Below, piece by piece: positions 1 to 64,000 of a stretch of 64,000 bases of DNA. Source of the stretch: Calditerrivibrio sp. (GTDB lineage: Bacteria > Chrysiogenota > Deferribacteres > Deferribacterales > Calditerrivibrionaceae). Both the position numbers and the translations under genes were made by a program. The notes under the pieces are model-generated. The model saw nothing but the letters and a program-made list of their open reading frames with translations, did not search any database and was not told the origin of the DNA. Each line of letters begins with the position of its first letter. Position 1 is the first letter of the stretch. The stretch is from NCBI GenBank assembly GCA_026415135.1, contig JAOAHS010000032.1, positions 1 through 64,000 of the forward strand. Reading direction: 5' to 3'.

Positions 1-344
1 TTTGGTTTAAATTCTTGAAAATAATTATTAAGCATAAAAACCCCGAATGTTTTTGACCTAAATTCACAACAATAGATACACAACAAAACAACACATAAAA
101 ATGAAAATCAACAAAAACAATAAATCAACAAATACTTATAATATAATTTTAATCGTAATAGTCAAAACATCTTATTAAATAGCAATATTTTTTCTATTTT
201 TTATAACAATATAATATAATCGCTTATATGTATAATTCTATTTCGACATAATCAATACATCTTCGGCAATTCCTTTAATTTCACACAACATAATGATTAC
301 AATCAAGATAGCCTTAACCTGTTTAAATATTACGATTAAAACTA
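1..344. other. AT-rich non-coding stretch, no gene seen
   Basis: This stretch is very AT-rich and holds no reading frame with a ribosome binding site or protein-like composition on either strand. Homopolymeric A and T runs are frequent. The only clear structure is the terminator hairpin at its right edge. It may contain the upstream region of a gene beyond the left edge, but no convincing promoter could be picked out of the AT-rich background. Confidence 0.5.
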
Positions 345-368
345 AAAAGGGGTGGTATTACCACCCCT
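341..368 (-). terminator. Rho-independent terminator of the peroxiredoxin gene
   Basis: Bases 348-356 (AGGGGTGGT) pair perfectly with 360-368 (ACCACCCCT) around a three-base loop. Read on the minus strand, the stem is followed by a T run (complement of the A run at 344-348). It lies about 20 bp past the peroxiredoxin stop codon. Confidence 0.85.
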
Positions 369-388
369 ATAATTTATTACTTGATTTA

Positions 389-982
389 TTACTGATGACC
401 TTTCGGATTCTTTTTAAAATACTCTTTTACTTTTTCTGGATCTGGCTTCATTGTATCTTTACCAGGTCTCCAGCCAGCAGGGCATACCTCTCCATAAGTT
501 CTTACATATTGAAGGGCATCGAGACTCCTTAAAATCTCATCAACATTTCTACCAATACCCAGATCATGGATCAGCTCAAACTGAACCTTACCCTCTGGAT
601 CTATGATAAATGTAGCTCTAAGAGCCATCCCAGCAGGAAGAAGCACTCCATAATCTTCAGATATCTTCTTTGTAAAATCAGCTACCAATGGATAAGCTAT
701 ATCACCAAGACCACCTTCCTCTCTTGGCTGATTTACCCATGCAAGGTGAGAAAACTTACTATCGGTAGAAACACCTATTATCTCACAATTCCTCTTTTTA
801 AATTCTTCCACAGCATCGCTTAATGCTGTAATTTCTGTAGGACAAACAAAGGTAAAATCCAATGGATAAAAGAACAATACAACCCACTTACCCTTATAAT
901 CCTCAAGATTTACTTTTACAAATTTCTTGTTTAAAACTGCATCGGCTTCAAATAATGGCGCTGCTTTTGATACTAAACTCAT
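389..982 (-). CDS. Typical 2-Cys peroxiredoxin (AhpC/TSA family)
   Basis: Thiol peroxidase that reduces hydrogen peroxide, alkyl hydroperoxides and possibly peroxynitrite in the cytoplasm. The 197-residue protein has the peroxidatic motif FTFVCPTE with Cys47 and a resolving cysteine in GEVCPAGW (Cys167). These two cysteines place it in the typical 2-Cys (Prx1/AhpC) subfamily. The length is normal and the C-terminal tail after the resolving cysteine is complete. The start is supported by GGAGGT eight bases upstream. No AhpF or other dedicated reductase gene is adjacent, so the electron donor is not shown here. The ferritin gene upstream on the same strand suggests a shared role in limiting iron/peroxide damage. 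The 94-bp gap between them contains a TTGACA-type promoter within an inverted repeat. Confidence 0.95.
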
Positions 983-1007
983 TTCTCTACCTCCACACTT
1001 TTTATAG

Positions 1008-1047
1008 TTGACAAATTATATTTTATATAATTTTAATAATTTGTCAA
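1008..1047 (-). promoter_or_regulatory. Promoter region with perfect 11-bp inverted repeat upstream of peroxiredoxin
   Basis: TTGACAAATTA at 1008-1018 is repeated in inverted orientation at 1037-1047, separated by 18 bp. On the minus strand the right arm supplies a consensus -35 (TTGACA, 1042-1047), with TAAAAT about 16 bp downstream as a possible -10. The symmetry could form an operator for a dimeric regulator or simply reflect two opposed -35 boxes. The regulator is not identified. Confidence 0.5.
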
Positions 1048-1076
1048 TATAAAAAGACAAAAAAACTCTTAAAATA

Positions 1077-1592
1077 CTATATAGCCATACCAGCTGGCAG
1101 TACAAATGTCCTCGTAGAAAGCTCTTTATCTATCATGAAAATACCATTTCCATCAGATTTTGTTAGCTTTAATTGATCTATTATCCCATTCACAGACGCC
1201 TCTTCTTCCACCTGCTCAGTTACAAACCACTGCAAAAATGCATTGGTTGCATGATCCCTCTCCTCAAGAGCAAGATCTACAAGGTTATAGATACATTTGG
1301 TGACGAATTGTTCATGCTTTAAAACCTCTTCAAAAGCTTTTAAAGGTGATTTAAAGTCTTTCTCAGGTTTTGGAATCTCTAATAACTCCACGGCTTCCCC
1401 TTGATCAAGAATATAGTGGTAAAACTTCATAGCATGAACCAGCTCCTCTTTCGATTGCACATAAAACCAGTTTGCAAAACCCTTAAGCCCCTGAGATGTG
1501 GCCCATGAAGACATAGAAAGATAAAGATACGAAGAGTAAATCTCATTTTTCACCTGCTCATTGAGAGCCTTTGCCATCTTTTTAGATATCAT
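1077..1592 (-). CDS. ftnA: Non-haem ferritin (FtnA type)
   Basis: Cytoplasmic iron-storage protein that oxidises Fe(II) at a di-iron ferroxidase centre and mineralises it in a 24-subunit shell. The 171-residue sequence has the expected ligands of the bacterial ferritin fold: Glu17, Tyr24, Glu50, His53, Glu94, Gln127 and Glu130, with the segment LQWFVTEQVEEE typical of FtnA. No haem-binding methionine as in bacterioferritin stands out. The start ATG follows GGAGGT on the minus strand. It sits between rel and peroxiredoxin, all leftward. The peroxide-scavenging neighbour fits with storing iron safely. Confidence 0.95.
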   Translation of the reverse strand: MISKKMAKALNEQVKNEIYSSYLYLSMSSWATSQGLKGFANWFYVQSKEELVHAMKFYHYILDQGEAVELLEIPKPEKDFKSPLKAFEEVLKHEQFVTKCIYNLVDLALEERDHATNAFLQWFVTEQVEEEASVNGIIDQLKLTKSDGNGIFMIDKELSTRTFVLPAGMAI

Positions 1593-1675
1593 AACATGAA
1601 ACCTCCAAATTTTTATAGATTATTATATAACAAATAAAGATAGAAAGCAATAAAATTATTTATAAAAATTCTAAT

Positions 1676-3805
1676 TCAATATATTATCTGTTTTACAAAA
1701 GGTAATGACTCTAATTTCTGCAAAATCTTATCCAACTGTGACTTCCCGTTTAACTCCACTGTAAAGGTTTGTCTTGCATTTCCATCCTTCTGGGGCTTAG
1801 CAGATAGTTCCACTATATTAATAGCCATGTCTTTGAGTATAGTTGTAATTTCACTAAGGATACCTGGCTTATCGATGGTTATCGTTGTAATCCTAAAAGG
1901 TAATTTAACGTTTTTACCTTCTGCCCATTGGACGTCGATAATTCTATCTTCATTTGTTTTTGCAAGCTCAGCTAAATTTGTACAATCAGCCCTATGCACC
2001 ACCAAACCTTTACCTACACTGATATAACCTTTGAGATTATCACCGGGCAAAGGGTGACAACATTTCGCTATATTAGTCAACACACCATCAATACCATCTA
2101 TATTAAAGGGTGATGTTTTGGAAAAGGTAGGCTTTACAACCACCTCATCCTTCTCCTCAACTCTATGGAAGATATTAACTATCTGCTTTGGCGATACCCT
2201 ACCAAAACCAACAGACTTAAATATATCCTCTTTAGTTTTTATCGAAAATTTATCAAGGATAGTTTTTATATTTCTCTCATCGTCGAGAAACTCCACTCCA
2301 TTAATCCCCCTAAACTCAAACTCCTTTATCAAGAGTTCCTGTCCATTTTTTATGGCAAGATCCTCCTCTTTCTTTCTCAAATAGTTACGTATCCTTACCT
2401 TAGCACGGTTCGTTTTAACAAAATTGAGCCAATCAGATCTTGGCTCTTGTGTAGGAGACGTGATAATCTCCACTTTTTCACCGTTTTTCAATTTGTATTT
2501 CAGACTAACCATTTTGCCATCAACCTTAGCTCCAACACACTTTTCCCCCACCTTTGAATGGATAGCATAAGCAAAATCTATAGGTGTAGAGCCAACTGGA
2601 AGTTCAATGACATCCCCTTTCGGTGTAAACACATATATCTGAACGGGTAAAATATCCTCTTTTAAAGCCTCAACAAGATCCTGTGGTTTGTTCAGCTCTT
2701 TCTGTTCCAAAAGTTGTCTTAGCCATACGAAGGCATTGTCATCTTTTGGATTATATACTTTACCTTCCTTATATTTCCAGTGCGCAGCAATACCCTCTTC
2801 AGCGATCCTGTGCATCTCCTCTGTTCTGATCTGAATCTCAACATTCAAGCCATGAGGACCTACAACTGTAGTATGAAGTGATTGATACATATTTGGTTTT
2901 GGCATAGCAATGTAGTCTTTAAACCTACCTGGAATAGGTTTCCACAAATTATGTATAATCCCAAGTGTAGCATAACAATCAGAAACCGTTTTAACAATAA
3001 CCCTTACAGCAAGTAGATCATATATCTCATCAAACGTGGTTTTCTTTTTAATCATCTTACTATATATGCTATAAAAATGTTTGGGTCTGCCAGTAACCTC
3101 AGCATCTATTTTAACATTTTTTAAATGAGCATCTAATAGGTTTATAACTTGGTTTAAATAGGACTCCCGTTCACTTCTCTTTAGCTTCACAAGGTTGTAG
3201 ATTTCGTAATATTTTTCAGGGTTTAAAACTCTGAATGCCAAATCTTCAAGCTCCCACTTTATCCAAGCAATACCCAGCCTGTGGGCTAATGGTGCATAAA
3301 TTTCCATTGTTTCCGTTGCTATTCGCTGTTTTTTCTCCTCACTTAAGTGATCTAACGTTCTCATATTATGGAGCCTGTCGGCCAACTTTATCACAATAAC
3401 CCTAACATCCTTAGACATGGATATAAGCATCTTGCGAAAATTCTCAGCCATCTTTTCTTCTGTCGATTTAAAAGATATCTTACCTATCTTGGAGACACCA
3501 TCCACAAGAAAGGCAACGTCTTCTCCAAACAATTGAGCTAATTCTTCATAAGTGGCATCAGTATCCTCTAATGTGTCATGCAAAATACCTGCAATTACAG
3601 TGTCAAGATCCATATTCATATTAGCTAAAATTAAGGCTACATTTAAAGGATGGGACAGGTATGGTTCACCACTTTTTCTTAGTTGTCCCCTGTGTTTCTG
3701 GGCTGCATACACATAGGCTTTGTGTAGCTTCTCTATGTTACCTATATTATTCTTTTGAAGAACTTCCTGTATATCCATTAATCTTACTAATTTATCCTTA
3801 GCCAT
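1676..3805 (-). CDS. rel: Bifunctional (p)ppGpp synthetase/hydrolase Rel (RelA/SpoT homologue)
   Basis: Makes and degrades the alarmone (p)ppGpp. The 709 residues contain, in order: the HD hydrolase domain with His52, the HDTLED motif at 76-81 and DRLHNM near 143; the synthetase domain with the GRPKHFYSIYSKM segment near 239 and PKPNMYQSLHT near 302; a TGS domain (about 388-450); and a C-terminal ACT domain (about 640-709). The synthetase loop carries RFKD at 294-297, the RXKD charge pattern of bifunctional Rel proteins rather than the EXDD of synthetase-only RelA. Both catalytic centres appear intact, so this may be the organism's main long RSH enzyme. Its ATG follows immediately after the recJ stop codon, implying co-transcription and probably translational coupling. 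Confidence 0.95.
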   Translation of the reverse strand: MAKDKLVRLMDIQEVLQKNNIGNIEKLHKAYVYAAQKHRGQLRKSGEPYLSHPLNVALILANMNMDLDTVIAGILHDTLEDTDATYEELAQLFGEDVAFLVDGVSKIGKISFKSTEEKMAENFRKMLISMSKDVRVIVIKLADRLHNMRTLDHLSEEKKQRIATETMEIYAPLAHRLGIAWIKWELEDLAFRVLNPEKYYEIYNLVKLKRSERESYLNQVINLLDAHLKNVKIDAEVTGRPKHFYSIYSKMIKKKTTFDEIYDLLAVRVIVKTVSDCYATLGIIHNLWKPIPGRFKDYIAMPKPNMYQSLHTTVVGPHGLNVEIQIRTEEMHRIAEEGIAAHWKYKEGKVYNPKDDNAFVWLRQLLEQKELNKPQDLVEALKEDILPVQIYVFTPKGDVIELPVGSTPIDFAYAIHSKVGEKCVGAKVDGKMVSLKYKLKNGEKVEIITSPTQEPRSDWLNFVKTNRAKVRIRNYLRKKEEDLAIKNGQELLIKEFEFRGINGVEFLDDERNIKTILDKFSIKTKEDIFKSVGFGRVSPKQIVNIFHRVEEKDEVVVKPTFSKTSPFNIDGIDGVLTNIAKCCHPLPGDNLKGYISVGKGLVVHRADCTNLAELAKTNEDRIIDVQWAEGKNVKLPFRITTITIDKPGILSEITTILKDMAINIVELSAKPQKDGNARQTFTVELNGKSQLDKILQKLESLPFVKQIIY

Positions 3806-5566
3806 TTAGCTACTCTTCTTAATATCTTTAATCTTTAACTGGATATTGGTACCACCTATCCAATTGTTAAGTTCTATTGTAAAAGCAATATCAAACAGAT
3901 TATTCTCTTTTATTAGTTCCTTATATTCAGCCATATTAAATCCGATGATTTCAAAATACTTGCCATCTTTTGTTACAAACCCCTTTAAAACACTTTTATC
4001 CCTTCCAATAAAAGCAAATTCCTGAGCTTTAGATACCCTTTTCATAACAAATACAGGCTCTGGATTACAGTTACCAAATGGTCTTAGCTTATTGATAAAA
4101 TCGAGAAAACTTTCAGTGATATCCTTAGGATCCAAAAAAGCATCTATCAAAAGTTCTGGCTCTAACTGATCTTGGGAAAAGTTTTTATTTAAATAATCCT
4201 CAAATCTTCGCTGTAGATGTCTTAGGTTTTTAGCATCCAATTTTAAACCTGCAGCATACTTATGCCCACCAAACTCTATTAAAATATCCCTGTTTGAACG
4301 CAGAAAAGCAAAAATATCTACAGATGAAATACTCCTTGCAGACCCTTTTGCAATATTGTTTTCAACCGTTAGCACGATGGATGGCTTCGAAAATCTTTCC
4401 ACAAGTCTAGAAGCTATGATACCTATAACACCTGGATGCCAATTCTTAGAATAAACAATAATCCCTTTGTAACGATCGTTTATCCTTCGTCTTTGAATCT
4501 TTTCTAAAGTCTCTTTTAAAATATTTTTTTCTAAATCCTGTCTATACCTGTTTTCTGTTTCCAGTTCTTCGGAAAGCCATCTTGCCTCATTACTGTTTCT
4601 TGTTATGAGTAGTCTGACACTTGCCTTACTATTACCCATTCTACCCACTGCATTTATACGGGGAACAAGGCTAAATCCAATATTTGAAGTAGTTATGTCG
4701 GTATTGACTAAACCTGAAATCTTTTTCAACTCTTCTATACCAGGTCTATTTGAATTTTCTAAAAGTTTCAAACCATGCTTAACAAACACCCTGTTTTCAT
4801 CGATCAACGGCACCACATCAGCTATTGTACCTAACGCTACGAGATCTAAAAAGCTTTTGATAGGTAATAGCTTTTTATCATATTTCCTTTCGTATAGATA
4901 CTTTATTGCCATAGCAAATTTAAAAGCAACCCCAACCCCCGAGAGAAATTTGAAAGGATATGTATCACCAGGCTGTAATGGATTGATTATGGCATACGCC
5001 CCTTTTGGAATATCAAAATTAAGCTGATGGTGATCAGTAATAATAATATCAAGCCCTATTTTAGTGCCATAGTCTACCTCTTCTACAGAAGTTATCCCAC
5101 AGTCAACGGTTATAACTAACCTCGCACCTTTAGATTTCAATTCATCTAAAGCCTCTTTATTCAAACTATAACCTTCCTCCAGTCTGTTAGGTATGTAATA
5201 ATCGATATTTGGAGTCATTTGGGATAGAAACTCATACAACAAAGATGTAGCAGTAACACCATCTACATCGTAATCACCATATATGCAGATCTTCTCTTTT
5301 TGTTCAATAGCAGATAATACCCTCTTTACTGCCTTTGTCATATCTTTGAGCAAAAAAGGGTCATATAGATTACTTAAAGGCACTTCGAGGAAAGCAAGCA
5401 GATCATCTTTTTTATAAAACCCCCTTTTAGCAAGTACCTCAAGAATTGGTACAGGGACATCTGTAAAATGTATCTTTAAATCTAAAATCTTTTTTACATC
5501 TAACTTTTTGCAGATCCAACGGTATTTAGGGGTTTTATCTACTAATGCATAATCATTTTTCTCCAT
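3806..5566 (-). CDS. recJ: Single-stranded-DNA-specific 5'-3' exonuclease RecJ (first copy)
   Basis: DHH-superfamily nuclease acting in recombination and mismatch/base-excision repair. The 586-residue protein has motif I GDYDVDGVTA (near 97-106), a VDCGI motif, the DHH motif TDHHQ near 178, and the DHHA1 motif GGHKYAAGLKL near 430, followed by the C-terminal OB-like domain. This is close to the usual RecJ length. It is the first gene of a recJ-rel pair. A second DHH/DHHA1 RecJ lies at 58367-59986, so this genome has two RecJ-type proteins. The Shine-Dalgarno sequence is weak. Confidence 0.93.
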   Translation of the reverse strand: MEKNDYALVDKTPKYRWICKKLDVKKILDLKIHFTDVPVPILEVLAKRGFYKKDDLLAFLEVPLSNLYDPFLLKDMTKAVKRVLSAIEQKEKICIYGDYDVDGVTATSLLYEFLSQMTPNIDYYIPNRLEEGYSLNKEALDELKSKGARLVITVDCGITSVEEVDYGTKIGLDIIITDHHQLNFDIPKGAYAIINPLQPGDTYPFKFLSGVGVAFKFAMAIKYLYERKYDKKLLPIKSFLDLVALGTIADVVPLIDENRVFVKHGLKLLENSNRPGIEELKKISGLVNTDITTSNIGFSLVPRINAVGRMGNSKASVRLLITRNSNEARWLSEELETENRYRQDLEKNILKETLEKIQRRRINDRYKGIIVYSKNWHPGVIGIIASRLVERFSKPSIVLTVENNIAKGSARSISSVDIFAFLRSNRDILIEFGGHKYAAGLKLDAKNLRHLQRRFEDYLNKNFSQDQLEPELLIDAFLDPKDITESFLDFINKLRPFGNCNPEPVFVMKRVSKAQEFAFIGRDKSVLKGFVTKDGKYFEIIGFNMAEYKELIKENNLFDIAFTIELNNWIGGTNIQLKIKDIKKSS

Positions 5567-5598
5567 CTACCAGCCAAATGTTATTTTCTACTAATTTA

Positions 5599-5627
5599 AT
5601 ATTAATATTAATAAAGCATATTTTCAA
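5599..5627 (-). promoter_or_regulatory. Candidate sigma-70 promoter for recJ-rel
   Basis: On the minus strand TTGAAA (5622-5627) is followed after 17 bp by TAATAT (5599-5604), about 33 bp before the recJ ATG. The region is very AT-rich, so a chance match is possible. Confidence 0.4.
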
Positions 5628-5661
5628 GTACTTTTTAGATAAAGTCATAACTGGATAGTTC

Positions 5662-5677
5662 TGGCATTTTTATTGTG
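5662..5677 (+). promoter_or_regulatory. Sigma-54-type promoter of the DUF2318 operon
   Basis: TGGCATTTTTATTGTG has the -24 GG (5663-5664) and -12 GT (5675-5676) separated by exactly 10 bp, as in sigma-54 promoters (consensus TGGCAC-N5-TTGC). The predicted start is near 5688, giving a leader of roughly 23 nt that contains GGAGG before the ATG at 5711. An almost identical element occurs at 10465-10480. Confidence 0.65.
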
Positions 5678-5710
5678 TTTAATATAGTAAAATTAGATAT
5701 GGAGGAAAAA

Positions 5711-6133
5711 ATGAAGAATATTCTACTATTAATCTTAGTGCTCTTTATGTTCGGTTTTTTTGGTGGAAAATACAAAACTGTCAAAGAGTCTAACGGGACC
5801 ATAAGTATACCAATCAAAGAACTTGAAACAGAAAAAGCTAGTTTTTACAGGTACAAAGTTAATGACAAGGATATTAAGTTCTTTGCAATAAAACTAAAAG
5901 ATGGTTCCATAAGAACAGCTTTTGATGCCTGTGAAATATGTTATCCTGCCAAAAAAGGTTATTCCCAACAGGGAGAGTTTATGATATGTAACAACTGCGG
6001 TCTTAAATTTCACCAATCTAAAATTGGAGTTATTGCCGGTGGCTGTAACCCATCACCCCTTAAAAGCACCATAACAAAAGACCAAATACTAATCTCCACC
6101 AAAGAACTTATAACACACTATAAATACTTTTAA
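5711..6133 (+). CDS. DUF2318 (FtrD-like) membrane-anchored Cys-rich protein
   Basis: The 140-residue protein begins with a hydrophobic anchor or signal (about residues 3-19) and then has the DUF2318 signature: CEIC (74-77), GYSQQG, CNNC (93-96), FHQSKIG and GGCNPSPL (Cys112). In this family the cysteines are thought to bind a metal or Fe-S centre on the periplasmic side. In Campylobacter a DUF2318 protein (Cj1660) lies beside FtsX-type permeases and an ATPase in the P19 iron-uptake cluster, and the same order occurs here. The start at 5711 is chosen because GGAGG precedes it and it opens directly with the hydrophobic segment. An upstream in-frame start would add 12 implausible residues. No P19 or Ftr1 gene is adjacent. 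Confidence 0.85.
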   Translation: MKNILLLILVLFMFGFFGGKYKTVKESNGTISIPIKELETEKASFYRYKVNDKDIKFFAIKLKDGSIRTAFDACEICYPAKKGYSQQGEFMICNNCGLKFHQSKIGVIAGGCNPSPLKSTITKDQILISTKELITHYKYF

Positions 6134-6141
6134 GGTGAACT

Positions 6142-7302
6142 ATGAATATATTTACCATTCCATTAAAGAATATTCGTAGGAAAAAAATAAGAACCTTAAC
6201 AATATTGTTCATCTTTTCAGTAGGGATCATATCTGCTGTTTCCTTCTATAAAATATCAAATATTGTACTGTTAAGCTTTGAGGAAAAGTTAAACAAATAT
6301 GGTGCAAACATTATAATTAATTCAAAAACAGATACATTAAATATCACATACGGCGGTGTAAACTTAGGCAGTGTTATGTATGACATCAAATATCTTAACC
6401 TATCAAAAAGCATAGAAAAAATTAAAAATATCAAGTTTAACAAAAACATAAGCACAATAGCACCCAAACTCATTGTGGTAAAAGAGTACAATAACAAAAG
6501 TTTGGGGTTTGTAGGAATTGAGTTTGAAAATGAGATAAAGCTAAAAAACTACTGGCACATAAACGGCAAACTACCCACTAAGGATAACGAGATAATCGCA
6601 GGCAACTTAACAGCTACCCTATTAAACCTTAAACCAGGCAGTACAATACAAGCTTTCGGAGAGACATTTATTGTAACAGGAGTACTGGATAAACTTGGTT
6701 CAGAGGAGGATCATCTTCTCTTTATTGATTTAAACAAACTCCAAAAGCTTTCAAATTTACCAAATAAAGCAAATTTCATAGAGATTGCAGCACTGTGTGC
6801 AGGCTGCCCCATAGATGATATTGTTGATGAACTGGAAAAAGCGCTACCAGATGCAGAGATAAATGCCGTTCAAAAAGTAGTTAAACAAAGAATGTCTGCC
6901 CTTCATTTCGTTGAACATCTTTCCTACGTAGTGATATCTATCATGCTACTTACTTCCTGCTTTATAATAGGACTTTTTGTCTTTAACTCTGTAAATGAAA
7001 GAAAAAAAGAGATTGGGATCCTCAGGAGTATGGGGTACGAAAAAAAAGATATTTTCATAATATTTAGTTTCGAAGGTGTCTTCATAGGCTTTTTCTCAGC
7101 TATTATAGGTTATATAATAGGTTTACTGCTTTCAAAAGAGATTTTGCAATACCTACACATTGATAAAAATAAGATAGTATTCAGTTTCCCTGAAATGATA
7201 CTTTTAATCTTACTAGTCATGCTATTAACTCTACTTGCTTCCAGTTACCCATCATACAAAGGTACCAAAATTGAACCCTCTGATACAATTACGGCATTAT
7301 AG
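6142..7302 (+). CDS. FtsX/MacB-type ABC transporter permease
   Basis: Inner-membrane subunit of a type VII (MacB/LolCE-like) ABC system. The 386 residues show one N-terminal membrane helix (about 17-38), a large periplasmic domain (about 40-255) and three C-terminal helices (about 261-283, 308-332, 350-368), the standard FtsX layout. The periplasmic domain contains ALCAGCPID with Cys219 and Cys222. This CxxC pair is unusual for a lipoprotein or peptide exporter and suggests a redox or metal interaction with the neighbouring DUF2318 protein. It starts 8 bp after the DUF2318 stop and is followed 9 bp later by its ATPase. Campylobacter's comparable cluster has two such permeases; only one is present here. 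Confidence 0.9.
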   Translation: MNIFTIPLKNIRRKKIRTLTILFIFSVGIISAVSFYKISNIVLLSFEEKLNKYGANIIINSKTDTLNITYGGVNLGSVMYDIKYLNLSKSIEKIKNIKFNKNISTIAPKLIVVKEYNNKSLGFVGIEFENEIKLKNYWHINGKLPTKDNEIIAGNLTATLLNLKPGSTIQAFGETFIVTGVLDKLGSEEDHLLFIDLNKLQKLSNLPNKANFIEIAALCAGCPIDDIVDELEKALPDAEINAVQKVVKQRMSALHFVEHLSYVVISIMLLTSCFIIGLFVFNSVNERKKEIGILRSMGYEKKDIFIIFSFEGVFIGFFSAIIGYIIGLLLSKEILQYLHIDKNKIVFSFPEMILLILLVMLLTLLASSYPSYKGTKIEPSDTITAL

Positions 7303-7311
7303 GAGATTATT

Positions 7312-7977
7312 ATGTTAACTGCTAAAGGCATAACAAAATCTTACAACAACAATAACAACAAAGTAACCGTCCTAAAAAGTATAAACATAGCAATAGATAA
7401 AGGTGACTTTGTTACAATCACAGGGAGATCAGGTTCTGGTAAGAGTACACTGCTAAACGTATTAAGTACACTTACCAATTACGATGAAGGTGAAATATAC
7501 TTTGAGCAAACATTGATAAACCACAAAAACGAAAAACATATAAACCATCTAAGAAGATATGACTTCGCCTTCATATTTCAGCTATATCACCTAATTCCAT
7601 ACCTTAACGCTCTCGAAAACGTCCTACTACCATTTTCCTACAGCATTAAAAAAATAGACATGAACCATATTGAGTTGGGAAAGTTTGCGCTTGACAAAGT
7701 AGGTTTAAAAGGGAAATATTATAGATTACCAGGAGAGTTATCCGGTGGAGAACAACAAAGAGTTGCTATCGCAAGGGGTATAGTCAAAAAACCAAAAATT
7801 GTGTTTGCAGATGAGCCCACTGGCAGCCTTGATGAAAAAACTTCAGCAGAAATTATTGAACTCATACAAGCACTAAACTACGAAGGTATGACAATTGTTA
7901 TGGTTACACATGAACAAAAGCTTGCCAAATTAGGCAATAAAACCTACGTTATGGAAGATGGAAAGATTACTATTTAG
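7312..7977 (+). CDS. ABC transporter ATP-binding protein (LolD/MacB family)
   Basis: Cytoplasmic ATPase partner of the preceding FtsX-type permease. The 221-residue protein has a Walker A motif GRSGSGKST (38-46), the LSGGEQQRVAIARG signature, a Walker B ending FADEPTGSLDE and the switch histidine in VMVTHEQ. Length and signature are those of the LolD/MacB/FtsE group. The poly-Asn insert after residue 11 is unusual but is probably just a loop. The last codons overlap the first 20 bp of the histidine kinase gene, which indicates one operon. Confidence 0.93.
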   Translation: MLTAKGITKSYNNNNNKVTVLKSINIAIDKGDFVTITGRSGSGKSTLLNVLSTLTNYDEGEIYFEQTLINHKNEKHINHLRRYDFAFIFQLYHLIPYLNALENVLLPFSYSIKKIDMNHIELGKFALDKVGLKGKYYRLPGELSGGEQQRVAIARGIVKKPKIVFADEPTGSLDEKTSAEIIELIQALNYEGMTIVMVTHEQKLAKLGNKTYVMEDGKITI

Positions 7978-9061
7978 CCATCTTTATATTCCAACCTCTA
8001 AGAAAAATGTACTTCTCGTCATTATTGCCACATTGCTCGTTACCTATCTACACTATTCGGTCTCAGATAGCTTTCACATAATACACATCATGCATTATTA
8101 CATGTATTATCTCATAGTAATCTATGCAGCCATAAAAATGGGGCTTTTGGGTGGTATTGTTGCTTCATTTTTTATTTCAATACTTTATGATTATGAAATC
8201 TACCTCTATCTATTGGATATCCCCCATTACAAGCTGAGATCTTTTGTTGAGGTCATAATGCTTTTCACTGTAGGGGGATTTACAGGATACTTCTCTCAAA
8301 AACTATTTGAAGAAAATCAAAAACTACAGCATACCAAAAATGAGCTTTTAAAAACATTAAATGAACTACAGAAAAACATAGATGAAAAAACAAAGATGGA
8401 AAAAGAATTATCACGTATAGATAAACTACGACTCATGGGAGAAATAAGCGCTTCTATAGCTCATGAAGTAAGAAACCCCCTCTCAGCAATTAAATCAGCA
8501 GCAACCCTGATCAGTAACAATAACATGAGTGATGACCTTATAAATATAATCATTAAAGAGAGTGAACAGTTAGAAAAATTTGTCTCCAAGTTCACACAAT
8601 TTATTCGAAAATCAGAAATCAAAAAGGAAAAAATAAACATACCTGAATTCCTCGTTGAACTTGAAGACTATGTTAAGATGTATATAAAGGATAAAAACAA
8701 AAAATATTCTATAAAAGACCGAAGCAAGATAACTGAAATATACACAGATAAAATAGCGTTAAAACATATCTTATTAAACTTGATTATTAATGCTTTTGAA
8801 GCCACCCAAGACATAAATAATGGGAGAGTTGAGATAGAGTTTTACAATGATAATAACCATGTATACTTTTCTATTTGGGATAACGGAGTTGGTATAAAAA
8901 AAGATCATATCGACAAAATATTTGAACCCTTTTTCACAAACAAAGAAGAAGGAACAGGCTTAGGTCTCTCCATATCTTTAAAATTGGCAACAGAATTAGG
9001 AGGTACTATCCTGTTAGAACATCTCGATGGAACAAAATTTATCCTGAGGTTACCTATATGA
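7958..9061 (+). CDS. Membrane sensor histidine kinase
   Basis: Sensor of a two-component pair with the NtrC-type regulator that follows. The 367 residues comprise about four N-terminal membrane helices (residues 17-110) with little extracytoplasmic sequence, a short coiled coil (about 115-150), a HisKA domain with phospho-accepting His169 in SIAHEVRNPLSAIKS, and a HATPase domain with an N box LLNLIINAFEAT and G boxes DNGVGIKK and GTGLGLSIS. The small periplasmic loops suggest that it senses within or across the membrane, or through the co-encoded transporter. It overlaps the ATPase gene upstream by 20 bp and the regulator downstream by 4 bp (ATGA). Confidence 0.92.
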   Translation: MERLLFSHLYIPTSKKNVLLVIIATLLVTYLHYSVSDSFHIIHIMHYYMYYLIVIYAAIKMGLLGGIVASFFISILYDYEIYLYLLDIPHYKLRSFVEVIMLFTVGGFTGYFSQKLFEENQKLQHTKNELLKTLNELQKNIDEKTKMEKELSRIDKLRLMGEISASIAHEVRNPLSAIKSAATLISNNNMSDDLINIIIKESEQLEKFVSKFTQFIRKSEIKKEKINIPEFLVELEDYVKMYIKDKNKKYSIKDRSKITEIYTDKIALKHILLNLIINAFEATQDINNGRVEIEFYNDNNHVYFSIWDNGVGIKKDHIDKIFEPFFTNKEEGTGLGLSISLKLATELGGTILLEHLDGTKFILRLPI

Positions 9062-10398
9062 ACAACAAAGTCTTACTCATCGAAGACAACGAATCCCTTT
9101 CCAAGATTATTAAATTACTCTTAGAAAAGGAAAACATAAATGTCATTTGGTCAAAGAATCTTTCTGAAGCTTTTTATAACATAAACACTGATGATTTTGA
9201 TGTAATCATAACAGACTTAAGATTACCCGATGGTGATGGCTATGAAATATTCAAAAAGATTCAGGAAATAGATTCGGAGATACCTGTTATCATCATTACC
9301 GCCTACGGGAATGTAGCAGATGCGGTAAATGCTGTAAAAAATGGGATTTACGACTACATATCTAAACCTTTTGACAACGATGAGTTTGTAATCACTGTAA
9401 GACGAGCTATCTCTTATTCGAACATCAAAAAAGAGAACAAAAACCTTAAAACTATAAAAGAAGAATCCATAAAAACAAAAATTATTGGTGAGAGCAAACC
9501 TATAAAAAACATGATAGAAAAACTAAATTTGGTAGCACCTACTGATGCTCCTGTTCTCATATTAGGTGAAAGCGGTGTAGGAAAAGAATTAGTCGCAAAA
9601 TATATTTACAGTAAAAGCCTAAGAAAAGATAAGGCATTTATTACTGTAAACTGTTCAGCAATCCCTGAAAATCTTTTTGAAAGTGAATTTTTTGGTCATA
9701 AAAAAGGTGCTTTTACAGGTGCCGACGCAGATAAAAAAGGGAAACTTGAAGAAGCTGACGGTGGAACAATCTTTTTAGATGAAATAGGAGATATCCCATT
9801 AACAATACAACCAAAGCTTTTACGTTTCTTACAGGAAGGGGAGATAGAAAAAGTAGGTGACAGTAAGACAAAAAAATTATCGGTAAGGATCATAGCAGCT
9901 ACTAACAGAGATCTAAAAAAAATGACTGAAGAGGGTTCTTTTAGAGCTGATCTTTTTTATAGGCTCAATATCTTCCCCATACATGTTCCTCCACTTAGAG
10001 AAAGAAAAAGCGATTTACAAGAGCTTATCCAATTCTTTTGCAAAAAGTATAGAAAACAGCTAATTTTTGAAGAAAACACCTTTACTTATCTTTTTAATTA
10101 CGACTGGCCTGGAAATGTAAGGGAAATTGAAAATCTTATCTATAGACTTACCATTATTTGCAAAGACGGTATTGTAAAAAAACAACACCTCCCACCAGAA
10201 ATATACCCAGAAAAAGAGGCAAAAAATTGTATTTTAGATACTTTACCAGAAGATGGATTAGACTTAGAAGAACTGGAAAAAAATATTATTGAAATGACCT
10301 TGAAAAGGTTTAATGGAAATAAAGCAAAAGCAGCAAAATACCTCAAATTACCAAGACACAAACTGATATATAGATTAGAAAGATATGGTATAAAATAA
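9058..10398 (+). CDS. Sigma-54-dependent response regulator (NtrC family)
   Basis: Transcriptional activator for sigma-54 RNA polymerase. The 446-residue protein has a receiver domain (phospho-acceptor Asp53 in ITDLRLPDGDG), an AAA+ domain with Walker A GESGVGKE (170-177) and the sigma-54 contact loop GAFTGA (217-222), and a C-terminal Fis-type helix-turn-helix (NKAKAAKYLKLPRHKLIYRL). The gene overlaps its kinase by 4 bp. Two near-identical sigma-54-type promoters, one in front of this operon and one in front of the next gene, are its obvious candidate targets, so the system would be self-activating. The HTH ends close to the C-terminus, as is usual. Confidence 0.94.
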   Translation: MNNKVLLIEDNESLSKIIKLLLEKENINVIWSKNLSEAFYNINTDDFDVIITDLRLPDGDGYEIFKKIQEIDSEIPVIIITAYGNVADAVNAVKNGIYDYISKPFDNDEFVITVRRAISYSNIKKENKNLKTIKEESIKTKIIGESKPIKNMIEKLNLVAPTDAPVLILGESGVGKELVAKYIYSKSLRKDKAFITVNCSAIPENLFESEFFGHKKGAFTGADADKKGKLEEADGGTIFLDEIGDIPLTIQPKLLRFLQEGEIEKVGDSKTKKLSVRIIAATNRDLKKMTEEGSFRADLFYRLNIFPIHVPPLRERKSDLQELIQFFCKKYRKQLIFEENTFTYLFNYDWPGNVREIENLIYRLTIICKDGIVKKQHLPPEIYPEKEAKNCILDTLPEDGLDLEELEKNIIEMTLKRFNGNKAKAAKYLKLPRHKLIYRLERYGIK

Positions 10399-10432
10399 TA
10401 ATTAAAAAGCTCCAGTAAAAAAAACAAAATTA

Positions 10433-10444
10433 AAGAATATTCTT
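10433..10444. promoter_or_regulatory. Perfect 12-bp palindrome, possible activator site
   Basis: AAGAATATTCTT is a perfect palindrome about 21 bp upstream of the -24 GG of the sigma-54-type promoter at 10465. It could be a binding site for the Fis-type HTH of the neighbouring activator, although it is closer than typical enhancer sites. No identical copy was seen upstream of the 5662 promoter, which instead has a TTAATATTAA-type palindromic stretch. Confidence 0.35.
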
Positions 10445-10464
10445 CAAAAGAAACGATTATCTTC

Positions 10465-10480
10465 TGGCATTTTATTTGTA
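10465..10480 (+). promoter_or_regulatory. Sigma-54-type promoter of the small exported protein gene
   Basis: TGGCATTTTATTTGTA has GG (10466-10467) and GT (10478-10479) exactly 10 bp apart, and shares TTCTGGCATTTT or a near match with the element at 5662. The predicted start lies near 10491, leaving about 26 nt of leader containing GAGGTG before the ATG at 10517. Confidence 0.65.
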
Positions 10481-10516
10481 TTTTATTGAATCAAAAAAAA
10501 TAATTTGAGGTGCGAT

Positions 10517-10876
10517 ATGAAAAAACTTTTAGTATCTGTGCTAACCTTTTGTATGTTAAGTGTTTCTGCCTTTGCTATGGATCATTCCCAACATTCAAAT
10601 TCCGCCAGCGGTAAAGTATCATCATCTGGCGAACACAAAAAAATGGCCTGTATGACTGGGAAAAATGAAGGTAATATGATCCCCCTCAGTAAATCAATAG
10701 CAGAAGATATTGTTGAAGAACAGATCCTCAACAGGCTAAAAAACTTTTCTATAGTAAAGTCTGAAAAAAACGATCATGGGTTTGATATCTATGTAAAAGA
10801 TAACAACGGAAACAACTTTAAAATAACCCTCAAAGGCCACATAATATCTTCAGGATTAGAACCTGTAAAACAATAA
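10517..10876 (+). CDS. Small exported His/Met-containing protein, possible metal binder
   Basis: I do not recognise a named family. The 119-residue product has a clear signal peptide (MKKLLVSVLTFCMLSVSAFA, cleaved after residue 20). The mature N-terminus starts MDHSQHS, followed by a Ser/Lys stretch with further Met, His and Cys residues (HKKMACMTGKNEGNM), then a compact C-terminal domain (about 55-119). The His/Met/Cys content suggests periplasmic metal binding, which is an inference. The start at 10517 follows GAGGTG and opens the signal peptide. An upstream TTG at 10505 is less likely. It has its own sigma-54-type promoter matching that of the DUF2318 operon, and is followed by a terminator. 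Confidence 0.8.
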   Translation: MKKLLVSVLTFCMLSVSAFAMDHSQHSNSASGKVSSSGEHKKMACMTGKNEGNMIPLSKSIAEDIVEEQILNRLKNFSIVKSEKNDHGFDIYVKDNNGNNFKITLKGHIISSGLEPVKQ

Positions 10877-10880
10877 TATC

Positions 10881-10903
10881 TGGGGGACCACCCCCATTTT
10901 TTA
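10881..10903 (+). terminator. Rho-independent terminator
   Basis: TGGGGG (10881-10886) pairs with CCCCCA (10891-10896) across the loop ACCA and is followed by a run of T. It lies just past the stop codon of the small exported protein. Confidence 0.85.
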
Positions 10904-10911
10904 TTCATATA

Positions 10912-10939
10912 TTGAAATTTTATTCTATTACTTTATAAT
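10912..10939 (+). promoter_or_regulatory. Sigma-70 promoter abutting a start codon (leaderless candidate)
   Basis: TTGAAA (10912-10917), a 16-bp spacer and a perfect TATAAT (10934-10939) end only 6 bases before the ATG at 10946. Transcription should therefore begin at or next to the A of the start codon. No Shine-Dalgarno sequence is present. Confidence 0.65.
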
Positions 10940-10945
10940 AATTCT

Positions 10946-12301
10946 ATGAGTTATTTTGAATTCAGTTCTACATTTGACCATAGTCTTGAAGAACTTTTTA
11001 GTTGGTATGAGAGAAAGGGGATTATTTGCCGTCTAATACCACCATGGGAGGATGTAAAGGTTATAAGAGAACCTGATAATCTTCAAGATGCAGAAGCCAC
11101 TTTTATATTAAACATTACCCCTTTCATCCGTTTTGTCTGGCATGCTAAGCATACAGATTATATAAGGTATAAGCAATTCAAAGATATTCAGTTAAAAGGA
11201 CCCTTTAGACGGTGGGAACATACACACATTTTTAATAAGTTAGATGAAAACAGCTCCCTACTAAAAGATGTTATATATTACGAGCCTATGTTTAACATGT
11301 TTTTAATACCTGAAAAGCTTGTAGCATCTAAACTCAAAAGAACATTTAGATACAGATATACCATTACAAAAAACGATCTATCTTTCATCTCAAAATATAA
11401 CAACTCTAGTCCTATGAATATAGCAATAGCAGGCTCAAATGGTACCATAGGAAGAGAACTCGTACCTATACTCAGAAGTCACGGTCATAGGGTATACAGA
11501 ATAGTTAGAACACCATCAACCGAAAAAGATACAATTCTTTTTGACATAGAAAAAGGGGTTTTAAAAGGTAATTTCGATACTATAGACACAGTCATAAATC
11601 TCGCAGGAGCACCCATAGCTGAAGGAAGATGGACTGTTGAGAAATTAAGAGATATAGAAAACAGTAGAATTTTCTTCACCAAGCAATTAATAAAAGCTCT
11701 AAGCCAAACAAACACTACCAACCTCCACTTCATAAATGCCTCTGCCATAGGTTATTACGGTGAAAACAATCATCCCCTTGACGAACAAGGTCCAAAAGGG
11801 AAAGGATACATTGCAGAACTCTGTCACCAATGGGAAGAGTCAGCTAAAAATGATCTATTTAAAACAACTATACTTAGAATAGGGGTAGTATTGACTCCCA
11901 AAGGTGGTGCCCTCAAGAAACTATTATCTCTTACAAAATATAACCTTTCGGCAGTGCTCGGCAGTGGCAACCAATTTATTAGTTGGATAAGTATAGATGA
12001 TGTCATTTACGCTATATGCCATATAATATACAATAAGCTAACTGGTGTATTCAACATTACAGCACCCAATCCAGTCACCCAAAAGGAACTAGTGGATATA
12101 CTGTCCAAAAGATTAAAAAAGGTACGTTTCCTTACACTTAATGAACATATTGTAAAAACATTATACGGTACCTTAGGGACAGAAATACTTCTATCCAGCT
12201 GTAGAGCAATCCCAGAGCACCTGACAAAAACCAGTTTTACCTTTTATTTTCCCCAACTAAACTCCACCATTGACCATCTGTTAGGAGTAGTGGATGAGTG
12301 A
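10946..12301 (+). CDS. SRPBCC domain fused to TIGR01777-family NAD(P)-dependent epimerase/reductase
   Basis: The 451-residue protein has an N-terminal SRPBCC (START-like, ligand-binding) domain (about 1-150) followed by an SDR-type Rossmann domain (about 157-451). The nucleotide-binding glycine motif GSNGTIG is at 163-169, with NLAGAPIAEGRW and ASAIGYYG motifs characteristic of TIGR01777 (YfcH/SDR39U1). The substrate is not known for this family. The SRPBCC part may present a hydrophobic ligand to the reductase. A separate SRPBCC protein is encoded at 13371-13829. It appears to be expressed from a leaderless-type promoter and overlaps the next gene by 8 bp. Confidence 0.88.
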   Translation: MSYFEFSSTFDHSLEELFSWYERKGIICRLIPPWEDVKVIREPDNLQDAEATFILNITPFIRFVWHAKHTDYIRYKQFKDIQLKGPFRRWEHTHIFNKLDENSSLLKDVIYYEPMFNMFLIPEKLVASKLKRTFRYRYTITKNDLSFISKYNNSSPMNIAIAGSNGTIGRELVPILRSHGHRVYRIVRTPSTEKDTILFDIEKGVLKGNFDTIDTVINLAGAPIAEGRWTVEKLRDIENSRIFFTKQLIKALSQTNTTNLHFINASAIGYYGENNHPLDEQGPKGKGYIAELCHQWEESAKNDLFKTTILRIGVVLTPKGGALKKLLSLTKYNLSAVLGSGNQFISWISIDDVIYAICHIIYNKLTGVFNITAPNPVTQKELVDILSKRLKKVRFLTLNEHIVKTLYGTLGTEILLSSCRAIPEHLTKTSFTFYFPQLNSTIDHLLGVVDE

Positions 12302-13379
12302 AAAAAACAGATCCCTTTTTTACACAATAATAATGCTCGCTCTTATATTTGGATTCATGCACCATTTTTTTCCAGAGATACATTTTGAAAGATTACACAT
12401 TTTTCTACTTAATCTCTGCACAGGTGGTACTTTGATTATCTACTTCACAGAAGGCAGTATAGTTTTTACAAGAAAAACTACTATCTTTTTTATATCCTCC
12501 TTTTTATATGCCATATTTGCCTTTTTGGAAAAATATGAACTTGCTATTATAATAGCCATTATTATGTTCTTAGTTGTAGAATCCGTGAGACTAAAGAGAT
12601 TTGGTTTCTTCCCTATTCAATTTTTTAACAACAACTATAAGATGTCAGAAAGATTTCATCATGCTTCATTACTATGCCTATCCATAGGTCTTTTGTTGTC
12701 AACATTCGCTATAATAAATCATAAGTATCTGAACCTACTACCTTTTAGAAAATTCGAGTTAAATACATTTTTCTTGGGATTTTCATTCCCGGTATCCCTT
12801 ATCACCCTTTCGATAATATTTTCCACAATGCAAAAAGCCCCTTCTCTATTCCAACGTTTCCTTAAGTTTGCATCTTTTTGGATAATAAATCTTGGTGTAG
12901 TGATCTTTTTTATATTTATCTTGTTTGAAAACCACCGTTTAGAACTTATTATCTCCAGTATCCTCTTCATCACTGTTACAACAGTATTTGTCTTATATTA
13001 CAGATTAGGATATGCAGAACAACGAAAACTTTTCCTATCATCAGGAATAACATTTCTTATCTTCACAGCCATAACAGGGATAGCATATATAGCTCTCTAT
13101 TTTACAGCTTTTAATACCCCAGAATTATCAAAATTGATAAAAGACCTTCATCGTATAATTTCTTTATACGGGTGGAATCTTACAGGTTTGTCCGTAATAG
13201 TGAGATTTAGGGATTTTCCGATAGAGTTAAACTCATATCAGGTAATCCTACTTCACTGGTTAACTGTTTCAATATTTATACCTCTTGGATACTATATAAG
13301 CTTTTTTGCCCTTTTGGCAGTGTTATTTTTTGGGGCATTCCTCTATATAATGTTTTATAGCAAAAGAATATTAGCTTAG
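12294..13379 (+). CDS. Polytopic membrane protein of unknown function
   Basis: No family is recognised. The 361-residue protein is almost entirely hydrophobic, with roughly nine or ten predicted membrane-spanning segments and short basic loops. No transporter signature or cofactor ligand cluster is evident. Its ATG lies inside the last codons of the SRPBCC-epimerase gene, preceded by AGGAG, so translation is probably coupled and the two products may act together at the membrane. Its 3' end overlaps that of the convergent SRPBCC gene by 9 bp. Confidence 0.8.
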   Translation: MSEKNRSLFYTIIMLALIFGFMHHFFPEIHFERLHIFLLNLCTGGTLIIYFTEGSIVFTRKTTIFFISSFLYAIFAFLEKYELAIIIAIIMFLVVESVRLKRFGFFPIQFFNNNYKMSERFHHASLLCLSIGLLLSTFAIINHKYLNLLPFRKFELNTFFLGFSFPVSLITLSIIFSTMQKAPSLFQRFLKFASFWIINLGVVIFFIFILFENHRLELIISSILFITVTTVFVLYYRLGYAEQRKLFLSSGITFLIFTAITGIAYIALYFTAFNTPELSKLIKDLHRIISLYGWNLTGLSVIVRFRDFPIELNSYQVILLHWLTVSIFIPLGYYISFFALLAVLFFGAFLYIMFYSKRILA

Positions 13380-13829
13380 GTTAAAAATCTCTTCAACTCT
13401 TTTATACCTAAAATCAAATATCTCCTTAAGTTTTACACTTACGTAAAAGTGCAATATATCTCCCAAAAAGCCGTATGGCATTATATAATCAACATCATCC
13501 ACCATTAAAACATAACTTTCTTTGGGTAAAAAAAGATGTTTATGATGCCAAAACTTATAGGGGCCAAACCTCTGTTCATCCACAAAAAACTCAAAGTCTC
13601 TCACATGGGTTATCTCAGTAATCCATTTAATTGGTATACCTAATACAGGTCTTATCCTATATTCTATGATCATACCAGCATACATTCTTTCAGGAATATC
13701 GGTAATAACCCTAAAATCAAGCCAGTGCGGTGTTATTGTGGAGAGGTTTTTAGGTGAAGAAAAAAATTGCCAAACTTTTTCCACCTCTGAAAAAATCTTC
13801 TGCTCTCTGTAAATTTTTCTAAGTTTCAT
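13371..13829 (-). CDS. SRPBCC (START-like) family protein
   Basis: The 152-residue single-domain protein resembles the SRPBCC/polyketide-cyclase-like family: N-terminal segment with EKVWQFFSSPKNL, then repeated beta strands and a long C-terminal helix ending RYKRVEEIFNL. Such proteins bind hydrophobic ligands in a helix-grip cavity. No catalytic function can be assigned. It is similar in type to the N-terminal half of the 10946-12301 product, so the two may share a ligand. It starts one base after the ccdA stop codon on the same strand and is probably co-transcribed with ccdA. Confidence 0.82.
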   Translation of the reverse strand: MKLRKIYREQKIFSEVEKVWQFFSSPKNLSTITPHWLDFRVITDIPERMYAGMIIEYRIRPVLGIPIKWITEITHVRDFEFFVDEQRFGPYKFWHHKHLFLPKESYVLMVDDVDYIMPYGFLGDILHFYVSVKLKEIFDFRYKRVEEIFNLS

Positions 13830-13830
13830 G

Positions 13831-14565
13831 CTAACCCAACTTTAATAAAAAAGGGAATAGATCCGTTAAAAAAGATACTATCGAAGTCAAAGACCCTGAG
13901 ATCATCAAAATCCCTATTAAAATAAGCATAGCCCCAGCGATCTTTTCCACAACAATCACATACTTTGATGCTTTTTTAATACTACCTATTACAAAGCCTA
14001 AAGCTATCGCTGATAATAAAAATGGAATCCACAGTCCAAGTGAATAGACAAAAAGCAGCATTACTCCGTGGGAAAGAGTACTCTCCTTTGCAGCTAAAGA
14101 CAAAACACCAGCCAGAATAGGTCCAACACAAGGTGTCCAGCCCAACACAAAAGCAACACCCAACAGAAATGCCTCTACAAAAAATGGAGCATTGATCTTT
14201 TTAAAGTTCCACTTTTTTTGTAGTAAAAGTGTGTTTATTTTATACAACCCCATCAGATGAACCCCAAGTATTACTACAATCACACCCGCAATTTTTTCGA
14301 AATAATTGCGGTACTCATTTAACGCTTTTCCCACACCTGTAGCTGACGCTCCCAGCGCCACAAAGACTAAGGTAAAACCCAGACCAAAAAAAATCGCCCC
14401 CAAAAACGCTTTGAGCCTTGCACCCTTACACCCTTGTGTGGTAAGACAATCTATACTCTCTCCAGAAATAAAAGAGATATACCCTGGTAATAAAGGTAAC
14501 ACACATGGAGATAAAAACGTCAATAGCCCAGCTAAAAAAACCCCATAAAAAGTTAACTCTTCCAT
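13831..14565 (-). CDS. ccdA: CcdA-type thiol-disulfide transmembrane electron carrier
   Basis: Inner-membrane protein that passes reducing equivalents from cytoplasmic thioredoxin to periplasmic disulfide partners, classically for cytochrome c maturation. The 244 residues form six or so membrane helices and contain the two family cysteines in LSPCVLPLLPGY (Cys21) and LGWTPCVGP (Cys146). This is the length of CcdA rather than full DsbD, with no thioredoxin or DsbD-alpha domain attached. Two extra cysteines (40, 46) occur in the first loop. A Shine-Dalgarno sequence (GGAG) precedes the ATG. No thioredoxin-like partner is adjacent. Confidence 0.92.
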   Translation of the reverse strand: MEELTFYGVFLAGLLTFLSPCVLPLLPGYISFISGESIDCLTTQGCKGARLKAFLGAIFFGLGFTLVFVALGASATGVGKALNEYRNYFEKIAGVIVVILGVHLMGLYKINTLLLQKKWNFKKINAPFFVEAFLLGVAFVLGWTPCVGPILAGVLSLAAKESTLSHGVMLLFVYSLGLWIPFLLSAIALGFVIGSIKKASKYVIVVEKIAGAMLILIGILMISGSLTSIVSFLTDLFPFLLKLG

Positions 14566-14628
14566 ATCTACTCCATTTATTTAATCGATATTAATTTATA
14601 TGCCTGTGGACCTATTGTCAAGTTCGTG

Positions 14629-14656
14629 TTGTAATTTTGAATAAAGGATGTATATT
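14629..14656 (+). promoter_or_regulatory. Sigma-70 promoter abutting a start codon (leaderless candidate)
   Basis: TTGTAA (14629-14634), 16 bp, then TATATT (14651-14656), ending 7 bases before the ATG at 14664. A purine-rich AAAGGATG lies about 16 nt upstream of the ATG, too far for a normal Shine-Dalgarno sequence and inside the promoter spacer. Confidence 0.5.
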
Positions 14657-14663
14657 AGTCATT

Positions 14664-15596
14664 ATGAAACTAAATATAATATCTTATGAAGCAATAGAAA
14701 GAGGTAACATCGATCTTAAATCTCTTTATGATGTAGTAGAAAAAACTATTCTACTTAAATCAACAGGAGCTATAGAACTTCCTCCTAAACCAGCTATTTA
14801 CCCACGAAAAAACAGCTTTATAAACGTCATGCCCGCTTACATAAAAAATGAAGATATAGCTGGTATGAAATTGGTTTCCTACTATCCTGAAAATAGCCAA
14901 TACAACATACCAACAATAAATGCACTTATCATACTGTGTAATCCTGAAAATGGATTACCCGAATATATCATAGATGGTAATTGGATAACAGCATACCGTA
15001 CTGCTGCAGTATCTGCGGTTACCTTAAAAAAAATAACTGACAAAAAGAACCTTGTTTTGTCCATTATAGGATCTGGAGTACAGGCAAAAAGCCATATTGA
15101 CGTATTTTCTACAATATTCTCAATTAAAAAGATATATCTACATTCGAGAAATCAAAAAACTGCCAAAAACTTAAAAAAATTTACAACAGATAGATATAAC
15201 TTAGAAATAATAATTACAGATATTAATACTGCACTCTCAGAAGCAGATGTAGTCATCTCTGCAACGACCATATCAAAAGATCTAAGACCCTTCCTCGATC
15301 CTACCCTAACTAAAAATGATACAATCATCCTACCTGTGGATTACGCTTCCCCTTGGTATGAAACCCTTTTCTCACTAAACAAAAATATCGTTACGGATGA
15401 TAAAAACCAATTTTTAAAATACCATGAAACTGGATATTTCAAAGGCTTCAACGATCAAAACACGCTGTTTGATATTTCAGAAAACCATCCAAAGGATGCA
15501 AGATTAGCAATAAATTTAGGTATCGGGGCGTTTGACCTTGTTATCGCCCATTTAATCAAAAACAAGATAAAAACCGATAGGATAATTGATCTATGA
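14664..15596 (+). CDS. Ornithine cyclodeaminase / mu-crystallin family NAD(P)-dependent enzyme
   Basis: The 310-residue protein belongs to the ornithine cyclodeaminase/mu-crystallin superfamily, whose members include ornithine cyclodeaminase, alanine dehydrogenase and delta-1-pyrroline-carboxylate or ketimine reductases. The NAD(P)-binding motif appears as IIGSGVQAKSHIDV, preceded by the WITAYRTAAVSAV segment (substrate-binding arginine region). The exact substrate cannot be read from the sequence. The ATG at 14664 is preferred. A TTG nine codons upstream would add residues unlike the family N-terminus. The gene ends in an ATGA overlap with a 52-codon frame. Confidence 0.85.
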   Translation: MKLNIISYEAIERGNIDLKSLYDVVEKTILLKSTGAIELPPKPAIYPRKNSFINVMPAYIKNEDIAGMKLVSYYPENSQYNIPTINALIILCNPENGLPEYIIDGNWITAYRTAAVSAVTLKKITDKKNLVLSIIGSGVQAKSHIDVFSTIFSIKKIYLHSRNQKTAKNLKKFTTDRYNLEIIITDINTALSEADVVISATTISKDLRPFLDPTLTKNDTIILPVDYASPWYETLFSLNKNIVTDDKNQFLKYHETGYFKGFNDQNTLFDISENHPKDARLAINLGIGAFDLVIAHLIKNKIKTDRIIDL

Positions 15597-15751
15597 AAGA
15601 TAAAGCCGAAGAGATAAGAATCAAAGCAAAATACAAGGAATTAATACTTAAAGGCAAAATCAAACTACCCCTTGAAGCAGCTAAAAAATTAACTGGGCCA
15701 GATACGGCCTATCACCTTTATAAAAACCAAATGAACAAAGAAAAAAGTTAA
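15593..15751 (+). CDS. Small basic helical protein (52 residues), unknown
   Basis: A 52-codon frame starts with the ATG of an ATGA overlap with the preceding stop codon and ends in TAA. The product is rich in Lys and Glu and predicted helical (starts MKDKAEEIRIKAKYKELILK), with a short LPLEAAKKLTG segment that could be a small helical hairpin. The overlap and codon use like the neighbours support translation. No family is recognised. Confidence 0.55.
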   Translation: MKDKAEEIRIKAKYKELILKGKIKLPLEAAKKLTGPDTAYHLYKNQMNKEKS

Positions 15752-15785
15752 ATTCATTTTAACTACGCCAACACAATAAAATCTA

Positions 15786-15814
15786 TTGACTTTTTATCAC
15801 AAAAGAGATATTTC
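15786..15814 (+). promoter_or_regulatory. Candidate promoter for the TRAP binding protein
   Basis: TTGACT (15786-15791), 17 bp and TATTTC (15809-15814), with about 45 nt to the ATG and a strong AAAGGAGG ribosome binding site. The -35 is good, the -10 weak. Confidence 0.45.
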
Positions 15815-15866
15815 TAACCAAAAGCACCTATTTTCAGTTAACTTTAACTTAAAAAGGAGGATTTGA

Positions 15867-16949
15867 ATGAAAAGAAGAGATTTTATTAAAAAAGCTGCAA
15901 CTGTAGCTTCCGTAGCAACAGCAACTACTGTCATTGGCGCCCCTGCCATCCATGCAGCACCAAAATACAATTGGAAAATGGTTACCACATGGCCTCCAAA
16001 ATTCCCAGTTTTCCAAGAAAGTGCCGAAATGATTGCAAAATCTATTAAAGAGATGTCAGATGGTAGACTCAATATACATGTTTATGGTGGCGGTGAGCTT
16101 GTTCCTGCATTTGAAGCATTTAATGCTGTAAGCGCTGGAACTGTTGAGATGGGTCACGGCTGTCCCTACTATTGGGCTGGAAAGGTTCCGGGAGCTCAGC
16201 TCATAGCTGCTGTACCTTTTGGAATGAACAGCCAGCAGGTAAATTCATGGATCACCTCAGGTAATGGGCTCAAACTATGGGAAGAACTGTATGCCCCCTT
16301 CAACGTAGTACCATTTTTAGTGGGTGAATGCGGCATGCAGATGGGTGGATGGTTTAGAAAAGAGATCAAGAGCCTTAATGATATAAAAGGTCTCAAGATG
16401 AGAATCCCAGGTCTTGGTGGTAAAGTTATTACTAAGGCTGGTGGTACATCAGTTACTGTTCCTGCTTCAGAGGTATTTACAAACCTTGAAAGAGGTGTCA
16501 TAGATGCTACAGAGTGGGTTGGACCATACCATGACTACATATTAGGTCTATATAAAGCTGCTAAATTCTACTATTATCCAGGTTGGCACGAACCAGGTAC
16601 TGTCATCGAAGCTTTCATAAACAAAAAAGCCTGGGAAACACTCCCATCAGATCTCAAAGCAATAGTAAAAGCGGCTTGTGCCCAATCAAATGCCTGGATG
16701 GTAGCCGAGTTTGACGCCAAAAACAATTTTTATCTTGAGAAATTGAAAAAAGAACACGGAGTTAAAGTGTTTAAATTCCCAGAAGATGTTATGAAGGAGT
16801 TTAGCAAACTCTCTATAGAAGTTGTAGAAGAGATTGCTTCTAAGGATCCAATGTCCAAAAAGATATGGGAAGACTATAAAAAATTCATGATAAATATAAG
16901 AGACTTACATAAAAACTCAGAATTTGCCTACGCAGATTTTATATTTTAA
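15867..16949 (+). CDS. TRAP transporter solute-binding protein (DctP/TakP-like), Tat-exported
   Basis: Periplasmic receptor of a tripartite ATP-independent transporter. The 360-residue precursor begins with a twin-arginine signal (MKRRDFIKKAATVASVATAT, with cleavage near AIHAAP) and continues with a DctP-type two-lobed fold. Segments such as EVFTNLERGVIDATEW and YYYPGWHEPG match the 2-oxoacid-binding TakP subgroup, so an organic (keto) acid ligand is plausible. No DctQ or DctM membrane genes are adjacent, so its permease must be elsewhere. A strong AAAGGAGG precedes the start and a terminator follows directly, so it is a single-gene unit. Confidence 0.92.
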   Translation: MKRRDFIKKAATVASVATATTVIGAPAIHAAPKYNWKMVTTWPPKFPVFQESAEMIAKSIKEMSDGRLNIHVYGGGELVPAFEAFNAVSAGTVEMGHGCPYYWAGKVPGAQLIAAVPFGMNSQQVNSWITSGNGLKLWEELYAPFNVVPFLVGECGMQMGGWFRKEIKSLNDIKGLKMRIPGLGGKVITKAGGTSVTVPASEVFTNLERGVIDATEWVGPYHDYILGLYKAAKFYYYPGWHEPGTVIEAFINKKAWETLPSDLKAIVKAACAQSNAWMVAEFDAKNNFYLEKLKKEHGVKVFKFPEDVMKEFSKLSIEVVEEIASKDPMSKKIWEDYKKFMINIRDLHKNSEFAYADFIF

Positions 16950-16953
16950 GATT

Positions 16954-16978
16954 AAGGGGGCACCAACCCCCTTTTTTT
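16954..16978 (+). terminator. Rho-independent terminator
   Basis: AAGGGGG (16954-16960) pairs with CCCCCTT (16967-16973) across a six-base loop and runs into a T tract. It lies immediately after the TRAP binding protein stop codon. Confidence 0.88.
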
Positions 16979-17022
16979 AATTTCTAATCCTACAAGTTCT
17001 AAAATTTTATCCCCAATTATGT

Positions 17023-17028
17023 TATAAT
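17023..17028 (+). promoter_or_regulatory. -10 box close to the P-type ATPase start
   Basis: A perfect TATAAT ends 14 bases before the ATG at 17043, giving a predicted leader of at most about 8 nt without a Shine-Dalgarno sequence. The -35 region is not convincing, so this is weaker than the other short-leader cases. Confidence 0.4.
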
Positions 17029-17042
17029 AGATATGAAAGCTT

Positions 17043-19715
17043 ATGATCTGGTATAAAAGTGATATAACCCAAATTTTTGAATACCTTGCAACGTCAGAAA
17101 ATGGTCTTTCAACTGAAGAAGCCAAAAAAAGGATAAAACTATACGGCTTTAATAAATTACCCGACTCAAATAAAATTAATATATTCAAAATTATTCTACA
17201 TCAGTTTACAAGCCCACTAATTTACATACTTATAATCTCCGGTGTAATCACCTTTTACCTCAATGAGTATATAGATTCCTTTGTAATATTTGCAGTAGTA
17301 ATTTTAAATGCCCTCATAGGTTTTCCCCAAGAACTAAAGGCTGAAAAAAATGTAAAAGCCCTAAAAGAGATGTTACTACCAAAAGTGAGTATCATAAGGG
17401 ATGGGGTAGCTAACGAAATAAATAACCACGACATCGTTCCCGGTGATATCGTTTTATTATCATCAGGGATGAGGGTACCAGCTGATATCCGTTTGATCTA
17501 TACCAATGAACTTAGAATTGACGAATCTATACTGACTGGGGAGTCTATACCCGCCAATAAAACAGACAAAACTATATCAGAGGACAACCTCACCCCTGGC
17601 GATCAAAAAAACATGGCTTTTATGGGGACATTGATAGTAAGTGGACGAGGTAAAGGGGTTGTGGTTGCCACCGGAACATCTACAGAAATTGGTAAGATAG
17701 CAAAAAACCTTTACGAAATAGAATCCTCCCAAGCTCCCATAAAAACAAAAATTGAAAAGTTTACAAAAGAGATCGGTACTTTTATAATGCTTGCCTCTTT
17801 AATAATCTTTTTTATTGGATTAATAAAAGGTATTAGCGTTAAAACCATGTTCTTGACATCAATTGCTGTAGCCGTTGCTGCTATACCTGAAGGGTTGCCC
17901 ATTGTTGTCACCATAGCATTGTCTGTTGGAGTAGCAAGGATGGCAAAGAAAAACGCAATTATCAGGAAACTACCGGCAGCAGAAACCCTCGGTAGCACTA
18001 CCATCATATGCTCCGACAAAACAGGAACGCTAACAAAAAACGAGATGACCGTTCAAAAAGTCTTTTCCAAAAACACAGTCTATGATATCAAAGGATCTGG
18101 ATATATACCAAAAGGTGAAATATTAAAAGATGGAAAACAGGTTTTATTAAAAGAGTTTGATAACCTTTACCTAACATTCTTAGTGGGGGCTTTATGTAAC
18201 GAATCAACTATCAACATAATAAACGATAAACCTAAGATAACCGGTGATCCCACAGAAGTAGCTCTTATTATTTCAGCAATGAAAGGGGGTCTAAAGATCG
18301 ATCATCTTAAATCAGTATTTAAACTGCTATACACAATACCTTTTGAATCAGAAAAAGGATTTATGGCTACCTTTCATAAACATAATGATACATTTTTTAT
18401 ATTTGTAAAAGGTTCTCCAGAAAAGATTTTCGAACTTTGCTCTTTCCATAGTGAATTGTCTCAACTTGAAGCTATAAAAACTGCTGAAACCTTTTCAAAA
18501 GATGGGATGAGAGTCTTGGCTTTTGCATACAAAGAGATATCTAAAAACACAGCGATATTGTATCAAACTACTGGCCAAAGTGAATATATACATAATGAGC
18601 TAAAGGAACTCACATTTGTGGGACTTCAAGCAATGGTGGATCCTCCAAGACCAGAAGCAATAGAAGCAATAGCAGGTTGTAGAAAGGCTGGAATACGAGT
18701 GGTCATGATTACCGGAGATCATGCCCTTACAGCAAAAACAATAGCAAAACAGCTACTTATAATAATAGATGAGGAAGAGGTTTTAATCGGTAAAGATATA
18801 GAAAACATGAACGACGATGAACTGTTGGAAAAGGTAAAGTATATAAATGTTTATGCAAGAGTTACACCGGAACACAAACTGAGAATAGTAAACCAACTCA
18901 AAAGATTGGGTCATATCGTTGCTGTCACAGGGGATGGGGTAAATGATGCACCAGCTTTAAAATCAGCCCATATAGGTGTAGCAATGGGTAAATCTGGTAC
19001 AGATGTTGCAAAAGAAGCTTCAGACATGGTACTTACAGACGATAATTTTGCAACTATCTATAAAGCAGTAAAAGAGGGGCGCATTGTTTTTGAAAATATA
19101 AGAAAAGTGACCTTTTTTCTCATTCCAACAGCTCTTGGGTCTATACTATCTATACTGGGCACACTGCTTATGAACATACCTATTCCATTAGTACCAGCCC
19201 AACTACTCTGGATAAATATAGTAACCAACGGACTACAGGATGTTTCTTTAGCTTTTGAACCAGGTGAAAAAGGTATTGAAACAAGACCACCCAGAAAACC
19301 TGAAGAACCGATCATGTCCAAAACCCTTATTGAAAGGACATTTTTAATAGGTATTCTCATCGCTCTAGGTGTCATTTATATCTTTCAACACACATTGGAC
19401 AAAGGGTACAGTATAGAAAAAGCAAGAACTATGGCTATGACCACTATGGTCTTTTTTCAATTCTTTCAAGCTTGGAATGCTCGTTCTGAAACTGTATCGA
19501 TATTTAAAATAGATCCTCTCAGCAACAAATTCCTCTTTTTCAGTCTTATTGCTGCCACTTTAGCCCAACTGGCTGTCATATACTTACCACAACTTCAATG
19601 GATATTTAGAACAGAACCTTTGAACTGCAATGACTGGCTTCTATTGCTCTTTATATCATCCAGTGTTGTGATTTTAGTAGAAGTGGATAAATATTTGCGT
19701 AAAAAACTAAAGTAA
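17043..19715 (+). CDS. P2-type cation-transporting ATPase
   Basis: Membrane pump driven by ATP through an aspartyl-phosphate. The 890 residues contain the N-terminal cation-ATPase domain, the TGES actuator motif, IPEGLP in membrane helix 4 (281-286), the phosphorylation site DKTGTLT (Asp325) and the hinge TGDGVNDAP near 637. The overall layout is that of Ca2+/P2 ATPases. In helix 6 the usual NxxTD is NIVTN (Asn729 replaces the key Asp), followed by GLQDVSLAFEPGE. This places it in a poorly characterised branch, and calcium specificity should not be assumed. No accessory or regulator gene is adjacent. The start has no Shine-Dalgarno sequence, but the N-terminus matches the family beginning. 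Confidence 0.92.
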   Translation: MIWYKSDITQIFEYLATSENGLSTEEAKKRIKLYGFNKLPDSNKINIFKIILHQFTSPLIYILIISGVITFYLNEYIDSFVIFAVVILNALIGFPQELKAEKNVKALKEMLLPKVSIIRDGVANEINNHDIVPGDIVLLSSGMRVPADIRLIYTNELRIDESILTGESIPANKTDKTISEDNLTPGDQKNMAFMGTLIVSGRGKGVVVATGTSTEIGKIAKNLYEIESSQAPIKTKIEKFTKEIGTFIMLASLIIFFIGLIKGISVKTMFLTSIAVAVAAIPEGLPIVVTIALSVGVARMAKKNAIIRKLPAAETLGSTTIICSDKTGTLTKNEMTVQKVFSKNTVYDIKGSGYIPKGEILKDGKQVLLKEFDNLYLTFLVGALCNESTINIINDKPKITGDPTEVALIISAMKGGLKIDHLKSVFKLLYTIPFESEKGFMATFHKHNDTFFIFVKGSPEKIFELCSFHSELSQLEAIKTAETFSKDGMRVLAFAYKEISKNTAILYQTTGQSEYIHNELKELTFVGLQAMVDPPRPEAIEAIAGCRKAGIRVVMITGDHALTAKTIAKQLLIIIDEEEVLIGKDIENMNDDELLEKVKYINVYARVTPEHKLRIVNQLKRLGHIVAVTGDGVNDAPALKSAHIGVAMGKSGTDVAKEASDMVLTDDNFATIYKAVKEGRIVFENIRKVTFFLIPTALGSILSILGTLLMNIPIPLVPAQLLWINIVTNGLQDVSLAFEPGEKGIETRPPRKPEEPIMSKTLIERTFLIGILIALGVIYIFQHTLDKGYSIEKARTMAMTTMVFFQFFQAWNARSETVSIFKIDPLSNKFLFFSLIAATLAQLAVIYLPQLQWIFRTEPLNCNDWLLLLFISSSVVILVEVDKYLRKKLK

Positions 19716-19736
19716 CAAAAGTAAATAGATAAAAAC

Positions 19737-19764
19737 TTGATTTTTTTCCAATTAACATTACAAT
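19737..19764 (+). promoter_or_regulatory. Candidate promoter of the FlhG-like fusion gene
   Basis: TTGATT (19737-19742), 16 bp and TACAAT (19759-19764) precede a short leader that contains GGGGGT just before the ATG at 19783. Confidence 0.5.
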
Positions 19765-19782
19765 GAAAATAAATGGGGGTTT

Positions 19783-21714
19783 ATGGAGAAAAATACTACG
19801 ATCATTTCAGTTGCAAGTGGTAAAGGTGGGGTAGGTAAAAGCAATTTTTCACTAAATCTATCTTTAGCTCTTGCAGAAAAAAACAAGACAACTGCCCTAT
19901 TCGATGCAGATCTTTCTTTGGGTAATGCCTCTTTGTTACTTGGTACTAATCCCCAAAAAACCATTTTAAATCTTGTAGAAGAGGATGTCTCCATCAATGA
20001 CATCGTTTACAAAAACAAGAAATATGACAATTTTCTACTAATCCCTGCTGGTACAGGGATTACGAAGTTTGCCAACCTCAGTAAAACCGATAAAGAGAAG
20101 ATCACCTTCAAGATAAATGAATTCAAATCTAATGTAGACTTTTTCGTTATTGACACCGCGGCAGGTGCCTCTGATGAGGTTTTACATTTTATAAAAATGT
20201 CAGATATCTTGATTTTGATTATAATACCTGAAATCACATCCATCAAAGATGCCTATGGTCTTTTAAAAATCCTAAAAGATAAAGAGATCATAAAGAAAAC
20301 ATATGTCGTGATAAATAGAGCAAGATCAAAAAGTCAGGTAAAAAACATTTTTGAAAAGTTTGAGGAAACTGTAAAAAAATTTTTAAACCTGGATATCGAG
20401 CTATTAGGCCCAATACCTTTTAACCCCAAAATCTCTGAGGCTGTAAATAATCAAACACCCATCTTGTATTATGAACCTGAGGGTAGCACTGCCAATCTCT
20501 TCAGACAGTATGCTAATCTATTTTCGGAGTATATGATTGGTAAAAGGGAGATTAACGATCTCTTATCCAATTTAATTCTAGTAAATAAAGAAGAGGACCT
20601 GTACAGCGAAGAAACAACCCAGATAAAACCTGTTGTAGATGAATCTATTTTTTTTAGTTTGGAGCAAAATATAAATAAGATAATCTCAGAAATAAACAAT
20701 ATTAACAAGACGATAAAAATAAACTTAAGAAGAAACCTATTAAACCTCCCAAAAGACGATTATTTTTCTGAATTTCAAGTAGGCAGAGAGCTTGTTTTCA
20801 TAGAAAAAAATAGTTACTACATCACTTCAACTATCTTAGGATGGGACTTTGGAAACTATCTTTTTGTAAAGATAAACAAAAAATTATTAGACTTTTTAGA
20901 AAACACAACCATAATCTCTGCTCGATACAGCTATCAGGATAAACTTATAGAGTTTAAAACAAAACTACTGCACAAACCATCAGAATTAGATGAAATCGCC
21001 CTCTTTTCTTATCCCAAAAAATACATAGAAACCTCATTAAGAGGAAATAAGAGATATAAGGTGAACTTAGGGGCTATTATACTCATTGGTAATAATGTAT
21101 ATAAAGGTAAAATTATAGATCTAAATCAATCTGGAGCACTAATAGAATCAGAAGTATCTATGAATTTAGAAGATATATGTAGAATATCATTTGTTCTACC
21201 GGATGGTAAACTGATAGAAAATATAGCATGTAAAGTAAAAAACATAAGAGATGTAACAAAATATGGTGTAAGCTTCGAATCGATTTCACCTCTATCGCTC
21301 AGAAGATTAAGCAATTTTTTTGAAATATATGAAAGGATAACTGGGGGTAAAGAATCGATCACAGAAGTTAAAAAGACAGAAGGTAATTTGGAGAATATAA
21401 GTCCCATGGATTTAGTACAAGTTCTATCCATATCAAATAAAATATGTGTTTTAGAATTAGTAGGCAATGAAATATCTGGAAAGATCTATTTTGATAAAGG
21501 ATCTGTCGTACACGCCGAATCTAAAAACCTATCTGGTCTCGATGCCTTTTATTTTCTAATGGAATTAGCAGAAGGGGAGTTTTTAATAAACGACATGCCC
21601 TCATCAAACATTACCCAAAGAACCATATCAAAATCTACCAATCAACTGCTACTTGATTCAGCATTTGTTATAGACACCAGGAAAAACCTATTAAAAAACA
21701 AGACGGATATTTAA
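19783..21714 (+). CDS. FlhG/MinD-like ATPase fused to PilZ and DUF4388 domains
   Basis: The 643-residue protein has three parts. Residues 1-255 are a ParA/MinD-superfamily ATPase closest in type to FlhG (FleN), with deviant Walker A GKGGVGKS (13-20) and VIDTAAG near 122-128. FlhG controls flagellar number and placement. Residues about 325-520 resemble a YcgR-type N-domain plus PilZ, with the c-di-GMP-binding arginines R420xxxR424 and DLNQSG at 446-451 (Asn in place of the usual Ser). Residues about 533-630 match DUF4388, found in many signalling proteins. I know FlhG as a stand-alone protein, so a covalent link to a c-di-GMP sensor would join flagellar positioning directly to second-messenger level. 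No flagellar structural genes are adjacent. A terminator hairpin overlaps the stop codon. Confidence 0.85.
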   Translation: MEKNTTIISVASGKGGVGKSNFSLNLSLALAEKNKTTALFDADLSLGNASLLLGTNPQKTILNLVEEDVSINDIVYKNKKYDNFLLIPAGTGITKFANLSKTDKEKITFKINEFKSNVDFFVIDTAAGASDEVLHFIKMSDILILIIIPEITSIKDAYGLLKILKDKEIIKKTYVVINRARSKSQVKNIFEKFEETVKKFLNLDIELLGPIPFNPKISEAVNNQTPILYYEPEGSTANLFRQYANLFSEYMIGKREINDLLSNLILVNKEEDLYSEETTQIKPVVDESIFFSLEQNINKIISEINNINKTIKINLRRNLLNLPKDDYFSEFQVGRELVFIEKNSYYITSTILGWDFGNYLFVKINKKLLDFLENTTIISARYSYQDKLIEFKTKLLHKPSELDEIALFSYPKKYIETSLRGNKRYKVNLGAIILIGNNVYKGKIIDLNQSGALIESEVSMNLEDICRISFVLPDGKLIENIACKVKNIRDVTKYGVSFESISPLSLRRLSNFFEIYERITGGKESITEVKKTEGNLENISPMDLVQVLSISNKICVLELVGNEISGKIYFDKGSVVHAESKNLSGLDAFYFLMELAEGEFLINDMPSSNITQRTISKSTNQLLLDSAFVIDTRKNLLKNKTDI

Positions 21715-21721
21715 TCCGTCT
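21701..21721 (-). terminator. Hairpin terminator between convergent genes
   Basis: AGACGGAT (21701-21708) pairs with ATCCGTCT (21714-21721). On the minus strand it is followed by a T-rich tract (complement of the A run at 21693-21699), ending the DUF362 gene. On the plus strand the U tract is weak and the stem contains the FlhG-fusion stop codon. Confidence 0.7.
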
Positions 21722-21724
21722 TCA

Positions 21725-22792
21725 TCAATCTATGGTTATTAGATCGTACTCCCTTTTACCCAAGCCAAGATATTCCGCATGAGAAAGTTGAATTTCAGGC
21801 GACAGATACGGATATATATCCACAAAAGGATCCTTACCAGCAAACTGTTTCAACACTAAATCATAAGAAGCCTGATCAATGGCTACAGGATCAGTGGATG
21901 ATAAAAATCCAATATCTGCACATATAGGTGCATCATTACCTGGGTAACAATCACAAGCTGGACTTATATTTATAAGAAAATTTACGTATAATATCTTACC
22001 TCTTAGGGCCTTATGTACCCCCAAAGCATACTCAGCCATTTTTAATTGGGTGTTTTCTGTTGTCTCATCCCAGTTTATACCTATTGCCCCCTCAGGACAC
22101 ACAGCTATGCATCTGGCACAACCGGTACATTTTTCATTAATAAAAGCTTTGGGCTTTATATCTATAGCACTGTGGGCACATGCTGAAAGACATCTACCGC
22201 AGGAAGTGCACTTTTCTTGATGGACTTTCGGTCTGGTAACAGAATGCATCTCAAGCTTACCCTGCCTTGAAGCACAACCCATGGATAAATTTTTTATAGC
22301 TCCACCAAAACCTGATACCTCATGCCCTTTGAAATGGGACACACAAACCATACCATCAGCATTCACTATATCTGAAGCCAATTTTACACTTTTTAAATAT
22401 TTGCCACCGATCTCCACATCAACACTGTTCTCCCCCCTGAGACCATCTGCAATAATTGTAGGTACGCCAAGAGTGGAATAACCAAAACCATTTAAATTAA
22501 CATTGTGCAGATGATCCACACTGTTAGTCCTCATCCCAACATAGAGCGTATTTGTATCTGTAAGATAAGGATTTGTCTTTAAATTTTTTAAGACTTCAAC
22601 TACAGGCCTAAGATAAATTGGGGAAACAAAAGCGGTATTACCCAACTCCCCAAAATGGGTTTTGATAGCTATGATCTCACCTTTTGAAAAAAACTTTTCA
22701 GGAGAACATTTATTTAGGAGCTTTTTTATTTTGTTAAGGGAAGAAGTATGTTTTTTATTTTTTACTGATGCAAAGTAAACAGTTGGCCTCAT
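21725..22792 (-). CDS. DUF362 protein with two 4Fe-4S ferredoxin motifs
   Basis: The 355 residues combine a DUF362 domain with a ferredoxin-type insert containing CTSCGRCLSACAHSAIDI and CTGCARCIAVCPEGAI, enough to bind two 4Fe-4S clusters. The function of the DUF362 family is not established. Members are common in anaerobes and are thought to take part in redox reactions. No signal peptide is seen, so it is probably cytoplasmic. It follows the aldehyde dehydrogenase gene by 4 bp on the same strand. The ferredoxin centres could take electrons from that oxidation, but this is only context. Confidence 0.88.
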   Translation of the reverse strand: MRPTVYFASVKNKKHTSSLNKIKKLLNKCSPEKFFSKGEIIAIKTHFGELGNTAFVSPIYLRPVVEVLKNLKTNPYLTDTNTLYVGMRTNSVDHLHNVNLNGFGYSTLGVPTIIADGLRGENSVDVEIGGKYLKSVKLASDIVNADGMVCVSHFKGHEVSGFGGAIKNLSMGCASRQGKLEMHSVTRPKVHQEKCTSCGRCLSACAHSAIDIKPKAFINEKCTGCARCIAVCPEGAIGINWDETTENTQLKMAEYALGVHKALRGKILYVNFLINISPACDCYPGNDAPICADIGFLSSTDPVAIDQASYDLVLKQFAGKDPFVDIYPYLSPEIQLSHAEYLGLGKREYDLITID

Positions 22793-22796
22793 ACGA

Positions 22797-24221
22797 TTAC
22801 TCCAAATTAAATACCACGGTTTTTATCTCCGTCATCTCTTCAACTGCAAATCTTGGACCTTCTCTACCTGTCCCAGAAAGTTTTACACCACCATAAGGCA
22901 TTTGATCAACTCTAAAAGTAGGCATATCGTTTATCATCACACCACCCACTTCTAACTCATCTATAGCTTTAAAAGCTGATTTTATGTCTTTTGTAAATAT
23001 GCCTGCCTGAAGCCCAAATTTCGAATTGTTCGATTTTTCAATAGCTTCTTCTAAGGTCTTATATTTCATAACACATACAACAGGCCCAAAAATCTCCTCA
23101 CTTACCACCTTCATCGTTTCATTCGTATCAGACAGGACAGTAGGCTCCAAAAGAGCCCATACCCTTTTCCCACCACACAAAAGCTTAGCCCCTTTGGCGA
23201 TAGCTTCATTTATCCACTCTTCGACCCTTATCGCTTCTCTCTCCTCTATCATTGGCCCTACTACCACATTTTCATCCAATTGAGAGCCAAAAGGTGTGTG
23301 TCTTACAGCATTCACAAATTGTTTGGTGAACTCCTCATAAATATCTTCATGTACATAAATCCTCTGAATACTGATACAAACCTGTCCAGAGTTTGCAAAC
23401 CCACCTATCACACATTTAGGGAGAGCAGATGATATGTCAGCATCTTTATGTATAATCACAGCCGAGTTATTACCAAGCTCGAGGGTAACCTTTTTCATCC
23501 CAGCCTTTTTCTTTATCTCAAGACCCACTTCTGGTGAGCCAGTAAAACTAATCATAGCAATCTTATCTGACTCCACCATTCTATTCCCCACTACAGAACC
23601 AGACCCAACTAAAAGAGTAATACCCTCTTTAGGTAAACCAGCTTCTAATAGTATTTCCACAAGCTTGGCTGAGGTAAGTGGTGTCGTTGTTGCCGGCTTT
23701 AAAACAATAGCATTACCCGCAGCAATAGCAGGGGCAACTTTATGTGCAACAAGGTTTAGAGGGAAATTAAAAGGTGTTATGGCACCTATAACACCCAAAG
23801 GGTATCTTTTATAATAGCCAAATCTATTTTTACCTGTTGCTGCAGCATCCAACGGGATTAATTCCCCAGACAACCTTCTGGCCTCGTCAGCAGCAAACTG
23901 AAACGTCTCTGAACTCCTTAGCACTTCACCCTTAGCAAATCTCATCGCTTTACCACTTTCAAGAGCAATCGTCTTGGCAAGGGTATCAAAGTTGTCTAAA
24001 ATGAGCTTTGAAGCTTTGCTCAAAATCTCACCTCGCTCTTTGGCTGTAAGTTTGGCCATTATCGACCTATTATTATAAGCATAATTTATCCCCCTATCCG
24101 TCCATTCATTGTTTGATATACATATTTTTGATATCAAAGAGTTATCGTATGGATTTAGTACATCTATATAACTTCCGGTATCAACCCAATTACCCTCGAT
24201 GAATAACTTTTGCACCTGCAT
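22797..24221 (-). CDS. NAD(P)-dependent aldehyde dehydrogenase
   Basis: The 474-residue protein is a full-length member of the aldehyde dehydrogenase superfamily. It has the nucleotide-binding segment ITPFNFPLNLVAHK, the general-base glutamate in VTLELGNNS, the catalytic cysteine in SGQVCISIQR, and EEIFGPVV near the C-terminus. The sequence is closest in style to the lactaldehyde / glyceraldehyde-3-phosphate dehydrogenase-like group of anaerobes and archaea. The natural aldehyde cannot be named. The start at 24221 is chosen because GGGAGG lies just upstream; an in-frame ATG 11 codons earlier has no ribosome binding site. It is the first gene of a pair with the DUF362 protein. Confidence 0.9.
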   Translation of the reverse strand: MQVQKLFIEGNWVDTGSYIDVLNPYDNSLISKICISNNEWTDRGINYAYNNRSIMAKLTAKERGEILSKASKLILDNFDTLAKTIALESGKAMRFAKGEVLRSSETFQFAADEARRLSGELIPLDAAATGKNRFGYYKRYPLGVIGAITPFNFPLNLVAHKVAPAIAAGNAIVLKPATTTPLTSAKLVEILLEAGLPKEGITLLVGSGSVVGNRMVESDKIAMISFTGSPEVGLEIKKKAGMKKVTLELGNNSAVIIHKDADISSALPKCVIGGFANSGQVCISIQRIYVHEDIYEEFTKQFVNAVRHTPFGSQLDENVVVGPMIEEREAIRVEEWINEAIAKGAKLLCGGKRVWALLEPTVLSDTNETMKVVSEEIFGPVVCVMKYKTLEEAIEKSNNSKFGLQAGIFTKDIKSAFKAIDELEVGGVMINDMPTFRVDQMPYGGVKLSGTGREGPRFAVEEMTEIKTVVFNLE

Positions 24222-24244
24222 AGCTACCTCCCTTTTTTTGATTA

Positions 24245-24288
24245 AGATTATCATTTTATCTCTTGACTTTCAACAAATTTTTTATAAT
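24245..24288. promoter_or_regulatory. Overlapping divergent promoters for ALDH (minus) and DUF2905 (plus)
   Basis: Minus strand: TTGAAA (24268-24273), 17 bp, TAATCT (24245-24250). Plus strand: TTGACT (24263-24268), then a perfect TATAAT (24283-24288) with a short 14-bp spacer, ending 10 bases before the DUF2905 ATG. The two elements share bases, so they could exclude one another. Confidence 0.4.
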
Positions 24289-24298
24289 TTCGTTTTAT

Positions 24299-24520
24299 AT
24301 GGAGAACTTTGGCGGATTTGGAAAAATACTCATTACAATAGGTGTACTTCTTATTATTGTAGGCTTATTTTTTCATTTTGGTGAAAAAATAGGTTTAGGT
24401 AGGTTACCCGGCGATATAAATATAAAAAAAGATAACTTTAGCTTCCATTTCCCCATAGTTACTTCAATCATTATCAGTATTATTCTAACAATTTTGTTAA
24501 ATATTTTTTTTAAAAAGTAG
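24299..24520 (+). CDS. DUF2905 small membrane protein
   Basis: The 73-residue protein has two membrane helices separated by the family signature LGRLPGDINIKKDNFSFHFP, which matches DUF2905. The function is unknown. The ATG at 24299 is used because it gives the family-typical N-terminus (MENFGGFGKI). The earlier in-frame TTG lies inside the presumed promoter. No Shine-Dalgarno sequence is present, so the transcript may have a very short leader. The cspA terminator lies just beyond its stop codon and could serve both convergent genes. Confidence 0.85.
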   Translation: MENFGGFGKILITIGVLLIIVGLFFHFGEKIGLGRLPGDINIKKDNFSFHFPIVTSIIISIILTILLNIFFKK

Positions 24521-24524
24521 GAAC

Positions 24525-24548
24525 AAAAAACCCCGCCATTTAGGCGGG
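24525..24548 (-). terminator. Rho-independent terminator of the cold-shock gene
   Basis: CCCGCC (24532-24537) pairs with GGCGGG (24543-24548) across ATTTA. On the minus strand it is followed by six or more T. Confidence 0.88.
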
Positions 24549-24571
24549 TGTAATTTTCTTGGTAAGTGGAA

Positions 24572-24775
24572 CTATCCTCTTACAACATTTGCAGCTTGCG
24601 GACCTTTAGGACCTTTTACGATATCAAACTTTACTTTGTCTCCCTCTTTAAGGCTCTTAAAACCATCCATTGCAATTGCAGAGTAATGTACAAATACATC
24701 CTCTCCTGTTGAGCTGGTAATAAAACCATACCCTTTTGTGTCGTTAAACCACTTAACTGTTCCTGTGTTACTCAT
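24572..24775 (-). CDS. Cold-shock-domain RNA-binding protein (CspA family)
   Basis: A 67-residue cold-shock domain protein that binds single-stranded RNA/DNA and melts RNA structure. The RNP1 motif KGYGFIT and RNP2 motif DVFVHYSAI are intact, and the length is that of a single CSD. It is flanked by its own promoter and terminator. The roughly 40-nt leader contains a small hairpin (AGAGC/GCTCT, 24801-24816). An AGGTGA ribosome binding site precedes the ATG. Confidence 0.95.
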
Positions 24776-24822
24776 AACATTTCACCTCATTGTTAAATTA
24801 CAGAGCTATCTGCTCTAAAATT

Positions 24823-24850
24823 AATATAGCAGTTTTAATGGGTTTGTCAA
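24823..24850 (-). promoter_or_regulatory. Promoter of the cold-shock gene
   Basis: On the minus strand TTGACA (24845-24850), a 16-bp spacer and TATATT (24823-24828) form a near-consensus sigma-70 promoter about 48 bp before the ATG. Confidence 0.7.
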
Positions 24851-24879
24851 ACAATATTTTTAAAAAAATAAAAAATGTT

Positions 24880-25197
24880 TTAAAAAAAGTAGTGAAATAT
24901 ATAGTCAATTCTACCTCTTTTTATTAAATAAATTCCGCTAAATTTCATAACCTCTTTAATTTTCAACCTCATCTCATGCTTGTAGCAATGTATCTTACAA
25001 TCTTTACACTTAGGCTTGGGGTCAAGGGGACACTTTTCATCCCTCTTCAGAGCGTACTCCAAGAGATAGGCACATTCCCCACATAAACCATCCATAGAAA
25101 GGCTTGCCCCATTTTTTAAATGATGCTCCCTGCAGTATATACTTATAAACCTTTTTAAAGTTTTTGCATCTTTTTTTATTCTCTTTGATTTTTCCAT
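24880..25197 (-). CDS. YgbA_NO-family (nitrous oxide-stimulated promoter) Cys-rich protein
   Basis: The 105 residues match the small YgbA_NO family: basic N-terminus, FISIYCREHH, LCGECAYLLEYALKRDEKCP, CKDCKIHCY and VMKFSG near the end. Seven or so conserved cysteines suggest metal or Fe-S binding. In enterobacteria ygbA is controlled by the NO sensor NsrR and linked to recovery from nitrosative stress; that link is family knowledge, not shown here. It is the last gene of a five-gene operon, one base after the preceding stop. Its presence is the main clue that the operon responds to NO or anaerobic nitrogen-oxide respiration. Confidence 0.82.
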   Translation of the reverse strand: MEKSKRIKKDAKTLKRFISIYCREHHLKNGASLSMDGLCGECAYLLEYALKRDEKCPLDPKPKCKDCKIHCYKHEMRLKIKEVMKFSGIYLIKRGRIDYIFHYFF

Positions 25198-25198
25198 T

Positions 25199-25438
25199 TC
25201 AGTAGTCTATACCAGCCTTTTGAACATACTTCTTATCAAAAGCATGACAAGGTGTAACACCGTACACCATAGAGCATTTGGGGCATCTTGCTTCAAATGT
25301 CTCCATTAAAAAATGTTCACCACATTCACATTCCACCTCAAATGGTGAAGACATGAATTGATTATTAAACCCCATAAGTCTTAATTTGTCCACTACCTCC
25401 TTACCATTTTCAAAATTCCCTGAACAACCCTGATGCAT
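25199..25438 (-). CDS. Small Cys-rich zinc-ribbon-like protein
   Basis: No named family is recognised. The 79-residue protein has cysteines at 5, 37, 39, 52, 55 and 64, arranged CECGEHF then CPKCSMVYG, which resembles a zinc ribbon or a small metal-transfer protein. No signal peptide is present. It lies 8 bp after the ABC ATPase gene and one base before the YgbA_NO gene. As part of this operon it is a candidate metal carrier or adaptor for the GTPase or ATPase, by inference only. Confidence 0.7.
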   Translation of the reverse strand: MHQGCSGNFENGKEVVDKLRLMGFNNQFMSSPFEVECECGEHFLMETFEARCPKCSMVYGVTPCHAFDKKYVQKAGIDY

Positions 25439-25446
25439 AGTTCACC

Positions 25447-26445
25447 TCATATATTTTCTAAAATATCACCATTTCTAATCTTATTCCTAAGAGAAATAAG
25501 TTTATTATCAAGCTCCTGTAAATAAGGTAGATGCTTTCTCTCCTCTTCACTAACATCAATTACCCTCGATATCCCACCATTTTTGATTACTACCCTTTTA
25601 TCACCCATAAGGGCTAAAATAGGATCATGGGTAGCCATGAGAACAATCTTTTCCTCCCTGATAAGGAGTTCAAGTGCTTTTTTTCGGTCTATTCCAGCAT
25701 TTTCTATTTCATCAATGAGTATAATGGGAGATTTACTTAAAATAGCAGTATCAGCAATCATCAAAGCCCTAGATTGCCCACCGCTTAACGATGTTATCGG
25801 TGTATTAGGCGCAAATTTCTCCCCAGCAAGCATATTGGCCTGTTCTATTATACTTTTTATCTTTTCATTCACATCATCTACAAGCCTGCTCTCAGCATGC
25901 ATCTTAATAAACTCCTCAACTGTCAAGTCCATGACAAAGTTCATATTCTGAGAAAGTTGGGCTACCATTTTGTGATCTATGGAAAACCTTCTCTTTTTAT
26001 CCGGCTCCTTACCGTTTACCAAAATTTGCCTTTTAGTAGGAGTATCCCTTTGGGCAAGCCACTCTATATCAGCCAATAATCTACTCTTGCCTGATCCAGT
26101 GGGACCTACAATACAAACAACTTCCCCTTTATTAATATTTAGCTCCACATCCTCTTTCTCACCAAATTTATTTACTCCACCTTTGATGGTTATGAAATAA
26201 ACCTCTTCGATATCTTCGAACCCCTGACACATAACTGACATGAAATTTAAAAACTGCTCTTTTAAAATAGAAATGCTTAACCCTTTTTCCTCTAAAAGAT
26301 CTTCATTTTGGGATTCAAAAAATGCTCCAAATGTTTTTGGCATATCATCATCGTGAAGCTTTAGATCATAAGAATCTAAAAAGTCGCTTATGAAGATGTA
26401 TTCATTTAACAAATTTCCAACAGTTAAATTTAAAAAATCTTTCAT
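25447..26445 (-). CDS. Soluble ABC ATPase with helical N-terminal extension, no permease partner
   Basis: The 332-residue protein has an N-terminal helical region (about 1-75) and a complete ABC ATPase domain: Walker A GPTGSGKS (114-121), signature LSGGQSRALMIADT (220-233), Walker B IILIDEIENAG (241-251) and switch His273 in MATHDP. There is only one ABC domain and no membrane segment, and no permease gene lies in the operon. The N-terminal region has the general pattern of DUF1858/ScdA_N-type helical modules seen at the start of the 28352-27132 product, but the similarity is weak. Lacking a permease, it more likely drives a cytosolic conformational or assembly process than transport. It starts one base after the GTPase gene. 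Confidence 0.8.
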   Translation of the reverse strand: MKDFLNLTVGNLLNEYIFISDFLDSYDLKLHDDDMPKTFGAFFESQNEDLLEEKGLSISILKEQFLNFMSVMCQGFEDIEEVYFITIKGGVNKFGEKEDVELNINKGEVVCIVGPTGSGKSRLLADIEWLAQRDTPTKRQILVNGKEPDKKRRFSIDHKMVAQLSQNMNFVMDLTVEEFIKMHAESRLVDDVNEKIKSIIEQANMLAGEKFAPNTPITSLSGGQSRALMIADTAILSKSPIILIDEIENAGIDRKKALELLIREEKIVLMATHDPILALMGDKRVVIKNGGISRVIDVSEEERKHLPYLQELDNKLISLRNKIRNGDILENI

Positions 26446-26446
26446 A

Positions 26447-27130
26447 TCAAAACTCCATCTTTCTTACATTACCCATTTGATACGAATCACCTATACGCGT
26501 TTCACCCAAACAGTAAGAACAAAGAGCAGCTGGCATGGAAAAGCGTAACTGTTTCCCCTTAAGAGTATCTATCGACTCCGCCTCCTCAAGCAATGTAGAG
26601 AGTTCAAAAGTACCCTGTCCAGTGATACCGTTTACATGCATGATAATAGCTCTCGGATTGACCACTTTGATCCTCGAAGCGAAAACCTCACGCTCAGCTT
26701 GGGAAACAATATCACCTTTTGTTATCACGACAATATCAGCAAATTTCAACATGGGACCGATCTTCTTAGGAGTATTTACACCACTAAGATTATCTATAAC
26801 ACAGATAGCTGTCACACCCTTTATATGAGGGGAACAGCGGTTACACAGCCCTGCACTCTCACTGATTAGTACATCTATCCCAAGGTTCAACCCCCATTCA
26901 ACACAAGCTTCAACATTACTCACAAAGAAATGATCCGGACAAAGCCCCCCAGCCAAACCCTTTTTTACAGGGATACCTCTTGACTCATAAATCTTATCAT
27001 CATCCGTAAAAAGGCAGTCAAACTTAACTACCCCACACTTTATATTTTTTATTTTATAGGACTCTATCATTTTAAGTATAACAGATGTTTTTCCAGATGA
27101 AGGAGGACCTGATACAGTCAAAAATTTCAT
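26447..27130 (-). CDS. HypB/UreG-like P-loop GTPase with CxxC motifs
   Basis: A 227-residue SIMIBI-class nucleotidase of the HypB/UreG/CobW kind, whose known members insert nickel or other metals, or cobalamin, into enzymes. The P-loop is GPPSSGKTS (8-16), the G3-like ESAG is at 91-94 and the base-recognition motif is TKGD (137-140, in place of NKxD). Cysteine pairs CNRC (96-99) and CSYC (204-207), plus Cys63, could bind a metal. It is not a good match to classical HypB (no His-rich N-terminus) or UreG. Sandwiched between a cytosolic binding-protein-like product and an ABC ATPase with one-base gaps, it is probably part of one machine with them. Confidence 0.8.
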   Translation of the reverse strand: MKFLTVSGPPSSGKTSVILKMIESYKIKNIKCGVVKFDCLFTDDDKIYESRGIPVKKGLAGGLCPDHFFVSNVEACVEWGLNLGIDVLISESAGLCNRCSPHIKGVTAICVIDNLSGVNTPKKIGPMLKFADIVVITKGDIVSQAEREVFASRIKVVNPRAIIMHVNGITGQGTFELSTLLEEAESIDTLKGKQLRFSMPAALCSYCLGETRIGDSYQMGNVRKMEF

Positions 27131-27131
27131 T

Positions 27132-28352
27132 TTACACCCCTACAGCATTTTTTTCAAAAAGAGTGTTTAGCTCTTCTATCAATTTACCAATATCATGATT
27201 ATATATAAAATCCCAACCCAACCATTTAAAACCTACTCCAGATGGTAAATTATTTGAAACATCTTTATGTAGAGATGGGAAAAGACCCCTGTGGGATAAA
27301 ATCTCTCCCATCTGCTTACCTGCTATAAACCTTGCTATTGGCTCAAGAATCTCTTTCTTGCATCTTTTGACCAGCATGAAAACAGGTGCCACAATTGCTC
27401 CATCCTCTGGCCAGATAACCTCCATACCACTAACATCCCTAACCATTTTAGTAAAAAAATATGGCATGATAGTTATTGCAGGCTTTTCAGAATGCTTCAT
27501 ATTGGCATTTTTCACCATCTGGGATGGATGCATAGATCTCAAAAGAGATTTGGCCAAAGCCTTTACTCCTTCATGACCAAAATCTTTATACACATTCAAC
27601 AATATAGCATTAAAAAGATCAAAATCACCCACAGGTAAAGCTACTTTTTGTCTGTATTCAGGTTTTAAAATATCAGTCCAGCTTTTAGGTACAGGCAAAT
27701 CACCCAACTCCTTTTTGTTCACCATAAAAACTGCCACAACTAAAGAGATTATCGAATAATCACCATGGGGATCTTTTATCCTAAGAGATTTAAAATCATT
27801 GTTTATATCATCTTCTGTAACGTCTATAAAGACTTTACCTTTTTTGAACAGCCCCAAAGCCCTCTGATCAAAAAATGCCTCAAACCCAGCGCTAATAAAA
27901 ATATCAGGTAAATCCTCTGCCTTTTGAACTGATAAAATATGTTCCCTTAGATAGTCTAATCCCAAAGATGCCGCTTCAAATTTATATGTTACCTTAACAC
28001 CCATTTCATGCTCGAACCTTTCTAGAAACCCTTTAAACTCCTCTTGCAACGGCATTCTGACGGGACATGGTAGCAATCCCACTATATTGATATCGTAATC
28101 TTTTTTAGTCTTTATATATGTTTCATAGCTATTGTCAGAAGTTATTTTATCATGGAGTAATTTCAAATATGTTTCTATACTATACCCTTTGGATTTAAGT
28201 GCAGTAGATAACTTTAACATCTTGCCAACTGTTTCTAGATTTTGTCTGTTAGCAAACTGGGGAAAACCGTTTGCCACTAACACCTTAATTGTTTCAGGAT
28301 ATAAACTTACAAGCTCATATATTGATATGTTTTCATCTATTCTGGTTGTCAT
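27132..28352 (-). CDS. Cytosolic binding-protein-like product with DUF1858-type N-terminus
   Basis: The 406 residues have a DUF1858-like helical domain (about 1-65, ISIYELVSLYPETIKVLVANGF) followed by a two-lobed extracellular-solute-binding-type fold (about 85-400; segments PDIFISAGFEAFF and VPKSWTDILKPEYRQKV are typical of iron/sulfate-class binding proteins). No signal peptide or lipobox is present, so it should remain in the cytoplasm, unlike ordinary binding proteins. The start at 28352 follows AAAGGAGG; an in-frame upstream ATG would extend into the promoter. It is the first gene of the five-gene operon, behind an FNR/DNR-like box. The ligand is unknown; a metal, oxyanion or metalloprotein peptide are all possible. 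Confidence 0.8.
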   Translation of the reverse strand: MTTRIDENISIYELVSLYPETIKVLVANGFPQFANRQNLETVGKMLKLSTALKSKGYSIETYLKLLHDKITSDNSYETYIKTKKDYDINIVGLLPCPVRMPLQEEFKGFLERFEHEMGVKVTYKFEAASLGLDYLREHILSVQKAEDLPDIFISAGFEAFFDQRALGLFKKGKVFIDVTEDDINNDFKSLRIKDPHGDYSIISLVVAVFMVNKKELGDLPVPKSWTDILKPEYRQKVALPVGDFDLFNAILLNVYKDFGHEGVKALAKSLLRSMHPSQMVKNANMKHSEKPAITIMPYFFTKMVRDVSGMEVIWPEDGAIVAPVFMLVKRCKKEILEPIARFIAGKQMGEILSHRGLFPSLHKDVSNNLPSGVGFKWLGWDFIYNHDIGKLIEELNTLFEKNAVGV

Positions 28353-28370
28353 AAAGCCTCCTTTCTTTTG

Positions 28371-28416
28371 ATTATACAATATACTTTTTTACAAAAAAGA
28401 AATTGATTTTAGTCAA
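28371..28416 (-). promoter_or_regulatory. FNR/DNR-like box and promoter of the SBP-GTPase-ABC operon
   Basis: TTGATTTTAGTCAA at 28403-28416 matches the FNR/DNR-class palindrome TTGAT-N4-ATCAA with one mismatch. On the minus strand, -10 candidates TATAAT (28371-28376) and TATATT (28378-28383) place the box centre roughly 38-46 bases upstream of the start, close to the -41.5 of class II activated promoters. Confidence 0.55.
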
Positions 28417-28445
28417 AAGAAATAAATATTTGTAACTTAAAGGTA

Positions 28446-29579
28446 TCAACAATACAATTTCACCCTTTCAATAACATACTCTATCTCCTCCTCACTCATA
28501 CCGGGCCAGATAGGTAATGATAGAGTGGAATCAAAAACCATATTTGCAACGGGATAGTCCTCATCTTTGTAGCCATATTTTTCTTTATAGTATGGATGCT
28601 TATGAACAGGTATAAAATGAACCGAAGTACCTATTCCATCTCCCTTTAACCTCTCTATTAAAGAATCTCTATTTGATACCTTTACAACGAAAAGATGCCA
28701 TGCAGATATTCGATCATCTTTCAACTTGGGTAACTTAATTCTTTCATCACCATTAAATGCCTGAAGATATCTTTGTGCAATTTTTTCCCTTTTACTACGC
28801 ATCCACTCAGCTTTTCTAAGCTGAGCAAGTCCTAAGGCCGCATTTATGTCTGTAGAATTATATTTAAAGCCATTATCCACCACCTCATAATACCAACTAC
28901 CCTTCATCGTATATCTATCCCAAGCATCTCTATTTATACCATGTAACCTATTCGTTTTTATTGTTTTAAGATATTCTGCATTATCCGTAGTCACAGCACC
29001 ACCTTCCCCCATAGCAAGGGTCTTGGTGGCATAAAAGCTAAAACAGGTCATATCACCTATCGTACCTACTGGCATACCTCTGTAATATGCAGGAAAAGAG
29101 TGAGCTGCATCCTCAATAACCGTTAAATTATACTTTTTAGCTAATATCATTATCTCTTCCATATCACAGGGCTGACCAGCAAAGTGTACAGGTATGATTG
29201 CTTTTGTTCTTTCCGTAATGAGAGATTCTATTTTTGAAACATCCAATAGCATACTATCATACTCTATATCACAGAGCACAGGTCTTGCACCAAAATATGT
29301 AACAACTTCAGCCGTTGCAATAAAGGTATTTGTAGGAAGTATCACCTCATCACCTTCTTTCAAACCAATGGCCTTCAGCGCCAAATGAAGGGCGGCAGTA
29401 CATGAGTTTACCAGAACTGTCTTTATCTTGCGCTGACTCATGCTATTGATAAAGTGAGAAAACTCTTCTTCGAACTGAATAACCTTTGGTCCCATGGTTA
29501 TCCATCCAGATTTAAGCGTATCCACAACCGAGCTTATCTCCTCTTCCGTAATCAGTGCCTTATGGAAAGGTATCTGCAT
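28446..29579 (-). CDS. DegT/DnrJ/EryC1 (ArnB-like) sugar aminotransferase
   Basis: PLP-dependent enzyme that transfers an amino group from glutamate to a keto nucleotide sugar. The 377-residue protein has the SGWITMGPK segment near the N-terminus, the PLP-contact IEDAAHSFPAYY, the Schiff-base lysine in FYATKTLAMGEGG and GFKYNSTDINAALG, a pattern like ArnB and relatives. It is the last gene of the rightmost polysaccharide operon. In the Wbp pathway suggested by its neighbours the WbpE step (3-amino transfer) needs such an enzyme; this or the adjacent DegT protein could fill it, but the sequence is closer to 4-aminotransferases. Confidence 0.85.
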   Translation of the reverse strand: MQIPFHKALITEEEISSVVDTLKSGWITMGPKVIQFEEEFSHFINSMSQRKIKTVLVNSCTAALHLALKAIGLKEGDEVILPTNTFIATAEVVTYFGARPVLCDIEYDSMLLDVSKIESLITERTKAIIPVHFAGQPCDMEEIMILAKKYNLTVIEDAAHSFPAYYRGMPVGTIGDMTCFSFYATKTLAMGEGGAVTTDNAEYLKTIKTNRLHGINRDAWDRYTMKGSWYYEVVDNGFKYNSTDINAALGLAQLRKAEWMRSKREKIAQRYLQAFNGDERIKLPKLKDDRISAWHLFVVKVSNRDSLIERLKGDGIGTSVHFIPVHKHPYYKEKYGYKDEDYPVANMVFDSTLSLPIWPGMSEEEIEYVIERVKLYC

Positions 29580-29583
29580 AAAT

Positions 29584-30672
29584 TTATCTCCTGTATTTTA
29601 GTACAAATTCTGATATTCTCTTTGCCTCTTTATCGGAAATCTTTTCATGGGTGGGCAGATTTATGATCTTTTTTGATATATCCTCAGCAATAGGACATTC
29701 CCCTTTAACATAATAAACATTTTCCCACCCTGTCAGATTGGGATGCAGTGGTGACAAAAACCAATCCCCAAGCTCCACCATGCTCCTTTTAGCAAGCTCA
29801 AGTATCTCTTCTTTATTGTTGACCAAAACAGGAAATCTTAAAAACACAATGTTAGTTTTTTGACTTTTTAACCTCTCCATTTCCGATGGAAAGTAAGCAG
29901 AATAAATCTGACAAATCTTCATTCTATGTTTTATTATTTCACTTTTATTTATCATCTTTTTGAAAAGTAGTCTCTCTTGTGCATAACCCATCCTCTTTTC
30001 ATACCCCTCAGGCTTAGCATACTCCAACTCATCATCTGAAGAAGAACCTACCGTAGCCCCAATTGACGAAAGTTTTCGATAAACAGACCTTGCAACCCAA
30101 AACATCTTAGGGGAGAGCACTTTATCGAATAGCTCGTATTGCATCTCTAATAAAAGTTCTTCCTTTTTTCCTGGTTTTTTAAAAGAATCATAAATAACAT
30201 CCATTTTCTTTATTAAATCTGAATTATTTACCTGAGCCCACCCTCCGAGCCCTGTGGTAATAGGTTTAGACCATTGGGACGAAAAGAATGAGGCATCACC
30301 AAAATTCCCCATCTCGATTCCATTGTATTTTGATCCAAGGCAATGGCAAGCATCTTCTATCAAAAAAAGTCCATATTTTTTACACAGATACACAATATCA
30401 TCCATTTCTGCAGGGATACCAAAGGTATGTTGAGCTATTATTGCTTTTGTTTTTCGTGTAATTTTGGATTCTACCTTTGTGGGGTCAATATTAAAATCTT
30501 TCGCCCTTATATCCACATAAACAGGTTTTGCTCCAGTATAGCAAACTGCATTGGGAACAACTACACAGGTAAAACCGGGCAGAATAACCTCATCCCCTTC
30601 ACCCACCCCAATACTCTTTAAAATTGCGTAAAGGGCCACTCGTCCTTTAAAGAATGTATATATCACAGACAT
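29584..30672 (-). CDS. Second DegT/DnrJ/EryC1 family aminotransferase-like protein
   Basis: The 362-residue protein is a divergent DegT/DnrJ/EryC1 member: GEGDEVILPGFTCVVVPNAV, then EDACHCLGSKYNG and SQWSKPITTGLGGW, with the PLP lysine retained. The segment after the lysine lacks the usual glutamate-rich GEGG and has GLGG, and the central region is longer and less conserved, so activity on a sugar is likely but the substrate is open. It sits 4 bp upstream of the first DegT gene and shares its operon. Confidence 0.82.
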   Translation of the reverse strand: MSVIYTFFKGRVALYAILKSIGVGEGDEVILPGFTCVVVPNAVCYTGAKPVYVDIRAKDFNIDPTKVESKITRKTKAIIAQHTFGIPAEMDDIVYLCKKYGLFLIEDACHCLGSKYNGIEMGNFGDASFFSSQWSKPITTGLGGWAQVNNSDLIKKMDVIYDSFKKPGKKEELLLEMQYELFDKVLSPKMFWVARSVYRKLSSIGATVGSSSDDELEYAKPEGYEKRMGYAQERLLFKKMINKSEIIKHRMKICQIYSAYFPSEMERLKSQKTNIVFLRFPVLVNNKEEILELAKRSMVELGDWFLSPLHPNLTGWENVYYVKGECPIAEDISKKIINLPTHEKISDKEAKRISEFVLKYRR

Positions 30673-30675
30673 TAT

Positions 30676-31668
30676 TCACCTTAAAAAGTATTTTATTATA
30701 CCAAAAACCGAACCTAAACCATAGGAAAAATGTAATGTAAAAAATGAAACAAACGTCGGTAAAAAATATTTAAATCCCTTATCCTTAGCTATCTTAAAAC
30801 TAAAATAGATATTGGCAAATGTGTAGGAAGAGATAGTGAAAATAAATATATAAAAGAAAAAGGGGATAAATGATAGTACTCCAGAAACAATCAATGATAG
30901 AACAAAAATAGCTGGAACTGTATGCCTCAACGAAAATGGAAGCTTAGCGAACTTGAGACTATAAAAAACCCAAAAACCGTTCCAGAAATTTTGTATAAAT
31001 AACCCATTTAGGTCCTTTCTCGAATAATATATAGTCTTTATATCTGGATTGAGAACAATCTTCCCACCACCTTTTTTTATTCTCAGATTAAGCTCAATGT
31101 CCTGATTTCTAACAAGGTTTTCATTAAAATAACCATATTTATCAAAAACCGATCTCCTGTAGCACCCATAAGGTACCGTATCTGATTCGATAGTTTTATC
31201 AACACCTGTTCTAAATGCAGAGTTACCCACTCCAAACTTATTTGAAAGAACAAAAGATATACTTTTTGAAAACAGATCATCCGTAGGTGGCACCGTTATA
31301 ATAACACCACCAACACAATCAGCTTTTTCTTTTATAATAGTTTCTATATTTTTTTTGATAAAATCTTCTTGGACCTCCGTATGACTACTCATAATAATAA
31401 TATAATCGCCACTTGTGTTCTTTATTCCTAAATTCAATGCCACAGGTGTAATCCTTTTTGGATTATCAGTGATAGATATGTGTAGCTTGTTCCTGAAAGT
31501 AGCAATAATTTCTTTAGTCTTATCTGTACTCATCCCGTCCACAAATAGGATCTCAAGCTTTTCTTTGGGGTAGTTTAGTCTACAAAGAGAGGATAAAAAC
31601 TTTTCTATATGATTCTCTTCATTTCTACAAGGTATAATCAGAGAAACTTTAGGATAATCTAAATTCAT
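30676..31668 (-). CDS. Family 2 glycosyltransferase, membrane-anchored
   Basis: The 330-residue GT-A enzyme starts VSLIIPCRNEENHIEKFL, with EILFVDGMSTDKT as the nucleotide-sugar site. Three hydrophobic segments at the C-terminus (about 245-325) anchor it to the membrane. It probably adds a sugar to a lipid-linked repeat unit of the surface polysaccharide. Its start overlaps the 3' end of the upstream glycosyltransferase gene by 20 bp. Confidence 0.88.
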   Translation of the reverse strand: MNLDYPKVSLIIPCRNEENHIEKFLSSLCRLNYPKEKLEILFVDGMSTDKTKEIIATFRNKLHISITDNPKRITPVALNLGIKNTSGDYIIIMSSHTEVQEDFIKKNIETIIKEKADCVGGVIITVPPTDDLFSKSISFVLSNKFGVGNSAFRTGVDKTIESDTVPYGCYRRSVFDKYGYFNENLVRNQDIELNLRIKKGGGKIVLNPDIKTIYYSRKDLNGLFIQNFWNGFWVFYSLKFAKLPFSLRHTVPAIFVLSLIVSGVLSFIPFFFYIFIFTISSYTFANIYFSFKIAKDKGFKYFLPTFVSFFTLHFSYGLGSVFGIIKYFLR

Positions 31669-32701
31669 ATATCACCTTTATAAAATTCTTTATATTATTG
31701 CTCCAAATAGCTCTTGCAGAAATGATGTCTTTATTGATCTTTGCAATTTCACCCGATCTCTTTACAATATCTATAACTTTGTTAGGATTACCATCGAAGT
31801 AAAGACCATTGTAACCATCCATTACCCATTCCCTGTTGGCAGCGATATTAGAAACAATCGGGATACAACCATAGGACATAGCCTCCAACAACGATACTGA
31901 GGTGGCATCTGAATCTGGAATAGAAATGTAAAAGGTTGATTTTGAGTAGATTTTTCTTTGTTCGTTTTGACTTATATAACCTACATAATCTACAGCATCT
32001 CCAAGATGTAATTCGTAGATTTTTCTAAGTATCAACTCCCTAAGGGGACCATCATTTGCTATTATAAGTTTTGATGAAGGTATCTGTTTATGAATAACGC
32101 CAAAAAACTCTACCAACTTTTCAATATTGTAGTTTTTTTTAAGCATTCTATTCGAATAAAACAAAAACGGCTCCTTTTGACTATCGTTTGGTATCTCTTC
32201 AACACCAAAAGGGAAGGTAAGGGGCTCTTTTCCACACAACTCCCTTATTTTATCGGACATAAAGTATGAATCAGAGGTTATCATATCTGAATTTTTTAAA
32301 ATATATTTTGTTATGCTTTTATACATAAAATTTTTATTTGGTGTAACCAGGATATCACTACCCCAACATGAAGCTACAATCTTATAGTCATAACCATGAA
32401 GCTTCTTGAGTAACACAGTAATAAATCCATTACTTGTTATATAATGTGGATTCACAATTTGTGGATTTACATATCTCACCACACCATTTAGTAGGGAAAG
32501 GGCTTTTAGTATGGAGAAATTGCCACCAGTAGAACTAAGGGAAAAACCCGCAGATATTACCCTTTTGTCTCCTAAGAGATTTAAAAGATCATTAGACACT
32601 TTGTTATAAGAAAACAGATAAAGATCAAATGTCTTTTTCAACTCTTTTGCCCATTTTAACATATGTGGGCTATTCCCATCACCTATTATTAGATATTTCA
32701 T
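31649..32701 (-). CDS. Family 4-type glycosyltransferase
   Basis: The 350-residue GT-B enzyme opens MKYLIIGDGNSPHMLKWAKE and contains the C-terminal GT4 signature SIPDSDATSVSLLEAMSYGC, with the E-x7-E style donor site. It is a cytoplasmic or membrane-associated sugar transferase for the polysaccharide repeat unit. It overlaps the neighbouring genes on both sides (1 bp upstream, 20 bp downstream), confirming a single operon. Donor and acceptor cannot be deduced. Confidence 0.87.
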   Translation of the reverse strand: MKYLIIGDGNSPHMLKWAKELKKTFDLYLFSYNKVSNDLLNLLGDKRVISAGFSLSSTGGNFSILKALSLLNGVVRYVNPQIVNPHYITSNGFITVLLKKLHGYDYKIVASCWGSDILVTPNKNFMYKSITKYILKNSDMITSDSYFMSDKIRELCGKEPLTFPFGVEEIPNDSQKEPFLFYSNRMLKKNYNIEKLVEFFGVIHKQIPSSKLIIANDGPLRELILRKIYELHLGDAVDYVGYISQNEQRKIYSKSTFYISIPDSDATSVSLLEAMSYGCIPIVSNIAANREWVMDGYNGLYFDGNPNKVIDIVKRSGEIAKINKDIISARAIWSNNIKNFIKVIYEFRLS

Positions 32702-33918
32702 CAGTTGTCTCTTAAGGTTTCAATTTTATTTAAAATAGCATTATTAAGCTTTTCCACCTGGTATCTCCTGTGACAGCTTTTGGCAAGCTCTATATTTGGG
32801 CTAAACTTATCTAATCCTTTAAAAACATCATATGCCCATTGAATAGCTTTTCTTATACCATCCATATCATCATTATCTACAACAAAACCAAAATTACCTT
32901 CTTTTATAAGTTTTGCAGCCACATCGTCAGGATCCACTAACGCGATAATCGGTTTTAACATACCAATATACTCAAAAAGCTTACCAGTGTAAATACCCTT
33001 TAGCTCCGTTGTGGGATGAATAAGTAGTAATGCATCAGATTTCATCATAAAAGCCAAAGCTTGATCACCTGGTACTTTTTCATAAAAATTTACTTTTCCA
33101 GAAAGGACCTTATCAACAGTCAAAGGTTTTGTTACACCAACAAAATTTATCCTAATGTCATCTATAAGCCCATCCAACACCATCTCTTTGATAGCTTTCA
33201 AAAAATTCTCAGGATTTCTCTTACCATAAAAAGTACCTGTATATGTAACAGTCCATACATCGTTTTCGGTTTTTACTGGTAGTTTGATATCAAAGTCATA
33301 GCCATTCCTAATCTCGATAAACTCCGAAATAGAGTCTGGATATCTCTGTCTTAATTCATCTATAATCGGCCAAGACACCGCTGAAACAATATCAGCATTC
33401 TGTAATATCTCTGCTTCATAAGGTTTAATCTTCTGTCTGTATCTTTCTGGGAAAAAGATATTGCTGCTCATCTGATCCCTCATATCTGCAACCCAACATA
33501 CCCTTCTGTTATTTTTCTTATACCATAGACCCACAAGATGAGATGAAATAGGTGCAAAGGATGTTAAGACAACATCTACACTAATTTTATTTTGATATAG
33601 ATACTTTACTACATTATTTCCCCAACCACTATACTCATCAACCTTGAAGTATAACAATAAATGATTGTAAAACGCCTTTAAATTATGAAAAAATATATTT
33701 GTCTTCCTATCAAAAGTTGCCTTCTTAAATATTGATCTATCAGGTATTCTGAGAACCTCTATGTTATCCCCAAACAGCTCCTCTCTTAATCTATCCTTTG
33801 AAATGGTAACCACATAAATTTTAAAGTCCTTTAGATACCTACAAAAAGCTACCATTCTGTTTGTAGCAACAGATTCCACAGGAGGGAAAAATGGTGTAAT
33901 AATTAATATCTTGTACAA
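32701..33918 (-). CDS. Glycosyltransferase (GT-B, GT4-like)
   Basis: The 405-residue protein starts MYKILIITPFFPPVESVATN and has a Rossmann-type C-terminal half with FEYIGMLKPIIALVDPDD, the acceptor-proximal glutamate region of GT4 enzymes. Its pattern is like the WbuB/fucosaminyl-type transferases often found in O-antigen clusters, but the sugar cannot be named. It is separated by 4 bp from the acyltransferase gene upstream. Confidence 0.83.
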   Translation of the reverse strand: MYKILIITPFFPPVESVATNRMVAFCRYLKDFKIYVVTISKDRLREELFGDNIEVLRIPDRSIFKKATFDRKTNIFFHNLKAFYNHLLLYFKVDEYSGWGNNVVKYLYQNKISVDVVLTSFAPISSHLVGLWYKKNNRRVCWVADMRDQMSSNIFFPERYRQKIKPYEAEILQNADIVSAVSWPIIDELRQRYPDSISEFIEIRNGYDFDIKLPVKTENDVWTVTYTGTFYGKRNPENFLKAIKEMVLDGLIDDIRINFVGVTKPLTVDKVLSGKVNFYEKVPGDQALAFMMKSDALLLIHPTTELKGIYTGKLFEYIGMLKPIIALVDPDDVAAKLIKEGNFGFVVDNDDMDGIRKAIQWAYDVFKGLDKFSPNIELAKSCHRRYQVEKLNNAILNKIETLRDN

Positions 33919-33922
33919 CGTA

Positions 33923-34483
33923 TTATCCTTCCCTTTTTCTTATTATTTTTGCAGGATTTCCAGCTATAATGAGGTCATCTTCTTCAAAACTCCTTGTTAC
34001 GATACTCCCCGCCCCAATTATACAACGGTTACCGATTTTAACACCAGGCAAAATAACCACATTAGCACCTATCCATACATCGTCTCCTATCACCACTGGG
34101 CCATCCTTTGTTGGCTTACTCAAATCCTTTAGATCATGCCCGGAGGTAATTATTTTTACACCTGGTGCAAAAAGAAAGTTCTCACCACAGTATAGACCAT
34201 TATATGCCTGAAAATAACAATGACCACTCACAGCAAAGCTTGTAAGGGTAACAAGATCATAATGTATTCTGATATTTTCCACATGAGTGATCTTGGATGT
34301 AAAATGCACAGAAAAATCGATCTCTGATTGGTTCCTTAAAACCCTTTGAAAGAAAAAATTTGTAAAATACAACGGAAAACCTATTTTCCTCAAAAGTAGT
34401 AATTTTACAGCAAACCTGCCCCAAAAGCTGTTTTTATCTTCTAAAGTTTGTAGTTTTCGCTTTATACTATCTTTTATTGACAT
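33923..34483 (-). CDS. Left-handed beta-helix O-acetyl/acyltransferase
   Basis: The 186-residue protein has hexapeptide-repeat sequence in its C-terminal half (VVIGDDVWIGANVVILPGVKIGNRCIIGAG) and the catalytic-type histidine in ITSGHDLKD, as in the maltose/serine/CatB acetyltransferase group. It probably decorates a sugar of the polysaccharide with an acetyl group from acetyl-CoA. It overlaps the flippase gene upstream by 17 bp. Confidence 0.87.
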   Translation of the reverse strand: MSIKDSIKRKLQTLEDKNSFWGRFAVKLLLLRKIGFPLYFTNFFFQRVLRNQSEIDFSVHFTSKITHVENIRIHYDLVTLTSFAVSGHCYFQAYNGLYCGENFLFAPGVKIITSGHDLKDLSKPTKDGPVVIGDDVWIGANVVILPGVKIGNRCIIGAGSIVTRSFEEDDLIIAGNPAKIIRKREG

Positions 34484-35714
34484 ACATCCCTTTAGAAAAA
34501 AGATATGATAAATACAAATATATTAAATATATCACACTCAACGATATCGTGTAAAGATACAATGCTAACTTCACACTATTTTTTTGATCGCCAATGTAAA
34601 AACTTCCTAAGGTTACTAATATAAAAGCTATTTGCCCCAAAAGATTCCAATGCTGTTTTTCGGCAATATAAAACATATATGTTAGTGGTGAGGTTATAAA
34701 CCTTACAAAAAAAGAGATTACTAAAATCTGAGCAAAAAATCCTGAAATACGCCAATCATTTCCGAACACGAATCCAAAAATCTCTTCTCCAAAAAACAAT
34801 ATGATAAGAGTTGGAAGTAAAGCCACTACTGCCATAAACCTTAAAACCTTTATAAAAATATCCCTGCATTCCCCTTTTTCTTTAAATTCATCGATAGCTT
34901 TTTGTCTAAAAGCCCCAAGAACAGATCCTGCTATCAAAGACACTGGCATCTGTAGCATTCTCTGGGTCAACGAAAAAAAACCAGCATTAATAGCACCAAA
35001 AAAACTGGATACAAGCATAACCGGCACCTGTTGAAATCCTGTATTAAATAACCCCGCCCACATATCATACTTTGGAAAATTTATGTATCTTAACGCAACA
35101 GTTTTTAGTTCTTTTTTATATCTTAATATACCCACGACATTTGAATCTTTTAACAAAATAATAATATCGGCTACCACTACCCCTAACAAACTACCCAGTA
35201 TCAAATTAAAACTATTGGGTTTTAAAAAACCTGCTAGCATCTGATATACGACTATAACCATAGACTGGGCTACAGCTACTACAGAGATCATCTTGAAATG
35301 ACCTGCTCGGTTCAACCTGTGGTAAAGGGTATTATAGAAACCTATAAAAAAAAGGTGTATAGAGCCCAACACAATAAGAGATATAAAATCTTTTAAAAAA
35401 CCAGCAAAAACAAAAACAACACCTAAAACTAAAATAAAAACACCCGACAAAAGGGATAAAAATATAGAAAGTAATGCAACAGCTTCAGATTGCTCATCAT
35501 TCTCGGCAATCATAACTGCCAGATCATACCTCCCTGTTACAACGACAGACAAAACCGTCACCACAGCTAAATAAAAAGCATATTCACCAAAATCCTCCGG
35601 CTTATACACCCTTGTCAGAACAGGGGAAACAACCAGTAAGATGAATTGAGACAGAATAGTACCACTGAATAGCGTTAGCACATTCTTCAAAAAACTATTT
35701 TTACTATCAGGCAT
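34467..35714 (-). CDS. wzx: Polysaccharide flippase (Wzx-like, MOP superfamily)
   Basis: A 415-residue, strongly hydrophobic protein with about 12 membrane helices, starting SFLKNVLTLFSGTILSQFIL and containing LTRVYKPEDFGEYAFYLAVV, the hallmark of Polysacc_synt/Wzx proteins. It should flip the lipid-linked repeat unit across the inner membrane. The start at 35714 overlaps the epimerase stop by 8 bp; a longer in-frame start at 35762 would run inside the epimerase gene. The chain-polymerising partner may be the O-antigen-ligase-type protein at the right window edge, or lie elsewhere. Confidence 0.88.
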   Translation of the reverse strand: MPDSKNSFLKNVLTLFSGTILSQFILLVVSPVLTRVYKPEDFGEYAFYLAVVTVLSVVVTGRYDLAVMIAENDEQSEAVALLSIFLSLLSGVFILVLGVVFVFAGFLKDFISLIVLGSIHLFFIGFYNTLYHRLNRAGHFKMISVVAVAQSMVIVVYQMLAGFLKPNSFNLILGSLLGVVVADIIILLKDSNVVGILRYKKELKTVALRYINFPKYDMWAGLFNTGFQQVPVMLVSSFFGAINAGFFSLTQRMLQMPVSLIAGSVLGAFRQKAIDEFKEKGECRDIFIKVLRFMAVVALLPTLIILFFGEEIFGFVFGNDWRISGFFAQILVISFFVRFITSPLTYMFYIAEKQHWNLLGQIAFILVTLGSFYIGDQKNSVKLALYLYTISLSVIYLIYLYLSYLFSKGMYVNKR

Positions 35715-36825
35715 AATCCAATAAACATTCGACAATCTTATCCGCAGCGTTACCATCACCATAAAGATTTTCAGTTATAGGAAACTGCTTGTTCTTTAAG
35801 TCTAAATATACTTCTACAATTTTATTTTTATCAGCTCCCACTACAACATTAACACCGCTTTCTACAAGCTCCACCCATTCAGTTTCATCCCTTAGGGTTA
35901 TGCAATATTTTTTAAAGAAATATGCTTCCTTCTGTAAACCACCACTATCAGTCAAAATTAGAAAAGCACCCTGTAATAGAGCCAACATATCAAAATACCC
36001 CACAGGATCGATGATTTTTATATTTTCGCAAATCTTAAGAAGATCCTGATCCTTTTCCAATATTTTTTTTGTTCTTGGATGAAGTGGTAATAACAAAGCT
36101 TTATCTTTTGATATTTCCCCAAGCCCTATTAGAATCTCCCTAAGCCTTTCTGGGTTATCAGTATTTTCTGCTCTATGGATTGTACATAGATTGTATCTTC
36201 CCGGTTTAATACCAAATCTACTATATATAGAACCTTTATCCACAATTTTATTGCTATAATAGATAGCAGTATCAAACATCACATCACCAACAAGATATAT
36301 CTGCTGCCTTGTACCCTTTTTTAGAAAATTTGGATACCCCTCACGTTTTAAGTTCTCTACAGATTGCTGAGTAGGACAAAAAAGTATTGAACTTATCCGA
36401 TCGGTAATTATTCTGTTTATCTCCTCCGGCATCTCAAAATTAAAACTTCTAAGACCAGCCTCTATATGAGCAACAGGTATATGAACTTTTACTGCAGACA
36501 AAGCCCCTGCAAGCGTCGTATTAGTATCGCCATAAACAAGAACAAGATCTGGTTTTTCTTGCAAAAGGACAGCCTCAATCTTCTCCATCATCTGCCCTGT
36601 CATGGCAGCATGGGAAAGACCATTGATACCGAGCTGATAATCGGGATATGGTATCTCCATCTCTCTAAAAAAAACACCACTCATCTGGTCATCAAAATGC
36701 TGACCAGTATGAACTATAATCTCTTTTATGTTATAACCCTCAAGAACTTTTTTAGAAATAACTCTACTAACTGCAGCTGCTTTTATAAACTGGGGCCTTG
36801 CACCAATAACAGTCAATATTTTCAT
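35707..36825 (-). CDS. Non-hydrolysing UDP-GlcNAc 2-epimerase family, WbpI-like
   Basis: The 372-residue epimerase has GARPQFIKAAAVSR, LVYGDTNTTLAGALSA and HIEAGLRSFNFEMPEEINR. The GARPQFIK and RSFN..MPEEINR forms are those of the WbpI subgroup, which epimerises UDP-GlcNAc3NAcA to UDP-ManNAc3NAcA, rather than E. coli WecB (GTRPEAIK). With WbpB- and WbpD-like genes nearby this supports synthesis of a di-N-acetylated mannuronic acid. It is the first gene of an eight-gene leftward operon and is preceded by two overlapping TTGACA promoters and AAAGG. Confidence 0.87.
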   Translation of the reverse strand: MKILTVIGARPQFIKAAAVSRVISKKVLEGYNIKEIIVHTGQHFDDQMSGVFFREMEIPYPDYQLGINGLSHAAMTGQMMEKIEAVLLQEKPDLVLVYGDTNTTLAGALSAVKVHIPVAHIEAGLRSFNFEMPEEINRIITDRISSILFCPTQQSVENLKREGYPNFLKKGTRQQIYLVGDVMFDTAIYYSNKIVDKGSIYSRFGIKPGRYNLCTIHRAENTDNPERLREILIGLGEISKDKALLLPLHPRTKKILEKDQDLLKICENIKIIDPVGYFDMLALLQGAFLILTDSGGLQKEAYFFKKYCITLRDETEWVELVESGVNVVVGADKNKIVEVYLDLKNKQFPITENLYGDGNAADKIVECLLDYA

Positions 36826-36845
36826 ATCTAACCTTTTAAAATTTT

Positions 36846-36882
36846 TATCAATGGATAGTAATCCAATTTGTCAATTTGTCAA
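36846..36882 (-). promoter_or_regulatory. Two overlapping sigma-70 promoters for the polysaccharide operon
   Basis: On the minus strand TTGACA occurs twice, 8 bp apart (36877-36882 and 36869-36874). The first has TACTAT after 16 bp (36855-36860), the second TTGATA after 17 bp (36846-36851). They arise from a short direct repeat TTGACAAA/TTGACAAA. Confidence 0.5.
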
Positions 36883-36890
36883 GAAAGATA

Positions 36891-36918
36891 TTGATTATTT
36901 TAGTATTTGCTATATAAT
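36891..36918 (+). promoter_or_regulatory. Promoter of the coiled-coil repeat gene
   Basis: TTGATT (36891-36896), a 16-bp spacer and a perfect TATAAT (36913-36918), followed by a short leader with AGGGG before the ATG at 36947. It faces away from the polysaccharide promoter. Confidence 0.6.
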
Positions 36919-36946
36919 TTTTTAATAAATCACTCAGGGGTTTATA

Positions 36947-37678
36947 ATGTTAAATACTTTTCAGATATACGAAGAGTTAAGCCAGACATTTGGAGAAACA
37001 AATGCAAAGGTTTTAACAAGGACTCTTTCCAAGGTCTATGAAGATCTACAGAATACAGTCACCAAAACAGAATTTAATGAACTTAAAAATATAGTCTCAG
37101 AACTCGCTGAAGCACAAAAGAAAACTGAAGAGAGGATAAATGAACTAACTGAAGCACAAAAAAGGACTGAAAAAAGGGTAGATGAACTTGCAGGAGCCCA
37201 GAAAATAACTGAACAACGATTAAACGAACTTGCAGAAGCCCAGAAAAAAACTGAAGAATCCCTTCAAACACTCATTAAGAGAGTGGATAAGATAGAGATA
37301 AGATTAGAAGGCATTTCAAACTCAGTGGGGTATTCATTAGAAAACTCTGCTTATAAAGCTTTACCCAAACTATTAAAAAAGTATGATATAGAGGTTAAAG
37401 ACAGACTAATCAGACGTTATTTTGGTATCAATGAAATAAATATTTATGGTAAAGGAATACAAAACAATAAATCCATCACTATCTTAGGAGAATGTAAAGT
37501 TAGTCCCTCAAAAAAAGAGGTGGACAAATTTATCAAAATTGCAAACGTTATTAAAAAGGAACATGAAATAACTGATGACCTTTTTCTTATTTTTGTAGCC
37601 CACAATTTTCATCCACATGTAGAGAAATATTTAAAAGATAAAGGGATCATCCACTTCTGGTCTTACGAATTTGAGTAA
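36947..37678 (+). CDS. Coiled-coil protein with PD-(D/E)XK-like C-terminal domain
   Basis: The 243-residue protein has an N-terminal helical segment, a long coiled coil (about 40-125) built partly from four 14-residue repeats (52-107) such as [14 protein letters not shown], and a C-terminal domain (about 130-243) with [17 protein letters not shown]. The ECK triad plus the preceding INIYG strand resembles the PD-(D/E)XK nuclease core. The layout matches DUF3782-like proteins that are often multi-copy in thermophiles. It lies on the opposite strand inside the polysaccharide locus with its own promoter, so it may be a recent insertion. The function is unknown. Confidence 0.7.
37100..37267 (+). 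repeat. Four tandem 42-bp repeats (14-residue coiled-coil units)
   Basis: Units begin at 37100, 37142, 37184 and 37226, each coding for a 14-residue ELxxAQKxTExxxx unit (two heptads). The second and fourth units keep the reading frame and the phase of the coiled coil, so unit number could change without disrupting the protein. Confidence 0.85.
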
Positions 37679-37685
37679 AGCAATA

Positions 37686-38336
37686 CTACCTCTTTTTTAG
37701 ATCATCATAAAACACTTTACCCACCGATAGCTCTGGTGGTAAAGGTGCTTCTTCATCCAGATCTAAGCATCTAAGGATATTTGGCTCCACCTCTTTGTAC
37801 CGCAACCCACTCTCAGGACAAACCATAATACCATCAGCATCAGGATCCTTCAAAATATGCCCATGCCTACTCATCCAACCTTTCTGCCTGCCAGGTACAC
37901 CTAAAATAAAAGCATAATCCGGCACATCTTTGGTCACCACTGCACCAGCAGAGATAAAAGCATATCTACCGATAGTTATACCACAAACAATTGTAGCGTT
38001 TGCACCTATAGTACACCCTCTTTTTAAAACAGTTTTTTCATAAAAATTCTTTCTATTTACCTGACTTCTTGGGTTTGTTACATTGGTGAGCACACAAGAA
38101 GGGCCAAGAAAAACATCGTCCTCTATAATAAGCCCCTCATAGATTGATACATTATTCTGCACTTTTACATTATTACCAATAATAACATTCGGCCCTACCA
38201 TACAATTTTGACCAAAAGAGCAATTTCTACCTATTTTTGTACCAGGTAGGATATGACAAAAATGCCATATTTTAGTTCCTTCACCTATCTCCACATTCTC
38301 GTCTATATAGCTTGACTCATGAACAAAAAATCCCAT
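37686..38336 (-). CDS. UDP-sugar N-acetyltransferase, WbpD-like
   Basis: The 216-residue left-handed beta-helix protein (HESSYIDENVEIGEGTKIWHF, then hexapeptide repeats) matches WbpD/WlbB, which N-acetylates the 3-amino group of UDP-GlcNAc3NA using acetyl-CoA. The cysteine-containing C-terminal tail (VCPESGLRYKEVEPN) is typical of this subgroup. It starts on the last base of the WbpB-like gene stop codon (1-bp overlap), so the two are translated together. Confidence 0.87.
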   Translation of the reverse strand: MGFFVHESSYIDENVEIGEGTKIWHFCHILPGTKIGRNCSFGQNCMVGPNVIIGNNVKVQNNVSIYEGLIIEDDVFLGPSCVLTNVTNPRSQVNRKNFYEKTVLKRGCTIGANATIVCGITIGRYAFISAGAVVTKDVPDYAFILGVPGRQKGWMSRHGHILKDPDADGIMVCPESGLRYKEVEPNILRCLDLDEEAPLPPELSVGKVFYDDLKKR

Positions 38337-39304
38337 TACACCCTCTCCTTTAAAATGTTATTGACCCATTCAGCACCAGTTTTTTCTAATTGCATCGTTC
38401 TTATCTCACTTGTAATCTTTATTGATGGTAATGCATCCATCAAACCAAACCCACCCCCACTTAGAATATCTCTATATGAAGTGGTATGCAAATCAGTAAA
38501 ACCCTCTGAAAACTCAATCTCCTCTCCATCCATTGTTATACTTCGATAAGTTCTTTTACCTTGTTTTACTGCAGATTCAGGAAGATATTTAGGATTAATA
38601 CTTAAAAACCATCTTACCTTAGCATGTTCCAACTCAATATAGCCAGCACAAATATCTTTTTCCCTAACATATACCACGTTTTTTTTGAAATCACCAAAGA
38701 TAAAATATAACATATCAAAAAAATGAATCCCTATGTTTGTTGCTAACCCTCCAGACTTACTTTCATCCCCTTTCCAAGATGTAAAATACCAGTTACCACG
38801 ACTTGTTATATAGGTGAGATCTATATCCCAAACCTTACCTGGATCCTTTTTTATCATTTCTTGAACCCTTTGTCGGGTTTTAATTATATTTTCATGGAGC
38901 CTCAACTGTAGTATTGTAAAAACCCTCTTTCCGGTCTCTTCCTCCAACTCCTTCAAACCATCTATATTCCAAGGGTTTAACACAAGAGGTTTTTCACAGA
39001 TAGCGTTGGCACCACTCCTTAGAGCAAATCTTATATGGGCATCATGGAGATAATTTGGTGAACATATAGAGATATAATCTACCCCCTCACCCTTTCTTCT
39101 GAGCTTGTCTATATGTCTATCAAACCTTTCAAACTCGGTAAAAAAATCTGCATCGGGAAAATAACTATCGATAATCCCAACAGAATCATTCTTATCAAGT
39201 GCTGCCACAAGTATATTCCCCGTCTCCTTAATAGCTTTTAAATGTCTTGGCGCAATATAACCCCCTACACCTATTAAAGCAAATCTCAATGGTCTAAATG
39301 TCAT
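38336..39304 (-). CDS. Gfo/Idh/MocA oxidoreductase, WbpB-like
   Basis: The 322-residue NAD-dependent oxidoreductase has FALIGVGGYIAPRHLKAI as its Rossmann motif and CEKPLVLNPW as the catalytic-lysine motif, as in WbpB/WlbA. These oxidise the 3-hydroxyl of UDP-GlcNAcA to a ketone, which is then aminated (WbpE) and acetylated (WbpD). With the WbpD-like and WbpI-like genes this gives three of the five steps to UDP-ManNAc3NAcA; the WbpA 6-dehydrogenase is not in the window. AAAGGAAT precedes the start. Confidence 0.88.
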   Translation of the reverse strand: MTFRPLRFALIGVGGYIAPRHLKAIKETGNILVAALDKNDSVGIIDSYFPDADFFTEFERFDRHIDKLRRKGEGVDYISICSPNYLHDAHIRFALRSGANAICEKPLVLNPWNIDGLKELEEETGKRVFTILQLRLHENIIKTRQRVQEMIKKDPGKVWDIDLTYITSRGNWYFTSWKGDESKSGGLATNIGIHFFDMLYFIFGDFKKNVVYVREKDICAGYIELEHAKVRWFLSINPKYLPESAVKQGKRTYRSITMDGEEIEFSEGFTDLHTTSYRDILSGGGFGLMDALPSIKITSEIRTMQLEKTGAEWVNNILKERV

Positions 39305-39307
39305 AAA

Positions 39308-39336
39308 TTCATTCCTTTACATTTTTTCTTTATAAT
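39308..39336 (+). promoter_or_regulatory. Candidate promoter of the TPR-kinase-regulator operon
   Basis: TTCATT (39308-39313), 17 bp and a perfect TATAAT (39331-39336), about 65 bp before the ATG at 39401. The -35 is weak. Confidence 0.4.
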
Positions 39337-39400
39337 GATAAATACATCTGAAGATGGGAGTTGTCAATCTATTTTCTAAATTTGAAAATGGAGCTCTAAA

Positions 39401-41986
39401 ATGAAGAATATACTTTCTCTAATACTGTTACTTTTGATTATGACTTTTAACATTCAAGCAAATGAAATTCTCCTAAAAGAAGGTAGCACAATCAGTGAAT
39501 TAGTAATAAAAGTTTCGCCGGACTTAGTTAAGAATATCACTACAAAAGATAACATAGCCACTATATATTTTAACAAAAAATTCAATATCAATATCAAAGA
39601 ATATAACAAAAAGGTAATCCAAGATATTATAAAAAATAACGACTCCCTAACTATTAAAGCCAACAGTTGGGCATCCGTTTTCGTAGCAAAAGAAAAAGAT
39701 CAGCTTAGAATAGTCATAGCAAACACCCCCAAAAATGCTATACCTGTAAACATCAATACTGTATCAGCAGTACCAGTAGTTGATCAAACTTACAAAAACG
39801 AAGAGTCTGAAAAAATGCTAGACGATCTCAAACTAAAATTTAAAAAGGAGGATTACGACGCAGTTCTACAACTGAGCGATAAACTCATAGAAAAAAATCC
39901 ATTGGATAAGTATGGAGAAGAAGCACTTTTCTATAAGGCACTTACCTATTATGAGCTTGGTAAAGACTCCGACAAAGCCCTATTTTCAGCATCAGCTCTT
40001 TTCGATGAATTCACAAGAAAATTCCCAAAATCCCGTTTACTCGGTGAAGCCATGTTAAAATCTGCTGAAACCAAAGAAAAACTTGGGTTTAAAAACGAAG
40101 CTGTCTTTATCTATCAAGAGATGACAAAAAACTTAAAAGATGAAAAATACCTCAATATAGCATACACAAAAGTAGGGCAGTTATACAATGAATTGGGACA
40201 ACCAGATCGTGCATTAAAATATTTCACAGACTATATACAAAAAACCAAACCAGAAAACTCCCCAATATATGCCTATGTAGGTACTATCTATGCTCAAAAA
40301 AACGATTTCGCCAAGGCTGAAGAATTCTTTTCCAAATATAAACCCAAAAAGTTAGAAGATGTTCCAGCCGAAACCTTATACTGGATGGCTGAAACTTACA
40401 GACATAAAAACGACCTGGACAATGCTCTAAAAATTTTCACACTATTTTACAACAAATATCAAAACCATAACCTCACCGATATGGCCATGTATCAGGCTGC
40501 CGACATTTTATACAGAAAAGATAAAAAAGATATTGCTCTTGGTATATGGAAAGATACAAAAAACAGATTCCCGAACAAAAAAGGTGGTATTTTATCTGCA
40601 ATCCGTGTTGCTGAGGAGACTTTAGACTCAAATGACCCAACTTTTTGGTCAGTGTATCTTAAAGATGCCATGGCCAACGATATAGATATAAATTTAGCAA
40701 TGAAAGCCTCTACTTTACTAATCAAATCTATGATCAAACATAAAGAATTTGACGCAGCACTTAAGGAGATTTCTGTTTTTGAATCCAAATACCCCTCCAC
40801 TAAGGAGGCAAAAGATCTGCTATCTATAAAAGAAGATATATATCACAATCTAATCAAAAACTCCTTCGAAAAAAAAGAATATAACAAAACCATTCAATAT
40901 ATAGACAAGATTATATCTGAATTTCCAAAAACAAAATATCTTAATGAAGTAATTTCCATAAAAGAGGAGATCGATTTTGACAAAATAAAGAACCTTTATA
41001 ACTCAAAAAAATATTCAGAAGCACTAAAACAATTAGAATTTTACATGGCTTCCAACAAAAACCTTATCCATAAAGATAAATGGCAGACCCTTTGGGAGGA
41101 TACCCTTTACAACTATACTATGGGCATGAAAAATGACCCGGTAAAGTTTGGACTTAATGCAAGGCAATTTATCTCCCTTTTCCCTAATAGTCAGAAAGCA
41201 ACGGAATTAAAAGAGCTAATTAGCAAAAACATTCAGAAAGAGTTCGATGAAATAATAAAAAGCAAAGATTATTACAGCATCGTAGTCTTTTACCAGAAAA
41301 ATAAAAATGAACTTGATCAAACATCAAAGAAAGATTACTATACAGCAAGAGTAGCCATCGCCTTATACATGATAGGTGAGAAGGATAAGGCAAAAAATCT
41401 AATTAATAACACCAAACATATTGATACCGAAGTCGAACTGGTAAAATTTATGCTTGGCCTAAATACAACAAAATTTAATATAAACAACTACAATGAAACC
41501 GATTTCCAAAAAATAATAGACGAACTGATAAACAAAGATCCATCAAAAGCATTCCAATTATCCTTGAATTATCAGAGAAATAAAACTCTTGGGGTAAAAA
41601 ATGCCTTAGACTCCTTTGAAAAGCTGGATGAAAATACCAAAAGTAATAGTATAAAAACCCTTCTTACAAGCTTAGAAAAGCTACCTGATAACATAAAAAA
41701 ATCGGCATTTAAAATATACTACCAAGCTGCAGAAAGAGATTTTCTTTCGAAAAACTACAACGGTGCCATCACCCATTATCAAAATTACCTAAAATTTGCA
41801 CCCAAAAACGATCCCAACATGCAGGAAGCCCTTTATTTTTTAGGTAAATCCTATATAGCATTAAATAACAAAGACTTAGCCATAAAATATCTAACAGAGC
41901 TAACCAAGCAATACCCCAATAGCCAATACTCAAACTTGGCCAAAACAGAGATTGAGGATCTAAAGTGGAAGAGTCTAAAAAGATAG
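39401..41986 (+). CDS. Long TPR protein, exported
   Basis: The 861-residue protein has an N-terminal signal peptide (MKNILSLILLLLIMTFNIQA), a short beta-rich domain (about 20-115) and then a long alpha-helical array of tetratricopeptide repeats (about 135-855), with recognisable units near 145-180, 255-345, 365-400, 490-520 and 755-850. TPR arrays mediate protein-protein contacts; a periplasmic scaffold is likely. The 3' end overlaps the kinase gene by 22 bp, so a large periplasmic TPR protein is encoded together with a flagellar-type two-component system. The same arrangement would fit a checkpoint that senses assembly in the periplasm, but that is inference. Confidence 0.82.
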   Translation: MKNILSLILLLLIMTFNIQANEILLKEGSTISELVIKVSPDLVKNITTKDNIATIYFNKKFNINIKEYNKKVIQDIIKNNDSLTIKANSWASVFVAKEKDQLRIVIANTPKNAIPVNINTVSAVPVVDQTYKNEESEKMLDDLKLKFKKEDYDAVLQLSDKLIEKNPLDKYGEEALFYKALTYYELGKDSDKALFSASALFDEFTRKFPKSRLLGEAMLKSAETKEKLGFKNEAVFIYQEMTKNLKDEKYLNIAYTKVGQLYNELGQPDRALKYFTDYIQKTKPENSPIYAYVGTIYAQKNDFAKAEEFFSKYKPKKLEDVPAETLYWMAETYRHKNDLDNALKIFTLFYNKYQNHNLTDMAMYQAADILYRKDKKDIALGIWKDTKNRFPNKKGGILSAIRVAEETLDSNDPTFWSVYLKDAMANDIDINLAMKASTLLIKSMIKHKEFDAALKEISVFESKYPSTKEAKDLLSIKEDIYHNLIKNSFEKKEYNKTIQYIDKIISEFPKTKYLNEVISIKEEIDFDKIKNLYNSKKYSEALKQLEFYMASNKNLIHKDKWQTLWEDTLYNYTMGMKNDPVKFGLNARQFISLFPNSQKATELKELISKNIQKEFDEIIKSKDYYSIVVFYQKNKNELDQTSKKDYYTARVAIALYMIGEKDKAKNLINNTKHIDTEVELVKFMLGLNTTKFNINNYNETDFQKIIDELINKDPSKAFQLSLNYQRNKTLGVKNALDSFEKLDENTKSNSIKTLLTSLEKLPDNIKKSAFKIYYQAAERDFLSKNYNGAITHYQNYLKFAPKNDPNMQEALYFLGKSYIALNNKDLAIKYLTELTKQYPNSQYSNLAKTEIEDLKWKSLKR

Positions 41987-43083
41987 AACAGATAGAACTT
42001 TTAAGAAAAGCATTTGAAAGTTTTAACGAAGCCACAGAAAAATTACAGAAATCGTACAAAGAGCTCCAAGAAGAAGCGGAAAGACTCAGAATCCAATTAG
42101 AACAAAAAAATAAAGAGCTACAGGAGAAAACAGAACTACTTAATGCTGTTTTAATGAATGCATCAAGTGCCATTATTGTTACCGATGACTTAAACAACAT
42201 AATACTGAAAAATAAATCGGCAGAGTCCATTCTTAACATTTTGTCAAATAACTTAATTTCAGAGATCTTCAAAAATAAAACTCCATCTGTAAATCTTTTA
42301 GAAAATAACGATAGGTATTATAATATAAGTACAGGCGTTTTCGATCTCTCAAACAAAAAAGGGTTTATATATATCATTGATGATATAACCAATATAAAAG
42401 AGATAGAAAAGGAACAAAGAAGAAATGAAAACCTAAAACTAATGGGTGAAATGGCTGCAGGTATTGCCCACGACATACGAAATCCTTTGGGTAGTATTGA
42501 GATATTTGCATCTCTACTCAAAAGAGATCTTGAAAACGACAAAGAAAAAAGCGCACTGCTCAACTCCATAATAAAAGGTGTAAAAACCATAAATAGTACC
42601 ATAACAAACATTCTCCTTTTTACAAAAGAGATAAGGTTAAATAAAAAGATGACCTATATAGCGGATATAGTAGATGATGTAATACTTTTCATGAAACATC
42701 TCATGAATGAAAAAAAGATCCTATTCATAAACAAAATAGGAGAAGAAGATAAAATCTTTTGCGATGTGGAGCTAATTAAACAGGTAGTGATGAACGTCAT
42801 TCATAACGCAATAGAAGCAGTCCCAACCGAAGGCAAAATATCTATATTTTCAGAAGAAACCGATGACAACTCGATAATCTACATAGAAGATAACGGACCC
42901 GGCATCCCCGCAGATTTTCTGGATAAAATCTTTTTACCTTTTCACTCAAAAAAAGCAAAGGGGACAGGCCTCGGCCTCTCCATCGTATACAAAATAGTTA
43001 AAGCACACAATGGAAACATTATACCAGTAAGCCAACCTGGGCAAACAATTTTTAAAATAATAATACCAAAGGGTGATAGATGA
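41965..43083 (+). CDS. FleS/FlgS-like cytoplasmic sensor histidine kinase
   Basis: The 372-residue kinase has no membrane segment. It has a long N-terminal coiled coil (about 5-55), a PAS domain (about 60-145), a HisKA domain with His169 in GIAHDIRNPLGSI, and a HATPase domain (N box VVMNVIHNAIEAV, G boxes EDNGPGIP and GTGLGLSIVY). This soluble coiled-coil/PAS layout is that of FleS and FlgS, the kinases for flagellar sigma-54 regulators. The GTG start lies within the TPR gene, preceded by GAGGATC. It overlaps the regulator by 4 bp. Confidence 0.88.
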   Translation: MEESKKIEQIELLRKAFESFNEATEKLQKSYKELQEEAERLRIQLEQKNKELQEKTELLNAVLMNASSAIIVTDDLNNIILKNKSAESILNILSNNLISEIFKNKTPSVNLLENNDRYYNISTGVFDLSNKKGFIYIIDDITNIKEIEKEQRRNENLKLMGEMAAGIAHDIRNPLGSIEIFASLLKRDLENDKEKSALLNSIIKGVKTINSTITNILLFTKEIRLNKKMTYIADIVDDVILFMKHLMNEKKILFINKIGEEDKIFCDVELIKQVVMNVIHNAIEAVPTEGKISIFSEETDDNSIIYIEDNGPGIPADFLDKIFLPFHSKKAKGTGLGLSIVYKIVKAHNGNIIPVSQPGQTIFKIIIPKGDR

Positions 43084-44501
43084 TGAATAAAAAAGTCTTA
43101 ATAGTTGACGACGACGACAATATGAGATCTGCAGTACAAACCACTTTGGAGAGGATGGGCATAGAAGTATACACCGCTGAAAACGGTAAAGAAGGTTTGG
43201 ATATGGCAACATCACAATCTTTTGATCTCATTATAAGCGACATGAGAATGCCCATTATGGATGGAGAAACGATGTTTAAGATGTTAAAAAACGCAAGTGT
43301 TGAAACAAAGGTGTGTTTTATAACCGCCTATGGTACAGTAGAATCAGCAGTGAAACTCATAAAAGAAGGGGCTTTTGACTACATTTTGAAACCTTTTGCT
43401 CCAGAAGTATTGGAGGAACTTGTAAAAAGAGCATTCGAACTGGAATCTCACCCCCAGCTTATAGAAGATAAAAAAACAATTTTCCGAAGCCCTTATATGA
43501 CCCAGATCTTTTCTATAGCAAAAGATGTAGCAGAGAGTGAAGCCACAGTTTTGATTACCGGAGAATCTGGAACGGGTAAAGAGGTGCTCGCAAGGTTCAT
43601 CCACGAACACAGTAAAAGAAAAGGTGATTTCGTAGCTATAAACTGTGCAGCTATCCCCGAATCCCTTATAGAAAGTGAGCTTTTTGGATATGAAAGGGGA
43701 GCCTTCACTGGAGCAGTGAATAGAAAAGAAGGTAAATTTGAACTTGCAGAGGGTGGTACATTGCTTTTGGATGAAATAGGTGAGATCCCCATTAACCTTC
43801 AGGCTAAATTGTTAAGAGTTTTGCAGGAAAAAGAGATAGAGCGTTTGGGAGGCACTAAAAAACAAAAAGTAGACGTTAGGATAATAGCCACAACAAATCG
43901 AAACCTGAGGGAGGAAGTAAAAAATGGTAATTTCAGAGAAGATCTTTTCTATAGACTCAATGTCATCAACATAGAAATCCCTCCTTTAAGGGAGCGTAAA
44001 GAAGATATCGAACCGTTAACTCTTTTTTTCATAGACAAGTACTGCAGTATAAACAAAAAACCTCTAAAAAAACTGTCAAAGGACGCCCTTGAACTATTAC
44101 TAAACTACGATTGGCCAGGTAACGTAAGAGAATTAGAACATACCATAGAAAGAGCAGTGATCCTCTCTAAGGATCATTTTATAACACCTTTAAACCTTTT
44201 CCTTCATGGTATAAGCATTAGTAGTTATAACGAATACCTTGCAAACCGTAGTAAACTAAAACCTGATGAAACAGTAGAGTCCAGACCACCAGAAGAGCCA
44301 AAGCAACCTATCTCCATCTCAGCCGGCATGACAATTGCAGATATGGAAAGAGAATTAATTTTAAACACCCTTAAGGAAACAAAAGGTAATAGAACAAAAG
44401 CTGCTGAGATATTAGGCATAACAGTAAGAACATTAAGAAACAAACTCCACGAATATAGAGAACAAGGTATCAATGTGGATGATTTTTTGATGGAAGATTA
44501 A
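43080..44501 (+). CDS. FleR/FlgR-like sigma-54-dependent response regulator
   Basis: The 473-residue protein has a receiver (phospho-acceptor Asp54 in ISDMRMPIMDG), an AAA+ domain with GESGTGKE and GAFTGA (about 207-212), and a Fis-type HTH ending TKAAEILGITVRTLRNKLHEYREQG. It resembles FleR/FlgR, which turn on mid-class flagellar genes with sigma-54. The linker before the HTH (about 385-425) is long and Pro/Glu-rich. No flagellar genes lie in the window, so its targets are elsewhere. Confidence 0.9.
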   Translation: MMNKKVLIVDDDDNMRSAVQTTLERMGIEVYTAENGKEGLDMATSQSFDLIISDMRMPIMDGETMFKMLKNASVETKVCFITAYGTVESAVKLIKEGAFDYILKPFAPEVLEELVKRAFELESHPQLIEDKKTIFRSPYMTQIFSIAKDVAESEATVLITGESGTGKEVLARFIHEHSKRKGDFVAINCAAIPESLIESELFGYERGAFTGAVNRKEGKFELAEGGTLLLDEIGEIPINLQAKLLRVLQEKEIERLGGTKKQKVDVRIIATTNRNLREEVKNGNFREDLFYRLNVINIEIPPLRERKEDIEPLTLFFIDKYCSINKKPLKKLSKDALELLLNYDWPGNVRELEHTIERAVILSKDHFITPLNLFLHGISISSYNEYLANRSKLKPDETVESRPPEEPKQPISISAGMTIADMERELILNTLKETKGNRTKAAEILGITVRTLRNKLHEYREQGINVDDFLMED

Positions 44502-44634
44502 CTACTATATCTCCTCTGAATAACATAACAATAAAATAACAATGAAAATCTTAATAGCTACACCATCTAACATTGCAAAAAATCAAGAAAACTTTAAATT
44601 ATTAAATAACTATTATGAAACTTATATAGAAGAG

Positions 44635-45189
44635 ATGAAAAAGTTTCTTATAATAATCTCCTGTATGCTTTTATTAGATTTTGCCCATGCCATGGAAATT
44701 GAACAATACAAATGTATAGAAATAAAAACTGAGATTATAAACATTAAATACTCTGTTAAGAAGGAAAACACTGCTGAGTTCATACTTAAAGGCAATACCA
44801 TAGAAAATCTGAAAATTAATATTGGAAATCTAAAACTCACCTATCGACAATCAAAAAAACTTGTAGAAGAAGGCAGAGATGAAAAAAAAGATCTTTTCGT
44901 AGTTGAGTGTTATGAACCATTTTTTGATGATGAACTATACATTTATAAAGTTAACCCCATTGAGTTTAATAGACACCTTAAAGAAAGAGAAAGAATGTAT
45001 CATCTATCGAGGATTTCTCCTGTAATTACTCCCCAGCATCCCTTTTATCCCACTTTAAAAAAGGTTTCAAAGAAACTCAACATGAAAATTCCCCACAGAA
45101 CATTCGTTATACTAAATACCTACGGAGATTTAACCCATGAATTTTTCTGCTACCTCGATAAAAACCCAAAGATGCCCAAAAAAAAATGA
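44635..45189 (+). CDS. Small exported protein of unknown function
   Basis: No family is recognised. From the ATG at 44635 the 184-residue product has a signal peptide (MKKFLIIISCMLLLDFAHA) and a mixed alpha/beta mature part with Cys residues at the start and end of the mature domain (QYKCIEIK and FFCYLDK). An earlier ATG at 44542 would add a charged, non-secretory extension before the hydrophobic segment, so 44635 is preferred although the ribosome binding site is weak (AGAAGAG). It follows the FleR-like gene by about 130 bp and may belong to the same transcript. Confidence 0.65.
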   Translation: MKKFLIIISCMLLLDFAHAMEIEQYKCIEIKTEIINIKYSVKKENTAEFILKGNTIENLKINIGNLKLTYRQSKKLVEEGRDEKKDLFVVECYEPFFDDELYIYKVNPIEFNRHLKERERMYHLSRISPVITPQHPFYPTLKKVSKKLNMKIPHRTFVILNTYGDLTHEFFCYLDKNPKMPKKK

Positions 45190-45305
45190 ATAGGAAATAC
45201 ACACCTTCTACTGATGTGAACATCCAAAATATACAAAAGAAACAAAAATCGAAAAAAGATTTATAGTAATTTTTATTAACAACAAATTACACCAGAACAT
45301 TATAC

Positions 45306-45333
45306 TTGATTTTTACAAAATAACGTATAAAAT
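45306..45333 (+). promoter_or_regulatory. Promoter of the quinone oxidoreductase gene
   Basis: TTGATT (45306-45311), 16 bp and TAAAAT (45328-45333). The leader of about 35 nt contains AGGAGG (45366-45371) before the ATG. Confidence 0.5.
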
Positions 45334-45375
45334 AAAACATCATTTAAAAACAAGATTACACCATCAGGAGGCAAT

Positions 45376-46362
45376 ATGAAAGCGGTGTTTTGCAATGGTT
45401 TTGGACCAGTGGATGTTTTAGAAATTCGAGAAGTAGATATCCCAGAGCCAAAGGATAATCAGGTTTTAATAAAGGTTATGGCTTCTTCGATAAATAGACC
45501 GGATCTTGTCCAAAGAGAAGGGAAATATCCACCTCCCCCAGGTGAATCGGAGATATTGGGTTTGGAAGTTGCTGGGGTTATTGAAAAATTAGGTAAGGAT
45601 GTAAAAGGATGGAATATAGGAGATAGGGTAATGACTCTTGTAGGTGGAGGGGGTTACGCAGAGTATGCTGTTGCTTATGCTAATCATCTTATAAAGATAC
45701 CAGATTCTATGAGTTTTGAAGAAGCAGCATGTGTTTGTGAATCCTATATAACAGCTTTTCTAAATGTTTTCATGTTAGGCGAACTAAAAGATGGGGAAAC
45801 CGTTCTTCTTCATGGCGGTGGTGGTGGTGTAAATACCGCTGGGATCCAGCTCGTAAAAGCTCTTGCCCCCAATTCCAAAATCATAGTCACAGCCTCTCCG
45901 GAAAAAATTGAAGGTGTTAAAAAATTAGGTGCCGATTTGGTTATCAATTTTAAAGAAACCTCAGACTTTAGCGAAATTGTCAAAGAATTTACCAACAAAA
46001 AAGGTGTAGATGTAATATTGGATCATGTAGGAGCAAAGTATTTAGACCCAAATATAAAATCTCTTGCATATGCTGGTAGACTTGTGATTATTGGTGTCAT
46101 AAGTGGTATAAAAGCAGAACTCAATATAGGTCTCTTGATGGTAAAAAGACATAAAATTATCGGGTCGGTTTTAAGATCAAGGCCAATCCATGAAAAAGGG
46201 GAGATTGTATCAGAATTTACCCGAGTCGTCATTCCAAAATTTGCTGATAGAACAATTGTACCAATTATAAGTAAAGTATTCCCCCTTGAAGAGGTCAAAG
46301 CTGCCCATAAGATGATGGAAGATGATCTACATTTTGGTAAGATAGTATTAAAAATATCATAA
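45376..46362 (+). CDS. NAD(P)H:quinone oxidoreductase, zeta-crystallin/PIG3 type
   Basis: The 328-residue medium-chain dehydrogenase family enzyme begins MKAVFCNGFGPVDVLEIREV and has the nucleotide-binding HGGGGGVNTAGIQLVKA motif. It lacks the catalytic- and structural-zinc cysteine ligands of alcohol dehydrogenases. It therefore belongs with the zeta-crystallin/PIG3 quinone reductases, which reduce quinones or alkenals using NADPH. It is a single-gene unit with a good AGGAGG ribosome binding site and a terminator. Confidence 0.9.
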   Translation: MKAVFCNGFGPVDVLEIREVDIPEPKDNQVLIKVMASSINRPDLVQREGKYPPPPGESEILGLEVAGVIEKLGKDVKGWNIGDRVMTLVGGGGYAEYAVAYANHLIKIPDSMSFEEAACVCESYITAFLNVFMLGELKDGETVLLHGGGGGVNTAGIQLVKALAPNSKIIVTASPEKIEGVKKLGADLVINFKETSDFSEIVKEFTNKKGVDVILDHVGAKYLDPNIKSLAYAGRLVIIGVISGIKAELNIGLLMVKRHKIIGSVLRSRPIHEKGEIVSEFTRVVIPKFADRTIVPIISKVFPLEEVKAAHKMMEDDLHFGKIVLKIS

Positions 46363-46365
46363 TTT

Positions 46366-46386
46366 AAGGGGCTTGATGCCCCTTTT
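46366..46386 (+). terminator. Rho-independent terminator between convergent genes
   Basis: AAGGGGC (46366-46372) pairs with GCCCCTT (46378-46384) across TTGAT and is followed by TT. It ends the quinone oxidoreductase transcript. The minus-strand T tail (TTAAATT) is weak. Confidence 0.78.
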
Positions 46387-47243
46387 CACTTCATCCTAAG
46401 TATTACCACCTTAATCAACTTGATAGCTAAAACAGATACAATGAGGTAAAGTAAAAAGATCACCACCCACATTTCAATAATTAATTTTGAAGAAGATATA
46501 ATCTCCATACCCTGAAAGGTTAGTTCAGGGATAGCTACCACAGATGCTATCGCAGTATTTTTGATAATGGAGACCAGATGCCCCATCATAGCAGGTAAAA
46601 CTGACTTCAATGCCTGAGGTATAACTACTTTTCTGTAGGTTTCTAATTTTGATAACCCCAAAGCATATGCAGCATCATACTGGGTCTTATCTACACTGTT
46701 TAATCCACCTTTTACAATTTCAGAAATATATGAGGCTTCATAGACACTTAATCCTACCACGGCAGATATAAACTGAACAATTAAACTTGAGGGTACAAAT
46801 ATTATTTCAAAAGTTTTATGGTAACTCAAAGGCACTAACATATCAAATGAAATAACACGAGCAAATAGATCTCCCACTAAAAAGTATGATATAAAAATAA
46901 TAACAATAGGTGGTATATTCCTAATAAAATTAAAAAAAGTATCTAAAAAGTAAAAACTCACCCCTCTGTTTATGGACATTAGAAAACCACAAAAAAAACC
47001 CATAACAAAAGAAATTATTGTTATCCATAATGAAAGTTTTAAAGTATAAAACAACCCTTTAAGTATCAGCCCATACTCAAAACTATCACCATTGTAGTAA
47101 TAAAAAAAGTCCTTAACCTCCCCCCATCTAAACTCATACTCAGTTTTAACATTTAAAGTATTAAAAAAACTTAAACACAAGATCAAAACAGTAATGATTA
47201 CAAAGAGATCCGCAACAGTAAACTTGCTTAAAAAACGCTTCAT
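46386..47243 (-). CDS. Polar amino acid ABC transporter permease (second)
   Basis: The 285-residue protein is a HisM/GlnP-type permease with about five or six membrane helices and the EAA loop in YALGLSKLETYRKVVIPQALKS that docks the ATPase. It lies 6 bp after the binding-protein gene. The operon holds two permeases and one binding protein but no ATPase gene, so the ATP-binding subunit must be encoded elsewhere. Confidence 0.88.
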   Translation of the reverse strand: MKRFLSKFTVADLFVIITVLILCLSFFNTLNVKTEYEFRWGEVKDFFYYYNGDSFEYGLILKGLFYTLKLSLWITIISFVMGFFCGFLMSINRGVSFYFLDTFFNFIRNIPPIVIIFISYFLVGDLFARVISFDMLVPLSYHKTFEIIFVPSSLIVQFISAVVGLSVYEASYISEIVKGGLNSVDKTQYDAAYALGLSKLETYRKVVIPQALKSVLPAMMGHLVSIIKNTAIASVVAIPELTFQGMEIISSSKLIIEMWVVIFLLYLIVSVLAIKLIKVVILRMK

Positions 47244-47249
47244 TTAAAC

Positions 47250-48047
47250 CTATTTCAGCAGAGACTCCCAATTTTTTGTTTCAAACCAGTAATGCTTCCT
47301 CTCTTCAAGCCACCCTTCAGCAGAAACCACTGTTATCCAGCTGTTTAAAAAGTTTAAAAACTCTTGATCACCTTTTCTCACAGCAAAACCTATCGGCTCT
47401 TTTGTAAAAGTCCCTTTTATAGGCAAATAAAGCTTTGATGGATGCTCAATTGCCAAAAATGCCGGTAAAGGAGCTGATGCCACAAGTGCCGTAGCCCTTC
47501 CATTTAGCAGTTCTTGGATAGCTTGGGCTTCGTCATCAAAAAGCTTTATCTGGGCTTTAGGGAAATACTTTTTAGCTACCTCTGCAGCTGTAGTTCCCAT
47601 CCTTGCTACAATTATCGTATCTGGATTATTAAATCCTTCAAGTCCAGCAGCCTTCGTTTTGGCCCTATTGGCAACAATAGACATACCAGAATAGTCATAT
47701 GGTATTGAAAAGTTCACCTTTAAGGCCCTCTCCGGTGTAATACCCATACCTCCGATAATAATATCGTATTTCCCCGTCAACAGTGAAGGTATGATGCCAG
47801 ACCACTTAGTAGGTACAAACTCAGCTGTCACTCCCATATCCTTTGCAAGCCTCTTAGCCACATCAATTTCAAACCCTACCCAGTCACCAGATTTAGTTTG
47901 CATCGCCCATGGTACAAACGTAGACATACCTACTATCAACTTCCCCCTTTTTAAAACAGTATCAAGGGTACTTTGTTGAGCAAATAAATTAAATCCATTA
48001 GTAAACAAAAACAAAAGGAAGATAACAAGAAGTAAAACTTTTCTCAT
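47250..48047 (-). CDS. Amino acid ABC transporter substrate-binding protein (family 3)
   Basis: The 265-residue precursor starts with a signal peptide (MRKVLLLVIFLLFLFTNGFN) and has the family 3 fold: LKRGKLIVGMSTFVPWAMQT, GFEIDVAKRLAKDMGV, DIIIGGMGITPERA and the arginine that grips the alpha-carboxylate. The ligand is probably a polar amino acid or a small related acid. The start at 48047 forms an ATGA overlap with the first permease and follows AGGTGG; a longer in-frame start has no signal sequence. Confidence 0.9.
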   Translation of the reverse strand: MRKVLLLVIFLLFLFTNGFNLFAQQSTLDTVLKRGKLIVGMSTFVPWAMQTKSGDWVGFEIDVAKRLAKDMGVTAEFVPTKWSGIIPSLLTGKYDIIIGGMGITPERALKVNFSIPYDYSGMSIVANRAKTKAAGLEGFNNPDTIIVARMGTTAAEVAKKYFPKAQIKLFDDEAQAIQELLNGRATALVASAPLPAFLAIEHPSKLYLPIKGTFTKEPIGFAVRKGDQEFLNFLNSWITVVSAEGWLEERKHYWFETKNWESLLK

Positions 48048-48823
48048 CTTTTCCACCTCATACTTTTTATTTCTAAAAATCTTACTAAAATAGTAATTAT
48101 TATATTTATTATAAAATATAAAACAGCAACCGTCCACCAAATTTCAAATGTCAAAAACGATTCACTCACAGCTTTTTGGGCTTCAAAGGTGAGTTCATAT
48201 ATCGATATAACTGATAAAAGTGAAGAATCCTTCACAGTGGATACCACAATATTACCTAAAGGCGGAAGAACAACAGGGACTGTTTGGGGCAAAATTACCC
48301 TTCCAAATACCTGACATCTACTCAAACCAAGAGAGTACCCAGCAAGCCATTGCTCTTTAGATATGCCTCCAAATCCACCCCTTAAAATCTCTGCTACATA
48401 AGATCCCTCAAACAAAGCCAGTGTACCCACTGCTACCCAATAAGCACTTAAATTATAAATATGACCAACAATAAAATAGTTGATCAAAATCTGAATTATC
48501 AGCGGAGTATTTCTAAAGGAAAAAATATAGGCTTTATAGATTATTTGTAATGAACTTAAAGGGGAAAAACTTAATATTGCAGCAAAAGAACCCACCATTA
48601 AAGCACTAAAAATTGATAAAAAAGCAATCTCAATGGTCTTAAAAAAACCCTTGAGTAATTCACCACTGATGAATCGACCATATTCAAAATAACCCAACAA
48701 TCTTGGAATCCTATACCAGTCCCATTTATAATCTACAAGAGTAGTCAAAAAATATAATGAAAATATAAGTATAAGGTAAGATAATATCCTTAATCCCAAA
48801 TTTCTATTAATTGAAATCATCAT
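48044..48823 (-). CDS. Polar amino acid ABC transporter permease (first)
   Basis: The 259-residue HisQ/GlnP-type permease has about five membrane helices and the EAA loop GYSLGLSRCQVFGRVILPQ. It starts 6 bp after the hybrid histidine kinase stop codon and overlaps the binding-protein gene by 4 bp. With the other permease it could form the heterodimeric channel of one transporter. Confidence 0.88.
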   Translation of the reverse strand: MMISINRNLGLRILSYLILIFSLYFLTTLVDYKWDWYRIPRLLGYFEYGRFISGELLKGFFKTIEIAFLSIFSALMVGSFAAILSFSPLSSLQIIYKAYIFSFRNTPLIIQILINYFIVGHIYNLSAYWVAVGTLALFEGSYVAEILRGGFGGISKEQWLAGYSLGLSRCQVFGRVILPQTVPVVLPPLGNIVVSTVKDSSLLSVISIYELTFEAQKAVSESFLTFEIWWTVAVLYFIINIIITILVRFLEIKSMRWKR

Positions 48824-48829
48824 AAAAGA

Positions 48830-51355
48830 TCAATTTTTAGCAATAGCCTTTCTTAATGCTTCTTTAACATCCTGTAACTCGTATGGTTTTTTTAAAACAG
48901 CAGAAAAACCATAACTGTTAAAGTCCTTAAAAACATGATCTTCAGCATAACCACTTGAAACAATAGCTCTTATATTACTATCCATTTTTAAGAGCTCTTT
49001 AACTGTCTCCTGCCCACCCATACCACCAACAATTGTAATATCAAGGATAAAAACATCAATATTGATCCCCTTTGATTTCAATTCTTTATACATTTCAATG
49101 ACCTCGTTCCCATTTCTACATAGATAAACCGTATGCCCCAACGTCTCCAACAGAATCTTACAAGAATCTAGAATAAGCTCCTCATCATCCATAACTAAAA
49201 TATTTAGCTTATCATAGAACTCTATCGTTTTAGTAGCCGTATCAGTAGGTGCCCTATCTGTAGCAGGCAAATACACATCAAAAGTACTTCCAACACCAGG
49301 CGTTGATTTGATGTCAATATAACCATTATGCCTCTTAACTATATTATAACATATCGCCAAACCAAGCCCCTTCCCTTTTTTCTTCGTAGTAAAATAAGGC
49401 TCAAATATTCTCTTCAAATGTTCTTCTGGAATACCACAACCGGTATCAGTTATCGATACCTTGACATACTCACCATCTAACAGTGTAATAGCACTATCAC
49501 CATTTTTGTGTATATATTTAGAAACCTCCACAGTAATTTCACCTTTATCAGACATAGATTGTCTTGCATTAATCAAAATGTTTTCGAAAACCTGGGATAT
49601 CTGGTGTTCATCAGCCAAACAATACAAAACATCATCATTAATTGTCAGCTTATACCTTACTGCTGATCCGGACAAAACAAAAGGTACAATATCTGTAATT
49701 AACCTCTTTATATTCACCACAGTAATATTGGGTTCTCCACCTTTTGAAAAAGTTAACAATTGGTTTGTTAATGCTTTTGCTCTTTCAAAGCCATTGCGTG
49801 CTTTTTCTATTAGATCATCGATCATGTTAGGATCTTTCATCAATCTAATCATCTCAATGTAGTTCCAAATCCCAGCTAAGAGATTATTAAAATCATGGGC
49901 TATTCCACCAGCTAATATCCCAATCGACTCTAATCTCTGGGCCTGCTGAATAGCTTCCTGGTATTTTATAGTAGAAGAAATATCCTTCATTGTTCCAAAT
50001 ATGTGCAACTCACCTGCAATATCCATGTAAACACCCTGATCATGGATATAAGCATAAGAACCATCTTTTTTTCTGAGCTTATACCTGCAATCAAACTTTG
50101 TATTATTAGGCTTTGGGTTCTGAACTATCGATAAAGCTACATCCCTATCCTCAGGATGTAATAATCTAATAAAATCATTCACATGGGTTTTTTCAAATTC
50201 TAATTGTTCTATACCTAAAATATCTTTGATGGCCCCACTTCTTTTTACAATACCTGTTTTCATATTATAATCATATACAATCTGATCACTGTACTCTAAA
50301 ACAATATTGTACATGTTATTTAATTCATTCAGCTTCTCAAGATACCTGTTTTTCTCCTCCATCTCTTTTTTCAATATCTCATTCCTTTTGGAAATAACCA
50401 TTATCCCCAAAGCAAATCCTACTGTCAATATGAATATCATCACCTGTAAAGTATACTTACGCCATAAAATATTTTCATAAAAACTATCTTTTTCAATCTT
50501 TACAGTATACCCTAAAAAAACCTTATTAACATCATAAAGTGGTAAAAAGATAAGTACATTATTGTTAGAATTTAGTACATATTCTCTGGGTGGTAAGAGC
50601 TGTAAGCTCTTCGTTGTATCATTTATATAGATGTCTTTATTTAATTCTGAATACTTTTTATTGTAGTAAAACCCTTTTGCAAACGATGCCTCTTCATACA
50701 GTTTTTTAAAAACCTCCTCCTTCATGACCTTGACGGCCTCTTTATAAACCAAAAGAAAAAACCTACCGCTAAGCTCTCTGTTTATATAATTTAATATAAA
50801 ATCGGTATTTAATCCCAAGTCCACAACCCCCAAAAAAATACCTTTATAGAATATAGGATAAGCTACTCTATAAGCAATCTCATGCTTACCAGTTTCAAGA
50901 CCAGTAGTCTTAACATGATTATCTATTGCATATGACACAACAGTTCTGATGGACTTGATATCATCCCCATACACATCTGGCAAATGTAATCTTAAAAAAC
51001 TATACCCATCTTTATCTATGATATGAATCTGGGTATAACCCTTTTCATTAATTTTATTAAACACAGGTAACAGTTTATTATAGATATATTCCCTTGTATC
51101 ATCCTTACCTCTTTCCAAAATTAACGCACTGTACAGTTTTGCAAGTAACTCAGAGTCTCTTAAAATATATGAATCAAACACAATATCAGAAATGTTATAA
51201 AAATCTTTAACAATTGTATTAAATTCAAGGTAAAACTTATTAATTAGTTGTTGATTATATCTACTTAAATCGTTTTTAGTTAAAGATTCTACGATATAAC
51301 CTGTCAATATATTCGACACCAAAATAAATAATATCCAAAAAATTATCCTTTTCAT
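48830..51355 (-). CDS. Membrane hybrid histidine kinase with dCACHE-like sensor, PAS and receiver
   Basis: From the ATG at 51355 the 841 residues comprise an N-terminal helix, a periplasmic domain of about 270 residues resembling dCACHE (segments IHIIDKDGYSFLRLHLPD and GVVDLGLNTDFI), a second helix (about 305-325), PAS (about 350-465), a HisKA domain with GGIAHDFNNLLAGI (His followed by DFNN), a HATPase domain (DTGCGIPEEHL, GKGLGLAI) and a C-terminal receiver with FILDITIVGGMGG. DFNN-type kinases often autophosphorylate and pass to their own receiver. It heads the amino acid transporter operon, so it may sense the transported ligand. The ATG at 51355 is chosen for its abutting promoter; a longer in-frame start exists. 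Confidence 0.85.
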   Translation of the reverse strand: MKRIIFWILFILVSNILTGYIVESLTKNDLSRYNQQLINKFYLEFNTIVKDFYNISDIVFDSYILRDSELLAKLYSALILERGKDDTREYIYNKLLPVFNKINEKGYTQIHIIDKDGYSFLRLHLPDVYGDDIKSIRTVVSYAIDNHVKTTGLETGKHEIAYRVAYPIFYKGIFLGVVDLGLNTDFILNYINRELSGRFFLLVYKEAVKVMKEEVFKKLYEEASFAKGFYYNKKYSELNKDIYINDTTKSLQLLPPREYVLNSNNNVLIFLPLYDVNKVFLGYTVKIEKDSFYENILWRKYTLQVMIFILTVGFALGIMVISKRNEILKKEMEEKNRYLEKLNELNNMYNIVLEYSDQIVYDYNMKTGIVKRSGAIKDILGIEQLEFEKTHVNDFIRLLHPEDRDVALSIVQNPKPNNTKFDCRYKLRKKDGSYAYIHDQGVYMDIAGELHIFGTMKDISSTIKYQEAIQQAQRLESIGILAGGIAHDFNNLLAGIWNYIEMIRLMKDPNMIDDLIEKARNGFERAKALTNQLLTFSKGGEPNITVVNIKRLITDIVPFVLSGSAVRYKLTINDDVLYCLADEHQISQVFENILINARQSMSDKGEITVEVSKYIHKNGDSAITLLDGEYVKVSITDTGCGIPEEHLKRIFEPYFTTKKKGKGLGLAICYNIVKRHNGYIDIKSTPGVGSTFDVYLPATDRAPTDTATKTIEFYDKLNILVMDDEELILDSCKILLETLGHTVYLCRNGNEVIEMYKELKSKGINIDVFILDITIVGGMGGQETVKELLKMDSNIRAIVSSGYAEDHVFKDFNSYGFSAVLKKPYELQDVKEALRKAIAKN

Positions 51356-51361
51356 ATTAAA

Positions 51362-51389
51362 ATTATAAAATCTATACCACAAAAATCAA
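51362..51389 (-). promoter_or_regulatory. Sigma-70 promoter abutting a start codon (leaderless candidate)
   Basis: Minus strand: TTGATT (51384-51389), 16 bp, TATAAT (51362-51367), ending 6 bases before the ATG at 51355. No Shine-Dalgarno sequence is present. Confidence 0.6.
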
Positions 51390-51429
51390 CAAAATTATAA
51401 AGAAATCAAAAATAAAAAAACCTTAGACC

Positions 51430-51458
51430 TTGAAAATTGAGTGAGTTTCTGTTATTAT
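51430..51458 (+). promoter_or_regulatory. Sigma-70 promoter abutting a start codon (leaderless candidate)
   Basis: TTGAAA (51430-51435), 17 bp, TATTAT (51453-51458), ending 6 bases before the ATG at 51465. No Shine-Dalgarno sequence. It is back-to-back with the 51362-51389 promoter. Confidence 0.6.
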
Positions 51459-51464
51459 AAAATA

Positions 51465-52070
51465 ATGAAGGTAATTTTTGATCTCGACAACACCATCTAT
51501 CCCCCAGAGTCTGGCTTACTAAAAAACGTCGATCTAAAAATAAATACTTTTATGCAAGAAATACTGGGTATACCATCTTACATCGTGGATAACCTCAGAC
51601 AAGAATATAGAAAAATCTATGGAATTACCCTCAAAGGGCTTATGATACATCACAATGTAGATCCATATCAATATTTAGATTTTGTTCACAACCTGGATTA
51701 TCACCTACTACTTAATCCTGACCCATTACTTTACGAGATATTGTCCTCAATAGATGCAGAAAAATACATTTTTACCAATGGATCCAAAAAACATGCAATA
51801 AATGTTCTAACTGCTCTTGGCATCCTTGATCTTTTCCACGACATTTATTCCATTGAAGACCTTTCATTTAAACCCAAACCATCTTTTGAAAGTTTCGAAG
51901 AATTTATTAAACTTACAGAGATAAACCCTTACGAAAGTTACTTTATAGACGACATGCCAGAAAACATAGAAGCAGCAAAAAGAATAGGATTTAAAACAGT
52001 CTTAGTAGGCAACGAACACTGTGAAAATGCAGATATCACAATAAAATCGATATATGAAGTAAAAATATGA
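51465..52070 (+). CDS. HAD-family phosphatase, pyrimidine 5'-nucleotidase-like
   Basis: The 201-residue HAD hydrolase starts MKVIFDLDNTIYPPESGLL with catalytic Asp6 and Asp8 in DLDNT, FTNGSKKHA as motif II, K in SFKPKPS as motif III and YFIDDMPENI as motif IV. The DLDNTIYP form and helical cap are those of the SDT1/PPM1 pyrimidine 5'-nucleotidase-type group. Whether the substrate is a nucleotide is not shown. The ATG at 51465 is preferred to an in-frame GTG at 51441 because that GTG lies inside the promoter spacer. Confidence 0.83.
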   Translation: MKVIFDLDNTIYPPESGLLKNVDLKINTFMQEILGIPSYIVDNLRQEYRKIYGITLKGLMIHHNVDPYQYLDFVHNLDYHLLLNPDPLLYEILSSIDAEKYIFTNGSKKHAINVLTALGILDLFHDIYSIEDLSFKPKPSFESFEEFIKLTEINPYESYFIDDMPENIEAAKRIGFKTVLVGNEHCENADITIKSIYEVKI

Positions 52071-52085
52071 AGGTGAGATATTTTT

Positions 52086-52649
52086 ATGGTAAAAAAAGAC
52101 TTGATTGATATTTACGGGTACTTTTCCCACAATTTAAGAACCTGTACTTCGACAATTGTAGCCACTCTTGAAGCTTTGAAAACAGGTATAATTTCTATAG
52201 ATGATGAAGAGATGAATAGCGTATATGAATCAGCATACATCATCGACATACTGGATGTATCACTTAATATCTTGATAGACCACATATTACAAAAAAAGAT
52301 CTACGATTCAGAATATGAAGTAAATATAAAAACCATAGTAGAAAAATTTTTAGAAGAACAAAAAAGCTTGATCACACTTCAAGAAGTTACTGTAAATATA
52401 GAAGCCGTTGATTGTAGAATTTCGAAAAGTGGCTATATTTTAAAATATCTACTCCAACTTATTATTTTTGAAGTAATAAAGATCTCTTCCAATAACCTTG
52501 AGATAGAAATCTCACAAAAATCTCTAAACATATCCATAGAAGAAGCAAGAGATGCTTTTCCAAACATATTCAAAATAATAAAAGATATCTTTTCTAAACA
52601 TGGGATAACCTTCGAGTATACAAAAAATAATCTAATTGTGGAGTTTTAG
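52086..52649 (+). CDS. Degenerate histidine-kinase-like phosphotransferase (ChpT/Spo0B type)
   Basis: The 187-residue soluble protein has a HisKA-like helix with His15 in YFSHNLRTCTSTIVATLEAL, a second helix (about 45-70), and a C-terminal part shaped like a HATPase fold: a pseudo N box YLLQLIIFEVIKIS without the Asn, and NIFKIIKDIFSKHGITFEYT where kinases have GLGL. No DxGxG G1 box is present. Dimerisation helices plus a dead ATPase fold is the architecture of histidine phosphotransferases ChpT and Spo0B, which relay phosphate instead of making it. The next gene encodes a lone receiver that would be the natural partner. GGTGAG precedes the start. Confidence 0.72.
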   Translation: MVKKDLIDIYGYFSHNLRTCTSTIVATLEALKTGIISIDDEEMNSVYESAYIIDILDVSLNILIDHILQKKIYDSEYEVNIKTIVEKFLEEQKSLITLQEVTVNIEAVDCRISKSGYILKYLLQLIIFEVIKISSNNLEIEISQKSLNISIEEARDAFPNIFKIIKDIFSKHGITFEYTKNNLIVEF

Positions 52650-53012
52650 ATGAAAGTGCTACTTGCTGACGACGAGCTTAGACTTAGAAAAGTGGTTGTA
52701 TTACACCTTAAAAAAGCTGGGTTCGATGTAATAGAAGCCAGTAATGGGAAGCAGGCATTGGAGCTTGCCATCAAATCGAATCCTGAGATCATCGTTTTAG
52801 ACATAATGATGCCTGAGATGGATGGAATAACCACCTGTAAAGAACTAAGGAAACATGAGGAGTTTAAGTCAATACCGATCATCATGCTCACCGCAAAAGC
52901 CACAGAACAGGATATCAAAATAGGTAAAGAAGCTGGAGCAAACGAGTATCTCACAAAGCCATTTAGCCCAAAAGAGCTTGTTGACAAGATTATGGAGCTA
53001 AAAAAACAATGA
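52650..53012 (+). CDS. Single-domain response regulator (CheY-like)
   Basis: A 120-residue stand-alone receiver with the acidic pair DDE (7-9), phospho-acceptor Asp in IVLDIMMPEMDG (Asp51), the switch Thr in MLTAKA and Lys in YLTKPFSPKEL. There is no output domain, so it acts by protein-protein contact or as a phospho-relay carrier. The ATG directly follows the stop codon of the degenerate kinase gene, and its 3' end overlaps the HDOD gene by 4 bp. Confidence 0.93.
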   Translation: MKVLLADDELRLRKVVVLHLKKAGFDVIEASNGKQALELAIKSNPEIIVLDIMMPEMDGITTCKELRKHEEFKSIPIIMLTAKATEQDIKIGKEAGANEYLTKPFSPKELVDKIMELKKQ

Positions 53013-54088
53013 TCAATGTTGCTTTTTTTGGGAACCAAGAATTAAACAACAGAATAAAAGAATCCCTCAAGCAATACGTTCAGTCAGTAATCTCCACTAA
53101 AGCTGATGTTTTCCTAATATCTATAGAAACCCTCAATGATTTTAACGGTATACCAAAACAGTTTGACAAACCATCTTTACTTTATCTTAAAAGTAATGAC
53201 CAAAAAATAATAAACCTTATAAAAAACTACAGTTTTTCTGGTATCTTACCTGCATCAGCCAACAACGATGTGTTGTTGAAAAAACTGATATCCATCAAAG
53301 ACGCAGAGCTTGGCAAAACCATCAATGAAACTGAGGTTTTAAGAGCAAAAATTTTAGCAAAAGCAGAAAATATCCCCCCTTTACCCCTTGTAGCCCAAGA
53401 GCTTTTAAAACTAACCCGAAGTGATGAAACGTCCTTGAAAAAGATAATTGATAAAATCAAAACTGATCAAGGTATTTCATCAAAGGTTTTAAAGCTGATA
53501 AATTCACCCTTTTATGCTCTCAGGAAGGAGATCACAAGTATAGATCAAGCATCCATGCTTCTTGGTACGAATTCCATAAAAAACCTTATCCTTTCGGTCT
53601 CCATAGAAGATTTCTACCATAAAAATTTCTCCCTGTACGGAACAAATGGAACAAAACTTTGGGAACACGCATACAACACCGCCCTTATTACAGAATTCAT
53701 AGGGAAAAAATGTAAAATGGACACAGATGCTTGCTATTTGGCTGGGTTGATGCACGATATAGGGAAGATAGTATTAGTGGACTTTCTCTTAAAAGAGGTA
53801 CAATCATCAGAAGATGAAAAAAACCAGGTTGGTCTAACCCACGAAGAGGTTTCCGCAATTATCCTTGAAAAATGGGGATTAAGTAAAAGCATTATAAAAG
53901 CAGTCAGGGACCATCACACTAAAACAGAAGATACCTTTTCAACCATATTATACTACTCAAACCTCTTAGATAAAAACAGATATGAATCAGATAGCTTTAT
54001 AGATGAAATAAAACTTCAATTAAAAATAGATATATCAGAACTTACAAATATCCTCAAAAAGGCTGAAGATGTTGACACTGCACAATGA
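53009..54088 (+). CDS. HDOD-domain protein with pseudo-receiver N-terminus
   Basis: The 359-residue protein has an N-terminal region (about 1-105) with the length and alternating strand/helix pattern of a receiver but no acidic phosphorylation site, then an HDOD domain (about 108-320; IPPLPLVAQELLKLTRSDE, LKLINSPFYA, LMHDIGKI). HDOD proteins are signalling outputs. The HD dyad is present in MHDIGKI, so residual phosphohydrolase or ligand-binding activity is possible. Overlaps with both neighbours (4 bp and 20 bp) tie it to the signalling cassette. Confidence 0.85.
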   Translation: MINVAFFGNQELNNRIKESLKQYVQSVISTKADVFLISIETLNDFNGIPKQFDKPSLLYLKSNDQKIINLIKNYSFSGILPASANNDVLLKKLISIKDAELGKTINETEVLRAKILAKAENIPPLPLVAQELLKLTRSDETSLKKIIDKIKTDQGISSKVLKLINSPFYALRKEITSIDQASMLLGTNSIKNLILSVSIEDFYHKNFSLYGTNGTKLWEHAYNTALITEFIGKKCKMDTDACYLAGLMHDIGKIVLVDFLLKEVQSSEDEKNQVGLTHEEVSAIILEKWGLSKSIIKAVRDHHTKTEDTFSTILYYSNLLDKNRYESDSFIDEIKLQLKIDISELTNILKKAEDVDTAQ

Positions 54089-55619
54089 ATTAGCACTTGC
54101 CTTAATCTCAGAAACAAAAACAGACTTCATAAAACATTTAGAAAAATACTTAAGTGCAAACAATATAAAAAAGTATATAATTTGGGACATAACCAACAAA
54201 ATTGCTACAATAAACAGCGCAACAATAGATACAGGTGATTTAACCTTTTGTGATCTTATAGATTTAAATTACTACAATGACAACAAAACCGTATGCTTTA
54301 CCAATGGGATAGAGATATACACTACTTTTTTTTTAGAACATAAAGATAATATACTACTCGGTTTATCAATCTGTGAAGAGGTAGAACCAGATATAATAAA
54401 CCCAAATCTCATCACCATACTATCCTCAAAACTTTATGATCTTAACGCAGCAGAAGTAAGAACCAGTATTTTTATAGAGTATCAAAAGAAGATCGACTTT
54501 ATTAAGAGATCCAGCAACATATTAAAATTACTTGATTTTGAGTCTATCTACACAAAGTCCCTTAGTTTTTTTATGGATATATTTGAATCCCAAGCAGGCT
54601 TTCTCATACATCAAGGTGAATTTTATTCGATCGGTCTAACAAAGGAAAATATTAAGGACTCCATATTCATATCCGATGAACCTCTTTTGGACTATATAAA
54701 TAGAATAGAACATACAGAATTTGTGGAAAATGAGTTAACATCAGACAAATATCTTATAAATAACATGTTTTTGATATTTGAGGAAAAATTAAATCTTAAA
54801 ATTGCTTTGTTTAATATTTCAACTCACTTTTATCCAGATAAAGAGTTTTCAGAAATAGTATCCCACATCACCTCCATAGCAATAGAAAACGCCATAAACC
54901 ACCAAAGAGAACTAACACTAAAGCTAGAAGAAAACGAAATGAAAACTACCGCAGATATTCTCAATAGATTTGTAAAAAAGGAGATTGAGCATAGTTGCAA
55001 CAAATATGATATATTTGGAGTAAGTTATCCTGCAAAACAAGCTGGTGGTGATTTTTTAAGTATTGTAAATGAAGATGAGCATATCATGGTATGTCTTGCT
55101 GATGTATGTGGAAAAGGTTATTCAGCTGCCGTTATTACAGTAGCCATGTCCACAATATTTGAACTTTATACTGGTTTTAACATTAAAAGCCCCTCAAACT
55201 TTGCTCAGTACCTTTCACATTTTTTATTAAACAAAAATTTAGATGGCAGATTTGTTACACTTTTTGTTTGTTGCATTGATAAAAGCACAAATATTATGAG
55301 CTACATATCATTAGGTCATGAACCAATCTTTATCCGAAGAAATGATCAGATCCTGCAAATTCCATCAGAATATATGCCTGCAGGAATAATCATCGAAGAC
55401 TATAAGGAAAAAACATTTCCCCTTGAAACAGGAGACCATATCTTCATTTACTCAGATGGTCTTGTAGAATATACAGATTATGATGATATACAAAAGATAT
55501 TATCGAGCTCCAAAAGCTCTCCCAAAGAGTTCATTAAAAACCTTTACCACGAACTTGTAACAGACAAAGATCACCAGATGGATGATTTTACATGCATTAA
55601 AATAGTTTTAAAGGGGTAG
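54069..55619 (+). CDS. SpoIIE/RsbU-type PP2C phosphatase with GAF-like sensor
   Basis: The 516-residue protein has an N-terminal domain (about 1-140), a GAF-like domain (about 150-280), a short coiled coil and a C-terminal SpoIIE-type serine/threonine phosphatase with the metal-binding aspartates in QAGGDFLS, LADVCGKGYSA and YSDGLVEYTD. Such phosphatases usually activate an anti-anti-sigma factor. No anti-sigma or antagonist gene is adjacent. It ends the signalling block and is followed 3 bp later by ubiE. Confidence 0.87.
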   Translation: MLTLHNELALALISETKTDFIKHLEKYLSANNIKKYIIWDITNKIATINSATIDTGDLTFCDLIDLNYYNDNKTVCFTNGIEIYTTFFLEHKDNILLGLSICEEVEPDIINPNLITILSSKLYDLNAAEVRTSIFIEYQKKIDFIKRSSNILKLLDFESIYTKSLSFFMDIFESQAGFLIHQGEFYSIGLTKENIKDSIFISDEPLLDYINRIEHTEFVENELTSDKYLINNMFLIFEEKLNLKIALFNISTHFYPDKEFSEIVSHITSIAIENAINHQRELTLKLEENEMKTTADILNRFVKKEIEHSCNKYDIFGVSYPAKQAGGDFLSIVNEDEHIMVCLADVCGKGYSAAVITVAMSTIFELYTGFNIKSPSNFAQYLSHFLLNKNLDGRFVTLFVCCIDKSTNIMSYISLGHEPIFIRRNDQILQIPSEYMPAGIIIEDYKEKTFPLETGDHIFIYSDGLVEYTDYDDIQKILSSSKSSPKEFIKNLYHELVTDKDHQMDDFTCIKIVLKG

Positions 55620-55622
55620 CAC

Positions 55623-56303
55623 TTGGAAGATAAATCTAAACAGATACAAAAGATGTTTGACAATATTGCACCTAAATATGATCTATTAAATCGACTTTTA
55701 AGTTTTAGAAGAGATGTTTACTGGAGAAAAAAAGCAATCTCTTTACTGAATATTAAGGATGATATGCTCATATTGGATCTTGCCTGCGGTACAGGGGATA
55801 TGACCGTCGAACTAAAGAAAAAATATAAAAGTATTAAAGTGATAGGCACAGACTTTAGTAAGAATATGTTAGATCTTGCAAAATCAAAAGTCAATAATGC
55901 TGCATTGGTAAATGGTGATGCTCATTTTTTACCATTTAAGGATCAGACTTTTGATAGAGTTATGATAGCTTTTGGGTTTAGAAATGTTGTGAGAAAAGAC
56001 GTTGGCTTAATAGAAATCTACAGGGTATTAAAACCGGGTGGAGTACTTTGTATCTTAGAATTCTCCCAACCCGAGGGGACCCTTTTTTCCAAAATCTACA
56101 GACTATATTTTTTAAAGATACTACCTCTTATAGGCGGACTAATCTCAGGCAACAGAAGTGCCTATAGCTATCTACCAGAATCCGTATATCAGTTTCCTAA
56201 TAAAACCGATTATAAAACGATGATCACAAATGCCGGATTTAGAAGAGTAGATTTTAACTACATGACATTTGGTATATGCAATGCAGCTATATGCTATAAA
56301 TAA
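55623..56303 (+). CDS. ubiE: Demethylmenaquinone/ubiquinone methyltransferase UbiE/MenG
   Basis: SAM-dependent C-methyltransferase for the last step of menaquinone (or ubiquinone) synthesis. The 226-residue protein has MFDNIAPKYDLLNRLLS at its N-terminus, the SAM-binding LDLACGTGDMT and GNRSAYSYLPESVYQFP, which identify UbiE. The TTG start at 55623 follows AAGGGG. It lies next to ubiD, supporting a quinone biosynthesis role. Confidence 0.94.
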   Translation: MEDKSKQIQKMFDNIAPKYDLLNRLLSFRRDVYWRKKAISLLNIKDDMLILDLACGTGDMTVELKKKYKSIKVIGTDFSKNMLDLAKSKVNNAALVNGDAHFLPFKDQTFDRVMIAFGFRNVVRKDVGLIEIYRVLKPGGVLCILEFSQPEGTLFSKIYRLYFLKILPLIGGLISGNRSAYSYLPESVYQFPNKTDYKTMITNAGFRRVDFNYMTFGICNAAICYK

Positions 56304-56318
56304 ACAAAAGGAGTTTTT

Positions 56319-57767
56319 ATGGCTTATAAAGATCTTAGAGAGTTCATAGATCTGCTGGAAAAAGAGAAAGAACTTATCAGGATAAAGCAGGAATGCGACC
56401 CTATCTTGGAGATAACAGAGATAACAGATAGAGTATCCAAAAATTATGGCCCAGCACTACTTTTTGAAAAGCCTAAAGGGTCAGAACATCCCCTCTTGAT
56501 AAATACCTTTGGATCCACCAAGCGAATGAACATGGCCTTAGAAGTAGACTCCTTGGATGAGCTTGGTGAAAGAATCATAAACCTCATTGACAGAAATGTT
56601 CCCCAAAACTTTATCGATAAGATGAAATCCCTTCCTATGCTCTTTGAATTGAATCAGATATTCCCCAAAATAGTCAAAAGCGGACCCTGCAAAGAGGTAA
56701 TTTTAAAAGATGATGAGGTAGATCTTTTTAAATTCCCTATATTACAATGCTGGCCTAAAGACGCCGGAAGATTTATCACGCTACCAAACATTTTTACAAA
56801 GGATCCTGAGACAGGCACAAGAAACTGTGGTATGTACAGGATGCAGGTATATGATAAAAAGACCACTGGTATGCACTGGCATATCCACCATCATGGAGCA
56901 GAACACTATAGAAAAGCTAAGAAGATGGGGTTAAAGAGGCTTGAGGTAGCTGTCTCTTTGGGTGCAGATCCTGCAGTCATCTATTCAGCCACAGCACCAG
57001 CACCAGATGGCATAGATGAGATGCTACTGGCTGGATTCATAAGAAAAAAACCTGTAGAACTTGTGAAATGTGAAACAGTAGACTTAGAAGTTCCTGCAAA
57101 TAGCGAAATAGTCCTCGAAGGCTACGTAAATATAGATGAATTAAGACTCGAAGGACCTTTTGGAGATCATACAGGCTATTATTCCTTAGCAGATATGTAC
57201 CCGGTTTTCCACGTCACATGCATCACCCACAGGAAAAACGCCATATACCCCACAACAATAGTGGGCAAACCACCTATGGAAGATTGTTATATGGGTGTAG
57301 CCACAGGTAGAATATTCCTACCACTGCTAAAGAAACAGGTTCCTGAGATAGTCGATATGGCTCTACCTTTAGAAGGGGTATTCCATAACATCATGTTTAT
57401 ATCCATCGATAAAAAATACCCAATGCACGCAAAGAAGATTATGAACTTTGTATGGGGTACAGGTCAGATGATGTTCACTAAGATGATCGTAGTAGTAGAT
57501 AAAGATGTGAATGTTCACAATACCTCCGAAGTCCTCTGGAGACTTGGTAACAACGTTGACTGGAAAAGGGATATCGTCATAATGGAAGGACCACTGGATG
57601 CCCTTGACCATTCATCCCCTTATGCTTTCTGGGGAGCAAAGATTGGTATAGATGCCACAAAAAAATGGTCATCAGAAGGTCATCTTAGGGAATGGCCTGA
57701 AGATATCGTCATGACAGAAGAGATAAAAAAGCTGGTAGATAGTAAGTGGAAAGATCTGGGATTATAG
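56319..57767 (+). CDS. ubiD: UbiD-family decarboxylase
   Basis: Prenylated-FMN-dependent decarboxylase of aromatic or alpha,beta-unsaturated acids. The 482-residue protein has the family's glutamate/arginine active-site segments (TRNCGMYRMQVYDKKTTGMH and LEGPFGDHTGYYS). With ubiE next to it, decarboxylation of a polyprenyl quinone precursor, for example in futalosine-route menaquinone synthesis, is the likely role. The flavin prenyltransferase UbiX is not in the window. AAAGGAG precedes the start; the stop region overlaps nth by 22 bp. Confidence 0.92.
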   Translation: MAYKDLREFIDLLEKEKELIRIKQECDPILEITEITDRVSKNYGPALLFEKPKGSEHPLLINTFGSTKRMNMALEVDSLDELGERIINLIDRNVPQNFIDKMKSLPMLFELNQIFPKIVKSGPCKEVILKDDEVDLFKFPILQCWPKDAGRFITLPNIFTKDPETGTRNCGMYRMQVYDKKTTGMHWHIHHHGAEHYRKAKKMGLKRLEVAVSLGADPAVIYSATAPAPDGIDEMLLAGFIRKKPVELVKCETVDLEVPANSEIVLEGYVNIDELRLEGPFGDHTGYYSLADMYPVFHVTCITHRKNAIYPTTIVGKPPMEDCYMGVATGRIFLPLLKKQVPEIVDMALPLEGVFHNIMFISIDKKYPMHAKKIMNFVWGTGQMMFTKMIVVVDKDVNVHNTSEVLWRLGNNVDWKRDIVIMEGPLDALDHSSPYAFWGAKIGIDATKKWSSEGHLREWPEDIVMTEEIKKLVDSKWKDLGL

Positions 57768-58390
57768 AAAGATTTTTAGACTATTTAGACAAAGAGTTTC
57801 CTGATGCAAACTGCGAATTAAAGCACAAAAATGTATATGAACTTACCATAGCCACAATACTTAGCGCCCAATGTACCGATGAGGTGGTAAATAAGGTAAC
57901 ACCTCATCTTTTTTCCCAATTTCCAGACTTCCCCAGTCTCGCTTCTGCAGATATAGATGTGGTAAAAGCGATCATCAAGCCCACAGGCTTTTTCAACAAC
58001 AAAGCAAACTCAATTATCAACCTTGCCAAAATAATAACTAAAGAACACAAGAATATCCTACCACTAAATATGGCTAAACTTGTGAAACTCCCCGGCATAG
58101 GTAGGAAAACAGCAAATGTAATTTTAGGGGAATACAGTTTCCCTGTGGGTATTGTAGTGGATACTCACGTATCGAGAATAAGCAAAAGGTTAGGACTAAC
58201 TAACCATCAGGACCCATTAAAAATAGAAAAAGACTTAATGGCACTTATACCCCAGCATAAGTGGAGAAAAGTATCTCATCAGATGATACATTTTGGCCGC
58301 AAAGTCTGCAAAGCAAGAAAACCCCTGTGCAGTGGTTGCGGAATGAACAGCGACTGCATTTACATTTCAAACAATTCCAACCACCTTTAG
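57746..58390 (+). CDS. nth: Endonuclease III (DNA glycosylase/AP lyase)
   Basis: Base-excision repair enzyme removing oxidised pyrimidines. The 214-residue protein has the HhH motif LPGIGRKTANVILGE with catalytic Lys121, the catalytic Asp139 in VVDTHVSR, and a C-terminal 4Fe-4S ligand set C-x6-C-x2-C-x5-C (CKARKPLCSGCGMNSDC). The GTG start lies inside the end of ubiD. The 3' end overlaps the convergent recJ-like gene by 24 bp. Confidence 0.94.
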   Translation: MERSGIIERFLDYLDKEFPDANCELKHKNVYELTIATILSAQCTDEVVNKVTPHLFSQFPDFPSLASADIDVVKAIIKPTGFFNNKANSIINLAKIITKEHKNILPLNMAKLVKLPGIGRKTANVILGEYSFPVGIVVDTHVSRISKRLGLTNHQDPLKIEKDLMALIPQHKWRKVSHQMIHFGRKVCKARKPLCSGCGMNSDCIYISNNSNHL

Positions 58391-59986
58391 CTGAATATAC
58401 CTGTTTCCATTATACTCATTAAAATCTAAGTTTGCTACAATATCCAAAGTAGAATCTATCCTATTTTCATCTCCATTAAACCACACCCCTCTAAACCTTT
58501 GGCCATTCTGCTGAAGGTTTAATGATAGATGTTCCCCAGTACCAATCTTTCTAAAGTCCAATAGCTCAACATTTTTGAAAAGAAACCTCGGATTTTCGTT
58601 GCCATACCCAAAAGGCTCCATCTTTTTTATAAACTCTACAAGTCTCTCATTCAGATCGGAAAAACTTAAAGCAAGATCATAGCTTACCTTTGTATCAGAA
58701 AACTCCACGTCTTTCAGCATACGATGAAAAACAGATTTAAACTTTTCAAAATTCTTTTCATATACTGAAAGCCCACAAGCTTTTGTATGGCCACCATATT
58801 TTATCATCAGGCCGGGATATACTTTATCTATTTCGGATAAAAACCCAAAAAGATCTACACCATCAGCCGTTCTACCAGAGCCACTTATTATACCATTATC
58901 ATCCTCTTTATCCACATTAGTACCAAAAAGGATCACAGATGTATTATATCGTTCGACAAGCCTTGAAGCAACAATACCTATTACACCTTTATTCCAGTGT
59001 TTCTGGTAAAGACATATCCCATTACCATCTGTTTCTTCCATCATAGAAATGGCTTCCTCAAAAATCTCATCGCACTCCTTTTTTCTTGCCTCGTTAAGTT
59101 CATCAAGCTTTGATGCAAGTACTTTTGCGTCTGTCTCATCCTCACATACTAAAAGATGATAACTTGTATCAGCTATATCAAGTCTACCACTTGCATTTAT
59201 CCTTGGTCCCAAAACGAACCCAAGATGATAACTCCCCACATCTCCCTTAAGTCCTGCTACCGCCATCAAAGATTTAACACCTAGAGAAGGATTACTATTG
59301 ATCACATCCAACCCATACTTGACCAATATTCTGTTGTCACCCACCAAAGGTACAATATCCGCTACAGTGGCAAGGGCAACAAGATCGAGATACTTTTTAA
59401 GATCCACCCCATTACCTATCACATTTTTTATCATATGAATGAGCTTAAAAGCCACTCCACAACCACACAAATAATAATCCCCCCTATCAGCTGACGCTGT
59501 TAATTTAGGGTTTATAATTATATCTGCGTTAGGTACATCATCTAAAGGGAGATGATGATCAGTTATGACTACAAAAACACCTTTGCTCCTCAGATATTCC
59601 ACCTCCTTTCTCGAACTTATACCACAATCAAATGTAATTAAAAAATCAAAGGGATCTTTGTCCCATTCTTCTTCAATTCTCTTTATATTTAGCCCATACC
59701 CATCCTTAAACCTGCTGGGTATAACTACTCTATAGTTTTTTATACCGATCTCCGACAAAAACTTTGAAAAAAGGACAGAAGAGGTCACACCATCCACATC
59801 ATAATCGCTGTAGATAACTATACTTTTGGCCTTTTTAAGCTTATTCAGAATTTTTCCAGCTACATCCTTTGAAATAAGTTTTTCAGATTTTTCCAGATAT
59901 TTTGGATGTGGGTTTAAATAAGCAGTTGTATCAATGATGCCCCGTCTTTTTAAAATCTCCTCTATAATCTCTTCAGGCTTTCTCAT
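58367..59986 (-). CDS. Single-stranded-DNA-specific exonuclease RecJ (second copy)
   Basis: The 539-residue DHH/DHHA1 phosphoesterase has YSDYDVDGVTSSVLF, FDCGISSRKEVEYL, TDHHLPLDDVP, and GGHTKACGLSV, with a C-terminal OB-like part. All the metal-binding aspartates and the DHH motif are retained, so it should be an active nuclease. It is shorter and clearly diverged from the RecJ at 3806-5566. It may have specialised in another repair or RNA-processing step. It lies 2 bp after the ABC ATPase gene on the same strand. Confidence 0.9.
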   Translation of the reverse strand: MRKPEEIIEEILKRRGIIDTTAYLNPHPKYLEKSEKLISKDVAGKILNKLKKAKSIVIYSDYDVDGVTSSVLFSKFLSEIGIKNYRVVIPSRFKDGYGLNIKRIEEEWDKDPFDFLITFDCGISSRKEVEYLRSKGVFVVITDHHLPLDDVPNADIIINPKLTASADRGDYYLCGCGVAFKLIHMIKNVIGNGVDLKKYLDLVALATVADIVPLVGDNRILVKYGLDVINSNPSLGVKSLMAVAGLKGDVGSYHLGFVLGPRINASGRLDIADTSYHLLVCEDETDAKVLASKLDELNEARKKECDEIFEEAISMMEETDGNGICLYQKHWNKGVIGIVASRLVERYNTSVILFGTNVDKEDDNGIISGSGRTADGVDLFGFLSEIDKVYPGLMIKYGGHTKACGLSVYEKNFEKFKSVFHRMLKDVEFSDTKVSYDLALSFSDLNERLVEFIKKMEPFGYGNENPRFLFKNVELLDFRKIGTGEHLSLNLQQNGQRFRGVWFNGDENRIDSTLDIVANLDFNEYNGNRYIQLKVVGIV

Positions 59987-59988
59987 AG

Positions 59989-60879
59989 CTACATCATTTT
60001 TATAAAAAGATCCTCAAGATTTGTCTTTATCGGGTTTATATCTATGATTTCCGCAGACATAGACTTTATTTTGTCCATGACTTCCATGAAATCCTCCTTT
60101 GATACATCTATAGCTACAATATCGCCACCGATATCCTTGTATTCAAATCCCTTACCCTCTATTTTATCTTTTTTTACAATAATACTAAAACCAAAAGTGC
60201 TTAAATGCTTTATCTCTAAGCTATCAAGCTGCTTTATTACCTTTCCAGATTTTATCATTACAACTTTTGTGCAAATCTCCTCAATATCAGGTATTATGTG
60301 GGAACTAAAAAATATAGTTACCCCTCTACTGTTTAAATCTTTCATCACCTGTTTAAACAAAATACGCCCCAATGGATCAAGACCACTCATAGGTTCATCA
60401 AGGATAAGCAACTTAGGTTCGTGCACTATACTTGATGCAAATCCTATCCTTTGTACCATTCCTTTACTATATTTCCTGATCTGCTTCTTCGCAGAATCCT
60501 TCAATTCAAACAACTCCAAAAGCTCCCAGGCCTTTTTTTTGGCTTTTTCAATATCCAACTTATACATCCCAGCAGTGAGCATCAAAAGATCAAAACCGGT
60601 AAGGTTGTCATAATATTGCGGGTTCTCTGGCATAAAACCAACTGCTATCCTTGCTCTAAAATCCTCTACAGGTACTCCAAACATCCTGGCTTCACCAGAG
60701 TCAGCCCTGATTAAATCCATAAGGATTTTAATCGTAGTACTCTTACCTGCCCCATTAGGCCCTAAAAAGCCATATATCTCCCCCTCTTCCACAGAAAAAG
60801 TAAGGTTATCCAGAGCCTTAATCCCTTTCCCTCTTAGTTTAAAACTTTTACAAAGATCTTTTATCTCAATAGCACCCAT
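59989..60879 (-). CDS. ABC transporter ATP-binding protein (CcmA/NatA type)
   Basis: The 296-residue ATPase has Walker A GPNGAGKST (40-48), the signature KYSKGMVQRIGFAS and Walker B LLILDEPMSGLDP, with a C-terminal extension of the kind seen in ABC-2 exporters and gliding-type (GldA) ATPases. It probably energises the ABC-2-type membrane protein encoded two genes upstream. Order on the minus strand is permease, TPR protein, ATPase, recJ2, with gaps of 1, 10 and 2 bp. Confidence 0.9.
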   Translation of the reverse strand: MGAIEIKDLCKSFKLRGKGIKALDNLTFSVEEGEIYGFLGPNGAGKSTTIKILMDLIRADSGEARMFGVPVEDFRARIAVGFMPENPQYYDNLTGFDLLMLTAGMYKLDIEKAKKKAWELLELFELKDSAKKQIRKYSKGMVQRIGFASSIVHEPKLLILDEPMSGLDPLGRILFKQVMKDLNSRGVTIFFSSHIIPDIEEICTKVVMIKSGKVIKQLDSLEIKHLSTFGFSIIVKKDKIEGKGFEYKDIGGDIVAIDVSKEDFMEVMDKIKSMSAEIIDINPIKTNLEDLFIKMM

Positions 60880-60889
60880 AATATCACCC

Positions 60890-61747
60890 TTAATTTTTAT
60901 GACTTAGAAATGCCATCTTACTTGTCGTCCTAACTTTACCATTATCATCTATATAAAATTTACCACCATAAGGGTCAACAGGAATAGCAGTTAAATATTT
61001 TAATTCTACAAGTCTCTCCAATGTAGGTATATCTTTGTGATTCTCCTGATACTTTTTAAGTGCTATCTCAATCTCATATATAGCCTCAAGAGCCTTTAAT
61101 CTTGTCTCATACTGTTTTTTGATCTCCTCTTTTCTTGTCATTTTTATCATTGTTTTCAAATAACTTATCCCTAACGCAGTCTCCCCTCCTTCATAAAGAT
61201 ACCTTGCAGCAAGGTTTGCAAAAAGTGGTGACCCTGAAAGCTCAGAAGCTTTTTGATAATATACTGAAGCAGTCTTATAATCTTTTAGGAAATAGGCATT
61301 ATTAAACCCCAAATAAAAAGGTATTTTAAAATCCCATGATCTATACTTAAAAACATATTCCAATATCCTATTTACCTCTCTAACCCTACCTATATCCCAA
61401 GTAAACGTAGCCTGTGCAAAATAATAAATATCTTCGTTGTAAGGGTTTAGTAAAACTGATGTCTCGACTGTCCTATATAGGTTATAATATTCGACCTCAT
61501 CAAATCTCCCCCTGATTAAAAACTCCACCTTACCACCATAGTAAACAATAGATTTAAATGACAAATAATCCCCCAAAAACCATCTGTATTCCCCCACCAA
61601 AGCCTTATAAAGCCTACCTGATGGGGTATATCCAAGTTTTTGTATAGTAGATTTTTGCTTCATAAGGTTATGGTAGTCAGGGATATAGAAAATATACACC
61701 ACTATTAAAAGAAATAGCGACAAGAGATATCCCCTGTAACCAGACAT
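60890..61747 (-). CDS. Membrane-anchored TPR protein with pseudopilin-like tail
   Basis: The 285-residue protein has an N-terminal membrane anchor (about 6-22), TPR-like helices (about 75-220) and a C-terminal segment IPVDPYGGKFYIDDNGKVRT, similar to the calcium-binding tail of type II secretion major pseudopilins. It lies between the ABC-2 permease and its ATPase with near-zero spacing, so it is probably a third component of that exporter. I do not recognise a named family. Confidence 0.72.
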   Translation of the reverse strand: MSGYRGYLLSLFLLIVVYIFYIPDYHNLMKQKSTIQKLGYTPSGRLYKALVGEYRWFLGDYLSFKSIVYYGGKVEFLIRGRFDEVEYYNLYRTVETSVLLNPYNEDIYYFAQATFTWDIGRVREVNRILEYVFKYRSWDFKIPFYLGFNNAYFLKDYKTASVYYQKASELSGSPLFANLAARYLYEGGETALGISYLKTMIKMTRKEEIKKQYETRLKALEAIYEIEIALKKYQENHKDIPTLERLVELKYLTAIPVDPYGGKFYIDDNGKVRTTSKMAFLSHKN

Positions 61748-61748
61748 A

Positions 61749-62534
61749 TTAATATAGATCCCTTTTATTAAATATTATTATAGCAGACACCAAAACTATC
61801 GAAGTATAAATAACAAAATATATCAGCATCCCTGTCAACATTCCCTGTTCTAACGGTAAAGAATAACTTGCATAAGCGGTATAGTCAAAAGATGAAAAGT
61901 TTGGAAAAGTATAATATGCAAATATGACAGTGTTTTTTATAAAAAGATTGAAGTCACTCCCCTCTTTGGTAACAAAATCAAACATCCCTTGGGTAGCATT
62001 ACCTATGAGATACACTGCCATTGTCAAAAAAATCGGTGTAAAGAATGATGTAGAAAATGAGGCAAACAAAAAAGTAAAGGAAAGCAACAAAGTATATTTC
62101 AAAAAAGTAGCAATATAAGCAATAAATACCTTATCCCATTGAAGTGGTAGATCCGACTTATAAAGACTGGCGGAAATTTTTATAGTAAAATAACCCAAGA
62201 TAGCATTAACTATAGTAATTATTAGCAACACCAAAACAATCGCAACAAACCTCTGTAAAAGATAGTTTGTCCTTGAGATAGGGTAACTAACGACTGTATA
62301 TGTATATTTCCTTTCTATATCTCTCCATATTGTAATTGTTCCCCCAAATATGGCCATGAGTAACAAAATAAAAGAATTTAAAGACAACGACATCGTAATA
62401 GATATCTCCTGCAACTGCCTCATAGAAAAATAGCTAAAAATCGGTACAAAGGCGTAAAGACCAATAAAACAAATAAGCACTATAATCATTCTATCAAAAA
62501 AAAGTGATTTTAGCGTATACCTCAATAAAGACAT
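61749..62534 (-). CDS. ABC-2-type transporter permease
   Basis: The 261-residue protein has about six membrane helices. Its N-terminus (MSLLRYTLKSLFFDRMIIVL) and a loop with IWRDIERKYTYTVVSYPISR are typical of ABC-2/NatB-like permeases. The partner ATPase is at 59989-60879. The start at 62534 follows GGGGAG; an in-frame ATG 21 codons earlier has no ribosome binding site and adds a polar extension. The exported substrate is unknown; the adjacent O-antigen-ligase-type gene is a weak hint to surface material. Confidence 0.82.
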   Translation of the reverse strand: MSLLRYTLKSLFFDRMIIVLICFIGLYAFVPIFSYFSMRQLQEISITMSLSLNSFILLLMAIFGGTITIWRDIERKYTYTVVSYPISRTNYLLQRFVAIVLVLLIITIVNAILGYFTIKISASLYKSDLPLQWDKVFIAYIATFLKYTLLLSFTFLFASFSTSFFTPIFLTMAVYLIGNATQGMFDFVTKEGSDFNLFIKNTVIFAYYTFPNFSSFDYTAYASYSLPLEQGMLTGMLIYFVIYTSIVLVSAIIIFNKRDLY

Positions 62535-62604
62535 GTTGTACTCCCCAGTGTATTCTTTGAGCTTTAGAATAATATTAGCCCCATATTTCATTGTCAAGTT
62601 TTTA

Positions 62605-64000
62605 TTAGGGTGACTTTATCTTTTTACTCATTACTTCATCTAACCTTTTCATAAGTTCATTTATTTTATCCTCATCTGGAAGCAGGTTATAAAACTCCAC
62701 GTAGCTTTTAGAAAACTTAAGCCTCGAATTAATAGCAAAAAGGAAAAAGGCAGCATCACTCATAGGATAATACCTTATCGATTTTTTATAATAAGTCTCT
62801 GCTATATCATATTTCCTACCCAAAGTATACCAAAAACCCAACATAGTATAATAGTACCAGATCTCTTTTTTTGACAATTGCTCCGTTGTTAACTTTATAA
62901 GCCTTTCTGACTCTCCGGAGTCAAAACTGATTAGTTTATTGTATATATCCTCATTAGCTGTAGATTTTGTCAAATATAGTTTATCACCAAAGATCTTTTT
63001 GATAATATCTTTTTGTTTTTTCATCAGATAAACCTCTTTAGATTTATAACCAAATATCGACTCATTCAGCTTGAATACCGCCTCATAATTATCTTTTTTA
63101 TAAAATTCAATCAATATAGGATATTCATACGAAAGAAAGACAAAGAGCACCGTAGTAACAATAAACATAACCGATTTAACACAAATAATAAAGGTTTTGC
63201 AGCCCCTGTTACACTCATTGTTCTGTTTTACCATATACTTTTGGGGGTCAAAAAGTTTTGATAAAAAAACTGCAAACAAGACCCCGATCAAAGGGTACCT
63301 GAATTCCCACTCAAAAAAGAATTGAACAAGGTAAAGGATTATCAAAGCTAAGAAAGGTAGCTTATAATTTTTTACCCCCTTTAAATTAGTAAGCCCCTTA
63401 TAAAATGCATATAAAATCAAGAAAAAAAATAAAAGACCACCTTCAACAAGTATTTGTAAAAACTCATTATGACCATAAGTAAAGTTACCTAAATTTTCAT
63501 AACTAAAACCTGTTATCTCTATTGCCTTTAACTGATAAGGGTAATTAAAATACTTAAAATTTTCAAACCCCCACCCTAAAATAGGTTTTTCCAAAAACAT
63601 AAAAAGCTGTGCAAGCCAAATATTTAACCTCGAATCTATAGAAGAAAGCTGGTTCATAGAATCCTGAATAGTTTTAAAAACAACATCATGATCCGACAAG
63701 AATTGATAGACTATAAACATAAAAATGTAGCAAGTCAAAAATGAAACATTGTATTTCCATAACCTGTTGTTCTTTTTATAATTAATATAAATTATTAAAA
63801 GAATAGCCAGCAATACACCTAAAAAAGAGGCTCTTGAGGTAGTCATTATTCCCACATAAGCAAAATATAATTTCAAGAACATTATATACCATCTATACCT
63901 GACATCTTTTTTATGATTATAAAAATAAAAAAGGAGTAATAAGCCAGTATTGATAAAAAGTGCACTAATATTTTGCTGATGCAAGAATCCATTAGCCGTA
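62605..64000 (-). CDS. O-antigen ligase/polymerase (Wzy_C) family protein, 5' truncated by window
   Basis: The frame stays open to the right window edge, so the true start lies outside; at least 465 residues are visible. It has many membrane helices, the Wzy_C-type periplasmic loop (ILGWGFENFKYF, then FTYGHNEFLQILVEGG with the conserved His) and a C-terminal TPR-like tail (about 335-459 of the visible part). Proteins of this kind join or polymerise O-antigen or other glycans. The polysaccharide locus at 28.4-39.3 kb lacks an obvious polymerase, so this could serve it, but the distance argues for caution. Confidence 0.8.
   Translation of the reverse strand, partial: TANGFLHQQNISALFINTGLLLLFYFYNHKKDVRYRWYIMFLKLYFAYVGIMTTSRASFLGVLLAILLIIYINYKKNNRLWKYNVSFLTCYIFMFIVYQFLSDHDVVFKTIQDSMNQLSSIDSRLNIWLAQLFMFLEKPILGWGFENFKYFNYPYQLKAIEITGFSYENLGNFTYGHNEFLQILVEGGLLFFFLILYAFYKGLTNLKGVKNYKLPFLALIILYLVQFFFEWEFRYPLIGVLFAVFLSKLFDPQKYMVKQNNECNRGCKTFIICVKSVMFIVTTVLFVFLSYEYPILIEFYKKDNYEAVFKLNESIFGYKSKEVYLMKKQKDIIKKIFGDKLYLTKSTANEDIYNKLISFDSGESERLIKLTTEQLSKKEIWYYYTMLGFWYTLGRKYDIAETYYKKSIRYYPMSDAAFFLFAINSRLKFSKSYVEFYNLLPDEDKINELMKRLDEVMSKKIKSP

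Follow-up and report, generated by a model that had tools for sequence, protein, structure and literature searches.

To our knowledge, only a few kinase-derived dimeric phosphotransferases have been described, namely, Spo0B, ChpT, and PhyT. ChpT also serves the lone receiver CpdR, while HptB, the phosphotransfer component of a related Pseudomonas pathway, is an Hpt-type protein. ChpT consists of a DHp hairpin that carries the phospho-His and an ATPase-like domain that does not bind ATP, and it serves a hybrid kinase (PMC3433190). In the general stress response of Sphingomonas, the degenerate histidine kinase PhyT is a phosphotransferase that acts from the single-domain receiver SdrG to PhyR (PMC5898713). 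In the HptB-HsbR-HsbA pathway of Pseudomonas, hybrid kinases and a phosphotransfer protein feed a receiver, and this receiver controls a PP2C phosphatase (PMC6482189). Finally, receivers without the phospho-acceptor Asp that are joined to HDOD domains are known (PMC4395418).

The window, that is, the whole stretch of Calditerrivibrio DNA that we analyzed (64,000 nucleotides), contains four genes at 52086-55619. They appear to encode a phosphorelay that has not been described before, with a free receiver, an HDOD protein, and a protein phosphatase at its output end. All four open reading frames of the initial annotation are present at these coordinates and on the same (plus) strand. The first (52086..52649) encodes a 187-aa protein, here called P1, with a HisKA (DHp) part and a degenerate ATPase-like part. 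The gene for a lone receiver of 120 aa (52650..53012) follows without a gap, as had been claimed, since the two genes abut at 52649/52650. Next come the genes for the HDOD protein (53009..54088) and for a SpoIIE-type PP2C phosphatase (54069..55619). The genes had all been described as overlapping; this is true of the receiver and HDOD genes (4 bases) and of the HDOD and PP2C genes (20 bases), but the P1 and receiver genes only abut. Upstream of the cassette lies the gene for a HAD pyrimidine 5'-nucleotidase (TIGR01993; 51462..52070, plus strand). Downstream are ubiE/menG, encoding a quinone methyltransferase (55623..56303, plus strand), the gene for a UbiD-type decarboxylase (56319..57767, plus strand), and the gene for endonuclease III. 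Judging from strand and spacing, the cassette and the quinone biosynthesis genes may be co-transcribed.

P1 had been said to combine a HisKA helix bearing a His in the motif HNLRT with an ATPase-like half that lacks the N-box Asn and the G1 box, and we confirmed both features. His15 lies in the H-box YFSHNLRT, which begins at Tyr12. When hhalign was used to align P1 with seven class-I kinases encoded in the window genome (residues 13-143, E=4.5e-9), the N-box (NIVNNA-type) aligned with LIIFEV of P1, in which E129 replaces the second Asn, and the G-box region of the kinases had no counterpart. At the level of sequence, P1 shares descent with class-I HisKA kinases, and the P1 profile also matches kinases in several genomes. 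P1 is without the hallmarks of a class-I histidine kinase, which are the N-box Asn, the G boxes, and the acid after the His. We looked for an ATP-binding site in P1, and no such site was found. P1 is thus a kinase-derived protein that cannot be assumed to handle ATP by the established mechanism. The AlphaFold model of P1 (17 sequences; pLDDT 94.6, pTM 0.90) is an antiparallel hairpin of two helices (residues 2-32 and 41-67), corresponding to a DHp, followed by a reduced Bergerat-like alpha/beta domain. Among the best 50 PDB hits listed by Foldseek, the model matches the DHp-CA cores of kinases, with a TM score of 0.68-0.69 for HK853 and 0.67 for the pseudokinase DivL. No Pfam or NCBIfam model matched P1 above its cutoff, and for Pfam no match came near any cutoff. 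Weak Pfam matches to the P1 family, such as KdpD and DAAF9, were scattered and at chance level.

This anatomy bears on the earlier comparison of P1 with ChpT and Spo0B. The comparison holds in kind, in that P1 has a predicted HisKA-core fold with a reduced ATPase-like domain and a receiver as a neighbor, but P1 falls in neither Pfam family. No P1 locus was among the matches to the ChpT model PF10090 (HPTransfase) at E<=0.1, and 0/27 P1 members matched this model or the Spo0B model at E<=1. P1 resembles ChpT in having a DHp hairpin and a Bergerat-like domain from which the ATP-site motifs are absent, on the P1 side in a predicted structure. It differs from ChpT in that its gene is in an operon with those for a receiver, an HDOD protein, and a PP2C phosphatase and has no CtrA-type regulator with it. 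Like Spo0B, a kinase-derived dimeric phosphotransferase that has lost its kinase activity (PMC3433190), P1 would be a dimer; however, it has no Spo0F or Spo0A partners and no sporulation context. PhyT is a degenerate kinase that works with a single-domain receiver, and P1 adjoins one, but PhyT has the HRxxN DHp motif, as for PhyP-type proteins, whereas the H-box of P1 is like that of class-I HisKA proteins. P1 is kinase derived, phosphotransferase-like in anatomy, and outside the named families.

The putative phospho-accepting residue is well conserved in the P1 family. His15 is kept in 32/34 orthologues; the position that follows it is occupied by Asn or His in each of the 34, where kinases have Glu or Asp. 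Residues F13, R18, D54, D57, and E129 are invariant. Both exceptions at His15 come from one family (f3; L047:7394-7960 and L060:3904-4467), where the H-box reads SFHMRN or SRHMRN, so that the canonical His is replaced by Phe or Arg and a His stands one residue later. Denitrovibrio-like genomes have a His at both H-box positions (SHH). The idea that the phospho-His of f3 shifted via such a double-His ancestor was not supported: in a FastTree phylogeny built on the receiver, HDOD, and PP2C proteins, f3 groups with sequences that read SHN and falls outside the SHH clade, with a support of 0.85 at the node.

We found P1 in a single order of bacteria. A search with the P1 sequence alone recovered P1 in the window genome, and the strong matches in a further 99 genomes all came from members of the same order; a weak second match in the window genome (C8:29304) is GrpE and a chance match. 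A profile search of the phylum returned 34 strong P1 cases, with a wide gap to the next matches, which are ordinary histidine kinases. A motif-pattern scan of 84,980 species returned Deferribacterales only, comprising Calditerrivibrio, Denitrovibrio, Mucispirillum, and relatives. The receiver gene is directly 3' of P1 in 26/26 mapped loci, the HDOD and PP2C genes follow it wherever the contig continues, and ubiE is there in 24 loci reaching that point. This P1-receiver-HDOD-PP2C-UbiE order is kept across most Deferribacterales families, is the same in the named genomes, and was not found outside Deferribacterales. That orthologues in 34 genomes have the same gene order places the cassette far beyond chance. 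The link to a quinone gene noted at the outset also holds: UbiE adjoins the cassette across the order. The genes on either side of the P1-to-ubiE block differ from family to family; the HAD nucleotidase is a neighbor in some families only, and a close orthologue of UbiD follows UbiE in only part of the order. The cassette may be tied functionally to quinone or to the redox state. As a separate observation, ubiE/menG stays linked to the cassette across the order while other neighbors change. Two genomes of family f8 have an extra gene between the receiver and HDOD genes, of 119 aa in L049 and with a gap of the same size in L050. The L049 product (10980-11339) is a putative membrane or exported protein with a signal-like N terminus and a glycine-rich helix.

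The receiver (Pfam Response_reg, 3.6e-31) has the features of a single-domain response regulator, with an acid pair (D7/D8), a phospho-Asp (D51), a Thr (T81), a Lys (K103), and no output domain. Helix 1 is the usual docking face of receivers for DHp partners. In the cassette receivers this helix is nearly invariant, and its motif ADDELRLRK is the same in 24/24 aligned sequences, while P1 drifts to ~28% identity. The HDOD protein has a receiver-like N-terminal domain (approximately residues 1-112) and an HDOD domain (residues 122-304; Pfam HDOD, 5e-45); the N terminus matched the receiver weakly by hhalign (P=0.0026) and over part of the domain only. The PP2C phosphatase has a catalytic domain (residues 336-512; PF07228, 4.8e-31) in which the metal-site motifs GGDF, DVCGKG, DG, and DDFTC are intact and conserved. 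Its N-terminal half had been assigned a GAF-like domain. Pfam does not see this domain, giving no match in this half, but when residues 1-302 were modeled, with medium confidence (pLDDT 79), the predicted fold matched structures of the tandem-GAF and PAS-GAF-PHY kinds, and the half is predicted to be tandem GAF-like.

The initial annotation knew of no such arrangement. In the literature searched, which covered few subscription journals, we found no conserved operon that brings a kinase-derived phosphotransferase together with a free receiver, an HDOD protein, and GAF-PP2C. However, the HptB-HsbR-HsbA pathway (PMC6482189) and the Asp-less receiver-HDOD proteins (PMC4395418) make the arrangement less isolated than had been stated. 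In the former, the receiver is fused to the PP2C domain and a kinase domain, whereas in the cassette the receiver and PP2C are separate genes. Its STAS partner, HsbA, is known and it has no HDOD protein, whereas the cassette has one. For the latter, the passages of PMC4395418 that were consulted do not mention a phosphotransferase, a free receiver, or a phosphatase linked to these proteins.

Our preferred reading, with a probability of roughly 0.55, is that P1 is a dimeric histidine phosphotransferase, like ChpT, Spo0B, and PhyT in kind, which relays phosphate to the free receiver and that this receiver sets the activity of the HDOD protein, the PP2C phosphatase, or both. The cassette would be a vertically inherited signaling operon of the Deferribacterales. 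P1 would derive from a class-I histidine kinase, and two of its DHp hairpins would form a four-helix bundle dimer. Its His15 would take the phosphoryl group from the receiver domain of at least one hybrid kinase encoded elsewhere and pass it reversibly to Asp51 of the adjacent free receiver, and P1 might also drain phosphate. The phosphorylated receiver would bind the HDOD protein, perhaps via the Asp-less receiver-like domain, and/or the GAF-PP2C protein. This binding would change how PP2C acts on a partner that is phosphorylated on Ser/Thr and is probably a STAS protein. The genes, their order and conservation, the predicted P1 fold, the loss of ATP-site residues, and the retained His and receiver Asp are observations, whereas the P1 dimer, the phosphotransfer, its donor, the contact of the receiver with HDOD and PP2C, and the substrate are what we infer in this scheme; order-wide linkage is the basis for placing HDOD and PP2C at the end of the relay. 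In favor of the scheme are the kinase-core fold, the retained His, the joint absence of P1 and the receiver at this locus in genus g14, and the nearly invariant helix 1 of the receiver. Against it stand the replaced His in f3, the separability of the parts, the lack of matches to the ChpT and Spo0B models, and the hybrid kinases of genomes that lack P1. The cassette is real and conserved, and the relay mechanism is plausible. More tentatively, P1 may represent a further lineage of dimeric histidine phosphotransferase that arose separately, is confined to the Deferribacterales, and feeds a free receiver with HDOD and GAF-PP2C as its outputs. The phosphorelay would run from His/Asp chemistry into Ser/Thr dephosphorylation, would not end at a transcription factor, and would be tied to menaquinone (menG) expression.

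P1 could instead be a pseudo-histidine kinase, acting as a phosphatase or a noncatalytic dock for the receiver. The receiver would then be charged by other kinases or acetyl phosphate, and P1 would only discharge or sequester it. This fits the residue at position +4 from the His (T19, or Asn in f3), which is the position used by phosphatase-competent HisKA kinases. It also fits the high conservation of the receiver face and the presence of the pseudokinase DivL among the nearest folds to P1 (TM 0.67, among the best 50 PDB hits listed), as well as the fact that our co-distribution search found no donor kinase. However, a role confined to dephosphorylation or scaffolding would not require the phospho-accepting His, which is nevertheless retained in 32/34 orthologues, and ChpT, Spo0B, and PhyT relay phosphate with the same anatomy (PMC3433190, PMC5898713). 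We consider a pseudo-kinase role for P1 unlikely.

A phosphotransferase role for P1 raises the matter of its donor. The window genome (2 Mb) encodes at least seven HDFNN hybrid kinases that end in a receiver. It has six matches to Hpt, three of which lie in CheA-sized reading frames. This number of hybrids and the few Hpt matches therefore leave room for a shared external phosphotransferase. One of these hybrids, a CckA-like protein with the architecture dCache-PAS-HisKA(HDFNN)-HATPase-REC, is encoded divergently from the cassette (48830..51382, minus strand) and is a candidate donor; in the relatives examined, we did not find it at this position. Two genomes from which the whole cassette is absent (G004 and G011) still encode HDFNN hybrid kinases in large numbers and have just 1-2 matches to Hpt. 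Since genomes without P1 have as many hybrids, hybrid abundance is no evidence of pairing, and the hybrids do not require P1. Co-distribution did not single out the hybrids as donors, because they show no co-loss and G004 and G011 keep them without the cassette. The search for an orphan donor kinase thus assigned none.

The outcome was the same for an anti-sigma antagonist as the substrate of the phosphatase: none was assigned, and the co-distribution test was negative. STAS genes exist elsewhere in the genome, and the distribution of RsbW orthologues does not track the cassette. An orphan RsbV/RsbW pair (C35) was rejected as a conserved substrate, as RsbW is absent (E<=1e-6) from the cassette-bearing families f5 and f6 and is present in G004 and G011. 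At L142:11279-12056, an orphan RsbW-like kinase (150 aa) and an RsbV-like STAS protein (115 aa) are encoded, and neither a phosphatase nor a sigma factor is encoded next to them. In the f10 genomes G048 and G050, a relative of RsbW lies just beside a large PP2C protein.

The cassette is not whole in every genome. In genus g14, which belongs to the same family as the Mucispirillum genomes, the HDOD and PP2C genes are kept and P1 and the receiver are both absent at the three loci with readable context (L066, L068, and L071); UbiE was seen in one of the three. G026 has a TPR protein in place of P1 and the receiver and keeps HDOD and PP2C, while G006 has the receiver and HDOD without P1 or PP2C at the locus. 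In most cases P1 and the receiver go together, and HDOD-PP2C can occur where this pair is missing. The parts of the cassette are separable, because G006 keeps receiver and HDOD and g14 keeps HDOD and PP2C. These patterns would be expected if the operon held two separate modules, P1 and the receiver having a target of their own and HDOD and PP2C standing apart, linked by vertical descent or menG expression. UbiE, which is unrelated to signaling yet equally linked, is in keeping with this explanation. However, the genes stay adjacent at ~28-40% protein identity across families while the flanks have changed, which suggests selection on the whole block, and we regard two independent modules as improbable. 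Kinase activity of P1 through an ATP site of unusual form is hardly credible, since, although P1 descends from class-I kinases and retains the alpha/beta domain, its second N-box Asn is Glu, the G boxes are absent, no acid follows the His, and the protein totals 187 aa.

As a further kinase-derived phosphotransferase, and one without a Pfam or NCBIfam name, P1 would add a comparison for the loss of kinase ATP chemistry. The cassette has a fixed gene order across the Deferribacterales, to which the gut commensal Mucispirillum belongs. In addition, HDOD proteins, about whose role little is known, would gain a defined set of signaling partners.
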